Source: Desulfoplanes formicivorans (GTDB lineage: Bacteria; Desulfobacterota; Desulfovibrionia; Desulfovibrionales; Desulfomicrobiaceae). Taken from it: a stretch of DNA of 64,000 nt. A program made the position numbers and the translations under genes. The stretch's first letter is position 1, and each line of letters starts with the position of its first letter. Of the stretch, positions 1 through 64,000 are shown in pieces. The stretch covers positions 413,025 to 477,024 of the forward strand of contig NZ_BDFE01000017.1 in the NCBI RefSeq assembly GCF_001748225.1, written 5' to 3'. The notes beneath the pieces were generated by a model. That model saw only the letters and a program-made list of their open reading frames with translations, did not search any database and was not told the DNA's origin.

Positions 1-894
1 CTGCGTCACGGTAAGGTTGTCCATGAAACGGACACGGCCGCAACCTCTTCCCGGGATCTGGCCCACGCCATGATCGGCGGGTCTGTTCCCGTTCCCCACC
101 GCGAATCACGCAAATCAGGCAGAACAGTTCTGGCTCTGGACGGAGTCAGCGTGACCGATCCGGACGGAACCAGCCAGCTCAAAGCTGTCGATCTCACCAT
201 GCATGAAGGAGAAATCCTGGGGATCGCCGGAGTCTCCGGGAACGGACAGGCCCGGCTGGCAGATCTGCTTTGCGGCCTGATCACTCCCGATGAAGGCACT
301 ATCCTCCTCAACGGACGTTCCATGACATCCACCTCACCCATGACCATGATCCGTCATGGCATGGGCCGCATTCCCGATGACCGACAGGGCACAGGACTCA
401 TCGGAGACATGAGCGTACTTGAAAACCTCTCCTCAGAAATTATCCACTCACCACAGGGCACAACCTGGGGATGCATCAATTTCAAAAAACTCCGCCGCCG
501 GGCTGAAAAACTCATAGCCGCCTTCGATATCCGTTGTCCCGGCCTGGACGGTCCGGTACGCAATCTTTCCGGCGGCAACATGCAAAAACTCATCCTGGCT
601 CGCATCCTCTCGGAAAACCCTCTCTTGATCCTGGCCAACCAGCCCACCTGGGGATTGGACGTGGGCGCCACCGCCTTTGTTCACCAACAGCTCCTTGCGG
701 CCCGCAAACAGGGGGCCGCCCTTGTGGTCATTTCCGAAGACCTGGACGAATTGTTTCTTCTGGCCGACCGCATCCAGGTGATGCACGAAGGCCGCCTGAG
801 TCCCCCGGTACGGACCGAAGATACGGACCGTACCCGTATCGGTCTGCTCATGAGCGACCAAGACGGACGTACACGATCACAGGGGGCGGCATGA
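1..894 (+). CDS. ABC transporter ATP-binding protein, BmpA-type nucleoside/nucleobase importer (5' end cut by window)
   Basis: The reading frame is open from base 1, so the gene starts upstream and only the C-terminal half is seen. It holds the second nucleotide-binding domain of a tandem-ATPase importer of the RbsA/YufO type. Visible features are the degenerate P-loop GVSGNGQ, the signature LSGGN and the Walker B-like LILANQPTWGLDVGA. The following two permeases (ATGA overlap with the first) and the nearby cytosine deaminase suggest uptake of nucleosides or nucleobases. The exact substrate is inferred from context only, and the binding protein must lie outside the window. Confidence 0.9.
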   Translation: MRHGKVVHETDTAATSSRDLAHAMIGGSVPVPHRESRKSGRTVLALDGVSVTDPDGTSQLKAVDLTMHEGEILGIAGVSGNGQARLADLLCGLITPDEGTILLNGRSMTSTSPMTMIRHGMGRIPDDRQGTGLIGDMSVLENLSSEIIHSPQGTTWGCINFKKLRRRAEKLIAAFDIRCPGLDGPVRNLSGGNMQKLILARILSENPLLILANQPTWGLDVGATAFVHQQLLAARKQGAALVVISEDLDELFLLADRIQVMHEGRLSPPVRTEDTDRTRIGLLMSDQDGRTRSQGAA

Positions 895-1940
895 GACTCG
901 AACCCCGTCAGAATGTCTCCCTAACCCGTAAACTGCTGGCCCCTCTTATGGCGGTTTTCATTGCCCTGGCCTTGTGTTCCCTGCTCATCGTCTGGGCCGG
1001 AGCCTCCCCGTTCACGGCATTTTACCTTCTCATCAAAGGGGCCCTGGGCTCGACCTTTGCCCTGAGCGAAACCCTGACCAGAACCACGCCTCTCATTTTC
1101 ACAGGACTTGCAGCTGCCGTGGCCTTCCGGGCCAAATTGTGGAACATTGGCGGCGAAGGCCAGCTCTATGCCGGAGCCTGCCTGGCTACCTGGCTGGGTA
1201 CCGGAGCCATTGATCTCCCGGCTCCGGTGATGATTCCTTTTCTTTTTCTGAGCGGCGGGCTGGCCGGGGGATTGCTCCTGCTCTTGCCGACTCTGCTCAA
1301 AACCCATCTCAAAGCCGACGAAGTTGTCACCACCCTGCTGCTCAATTTCATTGTTCTTCTGGTGGTCAACTGGCTGGTCTTCGGGCCGTGGAAAGATCCC
1401 ATGGCCATGGGATGGCCTCAGGCAAATCCGGTGGTGGATGCAGCCATCCTCCCCACTTTGCTGCCCAAAATGCGTATCCATCTGGGACTGATCATCGCCC
1501 TTGTCTGCGCCCTGGGAACCTGGGTGCTCATGCGCGCCACGGTATGGGGATTCGATATCCGGGCCGTGGGTGCCAACCTCAAGGCGAGCACCTTTGCCGG
1601 TCTTCCCGTTACCTCCACCATCATTCGTACGGCCATCATAAGCGGCGGACTGGCCGGATGCGCCGGGGTCAGTGAGCTCTGCGGCCTGCGGGGCTACCTG
1701 ACCATCGATCTCTCACCGGGATTCGGCTATTCGGGCATTGTCGTCGCCATGCTGGCGGCCCTGAATCCTTTAGGGGTGATACTGGCAGCGTTTTTCGTGG
1801 CCGTGATCCAGATCGGGGCCGATTCCATGAGCCGTGCCCTGAACATTTCCACATATATCGCCGATGTGACCACGGCCCTCTCCCTGCTGGCCGTCATCGT
1901 AAGCATGCTTCTGGTCCGCTACCGGATCAGGTGGAGGTAA
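891..1940 (+). CDS. ABC transporter permease, BmpA-type importer (YufP-like)
   Basis: A 349-aa multi-spanning inner-membrane protein of the branched-chain amino acid/nucleoside permease family (BPD_transp_2). It has about eight to ten hydrophobic segments and the family signature WNIGGEGQLYAG in the first third. The chosen start overlaps the upstream ATPase stop as ATGA, which implies translational coupling; longer in-frame starts would overlap the ATPase extensively. It should pair with the next permease as the heterodimeric channel of the importer. Confidence 0.9.
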   Translation: MRLEPRQNVSLTRKLLAPLMAVFIALALCSLLIVWAGASPFTAFYLLIKGALGSTFALSETLTRTTPLIFTGLAAAVAFRAKLWNIGGEGQLYAGACLATWLGTGAIDLPAPVMIPFLFLSGGLAGGLLLLLPTLLKTHLKADEVVTTLLLNFIVLLVVNWLVFGPWKDPMAMGWPQANPVVDAAILPTLLPKMRIHLGLIIALVCALGTWVLMRATVWGFDIRAVGANLKASTFAGLPVTSTIIRTAIISGGLAGCAGVSELCGLRGYLTIDLSPGFGYSGIVVAMLAALNPLGVILAAFFVAVIQIGADSMSRALNISTYIADVTTALSLLAVIVSMLLVRYRIRWR

Positions 1941-1944
1941 CCAT

Positions 1945-2886
1945 ATGGATCTGACAGCACTTCTTTTTGAAAGCGGATTCTGGATCGCCACCATCCGGAT
2001 GGCCACGCCTCTGCTCTTTGGAACCTTGGGTGAACTCATCTGCGAACGGGCCGGAGTGCTCAACCTGGGCATTGAAGGAATCATGGCCGCGGGATGCATG
2101 TCCGGCTGGATGTGGGTCTACCAGGGTGGCACGTTGTGGGGCGGGGTTGTTTTCGCGGCCTTTATCGGCGCCCTCTTCGGCCTCATCCACGCCCTGTTTA
2201 CCGTCTATCTGGGACTTTCCCAGCACGTAACAGGCATCGGCATCACCATGCTGGCCTCGAGCCTGAGCTCCTTTGTCTTCAGAATGCTCCTCCCCGAGGC
2301 CACTACTCCTCCCAAAATCATTCCCTTTGAAGCCGTGGATATTCCGTTTCTTTCGGATATTCCCGGCATCGGCCCGATTCTGTTCAGCCTATCCCCCATG
2401 ACCTTGCTGGCCCTCACGGTCCTTGGGGTTGTCTGGTACGGACTGTACCGCACCCCGGCAGGCCTGGCTCTGCGCATGGTGGGAGAAAATCCCATGGCCG
2501 CTGAATCCCAGGGAGTTGACGTCTTTTTGATCCGGACCCTGGCCGTCATGACCGGTTCGGCTCTCATGGCTGTTGGCGGAGCCTATCTGACCCTCTCTGC
2601 CTTTGACGCCTTCTATATCGGCATGATCAACGGCCGTGGATGGATCTGCATCGCATTGGTGGTTTTCGCCTCCTGGAAACCGGGCAAGGCACTGCTCGGC
2701 GCCCTGTTTTTCGCAGGTTTCGACGCCATCCAGATGCGCGTTCAGCAGCAATCAATCTCCCTCATCCCGTATCAGGTCTATCTGATGATGCCCTATGTCT
2801 TTTCCATCATTGCCCTGGTGATCATGTCCAGAAAGGCCAGTTATCCCAAAGCGCTGCTGGTGCCGTTTCGCAAGGGAGAACGATAA
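1945..2886 (+). CDS. ABC transporter permease, BmpA-type importer (YufQ-like)
   Basis: A 313-aa membrane protein, second permease of the same importer, starting 4 bases after the previous stop. It carries the family motif NLGIEGIM near residue 48, typical of the YufQ-type partner, and about nine hydrophobic segments. Gene order ATPase-permease-permease-deaminase argues for one transcription unit that imports a nucleobase or nucleoside and then deaminates it. Confidence 0.9.
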   Translation: MDLTALLFESGFWIATIRMATPLLFGTLGELICERAGVLNLGIEGIMAAGCMSGWMWVYQGGTLWGGVVFAAFIGALFGLIHALFTVYLGLSQHVTGIGITMLASSLSSFVFRMLLPEATTPPKIIPFEAVDIPFLSDIPGIGPILFSLSPMTLLALTVLGVVWYGLYRTPAGLALRMVGENPMAAESQGVDVFLIRTLAVMTGSALMAVGGAYLTLSAFDAFYIGMINGRGWICIALVVFASWKPGKALLGALFFAGFDAIQMRVQQQSISLIPYQVYLMMPYVFSIIALVIMSRKASYPKALLVPFRKGER

Positions 2887-2966
2887 GGCGGCAACTGTGC
2901 CGCAGGGAAGTTCCACGGAACAAACCCGACGTGCAAGGACAGCTCGACACACGCTTCATCACGAAA

Positions 2967-3010
2967 AACGCAAGGGGCATGACAAGTACCGCCGTCATGC
3001 CCCTTGCGTT
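2967..3010. repeat. 17-bp perfect inverted repeat between the permease and codA
   Basis: Arms 2967-2983 (AACGCAAGGGGCATGAC) and 2994-3010 are exact reverse complements with a 10-base spacer. No T-run follows, so it is not a typical intrinsic terminator. It could be an attenuator, an mRNA-processing or stabilising hairpin within the operon, or a REP-like element. Confidence 0.7.
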
Positions 3011-3043
3011 CCTGAAAAATATCACCACGAGGAGAAAACATTC

Positions 3044-4330
3044 ATGTTCGATCTGATCATCAAAAACGCCACCATTCCAGGCCGGGACCAACGTGTGGAC
3101 ATCGGCTGCATGGAAGGACGCATTGAAACCATAGCCCCCAACATCGAGGTAGAGGGTGCTCGGGAAATCCATGCGGACGGTAATCTGGTCTGCCCGCCTT
3201 TTGTGGACCCGCATTTTCACATGGATGCCTGCCTCTCCCTGGGGCTGCCCCGATTGAACCGCAGTGGTACCCTGCTCGAAGGCATAAAGATCTGGGGAGA
3301 GCTCAAGCCTGATCTTACCGCCCAGGCCATCAAGGACAGGGCCATGGAAATGCTGACTTGGTCCCTGGCCAAAGGCACTCTCGCCATCCGAACCCATGTG
3401 GACGTATGCGATCCTTCTCTCATGGCCGTGGATGTGCTTCTGGAGGTCCGGGAAGAGATGAAGGATCTTGTCGACATACAGATCGTGGCCTTTCCCCAGG
3501 ACGGAGTCCTACGCTCCCCCGGAGCCTTGGATCTCCTCGTACGGGCCCTGGATAAGGGCGTTGACGTCGTGGGTGGCATTCCCCATTTTGAGCGCACTAT
3601 GGATCAGGGGCGGGAATCCGTCCGGATACTCTGTGAAATCGCTGCCCAGCGGGGGTTGATGGTGGATATGCATTGCGACGAAAGCGACGATCCCCACTCC
3701 CGCCATGTGGAAAGTCTGGCCTATGAGACCACCCGCCTCGGACTTCACGGCAGGGTAACCGGCTCTCATCTGACCTCCATGCACTCCATGGACAATTACT
3801 ACGTCACCAAGCTTATCCCGCTCATGGCCGAGGCGGGGCTGCACTGCGTCAGCAACCCCCTGGTAAACATTGCCTTGCAGGGACGTCAGGATACCTATCC
3901 CAAACGCCGCGGACTGACCCGGGTTCCTGAACTCATGGCCGGGGGGGTGAACGTGGCCCTGGGTCATGACTGCGTCATGGATCCCTGGTATCCCATGGGC
4001 AGTCACGACATGCTCGAAGTGGCCCACATGGCTGCCCATTGTCTGCACATGACAGGAGTTGATGGCCAGGAACAACTCTTCGGTGCGGTCACGACAAACG
4101 GAGCCCGGATCATGGGTCTCTCGGGCTACGGCCTTCAACCCGGGTGCAACGCGGACTTGATCATGCTCCAGGCCGGGAGCGTCATGGAGGCCATCCGCTT
4201 GAAACCGCCCCGCCTGGCCGTCATCCGGCGAGGCCATGTGATCGCGGAAACCGATCCAGTCCGAGCACGCGTTCATCTCCCTGGAAAAACGAAAGAGGTT
4301 GATTTCCGCCTTGGAAGAAAAGACCGGTAG
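3044..4330 (+). CDS. codA: cytosine deaminase (amidohydrolase family)
   Basis: A 428-aa protein, the same length as E. coli CodA. It should deaminate cytosine to uracil in the cytoplasm for pyrimidine salvage. Metal-site motifs are visible: HFHMD near residue 60, HCDES near 205, SHLTSMHS near 240, and GHDCVMDPWYPMG near 310 carrying the catalytic Asp. The stretch NPLVNIALQGRQDTYPKRRG is strongly CodA-like. The start chosen is the ATG after GAGGAG; the frame is open upstream but that part does not resemble the family. Related amidohydrolases can act on isoguanine or creatinine, so the substrate is likely rather than certain. Placement after an importer fits salvage. Confidence 0.92.
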   Translation: MFDLIIKNATIPGRDQRVDIGCMEGRIETIAPNIEVEGAREIHADGNLVCPPFVDPHFHMDACLSLGLPRLNRSGTLLEGIKIWGELKPDLTAQAIKDRAMEMLTWSLAKGTLAIRTHVDVCDPSLMAVDVLLEVREEMKDLVDIQIVAFPQDGVLRSPGALDLLVRALDKGVDVVGGIPHFERTMDQGRESVRILCEIAAQRGLMVDMHCDESDDPHSRHVESLAYETTRLGLHGRVTGSHLTSMHSMDNYYVTKLIPLMAEAGLHCVSNPLVNIALQGRQDTYPKRRGLTRVPELMAGGVNVALGHDCVMDPWYPMGSHDMLEVAHMAAHCLHMTGVDGQEQLFGAVTTNGARIMGLSGYGLQPGCNADLIMLQAGSVMEAIRLKPPRLAVIRRGHVIAETDPVRARVHLPGKTKEVDFRLGRKDR

Positions 4331-4410
4331 CACGACCCTCCCGGTTCCCATGGCCTTGCAACAAGAAAGGTTCATCTCCCTCGGCTTGCCAACACGTTCT
4401 TTGGCGGAGT

Positions 4411-4440
4411 TTGCACAGTCGACAAACCTCTGCCTATAAC
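4411..4440 (+). promoter_or_regulatory. Candidate sigma-70 promoter for the ferritin gene
   Basis: TTGCAC at 4411-4416 and TATAAC at 4435-4440 are separated by 18 bases, about 120 bases upstream of the ferritin start. This is a visual match only. Confidence 0.35.
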
Positions 4441-4558
4441 CCCTGTCACAACAATCCTGAAATGGTAGAATATTCACCATGGGGCAGTGACAATTTCCAT
4501 ATCAGAGTTTATAGATACCACTACCCCGGAATCATTTAACGAAAAAAGAGGATCTCCC

Positions 4559-5071
4559 ATGCTTTCGAAAAAACTGGAAAAGGCATTCAATGATCAGGTC
4601 AATGCTGAAATGTACTCATCGTATCTCTATCTTTCCATGGCGGCCTTTTTTCAAAACCAAAACCTCCCGGGCTTTGCCGGCTGGATGAAGGCCCAGGCTC
4701 AGGAAGAACTCTTCCACGCCATGAAATTTTATGATTACATCATGGAGCGGGGTGGTCAGGTTGTACTGGCTCCCATTGCAGGCCCTCCCACCGAGTGGGA
4801 ATCCCCCCGGGCTGTCATGGAGGCAACTCTGGAACATGAACAGAAAGTGACGGGCCTGATCAATAATCTGGTCAATCTGGCCATGGAAGAAAAAGACCAC
4901 GCGTCCACGATCTTCCTCCAGTGGTTTGTCAGTGAACAGGTAGAAGAAGAGGACTCTGTGGGTGACGTGCTGAACAAGATCAAACTGATGGGTGACTCCG
5001 GCAGCGGCCTTTTCATGCTCGACCGGGACATGGGGCAACGCGTGTTTACCCCACCCCAGACTGAAGCGTAA
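4559..5071 (+). CDS. ferritin (bacterial non-heme, FtnA-like)
   Basis: A 170-aa ferritin-like four-helix protein that would form a 24-mer iron-storage shell in the cytoplasm. Ferroxidase-type residues are visible in [12 protein letters not shown] (Glu17), EELFHA (Glu/His near 50-53), a helix-3 Glu in the 94 region and [12 protein letters not shown] in helix 4. The ATG is preceded by AGAGGA. A longer in-frame start near 4487 adds residues unlike the family and was not used. The gene stands alone between codA and a hairpin. Confidence 0.95.
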
Positions 5072-5084
5072 CCCGGACTACCGG

Positions 5085-5123
5085 ATACGAATCCCCTGGA
5101 GATCTTCTCTTGGGGTTTCGTAT
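5085..5123 (+). terminator. Hairpin after ferritin gene
   Basis: Arms 5085-5096 and 5112-5123 pair over 12 bases with one mismatch (ATACGAATCCCC against GGGGTTTCGTAT). No strong T-run follows, so the terminator role is inferred from position. Confidence 0.5.
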
Positions 5124-5236
5124 GTCTCATCAGCTTCAAACCTTCTGAAAATATTCCCACAAAAAAACACATCACACCTGTTCGCCAAATATACGTATAG
5201 GTGCAATGTGTTTTTTGCTTATAAACGGGGAAAAAA

Positions 5237-6169
5237 CTACATCAACCATTTCCACCAGACAAATACGGCCAGAAATCCGAACAGATAGATCAGGCCTATC
5301 CAGCTCAGGGCCTTCATGCGGGCGGTTAAGGCCAGTTCGCCCTTTAACCGGGATTGCATTACCAGGCGATAATTGAGCAGGGCAAACACTGGTGTGGTCA
5401 TAAAGGATAGGATCATTGCGAAATTGAGCATGGTCATCAGCTTGGATGTAAAGAAAAGCAAAATGATCATTGCGACAACACTGACAATGAGCATCCACGT
5501 GTTATGATAGGTAAGCTTTTCGATCCTTCTGGATTGCATAAGGCGCTGTGCTTCGGCAATAGCTCGCGAATACCCGTCGATAACCGTAATGGTACTTCCA
5601 AATATACAAAAAAAAGCAATAACAGCAATCAGGTAACGTGACCACTCCCCAATGGTTGAGGCATACATGCTCACCAACTGATGGGAAAAACCGATGCCGG
5701 AAGTTTTCAATTCCTGCCCATTGCCATGGAGGACAAGGGCGCCAAGGGCCAGAAAGACCACGGCCAGAAATGCTGTTCCCACGTACCCCACATTGAAATC
5801 GAACAAGGCTGAACTCGGGGTGACATTCTGCTTGCTTTTCTGACTTTTCAGCCACATGGAGGTAAGGCAGGAAATCTCAATGGGAGCGGGCATCCAACCC
5901 ATCATGATAACGACAAATCCGATGGATGCAATGCTCCATATGGAAGGTGTCTGATAATCAGGCGGGGCAACCGCGCCATTTTCCGACGCGATGATCACAG
6001 CGGAAATGGTGGCCAGAACAAGGTCAACGCATGGGAGGTCAAAAGAAACTCCCTGCGGTATACCCGGACTGCTCTGCTGGCCTCGCCTGGCCCGGGCCCA
6101 TGCCTGTTGTCTCCTCCTGCAAGGCCGTGATTCCGGGAGCACCCTCCGGCCATCACGCCTTGATTGCAA
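5237..6169 (-). pseudogene. NRAMP-family divalent metal transporter, 5'-truncated
   Basis: The last 270 or so codons encode a hydrophobic protein that resembles the C-terminal half of NRAMP-family Mn2+/Fe2+ transporters, including the stretch FGSTITVIDGYSRAIAEAQR. The first 40 codons, from a TTG, are Arg/Gln/Pro-rich and look like out-of-frame noncoding sequence. Family-like sequence begins only near base 6049, and no credible start or N-terminal transmembrane half with the metal-binding DPGN-type helix is found upstream in any frame. I read this as a gene that lost its 5' half. A short functional variant is less likely. Confidence 0.55.
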
Positions 6170-6369
6170 AATCCCGGGTATTCAATACCCCCTGCCATGA
6201 CCGTTCTCCTGCCGGTTACGTCAGTCCGCCTCCCCGAAACAGCCCGAGGAAGACGTGATCCTTTGTTCTCACTTTCAAACCCTTTGGGTATACCTGTTGC
6301 TGGCCAGGATATATCCTGCAGAAATAACACGGTTTCTTGCCGACAGCTGGCAAAGTTGAAAAATACCAC

Positions 6370-6398
6370 TTGACATTGTTCAATTGATGTTGAAATTT
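6370..6398 (+). promoter_or_regulatory. Candidate promoter with overlapping ArsR-type operator
   Basis: TTGACA at 6370-6375 lies 17 bases from AAATTT at 6393-6398. A dyad TTCAA-N6-TTGAA (6379-6394) sits between them, a plausible autoregulatory operator for the ArsR-type gene that starts at 6405. The very short leader is odd and leaves the start site uncertain. Confidence 0.4.
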
Positions 6399-6404
6399 CA
6401 TCAC

Positions 6405-6758
6405 ATGGAAAGCAAACAGGCCAGCAAAATTTTTGAAGCGCTCGCATCGGATGTGCGCCTCGACCTGTTCCGGCTCCTGGTCAAAAACGCTCCCAACGGC
6501 CTGGTGGCTGGGGACATTGCCAAGCAGCTCGATATTCCATCCACCAACCTGTCATTCCACCTGAAAGTTGTTGTGCAAAGCGGTCTGGCCGATGTGGAAC
6601 GCCAGGGACGGTTCATGCGCTACAAGGCAAATATCCCGTTAATGCTGGACATTGTCGCCTATCTGACTTCCGAGTGTTGCGCGGACAATCCTGCAACATG
6701 CCAGAAATTCAGAGAGACCAGCAAGCTGGCGCCAGGACTGCTTCCGGATCGTGTGTAA
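6405..6758 (+). CDS. ArsR/SmtB-family transcriptional regulator
   Basis: A 117-aa winged-helix protein (from the ATG at 6405; a TTG at 6384 is possible). It begins with the typical FEALASDVRLDLFRLL segment, and the recognition helix region is PSTNLSFHLKVV. The C-terminus carries ECCADNPATC, a cysteine cluster suited to thiol ligation of a metalloid such as As(III), although the sensing site is inferred. It precedes a permease and small thioredoxin, the usual arrangement in ArsP-like operons, and probably represses them. Confidence 0.88.
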   Translation: MESKQASKIFEALASDVRLDLFRLLVKNAPNGLVAGDIAKQLDIPSTNLSFHLKVVVQSGLADVERQGRFMRYKANIPLMLDIVAYLTSECCADNPATCQKFRETSKLAPGLLPDRV

Positions 6759-6792
6759 ACGGACCTTGAGGCCTGTTTTTTTATTTCAATAT

Positions 6793-6816
6793 ATCAACAT
6801 TTCAACGAACGTTGAT
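6793..6816 (+). promoter_or_regulatory. Dyad upstream of the permease, candidate ArsR operator
   Basis: ATCAAC (6793-6798) and GTTGAT (6811-6816) form an inverted repeat with a 12-base spacer. The inner GTTGAAAT-like word also occurs upstream of the regulator. Binding is inferred. Confidence 0.35.
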
Positions 6817-6823
6817 CAAACCC

Positions 6824-7981
6824 ATGAGTAATTCAAGCGAGAAAACCATGTCTACTCCATCCAAAAACACCGATTGTTGCTGCTCGTCTCCCCGTGTTGC
6901 GGCTTCCCTTATGGATGATGGCGCCAAAAACTGGAATTTCAGATATCTTGCCGTCATCACCTTTCTGGCCGTCCTCTGGTGGCTTGCCTACGGTAATATC
7001 CTGCCTGCTTCCAACTGGCTGGTCTTTGACTTGTGGGGCATGGATTCCGATTCCCATCTAGCCATGTCCCTGCAGTTTTTCATCTATGACACGGTGAAAA
7101 TCCTGCTCCTTCTGGTGGCCCTTATTTACGGTATAGCCTGGATACGTGCGTCTTTGAACGTGGAGCGGGTCCGTGATTATCTCGCAGGCAAGCGACGCGG
7201 TCTCGGTTATTTTCTGGGCGCTGTTTTTGGTGCCATCACCCCCTTTTGCTCCTGCTCGAGCATTCCCCTGTTCCTGGGATTCACCACGGCCCGTATCCCC
7301 ATCGGCATAACCATGGCCTTTTTAATGACCTCTCCCCTTATCAATGAAATTGCCGTGGTCCTGTTGTGGGGGTTGCTCGGATGGAAATTCACGGTGATTT
7401 ACATGCTGGTGGGCATGACCGCAGGTATCTTTGGCGGCTTTATCATGGACACATTAAAAGCCGATCGCTGGTTGCAGCCGTTCATGATTGAAGCCATGAA
7501 AAAAGCCCCGGCACATGAGTTTGTCAACGAGGCCGGGGAGATCCAGAAACTAAGCGTGCGCCAGCGCCACACCTTTGCCTATGAGGAAATGGTCTCCATT
7601 TTCAAGCGCGTCTGGAAATGGGTGATCATCGGCGTGGGTATCGGTGCCCTGCTCCACGGATTGGTGCCGGACAACTGGTTTGCCGAAAACTTCGGCGCCG
7701 GCGAGTGGTGGACTGTTCCTGCCTCGGTTATGGTGGCCATTCCCCTGTACTCCAATGTAACCGGCATAGTCCCCATCATGGAAAGCCTGCTCCTCAAGGG
7801 TCTGCCCATTGGCACCACCATGGCATTCTGCATGAGCGCCGTGGCCGCCAGTATCCCGGAGGTGATGATGTTGCGGCAGGTCATGACCCTCAAACTCCAG
7901 GCAACCTTTATAGGCTATCTATGGATCATCTTCACCCTGGTGGGCTGGCTGTTCAACATCCTTGGCCCGTACGTCGTCTAA
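6824..7981 (+). CDS. permease, YraQ/UPF0718 family (ArsP-like)
   Basis: A 385-aa inner-membrane protein with about eight hydrophobic segments. It contains the family signature TPFCSCSSIPLFLGF near residue 135 and a second half-repeat PLYSNVTGIVPIMES, as expected of UPF0718 permeases. Some family members (ArsP) export trivalent organoarsenicals; that function here is inferred from the ArsR gene before it and the thioredoxin after it. The N-terminus has a CCC cluster near residue 18. The start is uncertain between the ATGs at 6824 and 6848. Confidence 0.85.
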   Translation: MSNSSEKTMSTPSKNTDCCCSSPRVAASLMDDGAKNWNFRYLAVITFLAVLWWLAYGNILPASNWLVFDLWGMDSDSHLAMSLQFFIYDTVKILLLLVALIYGIAWIRASLNVERVRDYLAGKRRGLGYFLGAVFGAITPFCSCSSIPLFLGFTTARIPIGITMAFLMTSPLINEIAVVLLWGLLGWKFTVIYMLVGMTAGIFGGFIMDTLKADRWLQPFMIEAMKKAPAHEFVNEAGEIQKLSVRQRHTFAYEEMVSIFKRVWKWVIIGVGIGALLHGLVPDNWFAENFGAGEWWTVPASVMVAIPLYSNVTGIVPIMESLLLKGLPIGTTMAFCMSAVAASIPEVMMLRQVMTLKLQATFIGYLWIIFTLVGWLFNILGPYVV

Positions 7982-8019
7982 ACACAATCTGCCAACAAAC
8001 AACCAAACGGGAGAACATT

Positions 8020-8316
8020 ATGGAAATCAAAGTATTCGGACCTGGCTGCGCCAAATGCAAGGAAACGGAAAAACTCATCAGGGAGGCCGTCAAGGCCTCG
8101 GGCAAGGACATCACCGTGGAAAAAGTGTCTGATCTCCAGCAAATGCTGGCTGCAGGGGTCATGTCCACCCCGGCCGTTGCCATTGACGGAGTTGTGAAAA
8201 CCACCGGTAGGGTTCCTTCCAAAAAGGACATTGCCGCATGGATAGACGGGGCTGGTGATGCCCCTTCTTCACCTGCTTCTTGTGGCGGATGCTGCTCCTG
8301 CGGCGGCAACTGCTAG
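8020..8316 (+). CDS. small thioredoxin-family protein (TM0996/MTH895 type)
   Basis: A 98-aa single-domain thioredoxin fold with redox motif GCAKC near residue 10 and the cis-proline segment STPAVAIDG. It is preceded by GGGAGAAC. It has an unusual Cys-rich tail, CGGCCSCGGNC, that could bind a thiophilic metal or metalloid. It lies 38 bases downstream of the permease, the commonly seen pairing, so it probably reduces or hands over the permease substrate. That role is inferred. Confidence 0.9.
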   Translation: MEIKVFGPGCAKCKETEKLIREAVKASGKDITVEKVSDLQQMLAAGVMSTPAVAIDGVVKTTGRVPSKKDIAAWIDGAGDAPSSPASCGGCCSCGGNC

Positions 8317-8460
8317 GGGATGCCATATGGTGAACAAGAACCCCGGAAGAACAACCATGTCCACGGATCCTTTGCTCACAGGCCCAGGAGACTGGAAAAG
8401 ACACCATGTTCACCAGGGTCGAGTTCATCAATAAATCATTCCTCCTTCCCAACCAAGTCA

Positions 8461-8489
8461 AAAAAGCCCCTCAATGAGGGGCTTTTTTC
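8461..8489 (+). terminator. Intrinsic terminator after the permease/thioredoxin operon
   Basis: A-tract plus GCCCCTC and GAGGGGC arms with a very short loop, followed by TTTTTT. It is symmetric, so it can also terminate transcripts from the minus-strand MATE gene. Confidence 0.9.
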
Positions 8490-8571
8490 TGGGCAGGTAG
8501 TGCCCCAAAAGTCTGCAGAGCATGACCCGCATCAGGGTTGCTCCTTGTGCATTCAAAACATTTCTGCCGCC

Positions 8572-9924
8572 TTACTTCTCCCTTCCAAGTCTACCGTCTT
8601 CACCCAGTTCCCGCACCAGCAGCACACCGGCAATGGCTGCCGAGGCCAGATCCGAAGCAGGTCCGGCCAGCCATACCCCCTGCAATCCCCAGAACATGGG
8701 CAGGATCACCAACAGGGGCAGAAGAAACATTACCTGCCTGGTCATGGAAAGAAACATGGCCACCCGGGGATTGTCGATGGCCTGGAAATAGTTGGCCGTT
8801 ACAAAATGGAACGCGATCAAGGGAACCATGGCCATATTGATGCGGATGGCCTGGGTGCCCATGGCCACAAAAGAGGTGTCTGCGGCATTGAAAAGCTGAA
8901 AAATCCGTCCGGCACCAAGCTGGATCATCAGAAACATGCACAGGGCAAAGCCGGTTCCAAAGGCAAGGGTCAAAATCAGGGCCTTTCTGACCCGATCCGG
9001 TCGGCCAGCCCCGTGATTATACCCGAAAATGGGCTGGGCTCCCTGGCACAGCCCATTTAAGGGCATCATCAAAAGCATGGACGCGCTGAAAATGACCCCC
9101 ATGACCGAAACACCCACATCCCCGCCGTACCGGACCAGGGCATGGTTGGTTATGGCTACAATCAGGCAGCCCGCCAGATTCATGACCAGCGGAGGCGATC
9201 CGATTTTCATGATCGCCTTGACAATGGGCCACCGGGGAAAAAAATGGCGCCATCGAAGATCAAGCAGGGCCGTCCCGCTGGCATAATACTGCAACACCCA
9301 CAAGGCGGACACGGTCTGGCTCAGGACGGTTGCCAGGGCAGCCCCCCGGATGCCCATGTCCAGAACAAAGATGAACAGGGGATCAAGAATGACATTGAGA
9401 AGCGCCCCGATGAGCATGGTCGCCATGGCCTTGGTGGGATTGCCCTCCCCCCGGATGAAATTGTTCATGCCAAAGGAAATCTCATGCATGAGGCTCCCCA
9501 GAAGGATAATGAAGAGATATTCCCTGGCCAGAGGGAGGATGGCCTTGCTGGCCCCGAAAAACACAAGCAATGGATCAAGAAAGATGAGGCCAAAAAAGGT
9601 GAATCCCACTCCCAGAAGCATATACAGGCCAAAGGCATTGCCCAGAATCATCTCGGCCTCGGCCTGTTTGTTTTCCCCCAGCCTGATGGATACCAGGGCA
9701 TTGCCGCCTCGTCCGATGAGCATGCCAAAGGCCATCATGATCATCATGATGGGAAAACAGATGGACACGGCAGCAATGCCCTGGGAGCCCACTCCATTGC
9801 CGATGAATATGCGGTCAACCACATTGTACATGGAGGTGACAACCGCAGCGATGATGGAGGGCACGGAAAAGGATATGAGCAGTTTGCCGATATGTTCCGT
9901 GCCCATGCGTTGTGAATCTTTCAT
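8572..9924 (-). CDS. MATE-family multidrug/cation efflux transporter
   Basis: A 450-aa inner-membrane protein with 12 predicted hydrophobic segments in two homologous halves, the NorM/DinF-type antiporter layout. Typical stretches are YNVVDRIFIGNGVG near residue 33 and the second-half GYNHGAGRPDRVRKA. The start at 9924 follows GGAAG; a longer in-frame start would add a non-family extension. The gene is monocistronic and its substrate cannot be told from sequence. Confidence 0.93.
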   Translation of the reverse strand: MKDSQRMGTEHIGKLLISFSVPSIIAAVVTSMYNVVDRIFIGNGVGSQGIAAVSICFPIMMIMMAFGMLIGRGGNALVSIRLGENKQAEAEMILGNAFGLYMLLGVGFTFFGLIFLDPLLVFFGASKAILPLAREYLFIILLGSLMHEISFGMNNFIRGEGNPTKAMATMLIGALLNVILDPLFIFVLDMGIRGAALATVLSQTVSALWVLQYYASGTALLDLRWRHFFPRWPIVKAIMKIGSPPLVMNLAGCLIVAITNHALVRYGGDVGVSVMGVIFSASMLLMMPLNGLCQGAQPIFGYNHGAGRPDRVRKALILTLAFGTGFALCMFLMIQLGAGRIFQLFNAADTSFVAMGTQAIRINMAMVPLIAFHFVTANYFQAIDNPRVAMFLSMTRQVMFLLPLLVILPMFWGLQGVWLAGPASDLASAAIAGVLLVRELGEDGRLGREK

Positions 9925-10048
9925 GATCTTCCTTGAAAAACAGGGAATTGTGCACCATGCAGGAGCATGTGTCAAAAAAGTTTAAGGTGGCCCCCAACCG
10001 CTTCGAATTCTTGAGATGATATTACCGTTGCCCTGCGCCAAAAGAATT

Positions 10049-10091
10049 ATAACCAGAAAAATCACAGTTATACTGTAACTTTTCTGGTTAT
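10049..10091 (-). terminator. Terminator hairpin downstream of the response regulator
   Basis: Arms 10049-10060 and 10080-10091 (ATAACCAGAAAA / TTTTCTGGTTAT) are perfectly complementary. It lies just past the end of the minus-strand operon. Confidence 0.65.
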
Positions 10092-10128
10092 TCAAAACAT
10101 ATGGTCCTGGGATAATGACCAAATAATT

Positions 10129-11511
10129 TCAAGCTGTTGACGGAGTTTCCCGACTATTAAAATCGTACAATTCCAGCTTGTCGTACAAAGTACGGCGGCT
10201 TATGCCAAGTACCCGGGCGGCTTTGGACCGGTTACCTGCAGCCTCTTTCAGGGCCTTACGGATGGCTGCTCTTTCGGCCTGTTCCACTGCTTCTTTAAGG
10301 GATGAGGAGGTATCGATTTCCGAGGCCACGGGTGGTGTGGAAGGTCTGACATAATGATATAACGAATCAACCGCGATGACCGTATCATCGGTCAGGAGCA
10401 CTGCCCGCTCAATAATATTTTCCAGTTCCCGGATATTTCCCTTCCAGGAAGAATTCATAAGCACCTGCATGGCTGCTGGATCCAATTCCGTAACTTTCTT
10501 ATTATACATTTTGTTACATTTACGAATGAAATGGTCCACAAAAAAACCCAGGTCTTCCTTGCGTTCTCGCAACGCTGGCAGATGCAATGGGATGACGGCC
10601 AGACGATAATAAAGGTCTTTGCGAAAGCCGTTTTTTTCCACTTCTTCACTTAAATTACGACTGGTCGCGGAGATAAATCGAACATCGATATGTATGGGAA
10701 TGTTGCCCCCTACGGGTTTGATTTCTTTTTCCTGAATGGCTCGCAGGAGTTTGACCTGGGTTGAGGGGGTGAGTTCGCCGATTTCATCCAGAAATATAGT
10801 TCCGCCCTGAGCTTCTTCCAAAAGCCCTCGCTTGGCCCGAACCGCTCCGGTAAAAGCCCCTTTGACATGACCAAAGAGCTCGCTTTCCAAAAGGTGTTCG
10901 GACAATGCTCCACAGTCGATGGTAAAAAAAGGCTTGTCCTTGCGGGCACTGATCTTGTGAATATGCTTGGCAAACATGGATTTCCCGGTCCCGGTTTCCC
11001 CTTGGATGAGAATAGATGCCTCTGAGTCTGCAACCTTTTTAATGGTGGAAAGCATTTGCTTGATAACGGGGTTGTTTCCCACGACCATACCGGCAGTGGC
11101 ATTTTGCTTCTCGCGAGAATCGTAATCTTCCAGCCGGCGATGCAATTTACCATACTCAATGGCCCGCCCGGCCAAAAGTGCCAGTTCCTGGGTTTTGAAA
11201 GGTTTGGTAATGTAGGTGAAGGCCCCCATGCGCATGGCTTCCACTGCGCTTTCAATGCTGCCTGCACCGGTCATGATGATGAAGGGCTGGTGGTGGTCTA
11301 TACTGCGGATGCGCTGGAGCAATTCCAGACCGTCCACCGGCTGCATGGCCTGATCGCTTATGACCAGATCAAACATGGTTTCAACAAGGGCATTCCAGCC
11401 TTCTTCTCCGTTTTCGGCAGTGTAAACTTTATAGCCCTGTCGTGTCAGAGATTTTTTCAGAACGGTCAGCAACTCTTTTTCATCGTCCACCAGAAGAATC
11501 TTATCGGGCAT
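10129..11511 (-). CDS. sigma-54-dependent response regulator (NtrC/AtoC type)
   Basis: A 460-aa three-domain activator. The receiver has acidic pocket DD9-10, phospho-acceptor Asp53 in VISDQAM and Lys in ITKPF. The AAA+ domain has Walker A GETGTGKS, the sigma-54 contact loop GAFTGA intact, and Walker B GGTIFLDEIG. The Fis-type C-terminal HTH is RSKAARVLGISRRTLYDKL. It lies 17 bases after the sensor kinase, and both close a long operon. Since sigma-54-like promoters and paired dyads flank the operon head, it probably activates both the operon and the divergent ASST genes. Confidence 0.96.
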   Translation of the reverse strand: MPDKILLVDDEKELLTVLKKSLTRQGYKVYTAENGEEGWNALVETMFDLVISDQAMQPVDGLELLQRIRSIDHHQPFIIMTGAGSIESAVEAMRMGAFTYITKPFKTQELALLAGRAIEYGKLHRRLEDYDSREKQNATAGMVVGNNPVIKQMLSTIKKVADSEASILIQGETGTGKSMFAKHIHKISARKDKPFFTIDCGALSEHLLESELFGHVKGAFTGAVRAKRGLLEEAQGGTIFLDEIGELTPSTQVKLLRAIQEKEIKPVGGNIPIHIDVRFISATSRNLSEEVEKNGFRKDLYYRLAVIPLHLPALRERKEDLGFFVDHFIRKCNKMYNKKVTELDPAAMQVLMNSSWKGNIRELENIIERAVLLTDDTVIAVDSLYHYVRPSTPPVASEIDTSSSLKEAVEQAERAAIRKALKEAAGNRSKAARVLGISRRTLYDKLELYDFNSRETPSTA

Positions 11512-11528
11512 GGTTATTTTCCATTAGT

Positions 11529-13460
11529 TTAAACAGCTGGAAATTCCAGGATTATCGAAGTTCCTCTGTCGGGTTCAGATTCCGCATAAATCAGGCCGTT
11601 ATTCCGTTCCACCATCCGTCTGGTGATAAAAAGGCCCAATCCGAAACCGCCCTTGCGAGAAGTAAAAAACGGTTCAAAAATCTGGCGAAGATTTTCTCTG
11701 GCAATGCCTTTGCCCTGGTCCCGGACCACAATCTGGATAGTACTGTTTTCTCCGCTCCCGGTCTTGTCGGCACTCAGGGTTATTTCTTTGCCGGGGTCCA
11801 TGTTTTCAATGGCATTAAAGAGCAGATTCATGAAGACTTGCTGCAGGGAACGGATATCACCGTAAATAAAGAGTGGGTCATCACTCACATTGATGCGGAT
11901 GGTATCCTTTTTGGCTTTGGGGCCGACCAGCATGACGCTTTCCTCAAGCAAATCAAGGACATTGATTCTTTCTTTGCATTGCGCTTTGGGGGCCGCCTGA
12001 GCCAGAACTCCGCCGGTTATTTCCCCGGCTCGTTCAGCATTACGCAGAATGGCTGAAAGACCTTCCCGAAGATCTTCGGAAAGGTCGTCGGCATAAAGCA
12101 GTTCTTCGGCGTTCGCCTGAATAATACTCAGTGGATTATTTATTTCGTGGGCTACCGAGGCGGCCATCTTGCCGATAATTGCCAGCCGTTCAGACTGGAT
12201 GAGATCTTCTTCCATTTTGTTGCGTTCGCTCACATCGCGGGCAAAAAGACACCCCAGAGCTTCTGTCTGTTCTTCTTGAATGAGCTGCCCTGCAATCTCT
12301 GCCAACACCTTGTTTCCTGAAAGGCTTTGCAGAGTAAACTCGTGTTTGCCATAGCCTTCGCTGAAAACATGACACAGAAATGATGCCATTGCCGGCACCT
12401 CCCCTTGCACCAAGATCTGGTCCAACCGCAGATTATCATGACCTGCTGCAAGGGCTAACATGACACAGGCCTGTTTGTTGGCATGCAGAATACGACCTTC
12501 TTTATTGACCAGAAAAATCATGTCCGGTGAAGATTCAATCAGTACCCGATAACGTTGTTCCGTGCGCTGTAAATCTTTCGTTACCTTGGCCACTTTGCGG
12601 CGAAGAAGAAAACTCCAGGCCATGGCGAGCATAAGAAACGTTGCCAGCCCGACCAAGACGAAAAGCAGATGCCGGATATACCGTCCCAACCGGAAGGTTT
12701 CTGTAATGGAACGACCAAACCATTTTTCACGGAGTTGTTCCAGTGATCCGTTTTTCTTCAGATCCTCCACTGCCTTTTCAAGTTTTTGGGTAAGATCAGG
12801 AGTGTTTGGTGGAACCATAATTCCTAAAGGTATCTCTTTGAGAGGCATACCTTTTTTCAAAACATTTTTGAATTCCTGGTCCGCAATAATATAATCTGCT
12901 TCCTTCTCCGAAGGCGCAATAAACACGTCCACAACACCTCTATTGAGCATATTCAAGGCTTCCAGACACGAAGGAACGTTGATGGACTTGCGAAGACTAC
13001 GCATAGAGGATTCATAATCGACCCCCTGCATGATAATGACCCGTTTGTTGTGCAGATCTTTCAGGCAGGTGACCGAGGTACACCCTTTATGGACATAGAG
13101 ATGTTGTTTCAAACTGTAATTTACCGGGATAAATGTGTATCCCAGTTCATCAGCCAGCTTTTGCGTACCGTGGGAAATAAAATGTATCTTGCCGTTTTTA
13201 AGCAGTTCTTTGCGTTTGTTCAGGTCAGGAATTTGGACAAATTTGATATCAGCCTGGATAATTTTTCCGATCATCAGCCATTCGTCAATGGTATATCCGC
13301 GGATGATTTGTTGGCCATCTTGTATGGACAGAAAAGAAAAGGGAGGGGAAATGGCCCGGACCCCGATGGTATAGGTTGGTCGGGACGAGGCATGTACCGG
13401 CGGCAAACCCGGCAGGAGAAGAATCAGAAGCAAAAAAACAGGAATGCGTGTGCAAAACAT
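11529..13460 (-). CDS. periplasmic-sensing histidine kinase (SBP_bac_3 - PAS - HisKA - HATPase)
   Basis: About 643 aa from the ATG preceded by AAGG; an ATG at 13499 adds 13 residues without a clear ribosome site. Order of parts: signal peptide, a family-3 solute-binding domain (about 28-260) starting TYTIGVRAISPPF, a transmembrane helix (about 270-290), a PAS domain, HisKA with phospho-acceptor His about 438 in SVAHEINNPLS, and HATPase with N box NLLFNAIENM and G box GFGLGLF. The bound ligand is unknown. It shares an operon with the adjacent sigma-54 activator and presumably reports a periplasmic small molecule used by this locus. Confidence 0.93.
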   Translation of the reverse strand: MFCTRIPVFLLLILLLPGLPPVHASSRPTYTIGVRAISPPFSFLSIQDGQQIIRGYTIDEWLMIGKIIQADIKFVQIPDLNKRKELLKNGKIHFISHGTQKLADELGYTFIPVNYSLKQHLYVHKGCTSVTCLKDLHNKRVIIMQGVDYESSMRSLRKSINVPSCLEALNMLNRGVVDVFIAPSEKEADYIIADQEFKNVLKKGMPLKEIPLGIMVPPNTPDLTQKLEKAVEDLKKNGSLEQLREKWFGRSITETFRLGRYIRHLLFVLVGLATFLMLAMAWSFLLRRKVAKVTKDLQRTEQRYRVLIESSPDMIFLVNKEGRILHANKQACVMLALAAGHDNLRLDQILVQGEVPAMASFLCHVFSEGYGKHEFTLQSLSGNKVLAEIAGQLIQEEQTEALGCLFARDVSERNKMEEDLIQSERLAIIGKMAASVAHEINNPLSIIQANAEELLYADDLSEDLREGLSAILRNAERAGEITGGVLAQAAPKAQCKERINVLDLLEESVMLVGPKAKKDTIRINVSDDPLFIYGDIRSLQQVFMNLLFNAIENMDPGKEITLSADKTGSGENSTIQIVVRDQGKGIARENLRQIFEPFFTSRKGGFGLGLFITRRMVERNNGLIYAESEPDRGTSIILEFPAV

Positions 13461-13595
13461 GGGTGCCTTGTACGGTTTATGCTTCTCTTTCGCCACCATA
13501 AAAAGTGCTGTTTTTTCAAAAATTCCCGATTTCCTCTCCTGCAGAAAGGTGCATGAAAAAGAAACCGGGAATAAAGGGATGGAGGGGGTCTTTGC

Positions 13596-14288
13596 TTACT
13601 TGGCTGTTCCGGAAAGAACAACCTTGTACCCCTTGCCGATGTCATTGCGCGCATCCGAATATACGAGAAGGATGTCAAGGAATCTTCCGGATCGGACCGG
13701 GCGTACGCCAAAGGTTACAGGGAGGCTCCTTCCGGCCGGAATAACCAGTTCGCCCGTGAAGTAGGTGCTCTTGAACTTCATGGAGGTAATGGAAGTGACG
13801 GTCAGAGGGGCGTCGCCGGTATTTTTGATCATGATCTGCACCTGATTTTGCCTGTCAGGCGTGAGTTCGCCCACGTCGACCTTCCGGGGGCTGACCTCGA
13901 TTACACCCATGGGAATGGCTTCTACAAAGCCCGTGATATGAATAATATGGGCATCTTCCTTGCTGTCTCCGGTAAAAACCGTCACTGTTTTATCAAATTT
14001 TCCCGCATACTTGAACGTTCTATAGGTGATAACTAATGTGGTTTTCTCATCGGGTTGCAAACGACGCTTTCCAAGCGTCGTTGTCGTGCAGCTTCAGGAA
14101 GTAGTAACGTTGGTGATGGTCACCGGTTCGCTGCCGATGTTGGACAGAATCACTTTTTTTTGGGCGGTCGGACCTTCGCGCAGTGTTCCGAAATCTATGG
14201 TTTTCGTACTGAACCCCAGGCCGCCGGCAAAGGCAGGAAGGGTCAGGCTGCAAAAGAGCATGGCCAATGCGAATATCTTTTTAACCAT
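13596..14288 (-). CDS. DUF1573-domain protein, probable selenoprotein (in-frame UGA = Sec65)
   Basis: A 230-codon secreted protein with a signal peptide, a DUF1573/immunoglobulin-like domain and a second similar domain. The same frame is interrupted once by TGA (14096-14094), giving TTS-U-SC-TTT. The family normally has TSCGCT here, so UGA replaces the first Cys of the redox-like pair. Sequence on both sides is family-like and in one frame, so it is not a frameshift. A 10-bp hairpin with GGA loop starts 11 nt after UGA, the bacterial SECIS format. Conventional gene calling would split it into 14288-14094 and a TTG-started 14060-13596. The alternative is a nonsense mutation. It lies 11 bases after the cytochrome gene. 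Partner and function are unknown. Confidence 0.85.
14060..14082 (-). promoter_or_regulatory. Candidate bacterial SECIS hairpin within the DUF1573 gene
   Basis: On the minus strand AACGACGCTT pairs perfectly with AAGCGTCGTT around a GGA loop. Eleven bases separate the UGA from the stem, and the loop G is the 22nd base after UGA, within the known range for SelB-dependent bSECIS elements. Confidence 0.8.
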
Positions 14289-14299
14289 ATGTTTTTTCC

Positions 14300-14770
14300 T
14301 TATTTTTCAATACAACGTTCACCATGCACGAATTTTGACTTGATAGCATAGTTGAAGTTTTTGTCTTGCCCCGGGGTGTGACAGGTTCGACACGAAGCTT
14401 CATCAGGATGTCTGATGATATCTCCCGGATCTTCACTTTCAACATGTCTGGCTCCGGGGCCGTGACAGCTTTCACACTGCACATTAATAAGTTCCGGTGT
14501 CAGATCCATATCGATGAAACCGCCCTCTGCCTCCATGGCCACCACATGACATTTTACGCAACCGGGCGTGGTTTGTTTTTCTTCTCCCTGTTCTGCCAGA
14601 TCGGCAAAAGCACGGGCATGGGGGGTCGTCATCCAGCCATGAACCTTGGCTTCATGGCAGTCCGCACACGCCTTAACTCCGACATATTCCCCAAAAAACT
14701 CTGCCTGGGCAAAGGAAACAATGCATACGTTGACGACCACGGCACACAAAAGAACGTATAGGCGATTCAT
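14300..14770 (-). CDS. periplasmic multiheme cytochrome c (four CXXCH)
   Basis: A 156-aa protein with an N-terminal signal peptide and four heme-binding motifs, CADCH, CVKCH, CESCH and CRTCH. The opening YVGVKACADCHEAKVHGW resembles cytochrome c-554/cytochrome c family proteins. It is predicted to be a soluble periplasmic electron carrier. Its position between the helix-hairpin-helix protein and the DUF1573 selenoprotein suggests that the locus carries out a redox reaction outside the cytoplasm. The electron partner is unknown. Confidence 0.92.
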   Translation of the reverse strand: MNRLYVLLCAVVVNVCIVSFAQAEFFGEYVGVKACADCHEAKVHGWMTTPHARAFADLAEQGEEKQTTPGCVKCHVVAMEAEGGFIDMDLTPELINVQCESCHGPGARHVESEDPGDIIRHPDEASCRTCHTPGQDKNFNYAIKSKFVHGERCIEK

Positions 14771-14790
14771 GATTTTTTCCTTTTCCCGGA

Positions 14791-15087
14791 CTAACAGTTA
14801 CAGCTGGAAGCGGCTTCCAGATACAGATGCTTTTTGAGCTTTCGCAGCTTGCTGTTGTCGATGCCATCCACGTCCAGCAGTTCATCCATGTCCACGAATT
14901 CCCCATTTTCAGAACGGGCATCAATAATTTTTTGGGCCAGTTCCTGACCAACCCCCGGGACCTCGGCAAGCTGCTCCACCGTGATTGTGTTGAGGTTTTG
15001 CTTGCCGTCGTGATCCCCGGCAAAGCCTGGGACAGCTGCCAAGAGCAGAACTGCGAACAGTGGCAGGATTACCATGATTTGTTTCAT
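14791..15087 (-). CDS. secreted helix-hairpin-helix (ComEA-like) protein
   Basis: A 98-aa protein with a signal peptide ending near PGFAG and one ComEA-like HhH motif pair, NLNTITVEQLAEVPGVG followed by MDELLDVDGIDNSKL. The C-terminus is AASSCNC, two cysteines at the very end. ComEA proteins bind DNA during uptake, but this copy sits among redox and ASST-like genes and a paralog is present in the divergent operon, so a scaffold or redox role is as likely. Confidence 0.85.
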   Translation of the reverse strand: MKQIMVILPLFAVLLLAAVPGFAGDHDGKQNLNTITVEQLAEVPGVGQELAQKIIDARSENGEFVDMDELLDVDGIDNSKLRKLKKHLYLEAASSCNC

Positions 15088-15120
15088 TCTACATTCTCCT
15101 TCCGGTGTTTTTATTTTGGG

Positions 15121-15324
15121 TTACCAGCCAAGATATTGATGACTGTATAAAAAGGACCAGGCCACCACGGAGAGGACTCCGCTGGCAATCCCGGAACATA
15201 CTTTGGTAAAAAAAGATGCGCTGGTGCGGTCAGCCTTGAAAACTCCCATATACAGAGCTGCCAGGGTCATAAGCATCAGAAAAATCGCAAACAACGGTTT
15301 CAGGTAATAATAGATTCCGTGCAT
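15121..15324 (-). CDS. small two-helix membrane protein of unknown function
   Basis: A 67-aa protein with two hydrophobic segments (about residues 8-27 and 43-62) joined by a short basic loop. It is preceded by AGGAG. I do not recognise a family. Tight packing in the operon (9 bases after the previous gene) supports that it is real. Confidence 0.65.
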   Translation of the reverse strand: MHGIYYYLKPLFAIFLMLMTLAALYMGVFKADRTSASFFTKVCSGIASGVLSVVAWSFLYSHQYLGW

Positions 15325-15333
15325 GGTTTTCTC

Positions 15334-15486
15334 CTAGAGCAGGCCAACATACTGGCAGAAGGTTATAAAGGCAGTGATGGCCAGGGCCAGGACAATACCG
15401 ATCATATCCCGGTCACATTCTTCCCGGCCGGTATTGGCCATATAATCGAAACCGTCCTGATCCGTGGTATGTTCGTTGATCGTCAT
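15334..15486 (-). CDS. very small single-pass membrane protein
   Basis: A 50-aa protein beginning MTINEHTTDQDG, with an acidic N-terminal half and one C-terminal hydrophobic helix (GIVLALAITAFITFCQYV). A strong ribosome site, AAGGAGG, sits at proper spacing, which decides this start over a longer in-frame frame. No family recognised. It may be an accessory subunit of the membrane protein encoded just upstream. Confidence 0.7.
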   Translation of the reverse strand: MTINEHTTDQDGFDYMANTGREECDRDMIGIVLALAITAFITFCQYVGLL

Positions 15487-15496
15487 AAAAACCTCC

Positions 15497-16657
15497 TTAG
15501 GCCGGAAGCAATCCGGTTTGAACACAAATGAGAATGACAGCGAGCAGCAGGGCCATGCGCACAAACCCAGCAATGCAGGTCACGGCAAAACATCGAAGAC
15601 CATTTTGAGCGATGTCCCGTAACGGCAGGCTCAACCCCAGGGCTGCGGCGGCCATGGAAAAATCCCATTGCACCATATTGAAAATGGCGTGGGCAGCCGG
15701 CTGCCTGAACACGTGCAGGCACGCCAGGACCCAACAAAAAATGAATACCATAAGCCAGACGGGAAAGGTTTTCATATCCCCGGTGGAATAGATGATATTA
15801 TTTCCCTTGTTTCTGAGCTTGCGGATGAACATGACCACAAAGACATAGATGAAACCTGCAGGCATGATCACATGACGACCCACGTCAAACCATGTGGCAT
15901 ATCGTCCCGCCTCATAGCTCATGCTGAAGGCTGCAAAAAGCCCCTGTGCACCATTGCCCACCGTGGTAACTGCGGCCAGACCGAAATATTTGTCCGGAAT
16001 GCCAACGAGTGGACCGACCAGTGGGAGAACCAGCATGGCAATAATTCCAAAGAGGATCACACAGGCCGAAGCCCCAATGACCTGCCCGCCTTTGGCCTTG
16101 ATCAACGGCATGAGAATGACCCCTGCATGAGGGTCTCCTGTTGCAAGACCGCCTGCAACAATGGATGTTTGCCGGTCATCGAGTTTCAGCAGTTTGCCGG
16201 TGTACAACGTAATCGTGGCCGTGACGAACAGGGCGGCTACACAGATCAGAATGGGGATGAAACCCAGTTTGGCCGCATGTCCGAACATGAAATGCGGGGC
16301 CAGCATGATAATGCCCAGGGGCATCATCAGGTGGATATAGGAAAGGCCTCGTTTCCAGGCGTCGGGAACTCCAAAGACGTTGCCGATAACCAACCCCATC
16401 AAAAAGGGGTTCCAGACAAAGTTGGAGTTCATAATCTGAAAGAAGGACTGGTGGTGCAGGGGCCCGATGACCCCGTCCAGCCAGGCAAAAAGATTTTGCA
16501 GGGTGAAAGGGTTGGGAACCCCGACCAGGTTATTGCTGAAAATGGCTATAAAGAACATGGCCAGCAGTCCGGGCAGCACAGTTTTCAGACTGTACAGGGC
16601 ACTGAAAAAAGAACTTCTGTTTATTTCGTACGTGGCGGTTGATAGTGTATTCATCAT
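15497..16657 (-). CDS. multi-spanning membrane protein, divergent YeiH/UPF0324-like (putative sulfate exporter family)
   Basis: A 386-aa inner-membrane protein with about ten hydrophobic segments. The central part, with LLKLDDRQTSIVAGG and later VTTVGNGAQGLFAA, follows the pattern of UPF0324 (YeiH/PSE) proteins, but the usual GxSICGxSAI segment reads AGGLATGDPHAGV here. The family has been proposed to export sulfate or sulfur compounds; function in this case is inferred. It lies 12 bases after the large secreted protein. Its presence beside ASST-like sulfotransferases hints at handling of sulfate or a sulfo-compound. It could also be an unrelated transporter family. Confidence 0.6.
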   Translation of the reverse strand: MMNTLSTATYEINRSSFFSALYSLKTVLPGLLAMFFIAIFSNNLVGVPNPFTLQNLFAWLDGVIGPLHHQSFFQIMNSNFVWNPFLMGLVIGNVFGVPDAWKRGLSYIHLMMPLGIIMLAPHFMFGHAAKLGFIPILICVAALFVTATITLYTGKLLKLDDRQTSIVAGGLATGDPHAGVILMPLIKAKGGQVIGASACVILFGIIAMLVLPLVGPLVGIPDKYFGLAAVTTVGNGAQGLFAAFSMSYEAGRYATWFDVGRHVIMPAGFIYVFVVMFIRKLRNKGNNIIYSTGDMKTFPVWLMVFIFCWVLACLHVFRQPAAHAIFNMVQWDFSMAAAALGLSLPLRDIAQNGLRCFAVTCIAGFVRMALLLAVILICVQTGLLPA

Positions 16658-16669
16658 TTGAGTCCTTTG

Positions 16670-19579
16670 TTATCTGCGGATATGGGCGGAACCGCCTGTA
16701 TTAACTGCACCACTGATGGTTGTAGCCGGGGCAGCATGTCCGGTTCTCCAGGCATCTCTGAACGCCAGCCTGGGAAGCATGGACAGACGGAGAAAGCCTT
16801 CGATCGTTCCGTTGATGCCCAAGAGCACGTCCACATTATTCCGAGGTCTAAACGCCAAGTTGCCGGTGGTACACACCCTGCCCCGGTGATGGCCTTCGAT
16901 GTGCCAGGCCATGATCATTTCGCCATCAAAACTGTCGATGACAATTTTGAACAACGGTTGACCGTCAGCATCTTTGGGGCCTTCGTAGGTGGGATGATCC
17001 TTGTCCAGAACGATCTGCTGGGGGTTGTCCAGCAACAGTTCGTTAAACTGATAGCAATGGCCACAGACATCCGGACGGACCATAAAACGCGGATCATGCT
17101 TATAGGGGGTATCACGCTTCATATCTTCGATGCCGGTATACGTGTAGAGCTGGGCTTTGCCCTGCTTGAAAGGCTTTTTCACATCCATTTCCACCATGAC
17201 AGGACCCAGGCGCAGCTGCATCTTTCGGGCAGTTTCCATATGCTGAGGCAACAGGGAGTTTGTCACGGTATTAAGCGGACCTAGCACCTTGCTGGCCAGG
17301 ACGGTTCCCGAGGCATCGATAATTTCCACCCCCACGGTTCCGCATTGTTCATCCACACTGGTGCAGCGCAGGATCTTGTCACCGAGCGGCACCGTGTCAC
17401 CGCTTTGCAGAAGCTCGCTTTTGGGTTTGCTTAAGGTGTAACTAATGGCATTGATGGACGGAGTGGCGAATTCCTTGATCCGTACATAATTGGAACCCAC
17501 ATATTCAGGCACAATAAAGGTGGCACCTTCGGCAAACACCTCGGGCATGTAATACCGATTGCCCGGATCGTTCTGATCAAACCCCTGGGCAATGAAGAAA
17601 TGGGAACCCCAGCGGTTGCCTGAATATTTCATCAGGCTCAAGGAACCGACCGGACGGTCATCAAGATAGGTCATACCGGTATAACGCAGGGCCTTGTTGC
17701 GTACGCCCAAAAGCTGATCCTGCCAGTACATGAGATTCCCGTCTCCCATGGGTTGGTTTTTCCAAAAATCCAGATTGAGATTCTTGAGGACATAGGTACC
17801 GGACGTGAAGGTAGTCAGATACGCTTTTTTGCCGAGCATGAAAAAGGGTTCAGCCGCAAGAGTACGTATGTTCCGGGCGTTTCTGGTTGTATAGCACAAG
17901 CCTGCTGGAGGGATAACAATGCGACCGTTTTTGTAGTCGACATAGCTCCCCCGGATAAACACGGCCTCGGCCGAAAGGAGCTTTTCATGGTTGCGGTTGC
18001 GAAAAATTTTCCGCTTCAGCCCCTTAAATCGAGCTACCAGCGGAGCGGTGTGGTCTGGTTCGTAGAATTCACTGCTGGAAACTACCTTGGGATAGGAAGA
18101 AAAGCGTGATTCTTCGATGATGGCCCCCAGAGATGAATCAGCCAACCGTTGCAGAAAGCTGCTTTCAATAATGGGTTCCAGCACAGGGGAAGAACCCAGA
18201 AAAAAATCCAGGTTTTCTTTGCCTTCGCTGGGCCACATGACCATGTTATCGGTCCGCATACCATAATAATCCCGCACATAAAGGGTATGCACTGTTTTGG
18301 GCCCAAAATCTTTGGCCACGACTTTGAAAGCCGGACGGTTCCAGATTTCCGAATATTTTGTCGGGCCGTCATAGGATGCATTGGCAGCATCAAGGGTAAT
18401 GGTTTCATTGTTTTCCAGGAGCAGACGTTGAAGCATACCGGTTTTGGGGTTGGCTTCCAAAACCACGTTGTACCGTTTGTCCAGGGGCCAAGGCTGATTG
18501 TTTTCTACGGAGATCAAATTCCGGTAGATGACAAAAGACAGGTGCCCGCTGCCAAAACCATGAGCCTTATGCGTGGCCCACGGGGTAAAGTCGGAATTTT
18601 TAAGAAAGGTCGGATCAATAACAAGTTCCACTCGCATGTCTTCTTCGGGTACATTGAGGACATACCTGTCTTTTGCATCGTTCCGATTTTTATAATTCTG
18701 AGCAGTGGCCGGCTGTATCAGCTTTTCTGCCAGGACCTTGCTGCCGGTAAAGTTGGTGACCTTGACCAAAAATCCATTGGGCTGGCGATAGGCGTAGATA
18801 CGTTTATCCATGTACAACCGGTAGTCTTCCTGGCGGACCTCCAGAGTCACTGGCCGTTCCAGGGCAAAAGTGGCCCTGGTGACTACGGGGAACTCAATGG
18901 AACTGAATGTGGCTGTATCGAACTCTATGTCTTTGGCTACGTACTTGCTCGCCCCGAGATAGTAGGTCTTGTCCATATAAAACTGGAGCAATTGTGATGT
19001 CATGCCTTCTTTGAGGTCCAGAGTGCGGGTGTCTTCACGCCCACTGAATTTTGAGGCAATGGGGAACTCCAGCGGCCAGCCCCCGGAAGGAGAAATGACG
19101 GCAAATTCGCCATAGGGCTTTTGGTAATGATCTGTGGAGTAATCGAACCAGAGACGGTACCCTGTTGTACCAAAAGGTTTCCGTTCTCCTTTGGTAATGG
19201 AAACATCGTTAAAAATTTTTTTCTCTGTGCTCAGATCCACCAGATACGCATGTTCGCCCAGAAGCAGAAAAGGGTCGCGCATGAGAGGTCTGGCATCTCC
19301 GGAAGTTTCGGAGATATAAAACAGTCCCCCGGGAAGGACTTTTGCCTGACCATTTTTGATGGTGCTTTGGCGCAGCACAATGGCCTCGGAGAGGTGTTTG
19401 CTCTGCCCGTCTCTGTTTTTGAAAACCTTATTCCGTAAACCGGCTAAATGCGGCAGAAAGGTCATGTCATTTGCTGGCGAAAGTCCATGCGGGTCAGTTC
19501 CCGCACAGGTCCCGCTCTGCGTAAAGCCCATGACAAAGATCAGGGCCAGAACCAAGACTATTGATGTGTTTTTTTTCAT
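16670..19579 (-). CDS. large secreted protein of unknown function with internal duplication
   Basis: A 969-aa protein with a clear signal peptide (cleavage near residue 26). The chain is two homologous halves. LAGLRNKVFKNRDGQS near residue 45 matches FKGLKRKIFRNRNHEK near 513, and the segments ending each half (ASYDGPTKYSEIW / PTYEGPKDADGQP) also match, giving a repeat of about 470 residues. Half two alone carries CGHC near residue 839 and other cysteines (KILRCTS, DEQCG, GRVCTTG). I recognise no family. It heads the nine-gene operon under a sigma-54-like promoter, so it is likely the main periplasmic component of the locus. Confidence 0.8.
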   Translation of the reverse strand: MKKNTSIVLVLALIFVMGFTQSGTCAGTDPHGLSPANDMTFLPHLAGLRNKVFKNRDGQSKHLSEAIVLRQSTIKNGQAKVLPGGLFYISETSGDARPLMRDPFLLLGEHAYLVDLSTEKKIFNDVSITKGERKPFGTTGYRLWFDYSTDHYQKPYGEFAVISPSGGWPLEFPIASKFSGREDTRTLDLKEGMTSQLLQFYMDKTYYLGASKYVAKDIEFDTATFSSIEFPVVTRATFALERPVTLEVRQEDYRLYMDKRIYAYRQPNGFLVKVTNFTGSKVLAEKLIQPATAQNYKNRNDAKDRYVLNVPEEDMRVELVIDPTFLKNSDFTPWATHKAHGFGSGHLSFVIYRNLISVENNQPWPLDKRYNVVLEANPKTGMLQRLLLENNETITLDAANASYDGPTKYSEIWNRPAFKVVAKDFGPKTVHTLYVRDYYGMRTDNMVMWPSEGKENLDFFLGSSPVLEPIIESSFLQRLADSSLGAIIEESRFSSYPKVVSSSEFYEPDHTAPLVARFKGLKRKIFRNRNHEKLLSAEAVFIRGSYVDYKNGRIVIPPAGLCYTTRNARNIRTLAAEPFFMLGKKAYLTTFTSGTYVLKNLNLDFWKNQPMGDGNLMYWQDQLLGVRNKALRYTGMTYLDDRPVGSLSLMKYSGNRWGSHFFIAQGFDQNDPGNRYYMPEVFAEGATFIVPEYVGSNYVRIKEFATPSINAISYTLSKPKSELLQSGDTVPLGDKILRCTSVDEQCGTVGVEIIDASGTVLASKVLGPLNTVTNSLLPQHMETARKMQLRLGPVMVEMDVKKPFKQGKAQLYTYTGIEDMKRDTPYKHDPRFMVRPDVCGHCYQFNELLLDNPQQIVLDKDHPTYEGPKDADGQPLFKIVIDSFDGEMIMAWHIEGHHRGRVCTTGNLAFRPRNNVDVLLGINGTIEGFLRLSMLPRLAFRDAWRTGHAAPATTISGAVNTGGSAHIRR

Positions 19580-19630
19580 GTGTTGTTCTTCCTGCTGAAG
19601 TCTGAATGCGTGAAATGTCTCTCAAGAACA

Positions 19631-19646
19631 AACAAAAAATATGCCA
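19631..19646 (-). promoter_or_regulatory. Candidate sigma-54 promoter of the large-protein operon
   Basis: On the minus strand TGGCATATTTTTTGTT gives a -24 TGGC and -12 TTGT with GG and GT exactly 10 bases apart (consensus GG-N10-GC). It lies about 50 bases upstream of the 19579 start. Confidence 0.55.
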
Positions 19647-19719
19647 GGCTGTCGTACACATCTTAACATATTGAATTTACATAATTATTAAAAATATCTC
19701 TCCAACTTATGACTTCAAC

Positions 19720-19737
19720 TGTATGAATGCCCGCACA
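19720..19737. promoter_or_regulatory. Weaker copy of the activator dyad
   Basis: TGTATG-N6-CGCACA has one perfect half-site and a 4/6 second half compared with the two full dyads at 20008 and 20040. It lies about 75 bases upstream of the minus-strand -24 element, a usual enhancer distance. Confidence 0.3.
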
Positions 19738-19952
19738 AGCTTCCCATGCCATGGCCTGTATCGCGTGAATTTGAGAGCGAACATCCTTGCTGACTACGCT
19801 GAAATCCTTCTACAGACCATCCATGGAATGTGTATGGACATTCCTGTCTCCCCGGAAATCCCGGCTCCCGGGGAATGAAATCCGTCTTTTCTGCACTGAA
19901 CGCACCCTGAAAAACAAACATTATCGGGGTGTTATCATCGCATCCGACAATT

Positions 19953-20008
19953 ACTTGAACCCCCCAAAAGACCTGTCTCACACCACAGGTCTTTTGGGGG
20001 GTTCAAGT
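19953..20008. repeat. 24-bp perfect inverted repeat in the divergent control region
   Basis: Arms 19953-19976 and 19985-20008 are exact reverse complements around an 8-base loop, with C6 and G6 runs inside the arms. It is one of the most stable hairpins in the window and touches the first activator dyad. It could be a bidirectional terminator/insulator, a small mobile-element remnant, or a structural operator. Confidence 0.75.
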
Positions 20009-20057
20009 GTATGGAAACTCATACAGGCTCGCGTGAAGATGTATGTGAAATCATACA
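20008..20057. promoter_or_regulatory. Two upstream activator sites TGTATG-N6-CATACA
   Basis: Perfect 6-bp dyads at 20008-20025 and 20040-20057 share format and six-base spacer. Their centres are 32 bp apart, about three helical turns. They lie roughly 55-100 bases upstream of the plus-strand -24 element, the classic location for NtrC-type enhancer sites. Assignment to the response regulator at 10129-11511 is inference. Confidence 0.65.
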
Positions 20058-20109
20058 CAATGGCCCTCAACTGCAATATATCCATCTGATTTTGAACGAT
20101 TTATTCTTT

Positions 20110-20125
20110 AGGCATACTTTGTGCT
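20110..20125 (+). promoter_or_regulatory. Candidate sigma-54 promoter of the ASST operon
   Basis: AGGCATACTTTGTGCT has GG (20111-20112) and GC (20123-20124) exactly 10 bases apart and shares GGCATA with the divergent promoter. It lies about 60 bases upstream of the start codon at 20186. Confidence 0.6.
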
Positions 20126-20185
20126 TTATTCCACAAGAAACATCTTATGGTGTGAATTTTTGGTAAGCGCAAATAAGGAGCGAGC

Positions 20186-21628
20186 ATGAAAAGAAGGCAA
20201 TTTCTGCTTGGAGCTGCAGCCGTTGCTGCGGCAACAGCAGTACGTCCATGGAAGGCTCTGGCCTTTCCAACAGTGTATCCGCACGGAACCACCATCTATG
20301 ATCCGAATAAATGCTGGAATGGATACACCCTTTTTGGAACCGAAGTTCCAAGCGAAGGCACGGTTCTGATTGATATGAATGGCAATGTGGTCAAACAATG
20401 GAAAAACATGTGCCAGGCCGAACATCCGCCCAAACTCTTGAAGGGCGGCTATCTGGCCGGGGCCATGCGTCCAGCTCCGGACAAGAAAGGACGGGTTTGG
20501 GACGACCCGAGTTCCACGGATCTGGTGGTCATGGATTGGAAGGAAAATGTGGTTCGCCGGATTCCTCGGGCTGGCGCGCACCATGACTTCCAGTTTGAAG
20601 GCAACTCTGTGGGATATTATACCCCTGCGGCACCTCTTGATAACTATAAGGGTAAAATGCTGATCCTGACCCATAAATTTGTCAGAAATGACAAAATTAC
20701 CAATAAGATGCTGTACGATGATTACATTGTCGAAGTTGATAAAAATGGGAAGGTCATCTGGGATTGGCTGGCATCAGATCATTTTGATGAGATGCATTTT
20801 TCAGAAACTGCCAAAAAAACCATTCGCAAGTATCCCACCTATTCCATGACCCGCACTCCGGGGAAGAAAGGGGCTGACTGGACCCATACCAATTCGGCCT
20901 CCTATCTTGGGCCCAATCACTGGTACACAGAAGATCCGATTGGAAATGCCGCCTTTCATCCGGACAATATCATCATTTCCAACCGTCAAACAAATATTGT
21001 CTGCATTATCGACAAGAAAACCAAAAAGATCGTCTGGCAGGTTGGCCCCACCTTCTACCCTGAAGATGAATGGACCTTCAATGGCAAGACCCACAAACGA
21101 GCCCTGTACCGACTGGGTCAGTTCATCGGTCAGCATCATGCCCATATGATTCCCGAAGGTTTGCCTGGAGCCGGTAATATCATGGTCTATGACAACGGCG
21201 GATTTGCCGGCTATGGAGCTCCCAACCAGGGTGCGCCTTTTGGTTGGTCCAGCGGTCGCCGTGATTATTCGCGTGTTGTGGAATTTAACCCCACCAACCT
21301 GCATAAGGTCTGGGAACAATCCGGTAAAACCATGGGGCTCAGAGACGAATGCAAATTCTACAGCTCGTATGTCAGTTCAGCCCAGAGGCTGCCCAATGGC
21401 AACACCCTGATTACAAACGGTTCTGTGGGCCAGTTCCAGGAAGTTACACCCAGTCATGAAATCGTCTGGGAATACATCAGTCCCTATTATACCAAAAGCG
21501 GGAATTACAACCTTGTCTACCGTGCCTACCGGGTACCTTACGACTATGTTCCACAGCTTGAAAAACCAGAAGAACATGCAGTCATTCCGCCAAACAACAC
21601 CACTTGGCGGATACCTGCTCAACAATAA
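20186..21628 (+). CDS. arylsulfotransferase-like (ASST family) protein, Tat-exported
   Basis: A 480-aa periplasmic protein. The N-terminus MKRRQFLLGAAAVAAATAV is a twin-arginine signal, with maturation likely at KALA. The mature part is a beta-propeller of the arylsulfotransferase (ASST/PQQ-like) family, with DWTHTNSASYLGPNHW near residue 230, HHAHMIPEGLPGAGN near 315, and the family blade motif RLPNGNTLI near 405. ASST enzymes move a sulfuryl group between phenolic compounds through a catalytic His, and His residues lie in these conserved segments, but the catalytic one is not assigned here. It is first in the plus-strand operon with an AAGGAG site. Substrates unknown. Confidence 0.88.
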   Translation: MKRRQFLLGAAAVAAATAVRPWKALAFPTVYPHGTTIYDPNKCWNGYTLFGTEVPSEGTVLIDMNGNVVKQWKNMCQAEHPPKLLKGGYLAGAMRPAPDKKGRVWDDPSSTDLVVMDWKENVVRRIPRAGAHHDFQFEGNSVGYYTPAAPLDNYKGKMLILTHKFVRNDKITNKMLYDDYIVEVDKNGKVIWDWLASDHFDEMHFSETAKKTIRKYPTYSMTRTPGKKGADWTHTNSASYLGPNHWYTEDPIGNAAFHPDNIIISNRQTNIVCIIDKKTKKIVWQVGPTFYPEDEWTFNGKTHKRALYRLGQFIGQHHAHMIPEGLPGAGNIMVYDNGGFAGYGAPNQGAPFGWSSGRRDYSRVVEFNPTNLHKVWEQSGKTMGLRDECKFYSSYVSSAQRLPNGNTLITNGSVGQFQEVTPSHEIVWEYISPYYTKSGNYNLVYRAYRVPYDYVPQLEKPEEHAVIPPNNTTWRIPAQQ

Positions 21629-21639
21629 ATGGAGACCCC

Positions 21640-21969
21640 ATGAAGTGTATTATCCCCTTACTCGTGATGTTGCTCATTGTCTGTTTGTCAGGCCAGGTTT
21701 TTGCCCAAGATGAACCTGAACCGTTTGATTTGAACCATGCAACGATCGAACAGCTAATGAGTATCCCTGATGCAGATATTACTGAAGATATCGCTAAAGC
21801 TATCATTGCAGCTGCCAAAGAAAAGCCATTCAAATATGCTGAGGATCTTATGGATGTCCCAGGAATCGACAACAGCATACTTGAAAGCATTAACCCTGTA
21901 GAAGAAAATGGAAGCCTTTGGTATGATCCAGATAACGCTGAAATGACTTTTGCTCCTTCAAAGTGTTAA
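21640..21969 (+). CDS. secreted helix-hairpin-helix protein, paralog of the one at 14791
   Basis: A 109-aa protein with signal peptide (cleavage near VFAQD) and a ComEA-like HhH pair, HATIEQLMSIPDADI then AEDLMDVPGIDNSILE. The last residue is Cys (APSKC). The start follows GGAGACC and lies 11 bases after the first ASST gene. Its similarity to the divergent operon's HhH protein (both have DVxGIDNS) points to two matched components of one system rather than DNA uptake genes. Confidence 0.82.
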   Translation: MKCIIPLLVMLLIVCLSGQVFAQDEPEPFDLNHATIEQLMSIPDADITEDIAKAIIAAAKEKPFKYAEDLMDVPGIDNSILESINPVEENGSLWYDPDNAEMTFAPSKC

Positions 21970-22018
21970 TGAGAAGATATTGTCACGTATTAATAAAATC
22001 AAAACAGAGGATATAAAA

Positions 22019-22528
22019 ATGACCAGATGGTTTAATGTACAACTTTTATTGTTACCATTATTATTGGCAACATTTGTATTTGGATTTTCAACAAACAGTC
22101 ATGCAGATTCAGGCGACAAGCTTATCGTTGTCGTTGGCGACACTCAAAAAGAAGCTCTCAAAGGTTGGATCAACTTCCTGAAGGAAAGTGAGTTTCCTGT
22201 GAAGGAAATTACAACAGCCGAATTTGATGCCTATAAAAAATCTCCCTACATTGTTTTGAATGGTGTTCCCGGAGATGCGCAGAACAACGGCCCTGTTCTT
22301 AAAAAAATACTGACAGATCAAGAACTCAAGAAAGTCTCTGAATCGGGTAATCGAGAGTATTTCATCAAAGATGATGTTTTCACCAAAGGACAGACCATCG
22401 TCGTCTTTGCCGGCACACCGTACTCTTCGGCAGAAGGTATCCGCAAGAATACGCAGAGTGACTGGCTGATCATGATGAGCGGTTGGTTCGATATCGAACT
22501 GAGTCCTCAGGCCATGTACGGATATTAG
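22019..22528 (+). CDS. small secreted protein of unknown function
   Basis: A 169-aa protein with a signal peptide ending near SHADS. The mature part starts DKLIVVVGDTQKEALKGW and alternates beta-like and helical stretches, as in a small Rossmann-like or S-layer-type fold; no family is assigned. It has no cysteines in the mature part. It lies between the HhH gene and the second ASST gene, so it is probably expressed with them. Base composition looks AT-richer than the flanking housekeeping genes. Confidence 0.75.
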   Translation: MTRWFNVQLLLLPLLLATFVFGFSTNSHADSGDKLIVVVGDTQKEALKGWINFLKESEFPVKEITTAEFDAYKKSPYIVLNGVPGDAQNNGPVLKKILTDQELKKVSESGNREYFIKDDVFTKGQTIVVFAGTPYSSAEGIRKNTQSDWLIMMSGWFDIELSPQAMYGY

Positions 22529-22534
22529 TATTTC

Positions 22535-22579
22535 TGAACAGGCCAGAAAGCATAATCTGGAAACTGCCTGGCCTGTTCA
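22535..22579 (+). terminator. Intercistronic hairpin before the second ASST gene
   Basis: Arms 22535-22546 and 22568-22579 (TGAACAGGCCAG / CTGGCCTGTTCA) pair perfectly with a 21-base loop and no T-run. It may attenuate transcription or protect the mRNA, setting different levels of the two ASST proteins. Confidence 0.5.
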
Positions 22580-22621
22580 TGTAGGTATTCAACCACTATT
22601 ATTTTTGAAAGGAGTTGTATA

Positions 22622-23980
22622 ATGAAATTAAAACAGGTATTGGCCACAACAGCAGCTGCTGCGATTTTTTCTGTAGGCTGTGCTGTTTCCGCATGGGCAT
22701 TTCCTTCTGTCTTTCCCACAGGAACGACTATTTATAATCCTTCAAAGGCATATAACAGCTATGTTCTGGTCCCGCAGGATGATAAACTCTATAATAGCCG
22801 TGACGCCAAACATCGTGATATGCGAGCCAAAAAAGGGACAAAGTCCATCAAGAGTTCAGGAACGGCTTCAGGTTCCGTGAGCAATATGGCTACTTCGGTC
22901 AAACTGATTGATATGAATGGCAATGTCATGCACACATGGTCCGTCAAACCTACCCCCAACCGTCGAGATGTCCTGCTCAAGAACGGTCATCTTTTGAGCA
23001 TCAACAGCAAGTCATCCACTGTGGAAGAGAGGGATTGGGACAGCAATCTGGTTTGGGAGTACAAATGTGAATACAAACCGCACCATTATGTTACCCGCCT
23101 TGATAATGGCAACACCCTGATCTTGTGCGAAGGTCCTGTACCGGCTCACCGTTTGAAGGAAGTCAAGAACGTGACCGTGCCCTGGTGGGGAACCATTCGC
23201 CGCAAGGGTGTCAAACTGGTCGGAGACTCCATTATCGAAGTTACTCCGGACAAGAAAATTGTCTGGAGATGGAATGCCGGTGATGATCCTGATATGGACG
23301 TGAACACCTTCAGCCCTGAAAACGTTATCCCGGATTGGACCCACGGCAATACCGCCTCGGTTATTCCTCCCAACCATTGGTATGACGAAGGCGACAAACG
23401 TTTCAAGCCTGGAAATATTATCTACAACCCCCGCAACCACGACAAATTCGTCATTATCGATAAAGATACCAAAAGAATCGTGTACACCTATACCCATAAT
23501 TACAAGGGTGGCATGTCTCACGTGCACGAAGTGGAAATGATTCCCAAAAATTGCCCCGGGGCCGGAAACATCCTTTTCTTTGATAACGGCCTGTTCCCGC
23601 GCAACCGAGACCGTGTTGGCCAAAGTCTGGAAATTGAAATCAATCCCGTGACCAAAAATTTTGTATGGAAATACGAAAGCTGCGGATATTCCAACATGAG
23701 ATTCTTTTCAAAAACCAAAAGTTCCCAGACCAAACTGCCCAACGGCAACGTCCTGGTTTCTTCAGACAATACCGGTAGAATTTTTCAAGTCGTTCCGGAC
23801 ATGAATCATCCGGAAGGCGGAGAAATCGTCTGGGAATATGTCAACGTCAGTGATGTTTCCCGTGCACGGCCTATTCCTTATGATTATTGTGAACAGTTCA
23901 AGAACTTCCCCAAGCCTCAGGAACTACCGGTTATTCCTCCGGACAATCCTGATTTCCACGTTACTCCCACTGCAATCTAA
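22622..23980 (+). CDS. arylsulfotransferase-like (ASST family) protein, Sec-exported
   Basis: A 452-aa paralog of the protein at 20186. The signal peptide lacks twin arginines (MKLKQVLATTAAAAIFSV) and is Sec-type, yet the mature start FPSVFPTGTTIYNP matches the Tat-exported paralog FPTVYPHGTTIYDP. Shared conserved segments include DWTHGNTASVIPPNHWY, a His-rich HVHEVEMIP and PGAGNILFFDNG, and LPNGNVLV. Good ribosome site AAAGGAG. A strong terminator follows, so this is the last gene of the operon. It may be a second sulfotransferase or a subunit that pairs with the first. Confidence 0.88.
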   Translation: MKLKQVLATTAAAAIFSVGCAVSAWAFPSVFPTGTTIYNPSKAYNSYVLVPQDDKLYNSRDAKHRDMRAKKGTKSIKSSGTASGSVSNMATSVKLIDMNGNVMHTWSVKPTPNRRDVLLKNGHLLSINSKSSTVEERDWDSNLVWEYKCEYKPHHYVTRLDNGNTLILCEGPVPAHRLKEVKNVTVPWWGTIRRKGVKLVGDSIIEVTPDKKIVWRWNAGDDPDMDVNTFSPENVIPDWTHGNTASVIPPNHWYDEGDKRFKPGNIIYNPRNHDKFVIIDKDTKRIVYTYTHNYKGGMSHVHEVEMIPKNCPGAGNILFFDNGLFPRNRDRVGQSLEIEINPVTKNFVWKYESCGYSNMRFFSKTKSSQTKLPNGNVLVSSDNTGRIFQVVPDMNHPEGGEIVWEYVNVSDVSRARPIPYDYCEQFKNFPKPQELPVIPPDNPDFHVTPTAI

Positions 23981-24004
23981 GACAGAATAAATGCATAAAC
24001 GGAC

Positions 24005-24040
24005 AAAGGCCCCGACACAGAACGTGTCGGGGCCTTTGTT
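24005..24040 (+). terminator. Intrinsic terminator of the ASST operon
   Basis: AAAGGCCCCGACAC (24005-24018) and GTGTCGGGGCCTTT (24024-24037) pair perfectly around a 5-base loop. T residues follow. Confidence 0.92.
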
Positions 24041-24174
24041 ATCTGGACAGGAAAACGCCTGCTCGCGCCGGGTTCTCATGTTCTATCAATGCAAAATTAT
24101 TTACATCTTCTTTATGTCCATCCATGGAATCTCAAGCAAGGCGACATGTCCATGACCCAGATGGTTCAACGCTT

Positions 24175-25791
24175 CTATCGGCCAAGGTCCTCGAACACGC
24201 TCATGGCAGCCACACTGCCTTCGCTCACGGCGGTCACAATTTGCTGAACACCGCCGGTCACGTCACCGGCCGCATAGATCCTGGGCAGGCTGGTGCGGCC
24301 CTGGCCATCCGTCTGAACATATCCATTGGCATCAACCTTGATGCCCAGGGGAGTCACAATGGAAGTATTGGGCTTGATGCCAATGGCCAGGAAAACCCCA
24401 TGGACCTTGACCTTTTGGATCTCTTTGGTTTGCGTGTCCTCCAGCTCAACCTCGCCAAGCACGTCCTTGCCATGCAGCCCCACCACGATCTTGTTCCACA
24501 AAACAGGAATCTTCTCCCGCTCCACTGCGTCCTGCAAATGTTTTTCCGCCCTGAACGCGTCCCTGCGATGCACAATGCGCACATCAACCCCGAGATTCCT
24601 GAGGTGCAGGGCCTCGGTAAGGGCGGTGTTGCCGCCGCCAACCACAAGAACTTCCTTGCCCTTGTACAGATACCCGTCGCATGAAGCACAATAACTGATC
24701 CCACGCCCCAGAAAGCGTTCTTCCCCATCCAGGCCGAGATGTTTCCAGGTTGCTCCGGTTGCCACCAAAAGCGCCTTGCATCGATATCGGCCCTTGGTGG
24801 AGGTGACAGTCACATGGCGGCCCAGGGAAACATCCACGACCTCCTCGCCCTCCTGCACCGGAAGATAGGCCCTGGCCTGGTCCAGGAGGACTGCAACGAG
24901 CTCCTTCCCGCCAATGGACGAAAAGCCCGGATAATTTTCCACCACAGGAGTGACAGCAACCTGGCCTCCAACAATACCCCCTTCCAGAACAACAGCCGAC
25001 AGACCCGCCCGCGAAGCATATATGCCCGCGGCCAAGCCAGCCGGTCCTGCACCGGCGATGACCAGATCGATCGACATTTCCTCCCCGGAGAGAAAATCCT
25101 CCCCGGCCACCTCCTTGGAGGGTACAAGGGTCACCAGCTGTTCCATGAAAACCTGTTCCGGCTCCATTCCGTTGGTCTCCAGCTCCGGACCATAGACCGT
25201 ATGGGGAACCGAGCCCACATGAAACGCTTCCGCAAGATCCTGGTTTTCACCCGTTTCAATGCATTCCACAGCAACCAGATCGGGCCGTTCAATGGCCGCC
25301 TTGATCCCGTTGAGCACCTGAGCTGGACAGTAGGGACATCCGGGATTCACAAAAATCCGCACATGCCTTTTCTCCTTAAGAGCAGCCAGGGTGGCCCGGG
25401 CATCTTCGGCCAGTCCGCTCCTGCCGGTGGAAACCAGAAAAAGGGTCTGAATCAATGTCTGGGCCTCTTCCCCGGCCGGGGCTCCGGTAAAACGGATGGC
25501 ATACTGATCCGGTTGCACCAGCAGGGTGGGTGCCCGGGTCACGTCATGGGTCTTGGCCTGGGGAGAAGACAGATCATATTCCTCAAAAGAGATCCGTGCA
25601 TCCAGCCGGTGCAGATCGTGCAACAGGGAACGGCAGAATTCACCATAGGGCTGGTTTTCTTCCTCCGAGGCAAACAAGAGAATTTGCACATCCTTATCAA
25701 GGTGCTCCTTGAAAACATTCTTGAGATGCTCCCTGCTGGGGGCGTCTAAAAGCCACTTCTTTTCCTTGTCCTTGGCAAACAATGGGCACAT
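24175..25791 (-). CDS. thioredoxin reductase-like flavoprotein with N-terminal glutaredoxin-like domains (AhpF-like layout)
   Basis: A 538-aa fusion. Residues 1-220 form two thioredoxin-fold modules, the second with active site GCPYCP near 165. From about 235 follows a complete thioredoxin reductase with FAD motif IAGAGPAGLAAG, redox pair CASC near 375 and NADPH motif VVGGGNTALTEA. This architecture resembles AhpF or a protein-disulfide-oxidoreductase/TrxR fusion and would reduce peroxiredoxin or thioredoxin-like partners in the cytoplasm. The ATG after GGAGAG was chosen over the upstream TTG. It is convergent with the ASST operon, and any link to it is speculative. Confidence 0.9.
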   Translation of the reverse strand: MCPLFAKDKEKKWLLDAPSREHLKNVFKEHLDKDVQILLFASEEENQPYGEFCRSLLHDLHRLDARISFEEYDLSSPQAKTHDVTRAPTLLVQPDQYAIRFTGAPAGEEAQTLIQTLFLVSTGRSGLAEDARATLAALKEKRHVRIFVNPGCPYCPAQVLNGIKAAIERPDLVAVECIETGENQDLAEAFHVGSVPHTVYGPELETNGMEPEQVFMEQLVTLVPSKEVAGEDFLSGEEMSIDLVIAGAGPAGLAAGIYASRAGLSAVVLEGGIVGGQVAVTPVVENYPGFSSIGGKELVAVLLDQARAYLPVQEGEEVVDVSLGRHVTVTSTKGRYRCKALLVATGATWKHLGLDGEERFLGRGISYCASCDGYLYKGKEVLVVGGGNTALTEALHLRNLGVDVRIVHRRDAFRAEKHLQDAVEREKIPVLWNKIVVGLHGKDVLGEVELEDTQTKEIQKVKVHGVFLAIGIKPNTSIVTPLGIKVDANGYVQTDGQGRTSLPRIYAAGDVTGGVQQIVTAVSEGSVAAMSVFEDLGR

Positions 25792-25959
25792 GGCTCTCTC
25801 CAATGGCTAAATGGGATAAAACGGCAAGGGATCGCCTCGTGATATGGGCGGGATCCAAGCACGCACATTGACACTTTCTGCAGGAAATTGCCAATCATTG
25901 GCAACCTGCACCCCGGTCCTGTGCAGGCATATGAGGGGAGATACCATGTACAATACGAC

Positions 25960-25996
25960 AAAGGGGGAACCGATTCAACCCATCGGTTCCCCCTTT
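25960..25996 (-). terminator. Terminator downstream of ilvC
   Basis: AAAGGGGGAACCGAT (25960-25974) pairs perfectly with ATCGGTTCCCCCTTT (25982-25996). Confidence 0.88.
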
Positions 25997-26020
25997 GAAG
26001 AAAGAGTATGTCAAACGATC

Positions 26021-27073
<1,053 letters not shown>

Positions 27074-27100
27074 TTATTATGCCACTGTGCGTGGCAAAGA

Positions 27101-27589
27101 CTACTCCTCAAGCTGCATGCTCCGCCGGAGGGCTCCCGTGCCGGTACGGGCAATTTCCTTGATCCCGAACCGCTGCAACAGATTGATGATCGCCCGGATC
27201 TTGCCCTGATCCCCGGTGATCTCCAGGGTCAGTTCATTGGCAGCCACATCCACAACCTTGCAACGAAAAATATCGGCAATGCGCAAAATCTCCGCCCGCC
27301 TGCTGTCCTCGGCACTCACCTTGATGAGAACCATTTCCCGCTCAACAGCCTGCTGATGGGTCAGATCAACCACCTTGATCACGGTGACCAGTTTGCGCAG
27401 CTGCTTGATGATCTGTTCGATGATCTGTTCATCGCCCTTGGTGCAGATGGTCATTCTGGAAACCCCGGCATCAAGGGTGGGGGCCACATTGAGCGATTCT
27501 ATATTGAATCCCCTGCCGCTGAACAGGCCTGCGACACGGGAAAGCACTCCTGGTTCGTTTTCAACGAGTATGGAAAGTACATGACGCAT
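27101..27589 (-). CDS. ilvN: acetolactate synthase small (regulatory) subunit
   Basis: A 162-aa IlvH/IlvN-type protein with an N-terminal ACT domain starting [20 protein letters not shown] and a C-terminal ALS regulatory domain. It binds valine for feedback control of the catalytic subunit encoded immediately upstream. Length matches the E. coli IlvH class, and the start follows GGAG. Confidence 0.97.
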
Positions 27590-27649
27590 GGGACACTCCT
27601 GGAAATCCCGGGATACCCCCGGGGATGGATTGCAATACAGGGCCTTGGG

Positions 27650-29341
27650 CTAGACGAGCAGCATGTCGGTCAAAGACGCTCCCGCAGGTACCATGGGGTA
27701 GACGTTTTCTTCCGGCTCGACCAATACATCCACAATGGTCGGCTCCTTGGTGGCAAATGCCTCCTTTAATACAGGAGCTACGTCATCACGTTTCTCGATC
27801 CTGTACCCTTGCGCCCCATATGCCTTGGCCAGGGCCACAAAATCCGGATTCTTGTGCAGACAGGTTGAACAATAATTCCGGTTGTAGAAAAGTTCCTGCC
27901 ACTGTCTGACCATGCCCAGGTGTCCGTTGTTGAGGATGACGATCTTCACGGGCAATTCATAGCTGACAGCCGTGGCCAACTCCTGAATGTTCATCTGGAT
28001 GGATCCGTCGCCGGCCACGTCAATGACCAGGGAACCGGGAAAGGCCAGCTGGGCGCCTATGGCCGCGGGAAATCCGTATCCCATGGTGCCCAGCCCCCCC
28101 GAGGTGAGCAGGGTTCTAGGCTTGTGATATTTGTAGAACTGGGCGGCCCACATCTGGTTCTGCCCCACTTCCGTGGCAATGATGGCCCGCCCCTTGGTGA
28201 GCTCGTAAATGGTTTCAATGACCATCTGGGGTTTGATAAAGGAAGAACCGTTTGTATCATACGTCATGGGCTGACTCTTCTCCCATGTCCGTATCTTGGT
28301 GACCCATTCTTCGTGTTTTTCTTCCCAGTTGATGGAAGTGTCCTTGCCCAGCTCGTTGCGCAAGGCCTTGAGGGCCCTGCGGCAGTCGCAGACCATGGGC
28401 ACATCCACGGAAACGTTCTTGCGGATGGAGGTGGGATCAATGTCGATATGCACAATCTTGCCCTTTTCCGCAAAGGAACTCAGTTTGCCCGTGACCCGGT
28501 CATCAAACCGGACCCCCACGGCAAGAAGCAGATCGGCATTGTTCACGGCCATGTTGGCCGCATAGGTCCCATGCATGCCGACCATGCCGAACCACAGGGG
28601 TTCATTGCCGGGAAAGGCCCCAAGTCCCATGAGGGAGCCAATGACCGGAATGTTCAGCTTTTTGGCCATCCAGAGGATATCCTCGGAAGCGTTGGACCCG
28701 ATCACCCCGCCACCCACAAAAAGCAGGGGTTTGCGGGAAAACCGCATCAGGTCGACCACCCGCTGGATCTGTCTGGAATTGGGCTCGTAATGGGGATTGT
28801 AGCTGCGCATGTGGATTTCTCCAGGATATGCGTACTCCACTGTAGCCTGGAGAACATCCTTGGGAAGATCCACGAGGACCGGGCCAGGTCTGCCGGTACT
28901 GGCAAGATAAAAGGCCTGCTTGATGGTTTCGGCGAGATCCTTGATATCTTTGACCAGGTAGTTGTGCTTGACGCAGGGACGGGTGATCCCAACGATATCC
29001 GCTTCCTGAAAGGCGTCATTCCCGATAAGGCTTGTAGGCACCTGGCCGGTAAAAACCACCAGGGGAATGGAGTCCATGTACGCCGTGGCAATCCCGGTTA
29101 CCGTATTGGTGGCTCCAGGCCCCGACGTTACCAGGCATACGCCTACCTTGCCCGACGCTCTGGCATACCCGTCAGCAGCATGAACAGCACCCTGTTCATG
29201 CCGGGTAAGTACATGCCTGAAAGGATACTTGGGCAATTCATGATAGATATCAATGGTCGCACCGCCAGGATAGCCGAACACCACCTCGACTCCTTCCCGA
29301 CGCAAACTTTCCAGCAGAACCTGGGCTCCGGTCAACTCCAT
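27650..29341 (-). CDS. ilvB: acetolactate synthase large (catalytic) subunit
   Basis: A 563-aa thiamine-diphosphate enzyme. The catalytic Glu is in [17 protein letters not shown] near residue 50, and the ThDP motif GDGSIQMN...NN spans about 430-460. It makes acetolactate or acetohydroxybutyrate. Start choice is between the ATG at 29341 and a TTG at 29347 that lies closer to the GGAGGAG site; the ATG gives the family N-terminus [13 protein letters not shown]. Confidence 0.97.
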
Positions 29342-29390
29342 GATCAATTACTCCTCCTTCCACTGCGAGGGAAGGTCATTGAAAACATCT

Positions 29391-29624
29391 TCACTTGTTT
29401 TCCTGTTCTCTATGCTTCTCCAACAGGGCGAGCATCTTGGTCTTGCCCGCCAGTTTCTGCTTCTTGATGTTCTTGAGCTCAAGATCTTCCTCTGGGGTCA
29501 AGAACGGTTTTGAAGCCATTTTTTCCACATAATTCTCAAAGGCTAGATGTTCTTTCCACAACGCCTTGAGCTCCTCGTCCGTCTCACTGTACTGAGCGAT
29601 CAATTCAAGATCACGTTGTTCCAT
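29391..29624 (-). CDS. DUF465 (YdcH-like) small protein
   Basis: A 77-aa charged, helical protein of the YdcH/DUF465 family, with LKALWKEHLAFENYVEKM and ELKNIKKQKLAGKTKMLALL. It has no known enzymatic role. It is preceded by AGGAGA and lies 49 bases upstream of the ilvB start, so it may be the first gene of the ilv transcript. Confidence 0.88.
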   Translation of the reverse strand: MEQRDLELIAQYSETDEELKALWKEHLAFENYVEKMASKPFLTPEEDLELKNIKKQKLAGKTKMLALLEKHREQENK

Positions 29625-29659
29625 AGGCCTTCTCCTGTTTGCTGTATGTTAAAGCGTCA

Positions 29660-29675
29660 AACACGTTGACGTGTT
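29660..29675. promoter_or_regulatory. AACACGT-TG-ACGTGTT palindrome upstream of the DUF465/ilv genes
   Basis: Perfect 7-bp arms with a 2-base centre, 36 bases upstream of the DUF465 start. It is a plausible operator; the regulator is unknown. The 29625-29773 gap holds no recognisable leader peptide or T-box. Confidence 0.3.
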
Positions 29676-29773
29676 GGCTGATTGCAGCATTGCTCGCACT
29701 GTCACTCCCATACACGAAGCTGATACAGGAAGGCTTGCTGCTGACCTGCAAGCCTGTTTCCACTGCTTCGGCA

Positions 29774-30085
29774 TCATGCGGAAAAATCGCCAAGTCTGTC
29801 CCAGCAGGGCTCTTTTTCCGTTTCAATGATCAGGTCTTTTTTGCGCCCTGTTTCCCCGCTGAGCACACGAACATCCCGATTTTTTATGCCCAGAACAGAG
29901 GCAATGGTTCCCACAAGTTCCTGATTGGCCTTGTGATCCACCGGAGGAGCAGCAACCTTGATCTTGAGCCGGTCGCCATACATCCCCTGAATCCCGCTTT
30001 TTTTGGCTCGGGGCTGAACCCAGACACAGAGCTTCCATGCATGGGGACCGACCTTCTTGATATACACGGGATAGTTTGTTGGCAT
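29774..30085 (-). CDS. DUF167 (YggU-like) protein
   Basis: About 103 aa of the YggU/DUF167 family, with signature VQPRAKKSGIQGMYGDRLKI and APPVDHKANQELV. Function is uncharacterised, but it is often encoded beside yggT, as here. The start is uncertain between ATG 30085 and a TTG at 30124. Confidence 0.85.
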   Translation of the reverse strand: MPTNYPVYIKKVGPHAWKLCVWVQPRAKKSGIQGMYGDRLKIKVAAPPVDHKANQELVGTIASVLGIKNRDVRVLSGETGRKKDLIIETEKEPCWDRLGDFSA

Positions 30086-30124
30086 TATTGTGAAAAATGG
30101 AATTAAACGTGAAGAAGGGTGCAA

Positions 30125-30430
30125 TTACCCCGGAAACATGCCTGCGAGCTGATAGAGTGTTCGCACAAGAAAGATCTTGAGGAACTGGATGGCAAGAAGA
30201 AGAACGACCGGTGAGAAATCAATGCCGCTCATATAGGTGAAAGGAAGCCATTTGCGGATTCTGTAAAACACGGGTTCGGTCAGATTGCGCAGAATGCGAA
30301 CCAAGGGGTTGTATGGATCGGGGTTGACCCATGAAAGAAGCGCAGAAATGATAACCACCCAAAAATACAGGGAAAGAACAGTATCAATAAGCATCGCAAC
30401 GGCGTGAAGCAAATTTTCAAAAATGAACAT
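30125..30430 (-). CDS. YggT-family integral membrane protein
   Basis: A 101-aa inner-membrane protein with two hydrophobic regions separated by SWVNPDPYNPLVRILRNLTE, the YggT signature. The ATG follows GAGGAGG. Family members are linked to osmotic tolerance or envelope/division functions, but the molecular role is not known. It overlaps or abuts yggU-like, so the two are co-transcribed. Confidence 0.9.
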   Translation of the reverse strand: MFIFENLLHAVAMLIDTVLSLYFWVVIISALLSWVNPDPYNPLVRILRNLTEPVFYRIRKWLPFTYMSGIDFSPVVLLLAIQFLKIFLVRTLYQLAGMFPG

Positions 30431-30504
30431 GGATCCTCCTCTACCCAATCAAAAACATAGAGCCGGTTAAAAATCAAGAAACAATAGCCGGGAGACAGCT
30501 GACA

Positions 30505-31176
30505 TCAGGCCATTTCCCGAACAAGTTCGTTTTTCAGAGTCCAGAAATCCGCAATGTGACGATGGGCCATGAGCTTTTCGTTCCCATAGGCCCAAAACCG
30601 AACCCCGGCCCTGATCGCGGTGATTTCATCCACTTTGGAATCACCAATATAGCGGACCTCCTCCCTGCCGAGCTTCCAGGCCCTCAAAATGGCGTGAATG
30701 CCTTCGGGATGAGGCTTGGGAAAAACAACCCTGGCCGAAGTTATGACCGGGAAAAAATACATGGACAGATCAAACCGTTCAAGGATCACCTCCATGGTGT
30801 CGAGTCGGTTGGTGTTGACCGCCATGCGCACCCCCCGGCTCCGCAGGGTATCGAGCAGGGCATAGAGCCCTTCCGCGGGCTTGAGATAGGGGATGTAATC
30901 CTTGTAGGACAATTCCTTGCGGACCTCGTGCACCTCCTGCATCCGATCCCGGGGAATGATCCGCTCCAGGGCCCTGGATACGGTTTGCATGTGGGCATAC
31001 TCGAGTTCGGCCAGAGAAAGTTCCGGCAACCCGAGAGCACAACGCAATGCATTGTAATATCGGCGATTGACCTCTTTGGAGTCAAACAGAACCCCGTCAC
31101 AGTCAAAAATGATTCCACGCACGCGGGCAACAGGGGAAGTTGCCCGGTGCGTGGAAGATGATCGTACACATGTCAT
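30505..31176 (-). CDS. HAD-superfamily hydrolase (phosphoglycolate-phosphatase-like)
   Basis: A 223-aa HAD-IA phosphatase. Motif I is FDCDGVLFDS with nucleophile Asp25, motif II VNTNR, motif III Lys in FPKPHPEG, and motif IV GDSKVDE. The cap domain lies between motifs I and II. The substrate cannot be assigned. No good ribosome site precedes the ATG used, and a downstream GTG near the HAD motif is possible. Confidence 0.88.
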   Translation of the reverse strand: MTCVRSSSTHRATSPVARVRGIIFDCDGVLFDSKEVNRRYYNALRCALGLPELSLAELEYAHMQTVSRALERIIPRDRMQEVHEVRKELSYKDYIPYLKPAEGLYALLDTLRSRGVRMAVNTNRLDTMEVILERFDLSMYFFPVITSARVVFPKPHPEGIHAILRAWKLGREEVRYIGDSKVDEITAIRAGVRFWAYGNEKLMAHRHIADFWTLKNELVREMA

Positions 31177-31257
31177 GGTGGATGGGCTGTTCTCGCGTTG
31201 GGGTTGGGGAACGAAAGAATCTGCATCAGATCCGCATTCGGTCCCGGAGAGCCAGGC

Positions 31258-32910
31258 CTATTTCATGGCCTGGGGGAACAGTTTGCCTGCCATTTCCCGC
31301 AGTTTGTATTTCTGGATCTTGCCGCTGGCGGTCATGGGATAGCTGTCCATGAAATGAATGTACTTGGGAGTCTTGTAGCGGGCGATCTTGCCACGGCAAT
31401 AATCGCGCACATCCTCGGGGGCATACTCGTACCCCTCCTTGAGGATGACGAACGCACCCACCTCTTCACCGTATTTGCGGCTGGGCACACCCACCACCTG
31501 AACATCGGATATCCCTTCCATGGTATAGAGAAACTCCTCCACTTCGCGCGGATAGATGTTTTCCCCGCCACGAATGATCATGTCCTTGATCCTGCCGGTA
31601 ATGGTCACATACCCATCTTCATCCATGACCCCCAGATCCCCGGAATGCAGCCAGCCGTCCTTGTCAATGGCCTTGGCCGTGGCCTCGGGCATATTGTAGT
31701 ACCCCTTCATGACATTGTATCCGCGACAGCAGACTTCGCCAACAGTCCCCCTGGGGACCTCAAGTCCGGTGTCCGGATCCATGATGGCCACCTCAATCTC
31801 GGGCATGGCCCGGCCCACGGTCTCGACCCGCTTTCTGATATCATCATGCACCCGGGTCTGGGTCATCACCGGAGAGGCCTCGGTCAATCCGTAGCAAATG
31901 GTGATTTCGTCCATGTTCATCTTGTCGATGACCTGACGCATGACCCTGACGGGACAGGGAGAACCGGCCATAATGCCTGTTCGCAGCGTACTGAAATCAA
32001 ACTTGTCAAAAAGCCTGTGTTCGAGCACGGCAATGAACATGGTCGGCACCCCGTACAAGGCCGTGCATCGCTCGGTTTCCACCGAGGTCATGATGAGTAC
32101 GGGATTGAAGCCCTCGAGGATGATCATGGACGCGCCGTGGCTGACACAGGCAAGCACCCCGAGAACGCATCCGAAACAGTGGAACAGGGGCACGGGAATG
32201 CAGACTCGGTCCTTGCTGGTGAATTTCTGATTTTCACCTATCCAGAAACCATTGTTGCCGATATTGTAGTGAGTGAGCATGACCCCCTTGGGAAATCCCG
32301 TGGTGCCCGACGTGTACTGCATGTTGACCACGTCATGCGAGTCAAGGGTATCCTGCCGGGCCAGATATTCCCGTTCAGGCACCATCTGGCCGATGGCCAG
32401 AAGTTCGGGCATGGAGTACATGCCCCTGTGCTTTTCCTGACCAAGGAAAAACACCTTCTGCAGATGGGGGAAACGATCGGTTTTCAGGTACCCGCGTGCC
32501 TGGGTCTTGAGTTCGGGAACGAGCTCGTACATGGTCTGGATGTAATCCGTGTCCCGGAAACCATCCATGATGAAAATGTGTTCGCACTCGGAGTGGGAAA
32601 GAAGATATTCGACTTCCTTGGTCTTGTACGCCGTGTTCACCGTGAGGAGCACCGCCCCGATCTTGGCTGTGGCAAACTGCAGGGTTACCCAGAAAGGAAC
32701 ATTGCTCGCCCAGACAGCCACTTTGTGACCCTTTTCCACGCCAAGGGCCATGAGTCCCTTGGCGGTCTGGTCAACCACTTCACCGAATTCCTTGTAGGTC
32801 AAACGAAAATCCCTGTCCGCATACACAACCGCATCATTGTCAGGATATTTCTCGATGGCCTCGTCGAGCATCTGCCCGAGGGTACGTTCTCGCAAGGCAG
32901 GTTGAGTCAT
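31258..32910 (-). CDS. AMP-dependent acyl-CoA synthetase/ligase
   Basis: A 550-aa adenylate-forming enzyme that activates a fatty or other carboxylic acid to its CoA thioester. The P-loop motif [12 protein letters not shown] lies near residue 190, YGLTE near 335, the hinge region [15 protein letters not shown] near 440, and the catalytic Lys in [13 protein letters not shown]. The ATG at 32910 is preceded by GAGGT. The XRE-cupin gene directly upstream on the same strand is a pairing common in sulfate reducers and probably regulates it. Confidence 0.95.
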
Positions 32911-32979
32911 GACATACCTCAATATGTTTCGTGTTGAAAATCAGACCGCATGGGTCATCCGCGGATCGCTATCCAGGCT

Positions 32980-33549
32980 CTATTCGGGAAAATACAAAAC
33001 CGCATAGATCTCGGCAGGTTCATCCCCGGCACACCCCACATGATGGGGCACAATGGAATTGTAGTACATGCTGTCACCGGCCTTGAGCACAGTGGTTTCC
33101 TGCCCGTAGATGAGCTCCACTTCACCGGAAACCACAACAATGAACTCCTCGCCTTCGTGGGAGGACAAGGTCTTGTCCTTGCGCGATTCCGGAAGGATCT
33201 CGATGAAAAAAGGCTCCATGTGGCGATCGATCTTGCCCTTGCCCAGGCCATAAAAACGAAGGGCCACGGACTTGTCCGTGCGGCTCTGCATGCTCAGTTC
33301 TTCCCTGCGCTCGTCCAGACGCACAATCAGCGGATCCTTGCTGACTTCGTCATCAAGGAAGGTTCCAAGACGTACTCCCAGGGCCCTGGCCACTTTGAGG
33401 AGGGGACCTAGGGACGGATATTCGCTTTCTGTTTCAAGGCCAGTGATGAAGTCCAGGCTCAGACCGCTGCGCTGAGCGAGTTCCTCGCGGGTAAGTTCAT
33501 TCATTTCCCGAAAGTTCTTGATGCGTTCACCGAGTTTTTCCTTGGCCAT
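32980..33549 (-). CDS. XRE-family regulator with C-terminal cupin domain
   Basis: A 189-aa protein. The N-terminal helix-turn-helix is LTREELAQRSGLSLDFITGLE, and the C-terminal cupin_2 barrel includes SSHEGEEFIVVVSGEVEL. Such proteins sense a small metabolite through the cupin and control the neighbouring operon. A strong AAGGAGG site fixes the ATG at 33549. It is followed at 69 bases by the acyl-CoA synthetase. Confidence 0.93.
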   Translation of the reverse strand: MAKEKLGERIKNFREMNELTREELAQRSGLSLDFITGLETESEYPSLGPLLKVARALGVRLGTFLDDEVSKDPLIVRLDERREELSMQSRTDKSVALRFYGLGKGKIDRHMEPFFIEILPESRKDKTLSSHEGEEFIVVVSGEVELIYGQETTVLKAGDSMYYNSIVPHHVGCAGDEPAEIYAVLYFPE

Positions 33550-33682
33550 GAAACATTCCTCCTTGATATCTTGATATGTGATAGAAGCCTCATCCGACAG
33601 GATGATCAATCGGATGAGGCCATGGTATATGAAAGTGCGCTGTCCCGCTTCCGGGAGAGGTGCGGGTCGTGGAGCATTTTCC

Positions 33683-34507
33683 TCAGACCAAACACCCCAC
33701 CAGCATGATCTCCTTGTTGGCGAGCTCCCCGGGAACCTTTACTCCGGTCAGATCGGCCAACTCTCCTCCCGAGATGTTGTCCATGGAACAGGTCACGGGA
33801 ACATGCGGGTTCCAATCCGGAAAAACCTCAACAAGGTCCTCCCTGGAAACAGGTGTTCTTTTCAGCCCCTTATCCTCCAGGGATGTCAGAATGAGGAGAT
33901 CACTGACCACAAGTCCGGCCTGACCGGGCACGAACCAGAGAAAGGGGATCACAAGACGCCGCCAGTCCATGGACATGTGTGCAAGGGTTCCCGGCCCATG
34001 ACTGGAAAAATTCGCGCCAAAACCACATTGATCATCCTCGCTCATGCCGAGATTTTCTTCAAAATCACGCACCGAGGTATTGATCTTGTGCTGCAGGGCT
34101 CCAAGTTCCAGCATCTGCTCTTCGAGATGAAAGCCCAGCAAGAGAAGCAGCTGGGCATCTGTCATCTTTTTCTTGAGCTCTTCAGCGCCATCCTTGGGGG
34201 GAGAAAGAAGCTCGGACTTGATCTCCTGCATGCTTCCCGAAAAAAAATTCTCCATGCTTCCGGCCCGGAAATAGGCCGCATCCGAGGCCTGCTTAAACTG
34301 CTCGCCAAACTCAAGGCTGTCCTGCAGAAACTGCCGGGCAAGACGATCTTCATACACCAGATCGCCGGAACGAAAATACCGGGCCGTTTCACCCTCACCC
34401 TGTTCCACGCATCCCGGGTCCATCAGCCGAATGGCGTCGGGAAGGCTGTCCGGCAAAAGCTGCGGATGCATGAGCGGAAAATGAATCATCAACCTGTCTT
34501 TGGACAT
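33683..34507 (-). CDS. conserved hypothetical protein
   Basis: A 274-aa soluble protein, no signal peptide, starting MSKDRLMIHFPLMHPQLLPD. It has a Glu/Lys-rich helical middle (about residues 90-160) and a C-terminal segment with a few cysteines (CSMDN, GCLV). I do not recognise a family. It starts 9 bases after the Cys-rich gene upstream, so the two are co-transcribed. Confidence 0.75.
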   Translation of the reverse strand: MSKDRLMIHFPLMHPQLLPDSLPDAIRLMDPGCVEQGEGETARYFRSGDLVYEDRLARQFLQDSLEFGEQFKQASDAAYFRAGSMENFFSGSMQEIKSELLSPPKDGAEELKKKMTDAQLLLLLGFHLEEQMLELGALQHKINTSVRDFEENLGMSEDDQCGFGANFSSHGPGTLAHMSMDWRRLVIPFLWFVPGQAGLVVSDLLILTSLEDKGLKRTPVSREDLVEVFPDWNPHVPVTCSMDNISGGELADLTGVKVPGELANKEIMLVGCLV

Positions 34508-34516
34508 ATGCGATCC

Positions 34517-34951
34517 TTACTGACGAAAAGGTTCCCCTCTTTCGAGGTCGTTGGACACGAGTTTGTACCTGGAACACCGTCCGGGACAAACCGGACACCG
34601 CAGGATACAGGCCTTGTCATACCGAAACAGACATGCGCCATGGGTGTCCCCGGGATCGGGGACAAAACGTGTACAGACTTCCGCAAGGGCCATCTTGCGC
34701 CCGTATCTGGACCAGATCATGGAGGCGGTAAGATCCTCGATCTGGAACCGCTCCACCCGATTCACAAACCCCTCGAAATGCGACTCGAGCCGCTCAAGGA
34801 CCGTGCATGCAAATGATCCATGGTACCCGGGATTGAGCATCTCCTCGTACATGCAATGGCCACGGGCGTAAAAGCGGCACCTGGTGCCCGGCAATCTGAC
34901 AAGATGTTCACGTGACGGCAAAGCGTCTCCCTGATCCTGATGAAATCTCAC
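34517..34951 (-). CDS. cysteine-rich hypothetical protein, possible metal or Fe-S binding
   Basis: A 144-aa protein with cysteines in an N-terminal pair ([15 protein letters not shown]) and a C-terminal cluster ([13 protein letters not shown]). The pattern resembles a CCCH-type finger followed by a Cys4 metal site. Cofactor and role are unknown. It pairs with the next gene in a two-gene operon. Confidence 0.7.
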
Positions 34952-35073
34952 AATTTGAGGGGTTCACCTACCACGAGCCGCGCCAGGAGAAAAGTGTTTT
35001 CAACTCGCCCATCCACCTTGACCTGCAACCGACTCCAAGGTATCAGATTTTCTCTTTTCACGAGGAGGAGACC

Positions 35074-35274
35074 ATGTTTGGAATAGGGATACCAGAGCTC
35101 ATTATCATACTTGTCATCGTTTTGGTCATTTTCGGTGCGAACAAGCTGCCTGAAATTGGTTCGGGCATGGGTCGGGCCATCAAAAATTTCAAGAAAGCCA
35201 CCAGCGAACCCGAAGAAATCGACGTCACCCCTGACAAGGACAAAAAAGACGACGATACATCGACCAAATCCTAG
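35074..35274 (+). CDS. tatA: Sec-independent protein translocase subunit TatA
   Basis: A 66-aa protein with an N-terminal membrane helix ([17 protein letters not shown]), the [10 protein letters not shown] hinge and amphipathic helix [10 protein letters not shown], then a charged tail. It forms the Tat pore that exports folded proteins with twin-arginine signals, such as the ASST-like protein at 20186. Strong GAGGAGGAG site. The long upstream extension of the frame is not coding. Confidence 0.96.
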
Positions 35275-35310
35275 TCACCAATCAGCCTGTCATTTTTACA
35301 CGATTTTTCG

Positions 35311-35358
35311 TCATACAAAAGGGAATCCTGAGATGCATCAGGATTCCCTTTTGTATGA
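35311..35358 (+). terminator. Terminator after tatA
   Basis: A 21-bp perfect inverted repeat (35311-35331 and 35338-35358) with a 6-base loop; the right arm contains TTTTGT. It also faces pgsA from the other side. Confidence 0.88.
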
Positions 35359-35483
35359 TCTTGTCACCGCCAAAGCCAAATAAATCCGTTCAAAGGTTGG
35401 GAGGCTCTGGTAACCGGCTGCTTTTCCCTTGATCCTGCCCCCTTTCATCATCCAGGCCCGCCCAAACTCCCGTCCCCGGCCCG

Positions 35484-36083
35484 TCAGTCCTCTCCTTCGG
35501 AAAAAAAGACAATGCCTTTGAGAAGATAGTGAACACCGGAAACAACGGTGAGCAGGGTGACAAGGAGCACAAGCAGGGACTCGGATGTTGAACAGTCCCA
35601 GCCAAAGGTTCTGGCAACAAGAATGAGAATGACCAGTGCCACCTGGGCGGCCGTGTTGCATTTGCTGACCAGAGACGGGTCGATCTTGGTGGTCACATCC
35701 ACGCCCAGAAAGCCGAGCAGGCTCAATCCTCCCACAATGATGAAATCGCGACTGACCACAAGGACCACCAGCCAGGGAGGCACCCACCCCTGAAGACCGA
35801 TGCAGATATAGGTGGTATCAAGCAGAATCTTGTCGGCCAGGGGATCAAGCACCGCGCCCAGAAGCGAACGCTGGTCAAGGGCCCTGGCCAGAAAGCCATC
35901 CAGCGCATCCGTAAAACCTGCAATGGCAAAAATGATCCAGACCAGCTCGAGATGGTTGTTCACAAAGGCCATGACAATGGCCGGCGTGAGCAGTATCCTG
36001 ACCAGGGTCAGAATGTTGGGAATCGTCCAATTGGGGTGATGAAACATCGATTTCAGCATGTTGGCACGTAACCACCGGCTCAT
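35484..36083 (-). CDS. pgsA: CDP-diacylglycerol--glycerol-3-phosphate 3-phosphatidyltransferase
   Basis: A 199-aa membrane enzyme that makes phosphatidylglycerol phosphate. The CDP-alcohol phosphotransferase motif D-G-x2-AR-x8-G-x3-D-x3-D is complete in DALDGFLARALDQRSLLGAV followed by LDPLAD. The N-terminus WTIPNILTLVRILLTP is typical. Start may be any of three ATGs between 36083 and 36047. Confidence 0.93.
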   Translation of the reverse strand: MSRWLRANMLKSMFHHPNWTIPNILTLVRILLTPAIVMAFVNNHLELVWIIFAIAGFTDALDGFLARALDQRSLLGAVLDPLADKILLDTTYICIGLQGWVPPWLVVLVVSRDFIIVGGLSLLGFLGVDVTTKIDPSLVSKCNTAAQVALVILILVARTFGWDCSTSESLLVLLVTLLTVVSGVHYLLKGIVFFSEGED

Positions 36084-36089
36084 GTGTTG

Positions 36090-36308
36090 CTAGAAAGACA
36101 GTCTTTTGTCGCGCTCAAGACTCCTGGCAACCCAGGGATTCCGACGCTCCATATCCATGGCAAAAGGTTCCGGGTCCCCCAAGGCTCCGGTGGCGGAAAT
36201 GGCAAAACGGTATCCCTTGGCCACAACAACCATCCACTCCCTGAGGGAAACCCGCCGGGGCCCTGCAACCCGTGAAGGTCCCTGCACCCGGTGGGGTTTG
36301 GTCACCAA
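36090..36308 (-). CDS. short hypothetical protein, possible gene fragment
   Basis: The frame is open from about 36383 in the same phase as the preceding 311-aa gene, after TAA and TGA stops. It has no ATG, only TTG 36308 and GTG 36305 as starts. The product, with EWMVVVAKGYRFAISATGAL and MERRNPWVARSLERDKRL, looks protein-like and contains an AxGALGD...AR pattern reminiscent of LPP20-type lipoproteins. It could be a small gene or a leftover of a decayed one. Confidence 0.4.
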   Translation of the reverse strand: MVTKPHRVQGPSRVAGPRRVSLREWMVVVAKGYRFAISATGALGDPEPFAMDMERRNPWVARSLERDKRLSF

Positions 36309-36392
36309 AGCTGATCCTGCTGGCGGCGAAACAGGGGCATACCCAACCTTGATGGCGCCTTCATAGACAACAACGCAGCTACGTCAGTCCCC

Positions 36393-37328
36393 TTATACCC
36401 CACCATCAAAGGATACCAATCTGAGTCCTTTGTCGGCCACAAATTGTTCCAGTCGTGCCCGCATGGCCTGGGTGTCACGGGTGCGAACCTCCCACACCCC
36501 GCCCAGGCTTTCGGTTTCCAGATCAAGACGCACAAGATGGGCCTGCTCCACAAGTTTCTTCCAGGTGGACAGTCTGATATCGAAATAGGATATTCCTTCC
36601 GGAACGTACCATCCATCAATCTTGAATCGAACCGTGGCAAAGGTTCTGGCAACCACATTGTCAAGGCTGAAATAGTTTTGCCAAAGGGCGATCCAGACCT
36701 CATCCAGGCTCTTGCCACTGGAGGAAAAGGTCCTGTTGAACGCGGTCAGCTCGCCCTGCCACGCGGTGGTATCGGCTTTGGTGATCCGGACATCCGCAAC
36801 ATCAGCCCTTGCCTGCAACCCGGACACCACTGCATTCACCCCGGTCAGGGTCTTCAATTCCTCGAGACGCTGCCAGTCTCCGGCGTCCACTCCCGACAGG
36901 GTCATGGTCGAGGCAACCGGCTGGGTACAGGTATACAGGATGCCCAATCGTCGGAGATCCTTTTTGATTTCGGGAATATTCAGGGTGACGGAAAGAACCA
37001 TGTCCAGGGAAGGAGGATTTTCATGCACCGTGCTCCTGACAACAGAATATCCCTGAACCAGTTCAGCAACCTTATCCTTCATGTACGTCCCGAAAAGAGC
37101 GGCCCGTTCCTCATTCATGGGCTGGGCAAGCAGTTCGTCGGCCTGCTGGATGACGCCTTTCATAAACCCGGCGTCCAGAACCTGCTGGCGAACGTCCATC
37201 TCCTGCTGCCCCGGTTCCAGGGGCCAGCTCACTTCCACTTGCTGGGCAGCCCTCCCCGGCACAACAAGGGCAACAAACAGCAACGCAACAGCCAGGCCCA
37301 AGGGCCGGCTAACACATGCAAACTTCAT
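36393..37328 (-). CDS. secreted hypothetical protein
   Basis: A 311-aa protein with a signal peptide (MKFACVSRPLGLAVALLFVA) and a soluble alpha/beta mature part. Segments such as VDAGDWQRLEELKTLTGV suggest a repeat of an AWR-type domain seen in LPP20/FlgT-like envelope proteins, but I cannot assign a family. AAGGGGA precedes the ATG. It lies downstream of a decayed TPR gene and an LPP20-like gene. Confidence 0.7.
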   Translation of the reverse strand: MKFACVSRPLGLAVALLFVALVVPGRAAQQVEVSWPLEPGQQEMDVRQQVLDAGFMKGVIQQADELLAQPMNEERAALFGTYMKDKVAELVQGYSVVRSTVHENPPSLDMVLSVTLNIPEIKKDLRRLGILYTCTQPVASTMTLSGVDAGDWQRLEELKTLTGVNAVVSGLQARADVADVRITKADTTAWQGELTAFNRTFSSSGKSLDEVWIALWQNYFSLDNVVARTFATVRFKIDGWYVPEGISYFDIRLSTWKKLVEQAHLVRLDLETESLGGVWEVRTRDTQAMRARLEQFVADKGLRLVSFDGGV

Positions 37329-37479
37329 ATTCCCCTTCTCCTCATGATCATTGATTCCTCGTGCCCCTAGGGCCGTGACATTGCCAGATGGCCACCAGAA
37401 CCGAATCATGGCCGAGTACGCCCGGATCTCGGCAGTAAGGGCCTGCTCATTTTCCCTGGCTTCATCTGCCTTGCGCCCC

Positions 37480-37741
37480 CCTTTTTGAACCATCTTCAGG
37501 TCATGGTCATCCCCTGGACGACCATGACCAATCCCTTGCTGGCCACGCCGGACCATACCCGCTATCCAGGCCAAGGGCCAAATCGGATTCCCTGGCCGCC
37601 TCTCTCGGATTGTCCTGGTCCAGAAACGCAAGGCCCAGGTTGCAATGATGCTCCGGGGTATCCATGATCCCACTGCGTTACGCGCCTTAGAACGATGGCC
37701 ATCAAACCCGCCGCCAGCATCCACACCCTTTCCTTTCTCAT
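37480..37741 (-). pseudogene. Decayed TPR-like secreted protein gene
   Basis: A signal-like start (MRKERVWMLAAGLMAIVLR from 37741) breaks off in one frame. A TPR-like segment (CNLGLAFLDQDNPREAAR) continues in a second frame at about 37663-37560, and further protein-like sequence appears in a third. At least two frameshifts are needed to join them, so this is most likely a pseudogene. Confidence 0.4.
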
Positions 37742-37794
37742 CAAGCTTGCAGTATCATGAACCTCTTTTTTGCCCCATGACATCACGATCCGTC

Positions 37795-38772
37795 TCAATC
37801 GAGAACGATCATCACCCGACACTTTTCGAAAAAATCCTGGTTCTCGGTCAATGCCCGCAGTTTGTTGGCATCGGCGTTGGAAATGACCAGATCACTCATC
37901 CCCTTGCCCATGGCTGACAAGGCCCTAACTACCAACGGTTGATCCGTGACCCGGGGGCGAACCTTGGCCTGTTCGACATCCCTGGCGTATCCGGCCATAC
38001 CCTGCTGAATGGCGTATTCCCGGCTTACCAGAGCAGAACCATAGACTTCATTGCCCTGTTCGTCGATAATTTTGGGACTCATGGCCGGGTGGGCCCCGCT
38101 TCCAGAGGCATCAACCACCAACCCGGTAACCACCATCCCGGATTCAACGGCTGGTGCCGGTTGAGCTGGAGCATGCTCATCTGAAACGGGTTCAGTAACA
38201 TCTGCCGGTTCAGATGAAGCCGACGCAGCAGAAGTCGATTCGGTCGGCTGCGTCATGGGGGCGGCAACTGACTCTTGTGCATCCGTGGGCAATGCGGGTT
38301 CCACCACCTTAAAAGGCATGGTCTTGGGGATGACGATCTGGGCCAGACCGCCACGCAGGCTCACACCAACGGTTGCTTCTACAGACCCGTCGGACATGTA
38401 GGCCACATCGTAAATTTGGGAGTTATGGAGATATCCGCTGACCGAGGTCCTGATGGCATCGTTTGTGACCATGTATTCCCCGACTGTTGCCGCGGAATCA
38501 ATCCGAACCCTTTTGATGATTTCAAGCAGGTTTCTCCTGGCCACCACAATGGCTGCCCGCCGGGCAAGGGCCCTGGCCTGAGCCATGTTCACAGCATTGG
38601 CCGGCGGAGCCCCGATACCCACGGCCGTCACCAGACCGGACTGCCAATTGACCTCTCCATTCTCAAATGTCTGAACATATCCTTCATTATTGCTGGTGCC
38701 CAATGCCCAGGCTGTTACGGCTGAACACACAAACAGCAAGCTCAAAAGCATGACATGCTTACCCATTTTCAT
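37795..38772 (-). CDS. LPP20-like secreted protein
   Basis: About 325 aa with a signal peptide ending at TAWAL. The first half has an LPP20-type pattern, AVNMAQARALARRAAIVVARRNLLEIIK. A Pro/Ala/Ser/Glu-rich linker follows at about 175-220, then a C-terminal domain with VVTGLVVDASGSGAHPAMSPKI. GGAGGAAGG fixes the ATG at 38772. Related proteins act in the outer membrane or flagellar basal body of other proteobacteria; here the role is unknown. Confidence 0.75.
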   Translation of the reverse strand: MKMGKHVMLLSLLFVCSAVTAWALGTSNNEGYVQTFENGEVNWQSGLVTAVGIGAPPANAVNMAQARALARRAAIVVARRNLLEIIKRVRIDSAATVGEYMVTNDAIRTSVSGYLHNSQIYDVAYMSDGSVEATVGVSLRGGLAQIVIPKTMPFKVVEPALPTDAQESVAAPMTQPTESTSAASASSEPADVTEPVSDEHAPAQPAPAVESGMVVTGLVVDASGSGAHPAMSPKIIDEQGNEVYGSALVSREYAIQQGMAGYARDVEQAKVRPRVTDQPLVVRALSAMGKGMSDLVISNADANKLRALTENQDFFEKCRVMIVLD

Positions 38773-39309
38773 ACCTTCCTCCCATTGATTCAAGGGCTTG
38801 AATGCACTTGAAAAGAGTTGAGTGTGGCATTTTCCGCTAACCCGCTACTCAAGTTTGCGCAAGTAATATTTAGCTGTTTTATTTTTGGGTTCAAGCATTA
38901 AATTTTCCAACCATTTTCAAAAATTATCTGTATTGTCACAAAAAAAGACAATACAGATTTGTTTACTGCTGATATTAGCAATGTTACATATGGAACAATA
39001 ATCGTTACTGCTAATAAAGAACGATTTTTTACCCTAAAAAACTATTATACTCACCACTGTTTGCAACACAATTATCCAATATCGTTTATAACCCTAAACA
39101 ACGAGAAAATCAGGTCAGGGTACATTTGACTTCGGGTTGGACGCTGACGTCGGCAGTGAATTTCAGGATTGTCGGGCACGGATGTCTGGGACTTGCTCAG
39201 AGAGGATGTGACCACGTCATGATCCGCGACGTATATGACTTGCAATGTAGAGATCCATTGGCAGGGTACAATTCCAGTGGACCTGATAGCCCATATCGCC
39301 AACAGCAAC
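38773..39309. other. Intergenic region without a recognised gene
   Basis: The first 350 bases are AT-rich. A perfect 12-bp stem lies at 38926-38937/38947-38958 (ATCTGTATTGTC) with an A-rich loop, possibly a terminator. The rest (39120-39309) has higher GC but no convincing ORF or RNA. Confidence 0.5.
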
Positions 39310-40251
39310 CTAACAGCCCAGATACCTCGTCGAGCCACGGCCTTTCCAGGCTCTGACACGCTCTTCCATCTCCCTGAGATCATGGGGTGCGAACCAGTTG
39401 ATTTCCCGGTCCCGTTTGAACCAGGTAATCTGCCGTTTGGCATAGGCACGGGTATTCTGCAACCAGAGGGACCTGGCTTCTGCAAGGTCAAGGCCGTCAA
39501 GAATATGGGCCAGAAGTTCGGGACATCCTATGCCGGTAAAGGCCGGGGCATCCCTGTTGGGACATGCGGCATACGCGTCCTGCATCTCCATGACGGCACC
39601 CAGCTCGAGCATGACCTCGATACGGCGGGCCAGCAAGGGACGAAGCGCTTGCAGATCAACACCAATGCCCAGTTTGAGAGCTCGAATGTCCAGGGGCTGA
39701 TGAGCGGGCTGGACGTGCCACCAGGAAAGGGGCCTGCCTGTTCCTTCCAGCACCTCGAGAGCCCGGCAGATGCGTTGTTTGTCGTTGGGATGAATCCTGG
39801 CCGCAGACACGGGATCCTGACGTTTGAGCCGTTCGTGCAGGGCCGGGCTGCCCTGATCGGCACACATGGCCTCGATCCGCGTCCGCACGTCCCCGGGAAT
39901 ATCCGGAATGGGAGCAATGCCCTGAATCAGGGTTTTCAGGTACAGGCCTGTGCCTCCCACCAGCACGGGAAGATTGCCCCGGGCCGTGATATCCTCAAGC
40001 GTCTTGCGCACGGTTCCCACGAAACGGCCAGCCTGAACCGGAATGTCCGAGGCCAGATATCCGTAGAGATGATGGGGACAGACCGCCTGCTCCTGCGCGC
40101 TGGGCTGGGCCGTGACAATGGGGATGTCGCGGTAAACCTGCCTGGAGTCGAAATTGACCACCTCACCATGAAAGCAGCGGGCCAGATGCAGGGACGAAGC
40201 TGTTTTGCCGGCACCCGTGGCCCCGACCAGACAGACAATATCCATGCTCAT
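39310..40251 (-). CDS. miaA: tRNA dimethylallyltransferase
   Basis: A 313-aa enzyme that adds an isopentenyl group to A37 of UNN-reading tRNAs. P-loop GATGAGKTASS near residue 10, catalytic Asp in NFDSRQVYRDIPI, and the DKQRICRALEVL segment typical of MiaA. It overlaps the stop of coaD by 4 bases, forming the rsmD-coaD-miaA cluster. Confidence 0.96.
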   Translation of the reverse strand: MSMDIVCLVGATGAGKTASSLHLARCFHGEVVNFDSRQVYRDIPIVTAQPSAQEQAVCPHHLYGYLASDIPVQAGRFVGTVRKTLEDITARGNLPVLVGGTGLYLKTLIQGIAPIPDIPGDVRTRIEAMCADQGSPALHERLKRQDPVSAARIHPNDKQRICRALEVLEGTGRPLSWWHVQPAHQPLDIRALKLGIGVDLQALRPLLARRIEVMLELGAVMEMQDAYAACPNRDAPAFTGIGCPELLAHILDGLDLAEARSLWLQNTRAYAKRQITWFKRDREINWFAPHDLREMEERVRAWKGRGSTRYLGC

Positions 40252-40760
40252 GCTTTCCCTTCCCGCAGTTCCTGGTATCTGCGTATCAATTGTTTTTCAA
40301 CGCTGTCAGGCACAAGCCCGCGGATGTCGCCACCAAGTTCGGCCACATTCTTGATGATGGTCGAACTGATGTACAACCATTTGTAATCGGTCATCATGTA
40401 AATGGTTTGAGCCCCCTGGTGCAGCCGTCGGTTCATGAGACCCATCTGGAATTCATACTCGAAATCCGAAACAGCCCGCAGCCCGCGCAAAATGGCCTTG
40501 CATTTCTTCCTGCGCACAAAATCCATGAGCAGACCGGCAAAGGGCTCCACCGTGACCCGGGGCTCCCGGGCAAAAACCTCCCGGACCATGCGCACGCGCT
40601 CATCAAGGCTGAACAGGGTCTTTTTCCCGGTATCAGCGGCCACGGCCACAAGAACGCCATCAAAAATATCAAACCCGCGGCGTATCAGACTGACATGGCC
40701 ATTGGTCAGCGGATCGAATGTGCCGGGATAAATGGCTATGCGTCTGCCGGAAGCTCCCAT
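40248..40760 (-). CDS. coaD: phosphopantetheine adenylyltransferase
   Basis: A 170-aa nucleotidyltransferase of CoA synthesis. It shows YPGTFDPLTNGHVSLIRR with the T/HxGH motif near residue 20, LRGLRAVSDFEYEFQM, and the C-terminal YISSTIIKNVAELGGDI. The start overlaps the rsmD 3' end by 25 bases; longer in-frame starts run inside rsmD and were not used. Confidence 0.97.
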   Translation of the reverse strand: MGASGRRIAIYPGTFDPLTNGHVSLIRRGFDIFDGVLVAVAADTGKKTLFSLDERVRMVREVFAREPRVTVEPFAGLLMDFVRRKKCKAILRGLRAVSDFEYEFQMGLMNRRLHQGAQTIYMMTDYKWLYISSTIIKNVAELGGDIRGLVPDSVEKQLIRRYQELREGKA

Positions 40761-41305
40761 ATATATATCCTTGTTTGTCCATAGTTTTTCTCTCTGATAT
40801 GCACCAGTCTGTCCTTGAAACAGTCGGAACAGTCGACTCCGGCCTCCACTTCGGCGCACACCAGAGCGCCAGGAGCCAGCAACCCCGTGGTCAACAGCTT
40901 GTCCACGGCCGGCACCAGCAAATCCCTGCCATAGGGAGGGTCAATAAAGGCCAGGGAAAACCGCTTGTCGCACGGCGCGTCCAAAAACTTGAACAGATCC
41001 TTGCAAACGACCCTGTACATGGATCGGTCCACCGCCAGATCGGCCAGATTTCGTTTGATCACCCTGGCAGCCCTGGGATTTTTTTCGATAAACCAGGCCA
41101 GGGGAGCGCCACGGCTGAGACTTTCCAGAGCCAGAGAACCGCTTCCGGCAAAAATATCGATCACATTGGTCGATTCCCAGTGCATTCCCAGGGATTCCAG
41201 GGTGGAAAACAGGGATTCCCTGACCCTGGCCGTGGCCGGTCTGTATCCGGGGCCTGAAGCCGTCTTGATGGCCCGTCCCCTGTATTTGCCCGTTATGATA
41301 TGCAT
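40736..41305 (-). CDS. rsmD: 16S rRNA (guanine966-N2)-methyltransferase
   Basis: A 189-aa SAM-dependent methyltransferase. SAM-binding motif DIFAGSGSLALESLSRG lies near residue 50 and the catalytic DPPY in AFIDPPYGRDLL. The N-terminus ITGKYRGRAIKT is typical of RsmD. It starts 6 bases after the stop of the upstream hydrolase gene, and coaD follows with overlap, a common pairing. Confidence 0.95.
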   Translation of the reverse strand: MHIITGKYRGRAIKTASGPGYRPATARVRESLFSTLESLGMHWESTNVIDIFAGSGSLALESLSRGAPLAWFIEKNPRAARVIKRNLADLAVDRSMYRVVCKDLFKFLDAPCDKRFSLAFIDPPYGRDLLVPAVDKLLTTGLLAPGALVCAEVEAGVDCSDCFKDRLVHIREKNYGQTRIYIWELPADA

Positions 41306-41311
41306 GCGTTT

Positions 41312-42955
41312 CTAATGATCCGAGGTTTGTTGGCCGGCATCCGGATAGATTTCGGACAAGAGTTGCGAAAGTCGTCCGTTGATGTCCACCAGATTGTCAC
41401 GGATTTCAGTCTGATGGACCCAGTTCATGGCCGTTAATCTCTCTTTTTTCTCAACAAGCTGTTTGACCCGGTTGCGCGTATCCTCCACAAGATAGTCCCA
41501 ATCAATCCCGGGATGGGCCTTTTCGGGTTCAAGCCTGGGAGTTACCGCCTCTCCTGGCACAAGATCACATTCTTCAAGATATTCGGGAATGTGCACTTCA
41601 AACCCGAACCGCTCCCTGATCAGGGAAGCAAGGACCTTTTGCCCCTCGTACTCACCATGGATCAAAAAGACCCGCAGATTGGGATTATAGAAATGGGAAA
41701 GCCAGGTGAGCAGCTGTTCCTGCCCGGCATGAGCTGAAAATCCGCCAATGGTGAAAACCCTGGCATTGACCGCAATCTGTTCTCCAAGGATACGAATCTC
41801 CTTGGCCCCGTCCACGATTTTCCGCCCTGGCGTGCCAAAAGCCTGAAACCCGACAAAAACCACACTGGCCCCCTGCTTCCACAGGTTATGCCTGAGGTGA
41901 TGTTTGATTCTCCCGGCATTGGCCATGCCTGATGCCGAAATGACAACGGCCGGCCCATCAAGGCGGTTGATTTCCATGGACTCTTCAGCGCTCAGGGTCA
42001 AACGCAGATTGGGCAGAGAAAGAGGATCCTCGCCGTTGGAAAGGATTTCCTGGCTTTCGGCATCATAAAATTCCCTGTACTTGCGAAAGATCTTGGTCGC
42101 CCGAATGGCCAGGGGGCTGTCCAAATACACGGGCATGTCCTCGGGCAATTTACCTTCCTTGGCGAGCAGATGAAGGGAATAGATGAGCTCCTGGCTTCGT
42201 TCCACGGCAAAGGCCGGGATGATGACCTTTTGCCCATGCCCGTAGCTGTAGCGGATGGCCTCGGCCAGTTCCTCGCGACTGCGGCTTTCGTCCTTGTGAT
42301 TTCTGTTTCCATAGGTGGATTCCATAAACAGGAAATCCGCATCATTGACCACTTCCGGGTCCCTGATGATCAACTGATTGGGGCGTCCCAGATCACCGGA
42401 AAAAACCATTTTCTGCACCCGGCCATTTTCCTCCACCCACAATTCGATGAAACCCGATCCGAGGATGTGTCCGGCGTCCTTGAACTTGACCCGAATCCCC
42501 GGAGCCGGCTCGAAAACCGTATCATAGTCCACCGGCTCAATAAGGGGGATGGTCTTTTGAGCATCTTCCTGATCGTACAGGGGATCAATGGGTTCGCGAC
42601 CGTGACGCTGCCTACGCTTGTTTTCCCAACGCGCTTCCATCTCCTGGATGTGGGCCGAGTCCTTGAGCATGATTTCCAGCAGATCACGCGTGGGCGTGGT
42701 GGTATAGATGGGTCCGGAAAAACCGTTTCTCACAAACCGTGGCAACAGCCCGGAGTGATCAATATGGGCATGGGTCAGGAGGATGAATTCGACCTTGTCC
42801 GGATGGTATGCATTGATCTGGTTGTAGTTGCGCTTTTCAATTTCCCTGTTGCCCTGGTGCATGCCGCAATCAACTGCAAACCGATGTCCCGCGGCTTCGA
42901 GGATATAACAGGAACCAGTCACGGTTCTGGCCGCTCCCACAAACTTGATTTTCAT
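41312..42955 (-). CDS. metallo-beta-lactamase-fold RNA hydrolase (CPSF73/Ysh1-like, beta-CASP)
   Basis: A 547-aa protein with metal motif THAHIDHSGLLP near residue 60, downstream His/Asp motifs (GHILGSG, SGDLGRP) and the beta-CASP/RMMBL C-terminal region with IGGFSAHAGQEQLLTW. Such enzymes cut or trim RNA in the cytoplasm. The ATG after GGAG was chosen over an upstream TTG. The C-terminal 70 residues form an additional charged helix. Confidence 0.92.
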   Translation of the reverse strand: MKIKFVGAARTVTGSCYILEAAGHRFAVDCGMHQGNREIEKRNYNQINAYHPDKVEFILLTHAHIDHSGLLPRFVRNGFSGPIYTTTPTRDLLEIMLKDSAHIQEMEARWENKRRQRHGREPIDPLYDQEDAQKTIPLIEPVDYDTVFEPAPGIRVKFKDAGHILGSGFIELWVEENGRVQKMVFSGDLGRPNQLIIRDPEVVNDADFLFMESTYGNRNHKDESRSREELAEAIRYSYGHGQKVIIPAFAVERSQELIYSLHLLAKEGKLPEDMPVYLDSPLAIRATKIFRKYREFYDAESQEILSNGEDPLSLPNLRLTLSAEESMEINRLDGPAVVISASGMANAGRIKHHLRHNLWKQGASVVFVGFQAFGTPGRKIVDGAKEIRILGEQIAVNARVFTIGGFSAHAGQEQLLTWLSHFYNPNLRVFLIHGEYEGQKVLASLIRERFGFEVHIPEYLEECDLVPGEAVTPRLEPEKAHPGIDWDYLVEDTRNRVKQLVEKKERLTAMNWVHQTEIRDNLVDINGRLSQLLSEIYPDAGQQTSDH

Positions 42956-43043
42956 ACCCAAGCTCCTTGTCTATGACCTGGCAAAGCACCCCCGGGAACC
43001 TTGAAACGGACGATTCCGATCTTTGCCCTTTATCGACTTTTGC

Positions 43044-43186
43044 TATATTGAAACATGCTGCAACCGGGGCTTGGACCTCTAGCGCCCCGTGGCCCCCGGG
43101 CATATGTACAGCGCGAACAGCACGCACAACATCCCTGACGGCTTGTGTCCCGAAAACCCTGCATACTTCCGGCCACGCAGCATGTT
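43044..43186 (+). ncRNA. Possible structured RNA (unassigned)
   Basis: The 42956-43307 gap has no convincing ORF. An extended -10 box (TGCTATATT, ending 43049) is followed by AACATGCTGC (43052-43061), whose perfect complement GCAGCATGTT lies at 43177-43186. Together they would close a GC-rich RNA of about 135 nt, reminiscent in outline of a 6S-like hairpin, but no 6S, SRP or tmRNA signature was recognised. It could also be the leader of the following gene. Confidence 0.25.
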
Positions 43187-43307
43187 GTTTGCCTGGGCCG
43201 AAAGGTGCACGCCCCGGGGTTGGCCCCCCGATCAATCCCGGATGAAGCAATGGGCACATTTTCCTGATTTTCTACAAAATAAACCTGTTATCTGCAAGCA
43301 GCATCCC

Positions 43308-43976
43308 ATGACCGATATGCCCGACACCAAACAATATCTGATTGACGATCTTTCCTCCAAGAATTCCTGGCGTCTTTTCAAAATCATGGCCGAATTTGTG
43401 GACGCCTTCGAGCAGCTGGATAACATCGGACCTGCCGTAACCATATTCGGCTCGGCACGAGTGAAGCGGAACGACCCAGTCTACCTCATGACCTACAACT
43501 TGGCAAAAAAAATTGCGTCCAGACAGTTCACCATCATTTCCGGCGGAGGACCAGGTGTCATGGAGGCCGCCAACAAGGGAGCCCGTGACGCGCGCAGTAC
43601 TTCGGTAGGTCTGCACATCCACCTGCCCTTTGAGCAGAAATCCAATCCCTATATTGATATCAAGTGTGATTTCAGATACTTCTTCATCCGCAAGGTCATG
43701 TTCGTCAAATATGCCAAGGGGTACGTGATCATGCCCGGAGGATTCGGTACCCTGGACGAATTCAGCGAGGCCCTGGTTCTCATGCAGACGCGACGCATAA
43801 AGCCCTGCCCGCTGATCCTGGTGGGCCGGACCTTCTGGCAGGGCCTGCTGGACTGGGTCAAGTCCTCTCTGCTCGCATCCCAATTCGTCAAACCAACGGA
43901 TCTCTCCCTGTTCCATCTGGTTGATACGGAAGAGGAGGTTCTGGACATTCTCGCACGGGAAACAAGGCATGCATAG
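43308..43976 (+). CDS. LOG-family (TIGR00730) protein, possible nucleotide 5'-monophosphate phosphoribohydrolase
   Basis: A 222-aa Rossmann-like protein with FGSARV near residue 46, the nucleotide motif SGGGPGVMEAANKGA and the LOG signature PGGFGTLDEFSE. Family members act as phosphoribohydrolases of purine nucleotides or cytokinin-type nucleotides. It overlaps the Smr gene by 8 bases. The frame extends further upstream but the ATG at 43308 gives the usual length. Confidence 0.9.
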   Translation: MTDMPDTKQYLIDDLSSKNSWRLFKIMAEFVDAFEQLDNIGPAVTIFGSARVKRNDPVYLMTYNLAKKIASRQFTIISGGGPGVMEAANKGARDARSTSVGLHIHLPFEQKSNPYIDIKCDFRYFFIRKVMFVKYAKGYVIMPGGFGTLDEFSEALVLMQTRRIKPCPLILVGRTFWQGLLDWVKSSLLASQFVKPTDLSLFHLVDTEEEVLDILARETRHA

Positions 43977-44625
43977 CCCGTTCAAGAAAATGAAGATCAC
44001 CCTTGCCTCTTCCCGCAAGGAACCGCCCTCTTCCGACCAGGACGTTCCTTCGGAAGAAGAGCTTTTCAACCGTGCCATGCAGGATGTGGCACCCTTGCGC
44101 GGCCAGGGACGGGATATTGCGCCCCTGCCATCCGCTGAAAAAAAACAGGTTGCTGCACCCCGAACAACTCCCTCTTTCGGGGAACTTGTGCACCAGACAA
44201 TCGAATTTGATCTGGAAAGCACCCATGATTTCATCCAGGGCTACGTCAGGGGGATGGATCCGAAAACCTTTCGCAAACTGAAAGCCGGATCATTCAGCGT
44301 GGAAGCGCATCTGGATCTGCATGGCCAGACCCTTGACCAGGCGCAGGTTTCCTTTCTGGACTTCATGCGTGAAACCTATCTCAAGGGGATGCGATGCGTG
44401 CTGGTCATTCCGGGGCGCGGCAAGAACTCTCCGCTGGGCATGGGCATTCTCAGGCAGGGAGTCCAGACATGGCTGACCAGGGACCCGGTCAAACGGATCG
44501 TGCTCGCGTTTTGTACGGCCCAACCCCGACACGGTGGAGCCGGCGCCCTGTATGTTCTTTTACGCAAACGCAAAAAGGGGCAGGGCAAAATCTTCTGGAA
44601 CAAGATGCATTTTGACAAGCTCTAA
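43969..44625 (+). CDS. Smr-domain protein
   Basis: A 218-aa protein with a variable charged N-terminus and a C-terminal Smr domain, with LDLHGQTLDQAQ near residue 120 and PGRGKNSPLGMG near 155. Smr domains bind or nick nucleic acid, and stand-alone forms act on collided ribosome mRNA or DNA branches. The target here is unknown. The start overlaps the LOG gene. Confidence 0.9.
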   Translation: MHSPFKKMKITLASSRKEPPSSDQDVPSEEELFNRAMQDVAPLRGQGRDIAPLPSAEKKQVAAPRTTPSFGELVHQTIEFDLESTHDFIQGYVRGMDPKTFRKLKAGSFSVEAHLDLHGQTLDQAQVSFLDFMRETYLKGMRCVLVIPGRGKNSPLGMGILRQGVQTWLTRDPVKRIVLAFCTAQPRHGGAGALYVLLRKRKKGQGKIFWNKMHFDKL

Positions 44626-44669
44626 GACCAACGAACCTTTCCGCACGCATTCATCTTCAAGGAGTTTCT

Positions 44670-46244
44670 ATGGGATTTTTCTCGAAAATCAAAAAAATCT
44701 GGAAAAAGGACACCCAGGATCACGGGGCCGTGAACGAACCCGCATCCGTTGACAAAGCAACGGACGCGGCAATAGACAGCCAGCCCCAGGTCACGACAAT
44801 CCCGGATGCTGCCGCCCCCCAAACCCGGCAGGAATCCTCTGCACCGGATCACCAGCCCGACGAAGCGCCCTCCTTTTTCCGAAAACTCATTCATCCTCAG
44901 GCCAGCCAGCCAGAAAAGTCTGAATCAGGAGAACCGGACGCTCCATCCGCCCAGGCAGCCGGGGACACAACGCATGGCGAGCCTGCCGGCAAACAGGAAC
45001 CCCTGCCCGAAACCTTTACCCAGGAAAAGCCCAAGGCCCCGCAGCTTGAGCCCTGGCAGCAGGACCTGGTCCACGCCCTGGACAATGCCGAGCCCAAGCT
45101 GAGCATCTGGCTGACCCACCTTCTGACCGATGTCAGTGAACGCGGGGAAAAACTCTGGGAACGACTCCATTTTCTTCTGGCCCAACTGGAAGTTCCACGC
45201 GAAGAGGCCGATGATTTCATCGATCGTTTTGATCGATGGCTCGAGGACATGGAGTATGAACGCGTTGAAGAATTCAGGTCGGAGCTCCAATACCGGCTGG
45301 CCCTGGCCCTGGATCTTGAGGACGAGGAAGATGAACAGAGTCGCCTTTTTCTGAAACTTTCCCAGGGGCTCTCCAAGACCCGGGAACAGCTTTCCAAGCA
45401 GATTGATCACCTGCTGAGCATGACCGGCTCCTTTGACGACGAATTCTGGGAAGAGCTGGAAGAGATTCTGATCATGGCCGACGTGGGCTACGAGGCCTCG
45501 CACAAGCTTCTTGAACGGTTGCGCCCCAAGGTACGTCGTGAGGACATCACCGATGCCCAGGCCTTCAAGGACATGCTCAAGGCCGAACTGGTCCAGATCT
45601 TTGAAGAGGCCCGGCGTCCGGCCAAGACAGGCACCCCCGAGGTCGTACTCATGGTGGGGGTCAATGGCGTGGGCAAGACAACAACCATTGCCAAGCTGGC
45701 CCATCGCGCCCAGATGCAGGGCAAAAAAACCCTTGTTGCCGCCGGCGACACCTTCCGGGCGGCAGCCATCGAACAGCTGAACATCTGGGCCAAACGGGTG
45801 GGTGCGGGATTCTATGCCAAGGAACATGGTGCCGATCCCGCGGCTGTTGCCTTTGAAGCCATGAACATGGCCATTGAGCAGGGATATGATCAGGTGTTCA
45901 TGGATACGGCCGGACGCATCCACACCAAGGTGGACCTGATGGAGGAGCTCAAAAAAATCAAGCGAGTTCTGGGCAAAAAAATGGACGGTGCCCCCCACAG
46001 AACCATTCTCGTGCTGGACGCCACCACCGGGCAGAACGCCCTCTCCCAGGTCAGGCTGTTCTCTGAAGCGGTTGACCTCGACGAAATCGTTCTTACTAAA
46101 CTCGACGGTACGGCCAAGGGCGGTATCATCGTGGCCGTGGCCCTGGAATACAAAATACCCATCTCCTTCATCGGTCTTGGCGAACAAATGGAAGATCTGC
46201 GCCCCTTCAGCGGCGAGGACTTTGCCAAGGCCCTTCTGGATTGA
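44670..46244 (+). CDS. ftsY: signal recognition particle receptor FtsY
   Basis: A 524-aa SRP GTPase that docks ribosome-SRP complexes at the inner membrane. The N-terminal 200 residues are an acidic, Pro/Gln-rich extension longer than in many species. The NG domain holds G1 GVNGVGKTTT near 330, DTAGRIHT near 415 and TKLDGTAKGG near 475. Strong AAGGAG site. A hairpin follows. Confidence 0.97.
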   Translation: MGFFSKIKKIWKKDTQDHGAVNEPASVDKATDAAIDSQPQVTTIPDAAAPQTRQESSAPDHQPDEAPSFFRKLIHPQASQPEKSESGEPDAPSAQAAGDTTHGEPAGKQEPLPETFTQEKPKAPQLEPWQQDLVHALDNAEPKLSIWLTHLLTDVSERGEKLWERLHFLLAQLEVPREEADDFIDRFDRWLEDMEYERVEEFRSELQYRLALALDLEDEEDEQSRLFLKLSQGLSKTREQLSKQIDHLLSMTGSFDDEFWEELEEILIMADVGYEASHKLLERLRPKVRREDITDAQAFKDMLKAELVQIFEEARRPAKTGTPEVVLMVGVNGVGKTTTIAKLAHRAQMQGKKTLVAAGDTFRAAAIEQLNIWAKRVGAGFYAKEHGADPAAVAFEAMNMAIEQGYDQVFMDTAGRIHTKVDLMEELKKIKRVLGKKMDGAPHRTILVLDATTGQNALSQVRLFSEAVDLDEIVLTKLDGTAKGGIIVAVALEYKIPISFIGLGEQMEDLRPFSGEDFAKALLD

Positions 46245-46247
46245 TCC

Positions 46248-46293
46248 CCGGGCACGCCAGCAACACGCTTCTTGCCGGGTCCAGCGTGCCCGG
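46248..46293 (+). terminator. Hairpin after ftsY
   Basis: CCGGGCACGC (46248-46257) and GCGTGCCCGG (46284-46293) are perfect complements. The T-run is missing. Confidence 0.5.
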
Positions 46294-46330
46294 CACAACA
46301 GGTAGGAATACCCACCACTAGGAGCACTAC

Positions 46331-47233
46331 ATGAACCACGTTCAGATTCTCATCGTAGGTCAGGGACCGGCAGGCCTTTCAGCTGCCATCTACACGGCCA
46401 GAGCAGGCCTGAGCACCCAGATTCTGGGATGTGCGCCCAAAATCGCCGGGGATTACGATATCGACAACTACTTCGGCTTCCCGGAACCCATTACCGGAAG
46501 CGAACTCATTGAACGCGGCAAGGCCCAGGCCAAACGGTTCGGGGTGGACATGCGGTGCGAACGGGTTCTGGGTATTCACCCCACGGACAAGGGCACTTTC
46601 GAGGTCAAGACGGAAAAGGGAACCATTACGGCCGATGCCATCATCCTGGCCACGGGTGTGGCCAGGGTCAAATCCATGATCCAGAACGCATCCGATTACG
46701 AGGGCAAGGGGATCTCCTATTGCGTCAGCTGCGACGCCTTTTTTTACCGGAACAAAAAGGTCATGGTCGTTGGCGAAGGTATTTTTGCCGCCAACCAGGC
46801 CCTGGAACTCAAGGAATACACACCTCATGTTTCCATCTGTACCCAGGGACGCGCCCTGACCATGACCCCCGCGTTTTTGCAACGTCTGGAAAAAGCCGAC
46901 ATCCCCATCCTGGACAAGACCGTGACCAAGGCCCTTGGGGAAAACGGTCTTGAAGCCGTCTTGTACGATGACGGCACCACCGAACCCATGGACGGGATTT
47001 TCGTAGCCAGGGGTGAGGCCTCTTCCCTGGACTTTGCCTATTCCCTGGGCCTGTTGCGCAAGGGAGTCTTCATTGAGGCTGACAACGAACAGAAAACCAA
47101 TGTTCCCGGCGTGTTCGCCGCCGGAGACTGCGTGGGCAACTTTTTGCAGATCAGCGTGGCCGTGGGAGAAGGCGCCAAAGCCGGTCGCTCGGCCATCAAA
47201 TACCTCAAGGGATTCAATAACAACGGGGAGTGA
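46331..47233 (+). CDS. thioredoxin reductase-like FAD/NAD(P) oxidoreductase
   Basis: A 300-aa flavoprotein with FAD motif IVGQGPAGLSAAIYTARAG, a redox CVSC near residue 132 and C-terminal FAAGDCVGNFLQ. The NADPH-binding motif VVGEGIFAANQA lacks the usual GGGNSA form, so its nucleotide preference or partner may differ from true TrxR. Likely reduces a thioredoxin or ferredoxin-type partner in the cytoplasm. Confidence 0.85.
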   Translation: MNHVQILIVGQGPAGLSAAIYTARAGLSTQILGCAPKIAGDYDIDNYFGFPEPITGSELIERGKAQAKRFGVDMRCERVLGIHPTDKGTFEVKTEKGTITADAIILATGVARVKSMIQNASDYEGKGISYCVSCDAFFYRNKKVMVVGEGIFAANQALELKEYTPHVSICTQGRALTMTPAFLQRLEKADIPILDKTVTKALGENGLEAVLYDDGTTEPMDGIFVARGEASSLDFAYSLGLLRKGVFIEADNEQKTNVPGVFAAGDCVGNFLQISVAVGEGAKAGRSAIKYLKGFNNNGE

Positions 47234-47375
47234 GCAAGGCCTGAGACAACAGAGAACAAAGGCAGGAAACTCGACCTGCGACAAAGGGCTGAAACCAGCC
47301 GGACATGGGGGCAATTGTGATCCTGCAGCCTCTCACTGGACACTGCCCATTTCGCATGGCAACTGTTCTTGATTC

Positions 47376-47405
47376 TTGACAGGACTCAGGGGAACGGCAT
47401 ATAGG
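47376..47405 (+). promoter_or_regulatory. Promoter of the tRNA gene
   Basis: TTGACA at 47376-47381, then 18 bases, then TATAGG at 47400-47405, ending 17 bases before the tRNA. Confidence 0.65.
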
Positions 47406-47422
47406 ATCGTCTTCTTTTGCGC

Positions 47423-47498
47423 GGGCCCATAGCTCAGTTGGCAGAGCCCCCGGCTCATAACCGGATGGTCCGAGGTTCGAATCCTCGTGGGCCCACCA
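47423..47498 (+). tRNA. tRNA with CAT anticodon (elongator Met; Ile2 possible)
   Basis: A 76-nt cloverleaf with encoded CCA. Acceptor GGGCCCA/TGGGCCC, D-arm AGCTC...GAGC, anticodon loop CTCATAA and T-arm CGAGG-TTCGAAT-CCTCG. The 1:72 G-C pair argues against the initiator. An elongator Met cannot be separated from a lysidine-modified Ile tRNA by eye. Confidence 0.95.
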
Positions 47499-47632
47499 TT
47501 TTCCTGTTCATCCGTGGGATGACCTCAAGCGATCTCAATATGCAAGAGCACGCTGCATCAATCAAGGTGTTTCCCTTTTCGAGCCGGAAACACCTTTTTC
47601 ATTCCTGATCAGCACCCATTCCCGGGAAGCCT

Positions 47633-48616
47633 ATGAAACCAGAACATGTGATCGCCCGTATCCAAAAGGATGCCCCGCTGTGGCTGGCCTCGTCATGGGA
47701 TCACAGCGGCATTCAGGTCAGGGGAAATCGACAATGCATCAACCGTATGGCGGTGGCTCTCGACCCGACGGCTGCCACCATTGGCAAGGCCTTGGACCAG
47801 GGTGCGGATTTCATTCTCACCCATCATCCCCTGGGACTGACGCCACGTTTTCCAGCGGCCAACGACGAGTTGTACGCCACCATGTCCCTGCTCATGTCTC
47901 AAGGGGTCTGGCTCTATGCGGCCCACACCACCCTGGATGCCCAGCCCGAAGGACCATCGCGCTGGCTGGCCAGGGAACTGGGAATGATCAATGAGGCCGT
48001 TCTTGAGCCCACAGCAAAAAAAACCGCCCTTCTGGTCAGAATACCGCATGGACGTGATCTGTGCCCCATTGCATGCCCGGAGGCCCTCACGGTCATGGAG
48101 CAGGGCGATCTGGTCGAACTGGTTGTCTGGAAAGACCAATGGCCCCGCACCCGTCAGCAGCTCGAATCCAGCCACGGGTCTTTTGACTATCATGCCCTGA
48201 CCCTGGAAGAGCCTGCACAGGTTTACGGATTCGGCTGCATCGGCGATCTCCAGGAACCCGTGGGCTGGCCGGACCTGCAGGCCCGACTTGCCCGCCTGCT
48301 GGGCACAGCCTGCTGGACGCACATTGGCGCTGCGCCGGAAGCCATCAGTCGTGTGGCCTACTGTCCGGGATCAGGTGCCTCCCTGGCAACCAGGGCTTTT
48401 GGGGCCGGTGCTCACGTTTACATAACCGGGGATATCAAATATCATCAGGCTCTGGACACACAACATCTGGGACTGACTCTGGATGTGGGCCACCATGTAC
48501 TTGAAGAAAACATGATGCGTGTCTGGCATGAAACCATGCAGCAGGATTTTGCTGCACAGGGCGTGGAGCTTGTCTTCATTCCCAGCAGGGATCCCCTGCG
48601 CATCCAATGCGCATGA
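47633..48616 (+). CDS. Nif3-like dinuclear metal-centre protein
   Basis: A 327-aa NIF3/YbgI-family protein. Metal-ligand segments are LTHHPLG near residue 62, AAHTTLDA near 100, and C-terminal VGHHVLEENMM. It contains the middle insert seen in longer family members. Proposed roles include GTP cyclohydrolase-like activity or a metal chaperone, none proven. The DUF164 zinc-ribbon gene follows, a frequent neighbour. Confidence 0.92.
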   Translation: MKPEHVIARIQKDAPLWLASSWDHSGIQVRGNRQCINRMAVALDPTAATIGKALDQGADFILTHHPLGLTPRFPAANDELYATMSLLMSQGVWLYAAHTTLDAQPEGPSRWLARELGMINEAVLEPTAKKTALLVRIPHGRDLCPIACPEALTVMEQGDLVELVVWKDQWPRTRQQLESSHGSFDYHALTLEEPAQVYGFGCIGDLQEPVGWPDLQARLARLLGTACWTHIGAAPEAISRVAYCPGSGASLATRAFGAGAHVYITGDIKYHQALDTQHLGLTLDVGHHVLEENMMRVWHETMQQDFAAQGVELVFIPSRDPLRIQCA

Positions 48617-48752
48617 ATCCTAAGGTTACGCCAGTACGCTTGAACAACCGTCTTGATCCATTCCCCCTGGGAATACATCAACATACCACCCCAACCCACG
48701 ACTTTTTCTCCCGTTCTACGGAAACCCCGGGTACACAAGGAGGATACACACG

Positions 48753-49508
48753 TTGAGCCTTTACATCGATCAAATACGACAGCTGGTCATCCTGCAGAAA
48801 ATCGATTCCCAGATCATTGAAATCGACAAACGTCTGGAAGAAGCCCCCAAGGAGCTCGAAAGTCTGCAAGAAGCCCTGACCACGAAAAACGAGCGTCTTG
48901 GACAGCTCAAGGAACGCGTCGATATCCTCAAGGATCAGCAGCACAAGCTCGAAACGGATATCGAGGAAGATGCCACACGCATCAAGAAGAGCAAGAACAA
49001 ACTCATGATGGTGGAAAATACCAAGGAATACCACGCCATGATGAGGGAAATGGACAGTCTCGAAAAGATGAACCGGATGCGTGAAGAAGAAAAGGTCACC
49101 CTCATGGAAGATCTCAAGGACCAGGAAGTCCTGTTCGAGAGCCTTTCCGAGGAGATCAAGGCCCAGGAGGCGGATCTCAAGGAAAAGCAAACATCCATGG
49201 AACTCGAGCTGAACAAGATAAAAAACAAGCGGAAAAAACTTGAAAAGGAAAAACAGGCTGCGTGCGAGCTTATTCCGGAGCCTATTTTCAAGCGCTATGA
49301 TTATATCCGGACACGGCTGGAAAGCCCTGTTATTGTTTCCGTGACCGATGGCATCTGTAACGGCTGCCACATCAGCATTCCGCCCCAAAAATTCATTGAA
49401 CTCCAAAAGGGTGAACAAATCCTTAGCTGCCCCAATTGTCACCGCTTGATTTACTGGGAAGACCACTTCTTTCCCCAGGAAAACGCCAAGGAAGCTGCCA
49501 AGAAATAA
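48753..49508 (+). CDS. DUF164 coiled-coil protein with C4 zinc ribbon
   Basis: A 251-aa protein that is a long coiled coil (residues 10-175) with a C-terminal zinc ribbon, CNGCHISIPP and LSCPNCHRLIYW. Related proteins bind nucleic acid or act in flagellar/type III export contexts; the role is unknown. A strong AAGGAGG site before the TTG codon supports this start, and no ATG fits. Confidence 0.9.
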   Translation: MSLYIDQIRQLVILQKIDSQIIEIDKRLEEAPKELESLQEALTTKNERLGQLKERVDILKDQQHKLETDIEEDATRIKKSKNKLMMVENTKEYHAMMREMDSLEKMNRMREEEKVTLMEDLKDQEVLFESLSEEIKAQEADLKEKQTSMELELNKIKNKRKKLEKEKQAACELIPEPIFKRYDYIRTRLESPVIVSVTDGICNGCHISIPPQKFIELQKGEQILSCPNCHRLIYWEDHFFPQENAKEAAKK

Positions 49509-49581
49509 CTCACCCAAGCGGCACGTCCGCACCCATCGCCCGGAACCCGGGTCGGGAGGACATGCCAAACGCTTTTCAAAC

Positions 49582-49956
49582 GGAGTTGGACAGACTGTCG
49601 CCGTGCCGAATCGGCAGGGAGGAAAGTCCGGGCTCCACAGGGTAGGACGCTGGATAACGTCCAGCGGGGGTGACCCCGGGAAAGTGCCACAGAAACAAAC
49701 CGCCTGGCCCTCACGCGTGAGAGCGGGGTAAGGGTGAAAAGGTGGGGTAAGAGCCCACCAGCTGTCGTGGTGACACGGCAGGCTAGGCAAACCCCGTCTG
49801 GAGCAAGACCAAATAGGAGGATGGTACGGTCGGCCCGGCCAATATCCTCGGGTAGGTCGCTCGAGGCATGGAGTAATCCATGTCCTAGATGAATGACAGT
49901 CACCCCGCCCTCACTCGTGGGGGCGGGGTACAGAACCCGGCTTATCGTCCAACTCC
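49582..49956 (+). ncRNA. rnpB: RNase P RNA, bacterial type A
   Basis: About 375 nt. The P1 helix forms between GGAGTTGGACAGAC at the start and TCCAACTCC at the end. Conserved core GAGGAAAGTCCGGGCTCC (from about 49618), ACAGAAA, AGGGTGAAAAGGTG and AGATGAATGAC segments are all present. A T-run after 49956 acts as terminator. It processes tRNA 5' ends. Confidence 0.97.
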
Positions 49957-50060
49957 ATTTTTTTCCGAGCCATGGAGACATGCTGCCAAACGCCCGTTTT
50001 CCCGTCCACATGACTTGAAAACGGGCGTTTGGTGTTTCCACTCCCACAAGGAAAATCCGG

Positions 50061-51266
50061 ATGAGCACACCATCAATCTGGTCCATTGTCCTGGCTGCCG
50101 GCAACGGATCACGGCTGGCCAAGGCCGGCATCAACGAACGCAAACAGTTCATTGACTATCAGGGCGTCCCTCTTTTCTGGCACAGCCTGCGCACCTTTTC
50201 GCGCATTGCCCTTGTCAGGGGGATCATGCTTGTGGTTCCGGAGACGGAACTGGACAGGGTGACCGCCTGGGTCAACCAGCTCCTGGATGCCGAACCTCTG
50301 GGCATGCCCATCGTCTGCGTCAAAGGGGGAGCGCGCCGACAGGACTCGGTGTACCAAGCCCTGTGCCATCTGCCCGAAGACTGCAACCGGGTTTTTGTTC
50401 ATGACGCAGCACGCCCCTTTTTCACACCCCAATGCGTTCACAAGCTCCTTGAGGCCGTTACCAGCGACGTGGTTGGAGCCGTGCCCGGATGTGCGGTGAC
50501 CGATACCGTCAAGCAGGTGCATGGAGCCAGGGTCCTAAGGACCCTGGACAGATCCTGTCTCATGGCAGTTCAAACCCCGCAGCTTTTTGATCGGAACACG
50601 CTTCAACAGGCCCATGCAAAAGCCCTTCAAGACAACTGGAATGTCACGGACGATGCAAGTATGGTGGAAATGATGAACAAGAACGTGGTGGTGGTGGACG
50701 GCGACCCGGGCAATGTAAAAATCACCCTGCCCGAGGACCTGCGTCATCTTGCACTGCAGCAGGAAACTCCCGTGCCTGTTTCCGGGCTTGGCTATGATGT
50801 CCACGCATACGGCGGCAATCGGCCCATGGTCATCGGCGGGGTTCCCATTCCCGGTGGTCCGGACATCAAGGCCCATTCCGACGGGGACGTGCTCATCCAT
50901 GCCCTGTGCGACGCCATCCTGGGCTGCATCGGCCAGGGGGACATTGGCGACCTGTTTCCCGACAGTGACGCAACCTTTGAGAACATGCCCAGTTCGGCAT
51001 TCCTGGCCGAAGTTCTGGACCGGGCCATGCAACACGGACTGACCATGACTCATGTGGACATGACCGTGGTGGCCCAGACTCCGAGACTGAGCCCGTTCAA
51101 GGTTCAGATCAAGAAAAACCTGGCCTGCCTCATGGCCCTGCCCTTTGACCGGGTCAATCTCAAGGCCACCACCGAAGAAGGTCTCGGATTCACCGGGACC
51201 AAACAGGGCATCAAGGCCATGGCACTGGTCACGGGAACCATCAACAAACCAAGGCCGGTGCCATAA
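50061..51266 (+). CDS. ispDF: bifunctional IspD/IspF isoprenoid enzyme
   Basis: A 401-aa fusion of two non-consecutive MEP-pathway steps. Residues 1-230 are MEP cytidylyltransferase (VLAAGNGSRL...KQF, VHDAARPF). Residues 240-400 are MECDP synthase (GLGYDVHAYG, AHSDGDVLIHALCDAILG, TTEEGLGFTG). The fusion is common in alpha-, delta- and epsilonproteobacteria. Confidence 0.97.
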   Translation: MSTPSIWSIVLAAGNGSRLAKAGINERKQFIDYQGVPLFWHSLRTFSRIALVRGIMLVVPETELDRVTAWVNQLLDAEPLGMPIVCVKGGARRQDSVYQALCHLPEDCNRVFVHDAARPFFTPQCVHKLLEAVTSDVVGAVPGCAVTDTVKQVHGARVLRTLDRSCLMAVQTPQLFDRNTLQQAHAKALQDNWNVTDDASMVEMMNKNVVVVDGDPGNVKITLPEDLRHLALQQETPVPVSGLGYDVHAYGGNRPMVIGGVPIPGGPDIKAHSDGDVLIHALCDAILGCIGQGDIGDLFPDSDATFENMPSSAFLAEVLDRAMQHGLTMTHVDMTVVAQTPRLSPFKVQIKKNLACLMALPFDRVNLKATTEEGLGFTGTKQGIKAMALVTGTINKPRPVP

Positions 51267-51414
51267 CCCGGAAGCCAGCTTTACAAATATTCAGATCCCG
51301 GTCACGTTCCCATGACGCCCAGACCAGGGCACCATGCACGTGCGCGATGCCTGTGCCCATCAACCCATTGCATACTGCGCGCTTCGTTCCCCTTTTCCTC
51401 AACACGACACAACC

Positions 51415-52899
51415 ATGCCCACAAATCTGATGACACCCACGCCCTGGCATACCCGCTTTGCTCCGTCACCCACCGGAACCATGCATCTGGGCAATGCCCG
51501 AACAGCCATTCTCAACTGGCTCATGGCCAGAAAACACCAGGGCAGCTTCAGCGTTCGCTTGGAGGACACGGACAGGGAACGCTCAACCTTTGCCTCGGAA
51601 GCGTCCATCCTGTCATCCCTTGCCTGGATGCAACTGGAGCCGGATCATCCGGTCGTCCGTCAAAGCACGCGCCTTGAACGTTACCAGAACATGGCCCGTG
51701 CTCTCATGGACAAGGGGCTGGCATATCCCTGCTTCTGTACTGAAGCCGAATTGCAAAAGGATCGCGAGATGGCCGCATCCAAAGGCCTGCCACCGCGGTA
51801 TACGGGAAAATGCTCCACCCTTTCGCCTGAAGAGATCCACAAGAAAATGGAACAGGGGCATCCCTACACCATCCGCTTTCGTGTGGACCAGAACATCCCG
51901 GGCATTGAATTCACCGACCTGATCAAGGGATTGATGAACATCCCCATCCAGGCCTTTGGCGACTTTGTCATCCTCAGAAGCAATGGCTGGCCCAGCTACA
52001 ATTTTGCCGTGGTGATCGACGACCAGGACATGGGTATCACCCTGGTCCTTCGGGGCGAGGATCATCTGACCAATACCGCCAGGCAGATCCTTCTCTACAA
52101 GGCCCTGGACATGGTCCCTCCACGGTTTGCTCATCACGGTCTGCTTGTGGACACAAATCAGCACAAGCTCTCCAAGCGCACCGGCGCCAAAAGCATTCCC
52201 GAACTCATGCGCGCAGGAATCCATCCCCTGGCCCTGGTCCATTATCTTGCAGGGCTTTCCGGAGCCGTCAAAGGCAAACACATCGTGGGCAGTCTGGACG
52301 AACTTGTGGAGCGGTTCAACCCCAGACGCCTTGGTCGGGGCAATGCCGTTTTTCAGATGCAGGAACTCGAGCAGCTGAGCAGAACGTATTGGCACAAACT
52401 GGATACCGAACAACTACTCCCCCATCTTGAGGAGCTTGCATCCCTTGGAGCACCCTGGCACAATCTGTCGGCCCAACAGCAGAAGGCCCTCATCGCCACG
52501 GTCCAGCCCAATGCCAACTGCGGTCATGATTTTGCCCCCTTGCTCACGCCTCTTCTCCGCCTCCAGGCATGTTACGATCCCGAGGCCATTGAACTTGTGC
52601 AACGTCAACCCAATGGGCACATCATCCGCACCTTTCTCGAACTTGTTCTCGATTTCACCGCGTTGTCCGGTCATCCTGCAGACACCCCGCTGCCCCTTGA
52701 CGAAATCGGGAGGATTCTCAAAGAAACATCCACACGGGCGCAGGTCACGGGCAAGGAGCTCTATTTGCCCCTGCGCATGGGACTCATGGGTACGAGTCAG
52801 GGCCCGGAGATCAAACAGCTTTTCACTGTACTGACCTGTGAGCAGATCATCCGGCGCATGCAGGATGCCTGCGTTCTTGCCGGTATCGCCAGGGACTGA
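51415..52899 (+). CDS. gltX: glutamyl-tRNA synthetase
   Basis: About 494 aa, class I. HIGH-type motif APSPTGTMHLGNAR lies near residue 15, GEDHLTNTARQ near 215 and KMSKS-type KLSKRTG near 250. Length is full, so it is not a glutamyl-Q paralog. The ATG at 51415 or 51430 fits the family; the frame is open further upstream without family similarity. Confidence 0.96.
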   Translation: MPTNLMTPTPWHTRFAPSPTGTMHLGNARTAILNWLMARKHQGSFSVRLEDTDRERSTFASEASILSSLAWMQLEPDHPVVRQSTRLERYQNMARALMDKGLAYPCFCTEAELQKDREMAASKGLPPRYTGKCSTLSPEEIHKKMEQGHPYTIRFRVDQNIPGIEFTDLIKGLMNIPIQAFGDFVILRSNGWPSYNFAVVIDDQDMGITLVLRGEDHLTNTARQILLYKALDMVPPRFAHHGLLVDTNQHKLSKRTGAKSIPELMRAGIHPLALVHYLAGLSGAVKGKHIVGSLDELVERFNPRRLGRGNAVFQMQELEQLSRTYWHKLDTEQLLPHLEELASLGAPWHNLSAQQQKALIATVQPNANCGHDFAPLLTPLLRLQACYDPEAIELVQRQPNGHIIRTFLELVLDFTALSGHPADTPLPLDEIGRILKETSTRAQVTGKELYLPLRMGLMGTSQGPEIKQLFTVLTCEQIIRRMQDACVLAGIARD

Positions 52900-53082
52900 A
52901 CAGTAACATCCGACATCAAACATCTCCGACCTTGCAGCATGCAAGGGCCAGAGAGTCCCAACCGCCAGGTTCTGCACATCACGTTGGCGCGCCCTTAATG
53001 GCAACCGAGAAACCAGGAGCATTCAACCTCAAACAGCCTGTACATGTACCGTGTGCAGGCACATCCCACAGGACACCATCCC

Positions 53083-54540
53083 ATGCAACTTTACAATACC
53101 ATCACCCGGGAAAAACAGGAATTCACTCCCCTTCAGGACAACCATGTACGCATGTACGTCTGCGGGATTACGGCCTATGATTATTGTCATATCGGTCATG
53201 CCCGATCCTGCGTTGTTTTTGATGTCCTGTACAGATATCTGCTGGCCAAGGACTACAAAGTCACCTTTGTCCGCAACTTCACGGATGTGGATGACAAGAT
53301 CATCAACAGGGCCAACAAGGAACATACCACGTCCGATGCCATTGCCACCACGTATATCAATGCCTTTTACGAAGACATGGACAAACTGAGCATCAAACGG
53401 CCCAACGTGGAACCCAAGGCAACAGAACATATCCCCGAGATGATCCAACTGGTTGAACAACTCATCCAAAAGGGCCATGCCTATGCCACGGACAAGGGCG
53501 ACGTGTATTATCGCGTACGCACCTTTGATTCCTACGGCAAACTCTCGGGCCGTCACATTGAGGACCTCCAGTCGGGTGCCCGCATCGCACCGGGAGAAGA
53601 CAAGGAAGATCCCCTGGATTTTGCCCTGTGGAAAGCGGCCAAGCCGGGGGAACCCTCGTGGGAAAGCCCCTGGGGCCTGGGGCGTCCCGGATGGCATCTG
53701 GAATGCTCGGCCATGAGCAAGAAATACCTGGACATGCCCTTTGACATCCACGGCGGAGGCCAGGATCTTTCCTTTCCCCACCACGAAAACGAACGCGCCC
53801 AGAGCGAGGCCGCTTACGGCGTGGAATTCTCCCGGTTCTGGATTCACAACGGATTCGTGCAGATCAATGCCGAAAAAATGTCCAAATCCCTGGGCAATTT
53901 CACGACCATACGCAATATTTTCCAAAGCTATCTTCCGGAAGTCCTCCGGTTCTTCCTGCTGACCAAACACTACCGAAGTCCCCTTGACTACTCCACCGAG
54001 GCCATTGATGAAGCCGAAAAGGGAGTTCGCCGCATCTATACCACCAAGGCCCTCATGGAAGCGGAACTGCAGCGTTCCACCTGGAAACAATCACCACTTC
54101 CCCCGGAGCTGACCGCGGAACTGGATCAGGCCGAACAGGGATGGACCAGGGCCATGGAAGATGATCTGAACACGGCCGGTGCTCTGGGCCATGTGTTTAC
54201 CCTGGCCCGCCTGGCCAATCGCATTCTGGAGAACAAAAAGTGGAAAAAGAGTGACCAGGCCCGGGAAATCTTTGAGCGCATACTTGCTGATCTGAACACC
54301 TGGGGCAACATCCTGGGTATCTTCACCCAGGAAAGCTCTGGCCTGCTCACCCAGCTACGGACCATGCGTGCCCAGCGCAAGGGCATTGACGAATCAAGGG
54401 TCCTTGATCTCATGGACCAGCGCGCCCAGGCCAGAAAGGACAAGGATTTTGCCAGGGCCGATGCCATCCGGGACCAGCTCACCGCCATGGAGGTCACCAT
54501 CCACGACACCCCGCAAGGGGCGACCTGGGACGTGATCTGA
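53083..54540 (+). CDS. cysS: cysteinyl-tRNA synthetase
   Basis: A 485-aa class I synthetase. The zinc-binding Cys in MYVCGITAYDYCHIGHARS (also the HIGH motif), ECSAMS and the His pair PHHENERAQ, plus KMSKS at INAEKMSKSLGNF, are intact. The start at 53083 (MQLYNTITREK) matches the family better than an ATG 13 codons upstream. Confidence 0.97.
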   Translation: MQLYNTITREKQEFTPLQDNHVRMYVCGITAYDYCHIGHARSCVVFDVLYRYLLAKDYKVTFVRNFTDVDDKIINRANKEHTTSDAIATTYINAFYEDMDKLSIKRPNVEPKATEHIPEMIQLVEQLIQKGHAYATDKGDVYYRVRTFDSYGKLSGRHIEDLQSGARIAPGEDKEDPLDFALWKAAKPGEPSWESPWGLGRPGWHLECSAMSKKYLDMPFDIHGGGQDLSFPHHENERAQSEAAYGVEFSRFWIHNGFVQINAEKMSKSLGNFTTIRNIFQSYLPEVLRFFLLTKHYRSPLDYSTEAIDEAEKGVRRIYTTKALMEAELQRSTWKQSPLPPELTAELDQAEQGWTRAMEDDLNTAGALGHVFTLARLANRILENKKWKKSDQAREIFERILADLNTWGNILGIFTQESSGLLTQLRTMRAQRKGIDESRVLDLMDQRAQARKDKDFARADAIRDQLTAMEVTIHDTPQGATWDVI

Positions 54541-54558
54541 TCCCTTTTCCGATGGGCC

Positions 54559-55515
54559 ATGAGCGATCCCCTGACCTTTGTGCAGCATGTTCTGCCACCC
54601 CTTGTCCGGCTCTTATGCTTCATTTCCCTGGGCATTCTCATGGGCATTTTCATCGAGAACCTGCGCTGGTCCACGTTCATGGCCCGATTGGCCACTCCCC
54701 TGGTACGCCTGGCCCATCTCCAGCCCGTTGCCGGAGCAAGTTTTGCCATGGCCTTTTTCTCCGGAATCACGGCCAATTCCATGCTTGCAGAAGGGTTTGC
54801 CCAAAAAAAAATCACCCGCAAAGAGGTGATCATCTCCAATCTGTTCAACAGCCTGCCCATCTATTTTCTTCACCTGCCCACCATGACCATGATAGCCGCG
54901 CCCCTGCTCAAGCAGGCTGCGCCTGCGTACATCGGGCTCACTCTGGGCGCCGCCTGTCTGCGTACCTGCGTCATGGTCATTTGCTGCCGCCTCTTCCTCC
55001 CTCCCCTGCCCGAAGGATGCGTGACCTGCGAACTCCCCCACTCCGAACCATTGAACCTCCGCAAAGTAGTCCTCACGACCCTGTCCCGGTTTGCCAAACG
55101 CATGCAACGCATTGCCATCATCACGGTACCCATCTACATCCTGGTCTTTTTTGCCTCGGACCTGGGCGTATTCACCTGGCTTGAAACAACCATTGCCACC
55201 CATGCCCGCATACTCTCCTGGGTGCCCACCCAAGCCCTGGGCGTCATTGTCCTGCAGATCAGCGGAGAATTCTCTGCAGGTGCGGCAGCTGCAGGCGCAC
55301 TCCTTGAAAACGGTCTCATTTCAGTCAAGGCCATTGTCCTTGCCCTTGTGGTGGGCAACATTCTTTCCTCGCCCATGCGCGCCTTCAGGCACCAGCTCCC
55401 GGTCTACGCGGGCATCTTCAAACCGGGGCTGGCCCTGCAGCTCATTGCGGCCAATCAGGGCCTGCGCATCGGCTCCCTCATTGCTGTGGGATCCTTGTAC
55501 GCCATGTGGGGATGA
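54559..55515 (+). CDS. nucleoside-recognition (Gate) domain membrane protein
   Basis: A 318-aa inner-membrane protein with about eight hydrophobic segments and two Gate-type repeats (GASFAMAFFSGITANSMLAE; ISGEFSAGAAAAGALLENG). Related to spore-maturation or nucleoside-recognition proteins. The transported solute is not known. It begins 18 bases after cysS. Confidence 0.8.
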   Translation: MSDPLTFVQHVLPPLVRLLCFISLGILMGIFIENLRWSTFMARLATPLVRLAHLQPVAGASFAMAFFSGITANSMLAEGFAQKKITRKEVIISNLFNSLPIYFLHLPTMTMIAAPLLKQAAPAYIGLTLGAACLRTCVMVICCRLFLPPLPEGCVTCELPHSEPLNLRKVVLTTLSRFAKRMQRIAIITVPIYILVFFASDLGVFTWLETTIATHARILSWVPTQALGVIVLQISGEFSAGAAAAGALLENGLISVKAIVLALVVGNILSSPMRAFRHQLPVYAGIFKPGLALQLIAANQGLRIGSLIAVGSLYAMWG

Positions 55516-55736
55516 ATGGTCAAAAATCAGGATACAAACCTGCAGGCCGCCGTGCAGTCACATCATGATGGCATAATAGTGCATGGTTACGTTCCCTGAT
55601 CATCTGAAACGTCCCACCAGAGCATAACCCGCCGGCAGGTGCCATGAGTCGAATCCGATCCTTTGGCGTGCGTCCTGCCGTCTTTTCCTGCATCTTCCTT
55701 TTTGCCGGAAACGCCACAAGACGATCCGGGTGGTCT

Positions 55737-56075
55737 TCATCCCTGGCCATCCCCGGAAACCGTCTCTTTTTCTCCCGTCTGCCTGGTACCCTTTTGACCT
55801 CTCACCTGCTCAAAATATTCCATCAACTTGCCCACCACATACTCGTGCCCTCCACATGCATGAGGCACCAGGCAACCGGAACAATCCTTGATACCGTTTT
55901 CAAGCATGGTGAAATTCCCGCCGCAATTGTCCCAATAGATAAAATACAGCGGACAGTAACAATGCTTGCAATTGAATGTTTGCGGATCAGCTCCCTGATG
56001 ACAGGGGAAAAAGGGACAGTTCAGATTCTGGCAGAACCGGTCGTCGCCAACAGCATGGTGGTCCGATTTGTTCAT
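55737..56075 (-). CDS. cysteine-rich small-domain protein
   Basis: A 112-aa protein with CQNLNCPFFPCH, CKHCYCPLYF, CGG and DCSGCLVPH, about ten cysteines. This is the pattern of the cysteine-rich small domain family (PF04071-like) and suggests zinc or Fe-S binding. Function unknown. GAGGAG precedes the ATG; a longer frame upstream was not used. Confidence 0.85.
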   Translation of the reverse strand: MNKSDHHAVGDDRFCQNLNCPFFPCHQGADPQTFNCKHCYCPLYFIYWDNCGGNFTMLENGIKDCSGCLVPHACGGHEYVVGKLMEYFEQVRGQKGTRQTGEKETVSGDGQG

Positions 56076-56256
56076 GATTGTTTCTCCTCTGGTTTGCTTT
56101 CCCAACGTATCAATGCCCACCATCATGCCCCATGCACCAGGATACAAAACAAAGGGAGACACACACTCCGGAATTTCCGGAAAACCCCTGTCCATCCCCC
56201 GCTTTCAGGCCTCTGAAAATTGAGCATTAACTCGACATAACTTGATTTTCAATGAA

Positions 56257-56272
56257 TGGCATTAAACTTGTT
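56257..56272 (+). promoter_or_regulatory. Candidate sigma-54 promoter upstream of the PEP-CTERM-like gene
   Basis: TGGCATTAAACTTGTT has GG-N10-GT spacing, as does the promoter at 19631-19646. It lies 42 bases before the start at 56314. Confidence 0.45.
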
Positions 56273-56313
56273 TACTCAAGGGTATTCACGTTATGTCCCT
56301 GGAGGATCTTGTA

Positions 56314-56772
56314 ATGCCTACTCACGACTCCTCGCCCCTCACGTTCCTTTTTCTTCTGGCTGTGTTCAGCTTTTTGCTGTACCCCAGCCAATCGAATTCA
56401 TATTCCTTTTCGGATATATCCCTCATGAAATCCTATGGCCTCAATCCGGCGGCGCCCCAGGGATCTGACCAGCGCCAGGACGCCATGTCCTCACGACATC
56501 CCATGTACACCCAGCTCTCCCCTTGGTCCAATCTCCTTTCTCCGGATACCAAGCAAGGTGTTGGGAATCTCCTTGTGGCCCATACGACCCAAGGCCCCAT
56601 GCTCACGCAAAACAGGCCGTCCATCAACACCCGGCAGCCCAGGCTGATCCAGGCAGGCAAACCAGACAATCCACGGCCCCTGGACCTCAGCCATATTTCC
56701 AGCATCCAGATTGCATGGCTTCTCGGCGCCAGCGTTTTCGGCCTCATGGGTTTTAGCCGCAAGCCGTGCTGA
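56314..56772 (+). CDS. small secreted protein with PEP-CTERM-like C-terminal sorting signal
   Basis: A 152-aa protein. It has an N-terminal signal (LTFLFLLAVFSFLLYP), a low-complexity Ser/Pro/Gln/Asn-rich middle, and a C-terminal hydrophobic helix with basic tail, IQIAWLLGASVFGLMGFSRK, which is the form of PEP-CTERM/exosortase substrates (WLLGSxxxGLxGxxRK) although the PEP triad itself is not clear. GGAGG precedes the ATG at 56314. Such proteins are exported extracellular matrix components in exosortase-carrying bacteria; no exosortase is in the window. Confidence 0.55.
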   Translation: MPTHDSSPLTFLFLLAVFSFLLYPSQSNSYSFSDISLMKSYGLNPAAPQGSDQRQDAMSSRHPMYTQLSPWSNLLSPDTKQGVGNLLVAHTTQGPMLTQNRPSINTRQPRLIQAGKPDNPRPLDLSHISSIQIAWLLGASVFGLMGFSRKPC

Positions 56773-56802
56773 TCCTTTCTCCCTGCTTTATCACGCCTTA
56801 TG

Positions 56803-56840
56803 ACCGGAGTGTGCCCATCAGGCATACTCCGGTTTCTTCT
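56803..56840 (+). terminator. Terminator after the PEP-CTERM-like gene
   Basis: ACCGGAGTGTGCC and GGCATACTCCGGT form a 13-bp stem with one G-T pair, followed by TTCTTCT. Confidence 0.8.
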
Positions 56841-56959
56841 GCCCTCATGCGCTTGCCAGACGCCCCCCACTACTTATAGATTGATGCTGCGCGTGTTCGG
56901 GCTCCCTGCGGGCCCGCTTCCTGTAGACCATCATTTCTGTCTTTTTTGCGAGCAAATAC

Positions 56960-59716
56960 ATGAATACCATCCATATACAAGGCGCCCGACAACACAACCT
57001 GAAAAATCTCGATCTGGATATTCCCCGGGACCAACTGGTTGTTGTTTGCGGACCTTCCGGTTCGGGCAAATCCACCCTGGCCTTTGACATTGTCTATGCT
57101 GAAGGCCAACGCAGATACGTGGAATCCCTGTCTGCCTATGCGAGACAGTTTCTTCCTCAACTCGACAAGCCCGAGGTGGAGCTGATTGAAGGTCTTTCTC
57201 CGGCCATCTCCCTGGAACAGGGCACCACTTCCAAGAACCCCAGATCCACCGTGGGAACGGTCACGGAAATCTACGATTTCCTGCGCGTGTTTTTCGCCCG
57301 CCTGGGAACCCCCTACTGCCCCCAATGCGGTCGGCCCATTGAGCCCCAGACCAGTGATGAGATCATCACCGACATCCTGAGTCTTGAGGAAACAACCCGC
57401 TTCCTGCTCCTGGCCCCCCTTGTGGAACACAAGAAAGGAACCCACACCGACCTGCTGCAAAAACTCAAAAAACAGGGATTTGTCCGGGCAAGCGTCAATG
57501 GCCAGATTGTTCCCCTGGATCCTCTGCCCGTTCTGGAAAAGAATAAACGCCACACCATCCTTCTGGTGGTCGACCGGTTGGTGGTCAAGAAGGACATGCG
57601 CAAACGGCTGGCCGATTCCGTGGAACTGGGCCTGCAATACGGTGAGGGAAGAATCGTCGTCCAGATCGTTGGCGGTGGGGAAATCGCCTATAGCACGGAA
57701 GCCGTATGCCCGGCCTGCAAAATCAGTCTGCCCAAACCATCACCCCAGCTTTTTTCCTTTAACAGCCCCCAAGGTGCCTGTCCGGCCTGCTCAGGGATCG
57801 GGAGTGTGGAATATTTCGAGCCGGATCTTCTGGCGCCCAACAAGGGACTGAGCCTTTCCCAGGGCGGCATTATCCCCTGGAAAAAACCACGCATCTTCGA
57901 ACGGTTCAAGGAGGATCTTGCCCGGCTGGGCAAGGCCCATGGATTTACCCTGACAACGCCCCTTGCGGATTTCACCCCCACGGCCCGAAACAAACTCTTT
58001 CAGGGTGATCCCGCAACCAACTGGCCAGGAGTTCTGACCCTCATGGAACAGGGCCAGTCCTACGGGTCCATCTGGCGGGACGAATTGGCCAGATTCAGAC
58101 AGACCACCGACTGCTCTGCCTGCCACGGAGCCCGGTTGCGGCCCGAAGCCCTGGCCGTCAAGGTCCATCAGGCCAGCATCCAGGACCTGTGTTCCTGGTC
58201 CATTTCCCGGGCCCTTGCCTGGATCGAGCAACTTGATTTTTCAGGAACCAAGGCCAAAATCGCCACCCCGCTGCTCAAGGAACTCCGTCACCGTTTGTCC
58301 TTTCTGGTCAATGTGGGCCTGGATTACATCAACCTGGGACGGAACATGTCCACCCTGTCCGGCGGCGAAGCCCAGCGAATCCGGCTGGCCGGTCAGCTGG
58401 GTTCAGGCCTTGTGGGGGTCACCTACGTACTGGATGAACCGAGCATTGGTCTGCATCCCAGTGACAACGCCCGGCTCATCAGAACGCTGCGCAGTCTCCA
58501 GGAACGCGGCAACACCGTACTCGTGGTCGAACATGACGAACCAACCATTCGCGCGGCTGATCACATTCTGGAACTTGGTCCGGGATCGGGATTTCTGGGC
58601 GGAGAACTCATCTACTCGGGTGATGTCAAGGGACTCATGGCGTGCCCACATTCCCTCACCGGCAAATACCTGCGCGGCGAGCTGTCCATCCCCAAACCCG
58701 CAACAAGACGTTCTCCTGCGGGATTCCTCAAGGTTCACGGCGTGTCCACCAATAATCTCAAAGATGTCGATTGTTCCATCCCCCTGGGAAGCCTGGTGTG
58801 CGTGACAGGGGTTTCCGGATCGGGCAAGAGTTCGCTGGTCATGGATTCCATCTACAAGCACATTGCCCTGGCCCGGGGGCTCAAGGTGGAACGTCCAGGC
58901 AATATCAAGGGAGCCGAAGGCCTCGAGGCCGTGGAAAAGGTCATCCTCATCGACCAGACCCCCATCGGACGAACCCCCAGATCCAATCCGGCCACGTACA
59001 CCAAGGTGTTCGATGAAATCCGAAAAATCTTTGCCACCACCAAGGAAGCCCGACAACGCGGCTATGCCCCGGGACGATTCAGCTTCAATGTCCGGGGAGG
59101 ACGTTGTGAAGCCTGTCAGGGAGACGGCCAGATCAGGGTGGAAATGCACTTTCTGCCGGACGTGTTTGTCACCTGCGAGGTCTGTGGAGGCAAACGGTAC
59201 AATCGGGAAACCCTGGATGTAACCTATCGGGGTAAGAACATCGCCGATGTGCTCGCCATGACCGTGCGCCAGGCCCGAAAATTCTTTGAGGCCTATCCCC
59301 TTCTGGATCGCCGACTCGGGGTCCTTGAAGATGTTGGCCTCGAATATCTCCGCCTGGGACAGCCCGCAACCACCCTTTCAGGAGGCGAAGCCCAGCGGAT
59401 CAAAATATCCAGGGAGCTCGGGAAAAAACGGTTGCCCGGAACCCTGTACATCCTCGACGAACCCACCACCGGGTTGCACATGCACGAGGTGGGCAAGCTC
59501 ATCCATGTGATGAACCGTCTTGTGGACAAGGGGGCATCGGTTCTGGTCATCGAACACAACTTGGACGTCATTGGCGCGGCCGACTACGTTATCGACCTTG
59601 GACCCGGCGGCGGCGAATATGGCGGAACCATTGTGGCCCGGGGGACTCCCGAAGCAATTGCCAGGGACACCCATTCGGCAACAGGCAAATTCCTGCGCGA
59701 ACATTGGGAAGGCTGA
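56960..59716 (+). CDS. uvrA: excinuclease ABC subunit A
   Basis: A 918-aa nucleotide-excision-repair ATPase. First P-loop GPSGSGKST near residue 32, zinc-binding CPQCG and CPAC segments, first signature LSGGEAQRI near 465, second P-loop GVSGSGKSS near 615 and C-terminal zinc module [17 protein letters not shown]. Complete, UvrB/UvrC not nearby. Confidence 0.98.
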
Positions 59717-59793
59717 AGCATCTATCGCTGACCCAACCAGGGTTGAGGGGCTGCACCACCATCCGCATCCCCTCACCCTTTTTGTTACCAGCA

Positions 59794-60993
59794 CTATTCC
59801 TGTGCCATCTTGGTTCCCAGGTCATACGTTCCCGCCTCCATGAGCATCTCAATGGCCAGATCAGCGCTGTCCTGGGCATTGAAAACCCGGGTAAGCAGAT
59901 CATAGGCAAACTCCTCCACCCCCTTGGCCATCCGCTCCCGCACATCCCGCGCCAGACCGAGCAGACGATTCTCAAACGGTTTGTTCAATTTCTTGAAATC
60001 TCCCCCCTTGAACCCGTGTTGGTCCGCATAGGCCACCATTTCTTCCCAGACCTCGGCAGGAACGCCCTTGTGCGCGTCCTTGATGAAGTTGCCCGCAGCA
60101 TCGAGCTGGGCATTACCGTAATCATTGACTTTGACGCCCCAGGAAATCATCTGCAGGGCCGTGGCCACATTGGCCTTGGTGGTCCGGGTTGTGGCGGCAA
60201 TGGCCTTGAGACGCTCGGAATTGTTCCCCGAGGTTCCGTGCTGGGCACCGGAAATCTTGTACGGAGCCAGAACATCATGAATCTGCGCTGTCAGATCCAC
60301 CTGAATCCCCTGGCTTCCTGTTTCGATCCCGTGGGTGGTCCCGTTATTCAGGGCAATCCAGTCAGGATACAGATCCTGATCCACGAGCCCCTTGATCAGA
60401 TACAGGGCTTCCTCGGGCGTGGACAACCCCTCCTTGCCCTTGATCTCGCCCACCTCGGTCTCATAGCCGGCCCAGGACGGGATGAGCGGGGCCAGTTCCA
60501 GGTTGGCGGCCAGATTGGCCTCATCCGAAAGATGCGAGGCATCAATGGCCAGGGACGTCACCCCGGCGTCGAACAGGGACGGAATCTCGGTTCTGGCTCG
60601 CTCAATATCATCATCTCCCTTGATGGCATAATGATCCGCGTGGATAGCCACGGGAACCCTGATCTTCATGGCATTGCATACATAATCCACCTTGCGGGCC
60701 AGATTCCAGAACGAGGTATCGCAATAGGCCTTTTCTCCACCTTCGGATTTGGCGATCTCCAGAATCACCACGGCATTGGCCCGTTCTGCAGCTGCAAGCA
60801 CGCCCTGAATGACAAACAGATTGCGACCATTGGCAGCCATGGTCATGGCCTTGCCCTTGGCCCGCAGCGCCTGGTCAATGACCTTGCCGCTCACTATAAG
60901 GGCCCGGGAATGAGGAAAAAGCCGTTCGATGTTGGGAGGACGACCAATGGTCAGGGCATGTTCAAACGCGGTTTCGGAAATGGTTCTCAGCAT
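59794..60993 (-). CDS. class II fructose-bisphosphate aldolase family protein
   Basis: A 399-aa TIM-barrel metal aldolase. Metal/active-site segments are HADHYAI near residue 145, DASHLSDEAN near 175 and QHGTSGNNSERL near 275. It is longer than E. coli FbaA by about 40 residues. Likely cleaves fructose-1,6-bisphosphate in glycolysis/gluconeogenesis, but other class II substrates (such as tagatose bisphosphate) cannot be ruled out. Confidence 0.85.
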   Translation of the reverse strand: MLRTISETAFEHALTIGRPPNIERLFPHSRALIVSGKVIDQALRAKGKAMTMAANGRNLFVIQGVLAAAERANAVVILEIAKSEGGEKAYCDTSFWNLARKVDYVCNAMKIRVPVAIHADHYAIKGDDDIERARTEIPSLFDAGVTSLAIDASHLSDEANLAANLELAPLIPSWAGYETEVGEIKGKEGLSTPEEALYLIKGLVDQDLYPDWIALNNGTTHGIETGSQGIQVDLTAQIHDVLAPYKISGAQHGTSGNNSERLKAIAATTRTTKANVATALQMISWGVKVNDYGNAQLDAAGNFIKDAHKGVPAEVWEEMVAYADQHGFKGGDFKKLNKPFENRLLGLARDVRERMAKGVEEFAYDLLTRVFNAQDSADLAIEMLMEAGTYDLGTKMAQE

Positions 60994-61148
60994 CAGCTAC
61001 CCCCTTGGGTCAAAGAAAATGATTCAGGGAACAAAAACAGGCATGAACGCATTCAGAGCATAGGGAAGAACGTATGTGACTCACGACACATCAATGGTTC
61101 GTGCATACCTCAATCCGACCGCAATGACAAAGAGTATTCCATAAAAAA

Positions 61149-61188
61149 GGGCGTATTTCCCCGCTCAATCTTGCGGAAAAATACGCCC
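61149..61188 (-). terminator. Terminator downstream of hldD
   Basis: GGGCGTATTT and AAATACGCCC arms with an inner CCGC/GCGG pair. A-rich flank gives a T-run on the minus strand. Confidence 0.8.
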
Positions 61189-61210
61189 CGAACAAACGCT
61201 CTGTTACCGG

Positions 61211-62197
61211 TTATCCCTCGCTGGCCCTCAACGTTCGCTCTTCACGGGCCAGATAGTTGGTCACGTAATCGGCCACGGCCTCTTCAAGAGAACGCATGGG
61301 AACATCGCAGCCTATCGCACGCAACCTGTCCATGTTCGCATGGGTATAATACTGATATTTGTCCCGGATGGTTTCCGGCATGTCCACGTATTCAATTCTC
61401 GGTTCCATGCCCATGGCGGCAAACACCGACCTGGCAAGATCATTCCAGGTTCGGGCTTCACCCGTACCCACATTGAAGATCCCGCCCACGTCCTCGTGCA
61501 TCAGAAGCCACCACATCACGTCCACGCAATCCTTGATATACACGAAATCACGCTGCTGCTCCCCGTCCTTGTACTCGGGCCGGTACGATCTGAACAATCC
61601 CATCTTTCCCGTGGCCGAAATGCGATGAAAGGCCTTGCAGACAACGCTTTTCATATCATCCTTGTGATATTCATTGGGACCGAACACATTGAAAAACTTG
61701 AGGCCGACCATGCTGTCCAGCAACCCGTTTTTTTTCACCCACATATCGAAAAGCTGTTTGGAATACCCGTACATGTTCAAGGGAACCAGCTGATCCATGG
61801 TCTCTGGATCGTCGTCAAAACCCAGGGATCCGTCGCCATAGGTGGCAGCGGAACTGGCGTACAGGAAACGGGCCCGCTTGCTCAGGGCAAATTCCGCAAG
61901 GGTTCTGGTATAATGGAAGTTGTTTCCCATCAGATAATCAGCATCCTGCTCCGTGGTGGACGAGCAGGCCCCCATGTGGATGATCCCCTGGACGGGCGTA
62001 TCAAACCTGCCCGAACAAACGGCATCGAGAAAAGCGGTTTTGTGCATGTAATCAGCGTACCTGAGACCCACCAGATTCTTCCACTTGGAACTCGTGTTCA
62101 GGTTGTCCACAACGAGAATATCTTCGATGCCCATGCGATTGAGCTTCCAGACCATTGCGCTGCCAATGAATCCGGCACCACCAGTGACAATATACAT
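61211..62197 (-). CDS. hldD: ADP-L-glycero-D-manno-heptose 6-epimerase
   Basis: A 328-aa SDR enzyme that makes the heptose donor for LPS inner core. NADP motif TGGAGFIGSAMVWKLN at the N-terminus, catalytic YGYSK near residue 143, and the HldD-type HMGACSSTTEQDADYL segment. The ATG at 62197 gives the family N-terminus. Gene stands alone. Confidence 0.95.
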   Translation of the reverse strand: MYIVTGGAGFIGSAMVWKLNRMGIEDILVVDNLNTSSKWKNLVGLRYADYMHKTAFLDAVCSGRFDTPVQGIIHMGACSSTTEQDADYLMGNNFHYTRTLAEFALSKRARFLYASSAATYGDGSLGFDDDPETMDQLVPLNMYGYSKQLFDMWVKKNGLLDSMVGLKFFNVFGPNEYHKDDMKSVVCKAFHRISATGKMGLFRSYRPEYKDGEQQRDFVYIKDCVDVMWWLLMHEDVGGIFNVGTGEARTWNDLARSVFAAMGMEPRIEYVDMPETIRDKYQYYTHANMDRLRAIGCDVPMRSLEEAVADYVTNYLAREERTLRASEG

Positions 62198-62417
62198 ATT
62201 CCGAGATCTCCTTGAAGGTTGGATTGCTGGTATCTGTTTTGGTTTCTTCATGCGGGGGAAGAAACACGCACATGACAGGATGATGCCTAATCCCAAACAC
62301 AAAAACATTCAAATACACATCCCACCCCAAGATTGCGATTCACATGCATTCCGGATATGACCAATTTTACAGATTTGTATTTTTCTCTTTTTTCATCATT
62401 CTGACAAGGAAATCTCT

Positions 62418-63059
62418 ATGCTCGCCATTGTAGATTACCGGGCCGGCAACCTCACCAGCGTGCGCCGGGCCCTTGATCATCTCGGCATCCCCTGTACCAT
62501 TACGGACGATCCGGAAACCATTACCAGGGCCGACGGGGTCATTTTCCCCGGTGTCGGTGCTGCGGGTTCGGCCATGGAGCAGCTTCGTCAATCCGGCCTG
62601 GACGCCACCATTGCCTGGTGTGCGGCCAATGACCGTCCCTTGCTGGGCATCTGCCTGGGCTGCCAGATCATTCTGGAACACAGCCAGGAAAACAACACCC
62701 GAACCCTGGGGATCATTGCCGGTGAATGCCTTCCTTTTTCCAAGGACCTCAAGGAGGAAAACGGTGAACCCATCCGCATTCCCCACATGGGATGGAACCG
62801 GGTCCGGCTGAACAAACCCTGTCCCCTGTTCGAAAATGTCTCCCCTGATGCGGAATTTTATTTTGTACACACCTACTACACCAGGCCTGCTTCCGAATAT
62901 GTCCTGGGTACAACCCATTACGGACAAGATTTCTGTTCGGTGCTGGGCCGCGACGGGTTGTGGGCGGTTCAGTTTCACCCGGAAAAAAGCGGACGTCCGG
63001 GTCTTGAAATCCTGAAAAATTTCGCAACCTACTGCAGGGGGAACAACCATGCTCAGTAA
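62418..63059 (+). CDS. hisH: imidazole glycerol phosphate synthase glutaminase subunit
   Basis: A 213-aa class I glutamine amidotransferase. Nucleophile Cys in [10 protein letters not shown] near residue 79, and His/Glu of the triad in QFHPEKSG near 190. It supplies ammonia to HisF. It overlaps hisF by 11 bases. Ribosome site AAGGAA. Confidence 0.96.
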
Positions 63060-63828
63060 ACGAATCATCCCCTGCCTGGACGTACGCAACGGCAAGCTGA
63101 CCAAAGGCATCAAATTCAAGGGAAATGTGGATATCGGTGATCCCGTTGCAACGGCCCGAATGTACTATGAACAGGGAGCCGATGAAATCGTGTTCTACGA
63201 CATCACGGCCTCGTCGGAACACCGTGGTATCATGCTCAAGGTGGTGGAAGAAGTGGCCAGGACCATTTTCATCCCCTTTTCCGTTGGTGGAGGCATAAGC
63301 ACTCTGGAAGACATGCGAGCAGTTATCGGCGCTGGTGCCGAAAAAATCTCGGTCAATTCCGCTGCCGTGAAAAACCCGGAGATCATCACCCAGGGAGCCG
63401 CTGCCTTTGGTTCCCAATGCGTGGTGGTGGGCATGGATGTCCTCAAAGTGGAAAAGACCCAGGCCATTCCTTCGGGTTATGAAATTGTCATTCACGGGGG
63501 ACGTAAACACATGGGCATCGACGCCCTGTGGTGGGCCCGACACGTTGTTGAACTGGGAGCTGGTGAAATCTGCCTCAACTCCATTGACGCCGACGGGACC
63601 AAAAACGGATATGAACTTGATTTGACCCGGCTCATCGTGGACCATGTAAGTGTTCCGGTCATTGCCTCGGGCGGGGCTGGCACCCCCCAGCATATGGTCG
63701 ACGCCGTGACAAAAGGAGGGGCATCGGCAGCCCTCATTGCCTCCATTGTCCATTACGGTGAATACACCATCGCAGAGATCAAGGATTACATGGCCCAGCA
63801 GGGCGTCAAGGTACGAAGGGTCTGGTAA
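63049..63828 (+). CDS. hisF: imidazole glycerol phosphate synthase cyclase subunit
   Basis: A 259-aa TIM barrel of histidine synthesis. Catalytic Asp in [11 protein letters not shown] near residue 11 and the second Asp in [10 protein letters not shown] near 130. Phosphate loops FSVGGGIST and ASGGAGTP are intact, and [15 protein letters not shown] is conserved. Standard length, so a dedicated histidine role is more likely than a sugar-amidation paralog. Confidence 0.96.
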
Positions 63829-63905
63829 ACGGCTACTTCAGATATCAACACACTATTCTCCCCATTCTGCCGACTCCGAACCCGCAAAAAGACTCCCCCA
63901 AAAGG

Positions 63906-63930
63906 CCCCTCAAAAACAGCCTTTGAGGGG
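63906..63930 (+). terminator. Hairpin after hisF
   Basis: CCCCTCAAA (63906-63914) and TTTGAGGGG (63922-63930) form a perfect 9-bp stem, without a strong T-run. No gene is seen from here to the window end. Confidence 0.55.
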
Positions 63931-64000
63931 GAACAAGAGTGATCCATGCTCCTTGAAGCCAGGAATGGCCTGGCTAGGAGATGGACGTGGTAAGGGGAGG

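What the first reader, a model, noticed from the sequence alone, without database searches (positions are those of the whole stretch)
13596..14288. DUF1573 gene with in-frame UGA and SECIS hairpin: probable selenoprotein with a U-x-C motif
One frame holds both halves of a DUF1573 protein, broken only by TGA at the place where the family has the first Cys of TSCGCT, giving U-S-C. Eleven bases after the TGA a 10-bp perfect stem with a GGA loop starts, matching the geometry of known bacterial SECIS elements (fdhF type). Automated annotation would split it into two genes or call a pseudogene. A Sec-containing DUF1573 protein in a periplasmic redox locus is unusual and could mark a new selenoenzyme or metallochaperone.
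Basis: partly seen in the sequence, partly recalled or inferred. Interest (0 to 1): 0.9.

Follow-up and report, generated by a model that had tools for sequence, protein, structure and literature searches.

The report
Selenocysteine DUF1573 protein in redox operon
A sulfate-reducing bacterium carries a gene whose internal UGA codon is likely read as selenocysteine, predicted to make a periplasmic protein that would pass electrons to the multiheme cytochrome encoded beside it; selenoproteins of this broad family were already known, but this branch and its conserved operon look uncharacterised.

Summary
Confirmed. Window 14288-13596 (minus strand) encodes a 230-residue DUF1573 protein broken only by TGA at codon 65 (U-S-C), followed by a 10-bp stem with a GGA loop. 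Thirteen TGA copies keep such a hairpin with compensatory changes; seven Cys copies lack it. The genome (size and contig count match Desulfoplanes formicivorans Pf12B) has selA, selB, selC and selD. Sec and Cys exchanged repeatedly; both halves are under purifying selection. Selenocysteine is very likely, though not shown biochemically.

Sec-DUF1573 proteins ("OS_HP2") are already published; this one is a different branch (58.7 bits, cut-off 100) ending a conserved operon: unannotated 969-residue protein, YeiH-like permease, two small proteins, HHH protein with C-N-C tail, tetraheme cytochrome, DUF1573. The order holds in 16 of 17 related loci, and a natural cytochrome-DUF1573 fusion exists. 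I infer a periplasmic selenol/thiol-to-cytochrome relay; substrate unknown.

By-product: ~490-residue relatives of the 969-residue protein have in-frame TGA at its CxxC, a likely new selenoprotein family.

The parts
13596..14288 (-). DUF1573 selenoprotein gene, 230 codons, TGA at codon 65 (U-S-C); signal-peptide-like start (by reading, no predictor run); two ASH/PapD-like Ig domains in the model
14094..14096 (-). in-frame TGA, predicted selenocysteine codon
14060..14082 (-). predicted SECIS hairpin, 10-bp stem, GGA loop
14300..14770 (-). tetraheme c-type cytochrome (Cytochrome_C554 family), 4 CxxCH, 11 nt upstream of the DUF1573 gene
   Evidence: fused to DUF1573 in P0080
14791..15087 (-). helix-hairpin-helix (ComEA-like) protein with signal-like start (by reading) and C-terminal C-N-C tail
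15121..15324 (-). 67-residue conserved small hydrophobic protein
   Evidence: no Pfam family
15334..15486 (-). 50-residue conserved small hydrophobic protein
   Evidence: no Pfam family
15497..16657 (-). YeiH-like permease (PF03601, 101.7 bits; below the NCBIfam YeiH cut-off)
16670..19579 (-). 969-residue protein with signal-like start (by reading), no Pfam or NCBIfam match, internal duplication, C839-G-H-C842 motif (both Cys and H841 invariant in 32 aligned)
19631..19646 (-). possible sigma-54-like element upstream of the operon (8 of 11 consensus bases; a similar one in 9 of 10 loci examined)
   Evidence: three mismatches, so not in the scan, which was itself not above chance
11529..13499 (-). 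sensor histidine kinase with solute-binding (SBP_bac_3) domain
10129..11511 (-). sigma-54-type response regulator
20186..21628 (+). arylsulfotransferase-like protein, Tat-like start (21.2 bits, Pfam cut-off 22.7); arylsulfotransferase-like genes lie near the operon in 13 of 17 related loci
21604..21969 (+). second helix-hairpin-helix protein
22622..23980 (+). second arylsulfotransferase-like protein

Best explanation
The gene at 14288-13596 is predicted to make an exported selenoprotein of two Ig-like (DUF1573) domains whose in-frame UGA is likely read as selenocysteine, and this protein would shuttle electrons between thiol/selenol partners of its operon and the tetraheme cytochrome encoded just upstream. 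Shown from sequence: UGA in place of the first Cys of C-x-C, a covarying hairpin after it, complete sel machinery, Sec/Cys exchange in relatives, and a conserved gene order. Inferred: translation as Sec, export, formation of a selenenylsulfide in U-S-C, transfer to the cytochrome, and partnership with the C-N-C tail of the HHH protein and the C-G-H-C site of the 969-residue protein. The substrate at the far end is unknown; the YeiH-like permease and the arylsulfotransferase-like neighbours hint at sulfur compounds. I put about 0.95 on the Sec step and 0.5 on the relay.
For: Sec: TGA in 13 of 20 copies read, Cys in 7; hairpin of at least 6 bp in 13 of 13 TGA copies and 0 of 7 Cys copies; covariation score 0.433 against 0.169 +/- 0.031 shuffled, 7 of 10 pairs with double changes; selC 82.4 bits, SelB 409.7, SelA 617.2, SelD 333.4 bits in the own genome; dN/dS about 0.25 before and 0.16 after the TGA. 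Relay: order 969-protein > permease > small protein(s) > HHH > cytochrome > DUF1573 in 16 of 17 loci, cytochrome > DUF1573 alone in the 17th; cytochrome-DUF1573 fusion P0080; C-N-C tail in the 11 HHH proteins read, of 18; some related operons put a molybdopterin oxidoreductase beside the same genes (2 of 8 loci of the long type, 10 of 20 of the short type).
Against: No biochemical evidence of Sec insertion or electron transfer. The outer two stem pairs are poorly kept (1 and 5 of 12 rows pair), and two of the five covariation measures are weaker (18 and 164 of 500 shuffles reach them). SelB does not separate Sec from Cys copies: the four Cys-only genomes tested have it too. The Ig fold is not a usual oxidoreductase fold (fold). 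The 969-protein, the two small proteins and the permease have no assigned role here. Cys copies exist without a Sec copy in several species, so Sec is not essential to the system.
Confidence: 0.55

Rival explanations
1. Metal or heme ligand rather than redox pair: the U-x-C site binds a soft metal, or ligates a metal centre of a partner, and the protein is a metallochaperone or assembly factor. Sec insertion is the same as in the best explanation.
For: C-x-C and U-x-C pairs can bind soft metals (recalled, no call); the fold is shared with periplasmic PapD-like chaperones.
Against: None of the kept genes is a recognised metal transporter, though three are unannotated; the kept neighbour is a tetraheme cytochrome, fused to DUF1573 in P0080.
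Confidence: 0.25
2. Selenol/thiol redox sensor: the protein signals periplasmic redox state to the adjacent histidine kinase and sigma-54 response regulator.
For: Kinase and regulator genes follow directly in 12 of 17 loci.
Against: In L021 and L081 the pair lies on the opposite strand, L015 shows only a partial regulator match, and none was found in L020 or L082; the kinase has its own solute-binding domain.
Confidence: 0.1
3. The UGA is an ordinary stop: the gene is a pseudogene, or two separate products are made (64 residues, and a restart giving 154 residues).
For: The database entry for the window holds only the 154-residue part (P0002); TGA ends two other ORFs of the 26 checked, so it is not globally reassigned.
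Against: TGA kept in other species with a covarying hairpin; purifying selection on both sides; sel genes present.
Confidence: 0.03
4. Sequencing error for TGC/TGT.
For: None found.
Against: TGA at the same codon in another Desulfoplanes, in seven genomes of genus g52 (which includes records named Pseudodesulfovibrio) and in more distant genomes.
Confidence: 0.01

Closest known systems
OS_HP2 family (seleno)protein, NCBIfam NF041425 (the DUF1573 selenoprotein credited to Zhang and Gladyshev 2007)
   Same: DUF1573 domain with Sec in place of the first Cys of the C-x-C pair.
   Different: 58.7 bits against a cut-off of 100; U-S-C or U-A-C instead of U-G-C; member of a distinct operon with a tetraheme cytochrome. 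UGC-type L056 and L069 score 116.9 and 121.9.
Pfam PF07610 DUF1573 / PF22544 HYDIN-VesB-CFA65 Ig-like domain
   Same: Sequence family and predicted fold.
   Different: Pfam gives no function; this member carries UGA.
UshA-like (seleno)protein NF041198, C-terminal cytochrome part
   Same: Its positions 403-519 match the neighbouring tetraheme cytochrome (E 8.9e-34, 116.9 bits), so this cytochrome type is also tied to a selenoprotein there.
   Different: The window cytochrome lacks the UshA-like part and is below the cut-off of 275.
Cytochrome c554 (PDB 1bvb)
   Same: Multiheme c-type cytochrome family of the operon neighbour.
   Different: Sequence match only (residues 29-108, E 8.4e-10).

Membership tests
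Bacterial selenoprotein gene | In-frame UGA with family sequence on both sides, aligned to Cys in relatives | tested here: met
Bacterial selenoprotein gene | SECIS-type hairpin just after the UGA, G in the apical loop | tested here: met
   the spacing and loop rule itself is recalled, and SelB binding was not tested
Bacterial selenoprotein gene | selA, selB, selC, selD in the genome | tested here: met
Bacterial selenoprotein gene | Selenocysteine detected in the protein | not testable with these tools
   needs mass spectrometry or 75Se labelling
Pfam PF07610 DUF1573 | Score above gathering cut-off 26.1 | tested here: met
   94.3 bits
OS_HP2 NF041425 | Score above cut-off 100 | tested here: not met
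   58.7 bits; relatives scored 51.9, 59.5, 60.3 (Sec), 47.5, 70.4 (Cys), the distant L042 60.1 and the fusion P0080 54.0
OS_HP2 NF041425 | Sec as the first residue of a UxC pair | tested here: met
   U-S-C here; UxC and UGC listed in PMC2398784 and PMC9312934 (passages)
DUF1608 archaeal S-layer fold (for the 969-residue neighbour) | Matching fold and family score | tested here: inconclusive

The most novel reading that the evidence does not exclude
The operon is an undescribed extracytoplasmic selenol/thiol relay in which three proteins carry paired chalcogen sites (DUF1573 U-x-C, HHH protein C-x-C tail, 969-residue protein C-G-H-C) and feed a tetraheme cytochrome, while some sister operons use a molybdopterin oxidoreductase instead; the 969-residue superfamily is itself a new selenoprotein family, because its about 490-residue relatives have in-frame UGA exactly at the first Cys of the motif.
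Probability: 0.35. Interest if true: 0.8.

Novelty: new variant of a known kind. Interest (0 to 1): 0.55.

Why it matters
DUF1573 has no assigned function in Pfam; a branch that keeps swapping Sec and Cys at one site marks that site as probably redox- or metal-active, and the tight operon and the cytochrome fusion name its likely partners. It gives a concrete system for asking what DUF1573 does. It also shows that many database entries (48 of 120 listed) lack the start of the protein, and it led to a probable new selenoprotein family in the neighbouring gene's superfamily.

Tried and rejected
A PDB sequence search with the DUF1573 profile gave six chains, all eukaryotic HYDIN-type or cilia proteins, and no function. 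The 969-residue protein had no Pfam or NCBIfam match, one meaningless PDB match (E 0.87), weak Foldseek matches (probability 0.02-0.51 among the 50 listed) and a best VIA match to DUF1608: left inconclusive. A sigma-54 consensus scan of the window was not above chance (11 found, 12.57 expected). A pattern scan of viral contigs with P0001 gave no confirmed relative. RNAalifold on 21 TGA rows of the short 969-type family returned no consensus structure. ORF calls in GC-rich loci of g47 genomes were unreliable and not used. The 2007 paper that reported the OS_HP selenoproteins is not held; I know it only from passages of later papers. 'Not annotated' claims rest and the names.

Dropped rows: of the ten loci, L014, L016, L018 and L019 lie in the same records as L070, L076, L078 and L083; L017 gave the same DUF1573 sequence as L018 and was not carried further; L022 and L023 (Phocaeicola, single distant domain) were set aside. 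The rows L039/L040 re-found the TGA copy; the Cys paralogs of those two genomes were read. In the tree 30 of 69 Cys hits were used. More distant TGA-bearing DUF1573 proteins (such as L056, L069; others listed) show other or no clear hairpins and are not in the hairpin counts. L150 could not be read at the motif. In one search one TGA row (L128) was too short to use.

Full report

THE UGA IS LIKELY SELENOCYSTEINE. The own genome has tRNA-Sec (82.4 bits, cut-off 47), SelB (409.7 bits), SelA (617.2 bits) and SelD (333.4 bits); SelD itself has an in-frame TGA. In the 120 listed of 132 database relatives the site is Cys in 69, Trp in 3 (probably TGA read under another code) and absent in 48 whose entry begins downstream. 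Genome searches that read through stops found one TGA in the relative of another Desulfoplanes and in seven of the eleven genomes of genus g52 that hold a strong relative (g52 includes records named Pseudodesulfovibrio), and in the more distant G393 and G659; one search shows it also in L020 (Acidobacteria MAG by title) and L021. Across the loci read in full there are 20 copies, window included: 13 with TGA (one, L082, only 28% identical) and 7 with Cys; two genomes (G304, G313) hold a TGA copy and a Cys copy side by side.

THE HAIRPIN. In the 13 TGA copies a stem of 6 to 10 bp with a GGA, GGC or CGGGA loop starts 11 to 15 bases after the TGA; in the 7 Cys copies the longest stem is 3 to 5 bp, at other positions. 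Twelve distinct TGA sequences align without gaps. On the window's 10-bp stem, 81.7% of cells pair, 7 of 10 pairs show double changes, and the covariation score is 0.433 against 0.169 +/- 0.031 in shuffles (0 of 500) and at most 0.147 when the partner is slid. Against it: the two outermost pairs are poorly kept (1 and 5 of 12 rows pair), the count of double-changed pairs is reached in 18 of 500 shuffles and that of pair types in 164 of 500. Synonymous recoding of the window's own codons almost never yields such a stem (0 of 5000 for 10 bp). Distances to the other Desulfoplanes are dS 0.82, dN 0.204 before the TGA and dS 0.90, dN 0.143 after it: both halves are constrained. A tree of 53 rows (16 Sec, 37 Cys) needs 7 Sec/Cys changes, at least 5 forced by well supported branches. 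TGA is not globally reassigned: 2 of 26 checked ORFs end in it.

WHERE IT SITS. The gene is the seventh of a tight minus-strand run (gaps of 9 to 33 nt; one small gene was measured from an upstream TTG and then overlaps): a 969-residue protein, a YeiH-like permease, proteins of 50 and 67 residues, an HHH protein with a C-N-C tail, a tetraheme cytochrome and DUF1573. A histidine kinase (96 nt on) and a sigma-54 response regulator follow. Of 17 related loci, 16 keep the order 969-protein > permease > small protein(s) > HHH > cytochrome > DUF1573 (in L015 one small protein was not detected), and the other, L082, has only cytochrome > DUF1573. In the class search (348 genomes) 13 genomes hold a strong DUF1573 relative (E below 1e-60; two more have weak ones), and the same 13 hold the 969-protein at 68% identity or more (an incomplete genome, G306, has just a 35-residue piece of it). 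The cytochrome has four CxxCH motifs and the HHH tail is C-N-C in the 11 loci read, of 18. Database protein P0080 fuses this cytochrome type to DUF1573. A sigma-54-like element (8 to 10 of 11 consensus bases) lies 64 to 98 nt before the 969-gene in 9 of 10 loci examined; 8 matches alone could be chance, and the consensus scan of the window was not above it. The kept position is the argument.

VARIANTS. The 969-protein also occurs at 51-55% identity in 13 genomes of the class without a close DUF1573; eight of these were fetched. In L135 the order is 969-protein > permease > two small proteins > molybdopterin oxidoreductase > HHH > cytochrome b > regulator; L136 also has the molybdopterin enzyme; the other six showed no match to it within the stretch read, nor did the 17 DUF1573 loci. 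So in two of eight the place of the cytochrome/DUF1573 pair is taken by a respiratory-type oxidoreductase.

HOW IT LIKELY WORKS. Inference: U65 and C67 form a reversible selenenylsulfide; the protein exchanges electrons with the tetraheme cytochrome (fusion, adjacency) and with thiol pairs of the HHH tail and of the 969-protein. Sec commonly speeds such exchange compared with Cys (recalled). Direction and substrate are unknown. Metal binding by U-x-C and a sensing role are the serious rivals.

WHAT IS KNOWN. DUF1573 selenoproteins are in print as OS_HP2 (pfam07610, UxC) in PMC2398784 (passage), and as DUF1573 domain-containing protein (UGC) in tables of PMC9312934 and PMC13188914 (passages). 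Three held papers contain the word DUF1573. NCBIfam's OS_HP2 model scores this protein 58.7 (cut-off 100) and the relatives tested 47.5 to 70.4, while UGC-type L056 and L069 pass with 116.9 and 121.9. It is therefore not filed as OS_HP2; it is a separate Sec-using DUF1573 branch.

SECOND FAMILY. The 969-protein is an internal duplication: relatives of about 490 residues match both halves. In 20 loci read (18 genomes), 18 have TGA and 2 have Cys exactly at Cys839 of its C-G-H-C motif, giving U-A-[ST]-C; four of five further loci, all four from family f21, have U-S-T-C, and the fifth could not be read. Four of the 20 were scanned against NCBIfam and three against Pfam without a match. Ten of the 20 loci carry the molybdopterin oxidoreductase and cytochrome b and seven an HHH gene. 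SelB is over cut-off in 35 of 36 genomes checked, Cys-only ones included; the exception (G017, 77% complete) has it split over two contigs. No consensus hairpin was found, so this family is a strong candidate, not settled.

Noticed in passing
L114-L133 and L145-L148 (relatives of window 16670-19579): About 490-residue relatives of the 969-residue protein have an in-frame TGA at its CxxC (18 of 20 loci in the class, 4 of 5 in the phylum sample); no Pfam or NCBIfam model matched those scanned (3 and 4 of 20). Likely new selenoprotein family.
   Followed up: partly
L135:6898-16998: Operon variant with a 717-residue molybdopterin oxidoreductase and an FdhI-like cytochrome b in place of the cytochrome/DUF1573 pair.
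   Followed up: partly
G000:C17:78963-79883 (outside the window): The genome's SelD has one in-frame TGA, so it is probably itself a selenoprotein.
   Followed up: no
L042, downstream of the DUF1573 match: The distant TGA-bearing DUF1573 of G659 is followed, in the same frame, by a protein with U-G-S-C, resembling the UGSC-containing selenoprotein listed in PMC13188914.
   Followed up: no
window 19953-20008: Perfect 24-bp inverted repeat with an 8-nt spacer in the divergent region between the operon and the arylsulfotransferase-like genes.
   Followed up: no
L071 and L072: Two genomes carry a TGA copy and a Cys copy of the DUF1573 gene in tandem, with Cys-only relatives nested beside them in the tree: perhaps Sec-to-Cys replacement after duplication.
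   Followed up: partly
window 6384-8316: An ArsP-type permease (PF03773) stands between a small regulator-like and a thioredoxin-like ORF with a Cys-rich tail (both by reading).
   Followed up: no
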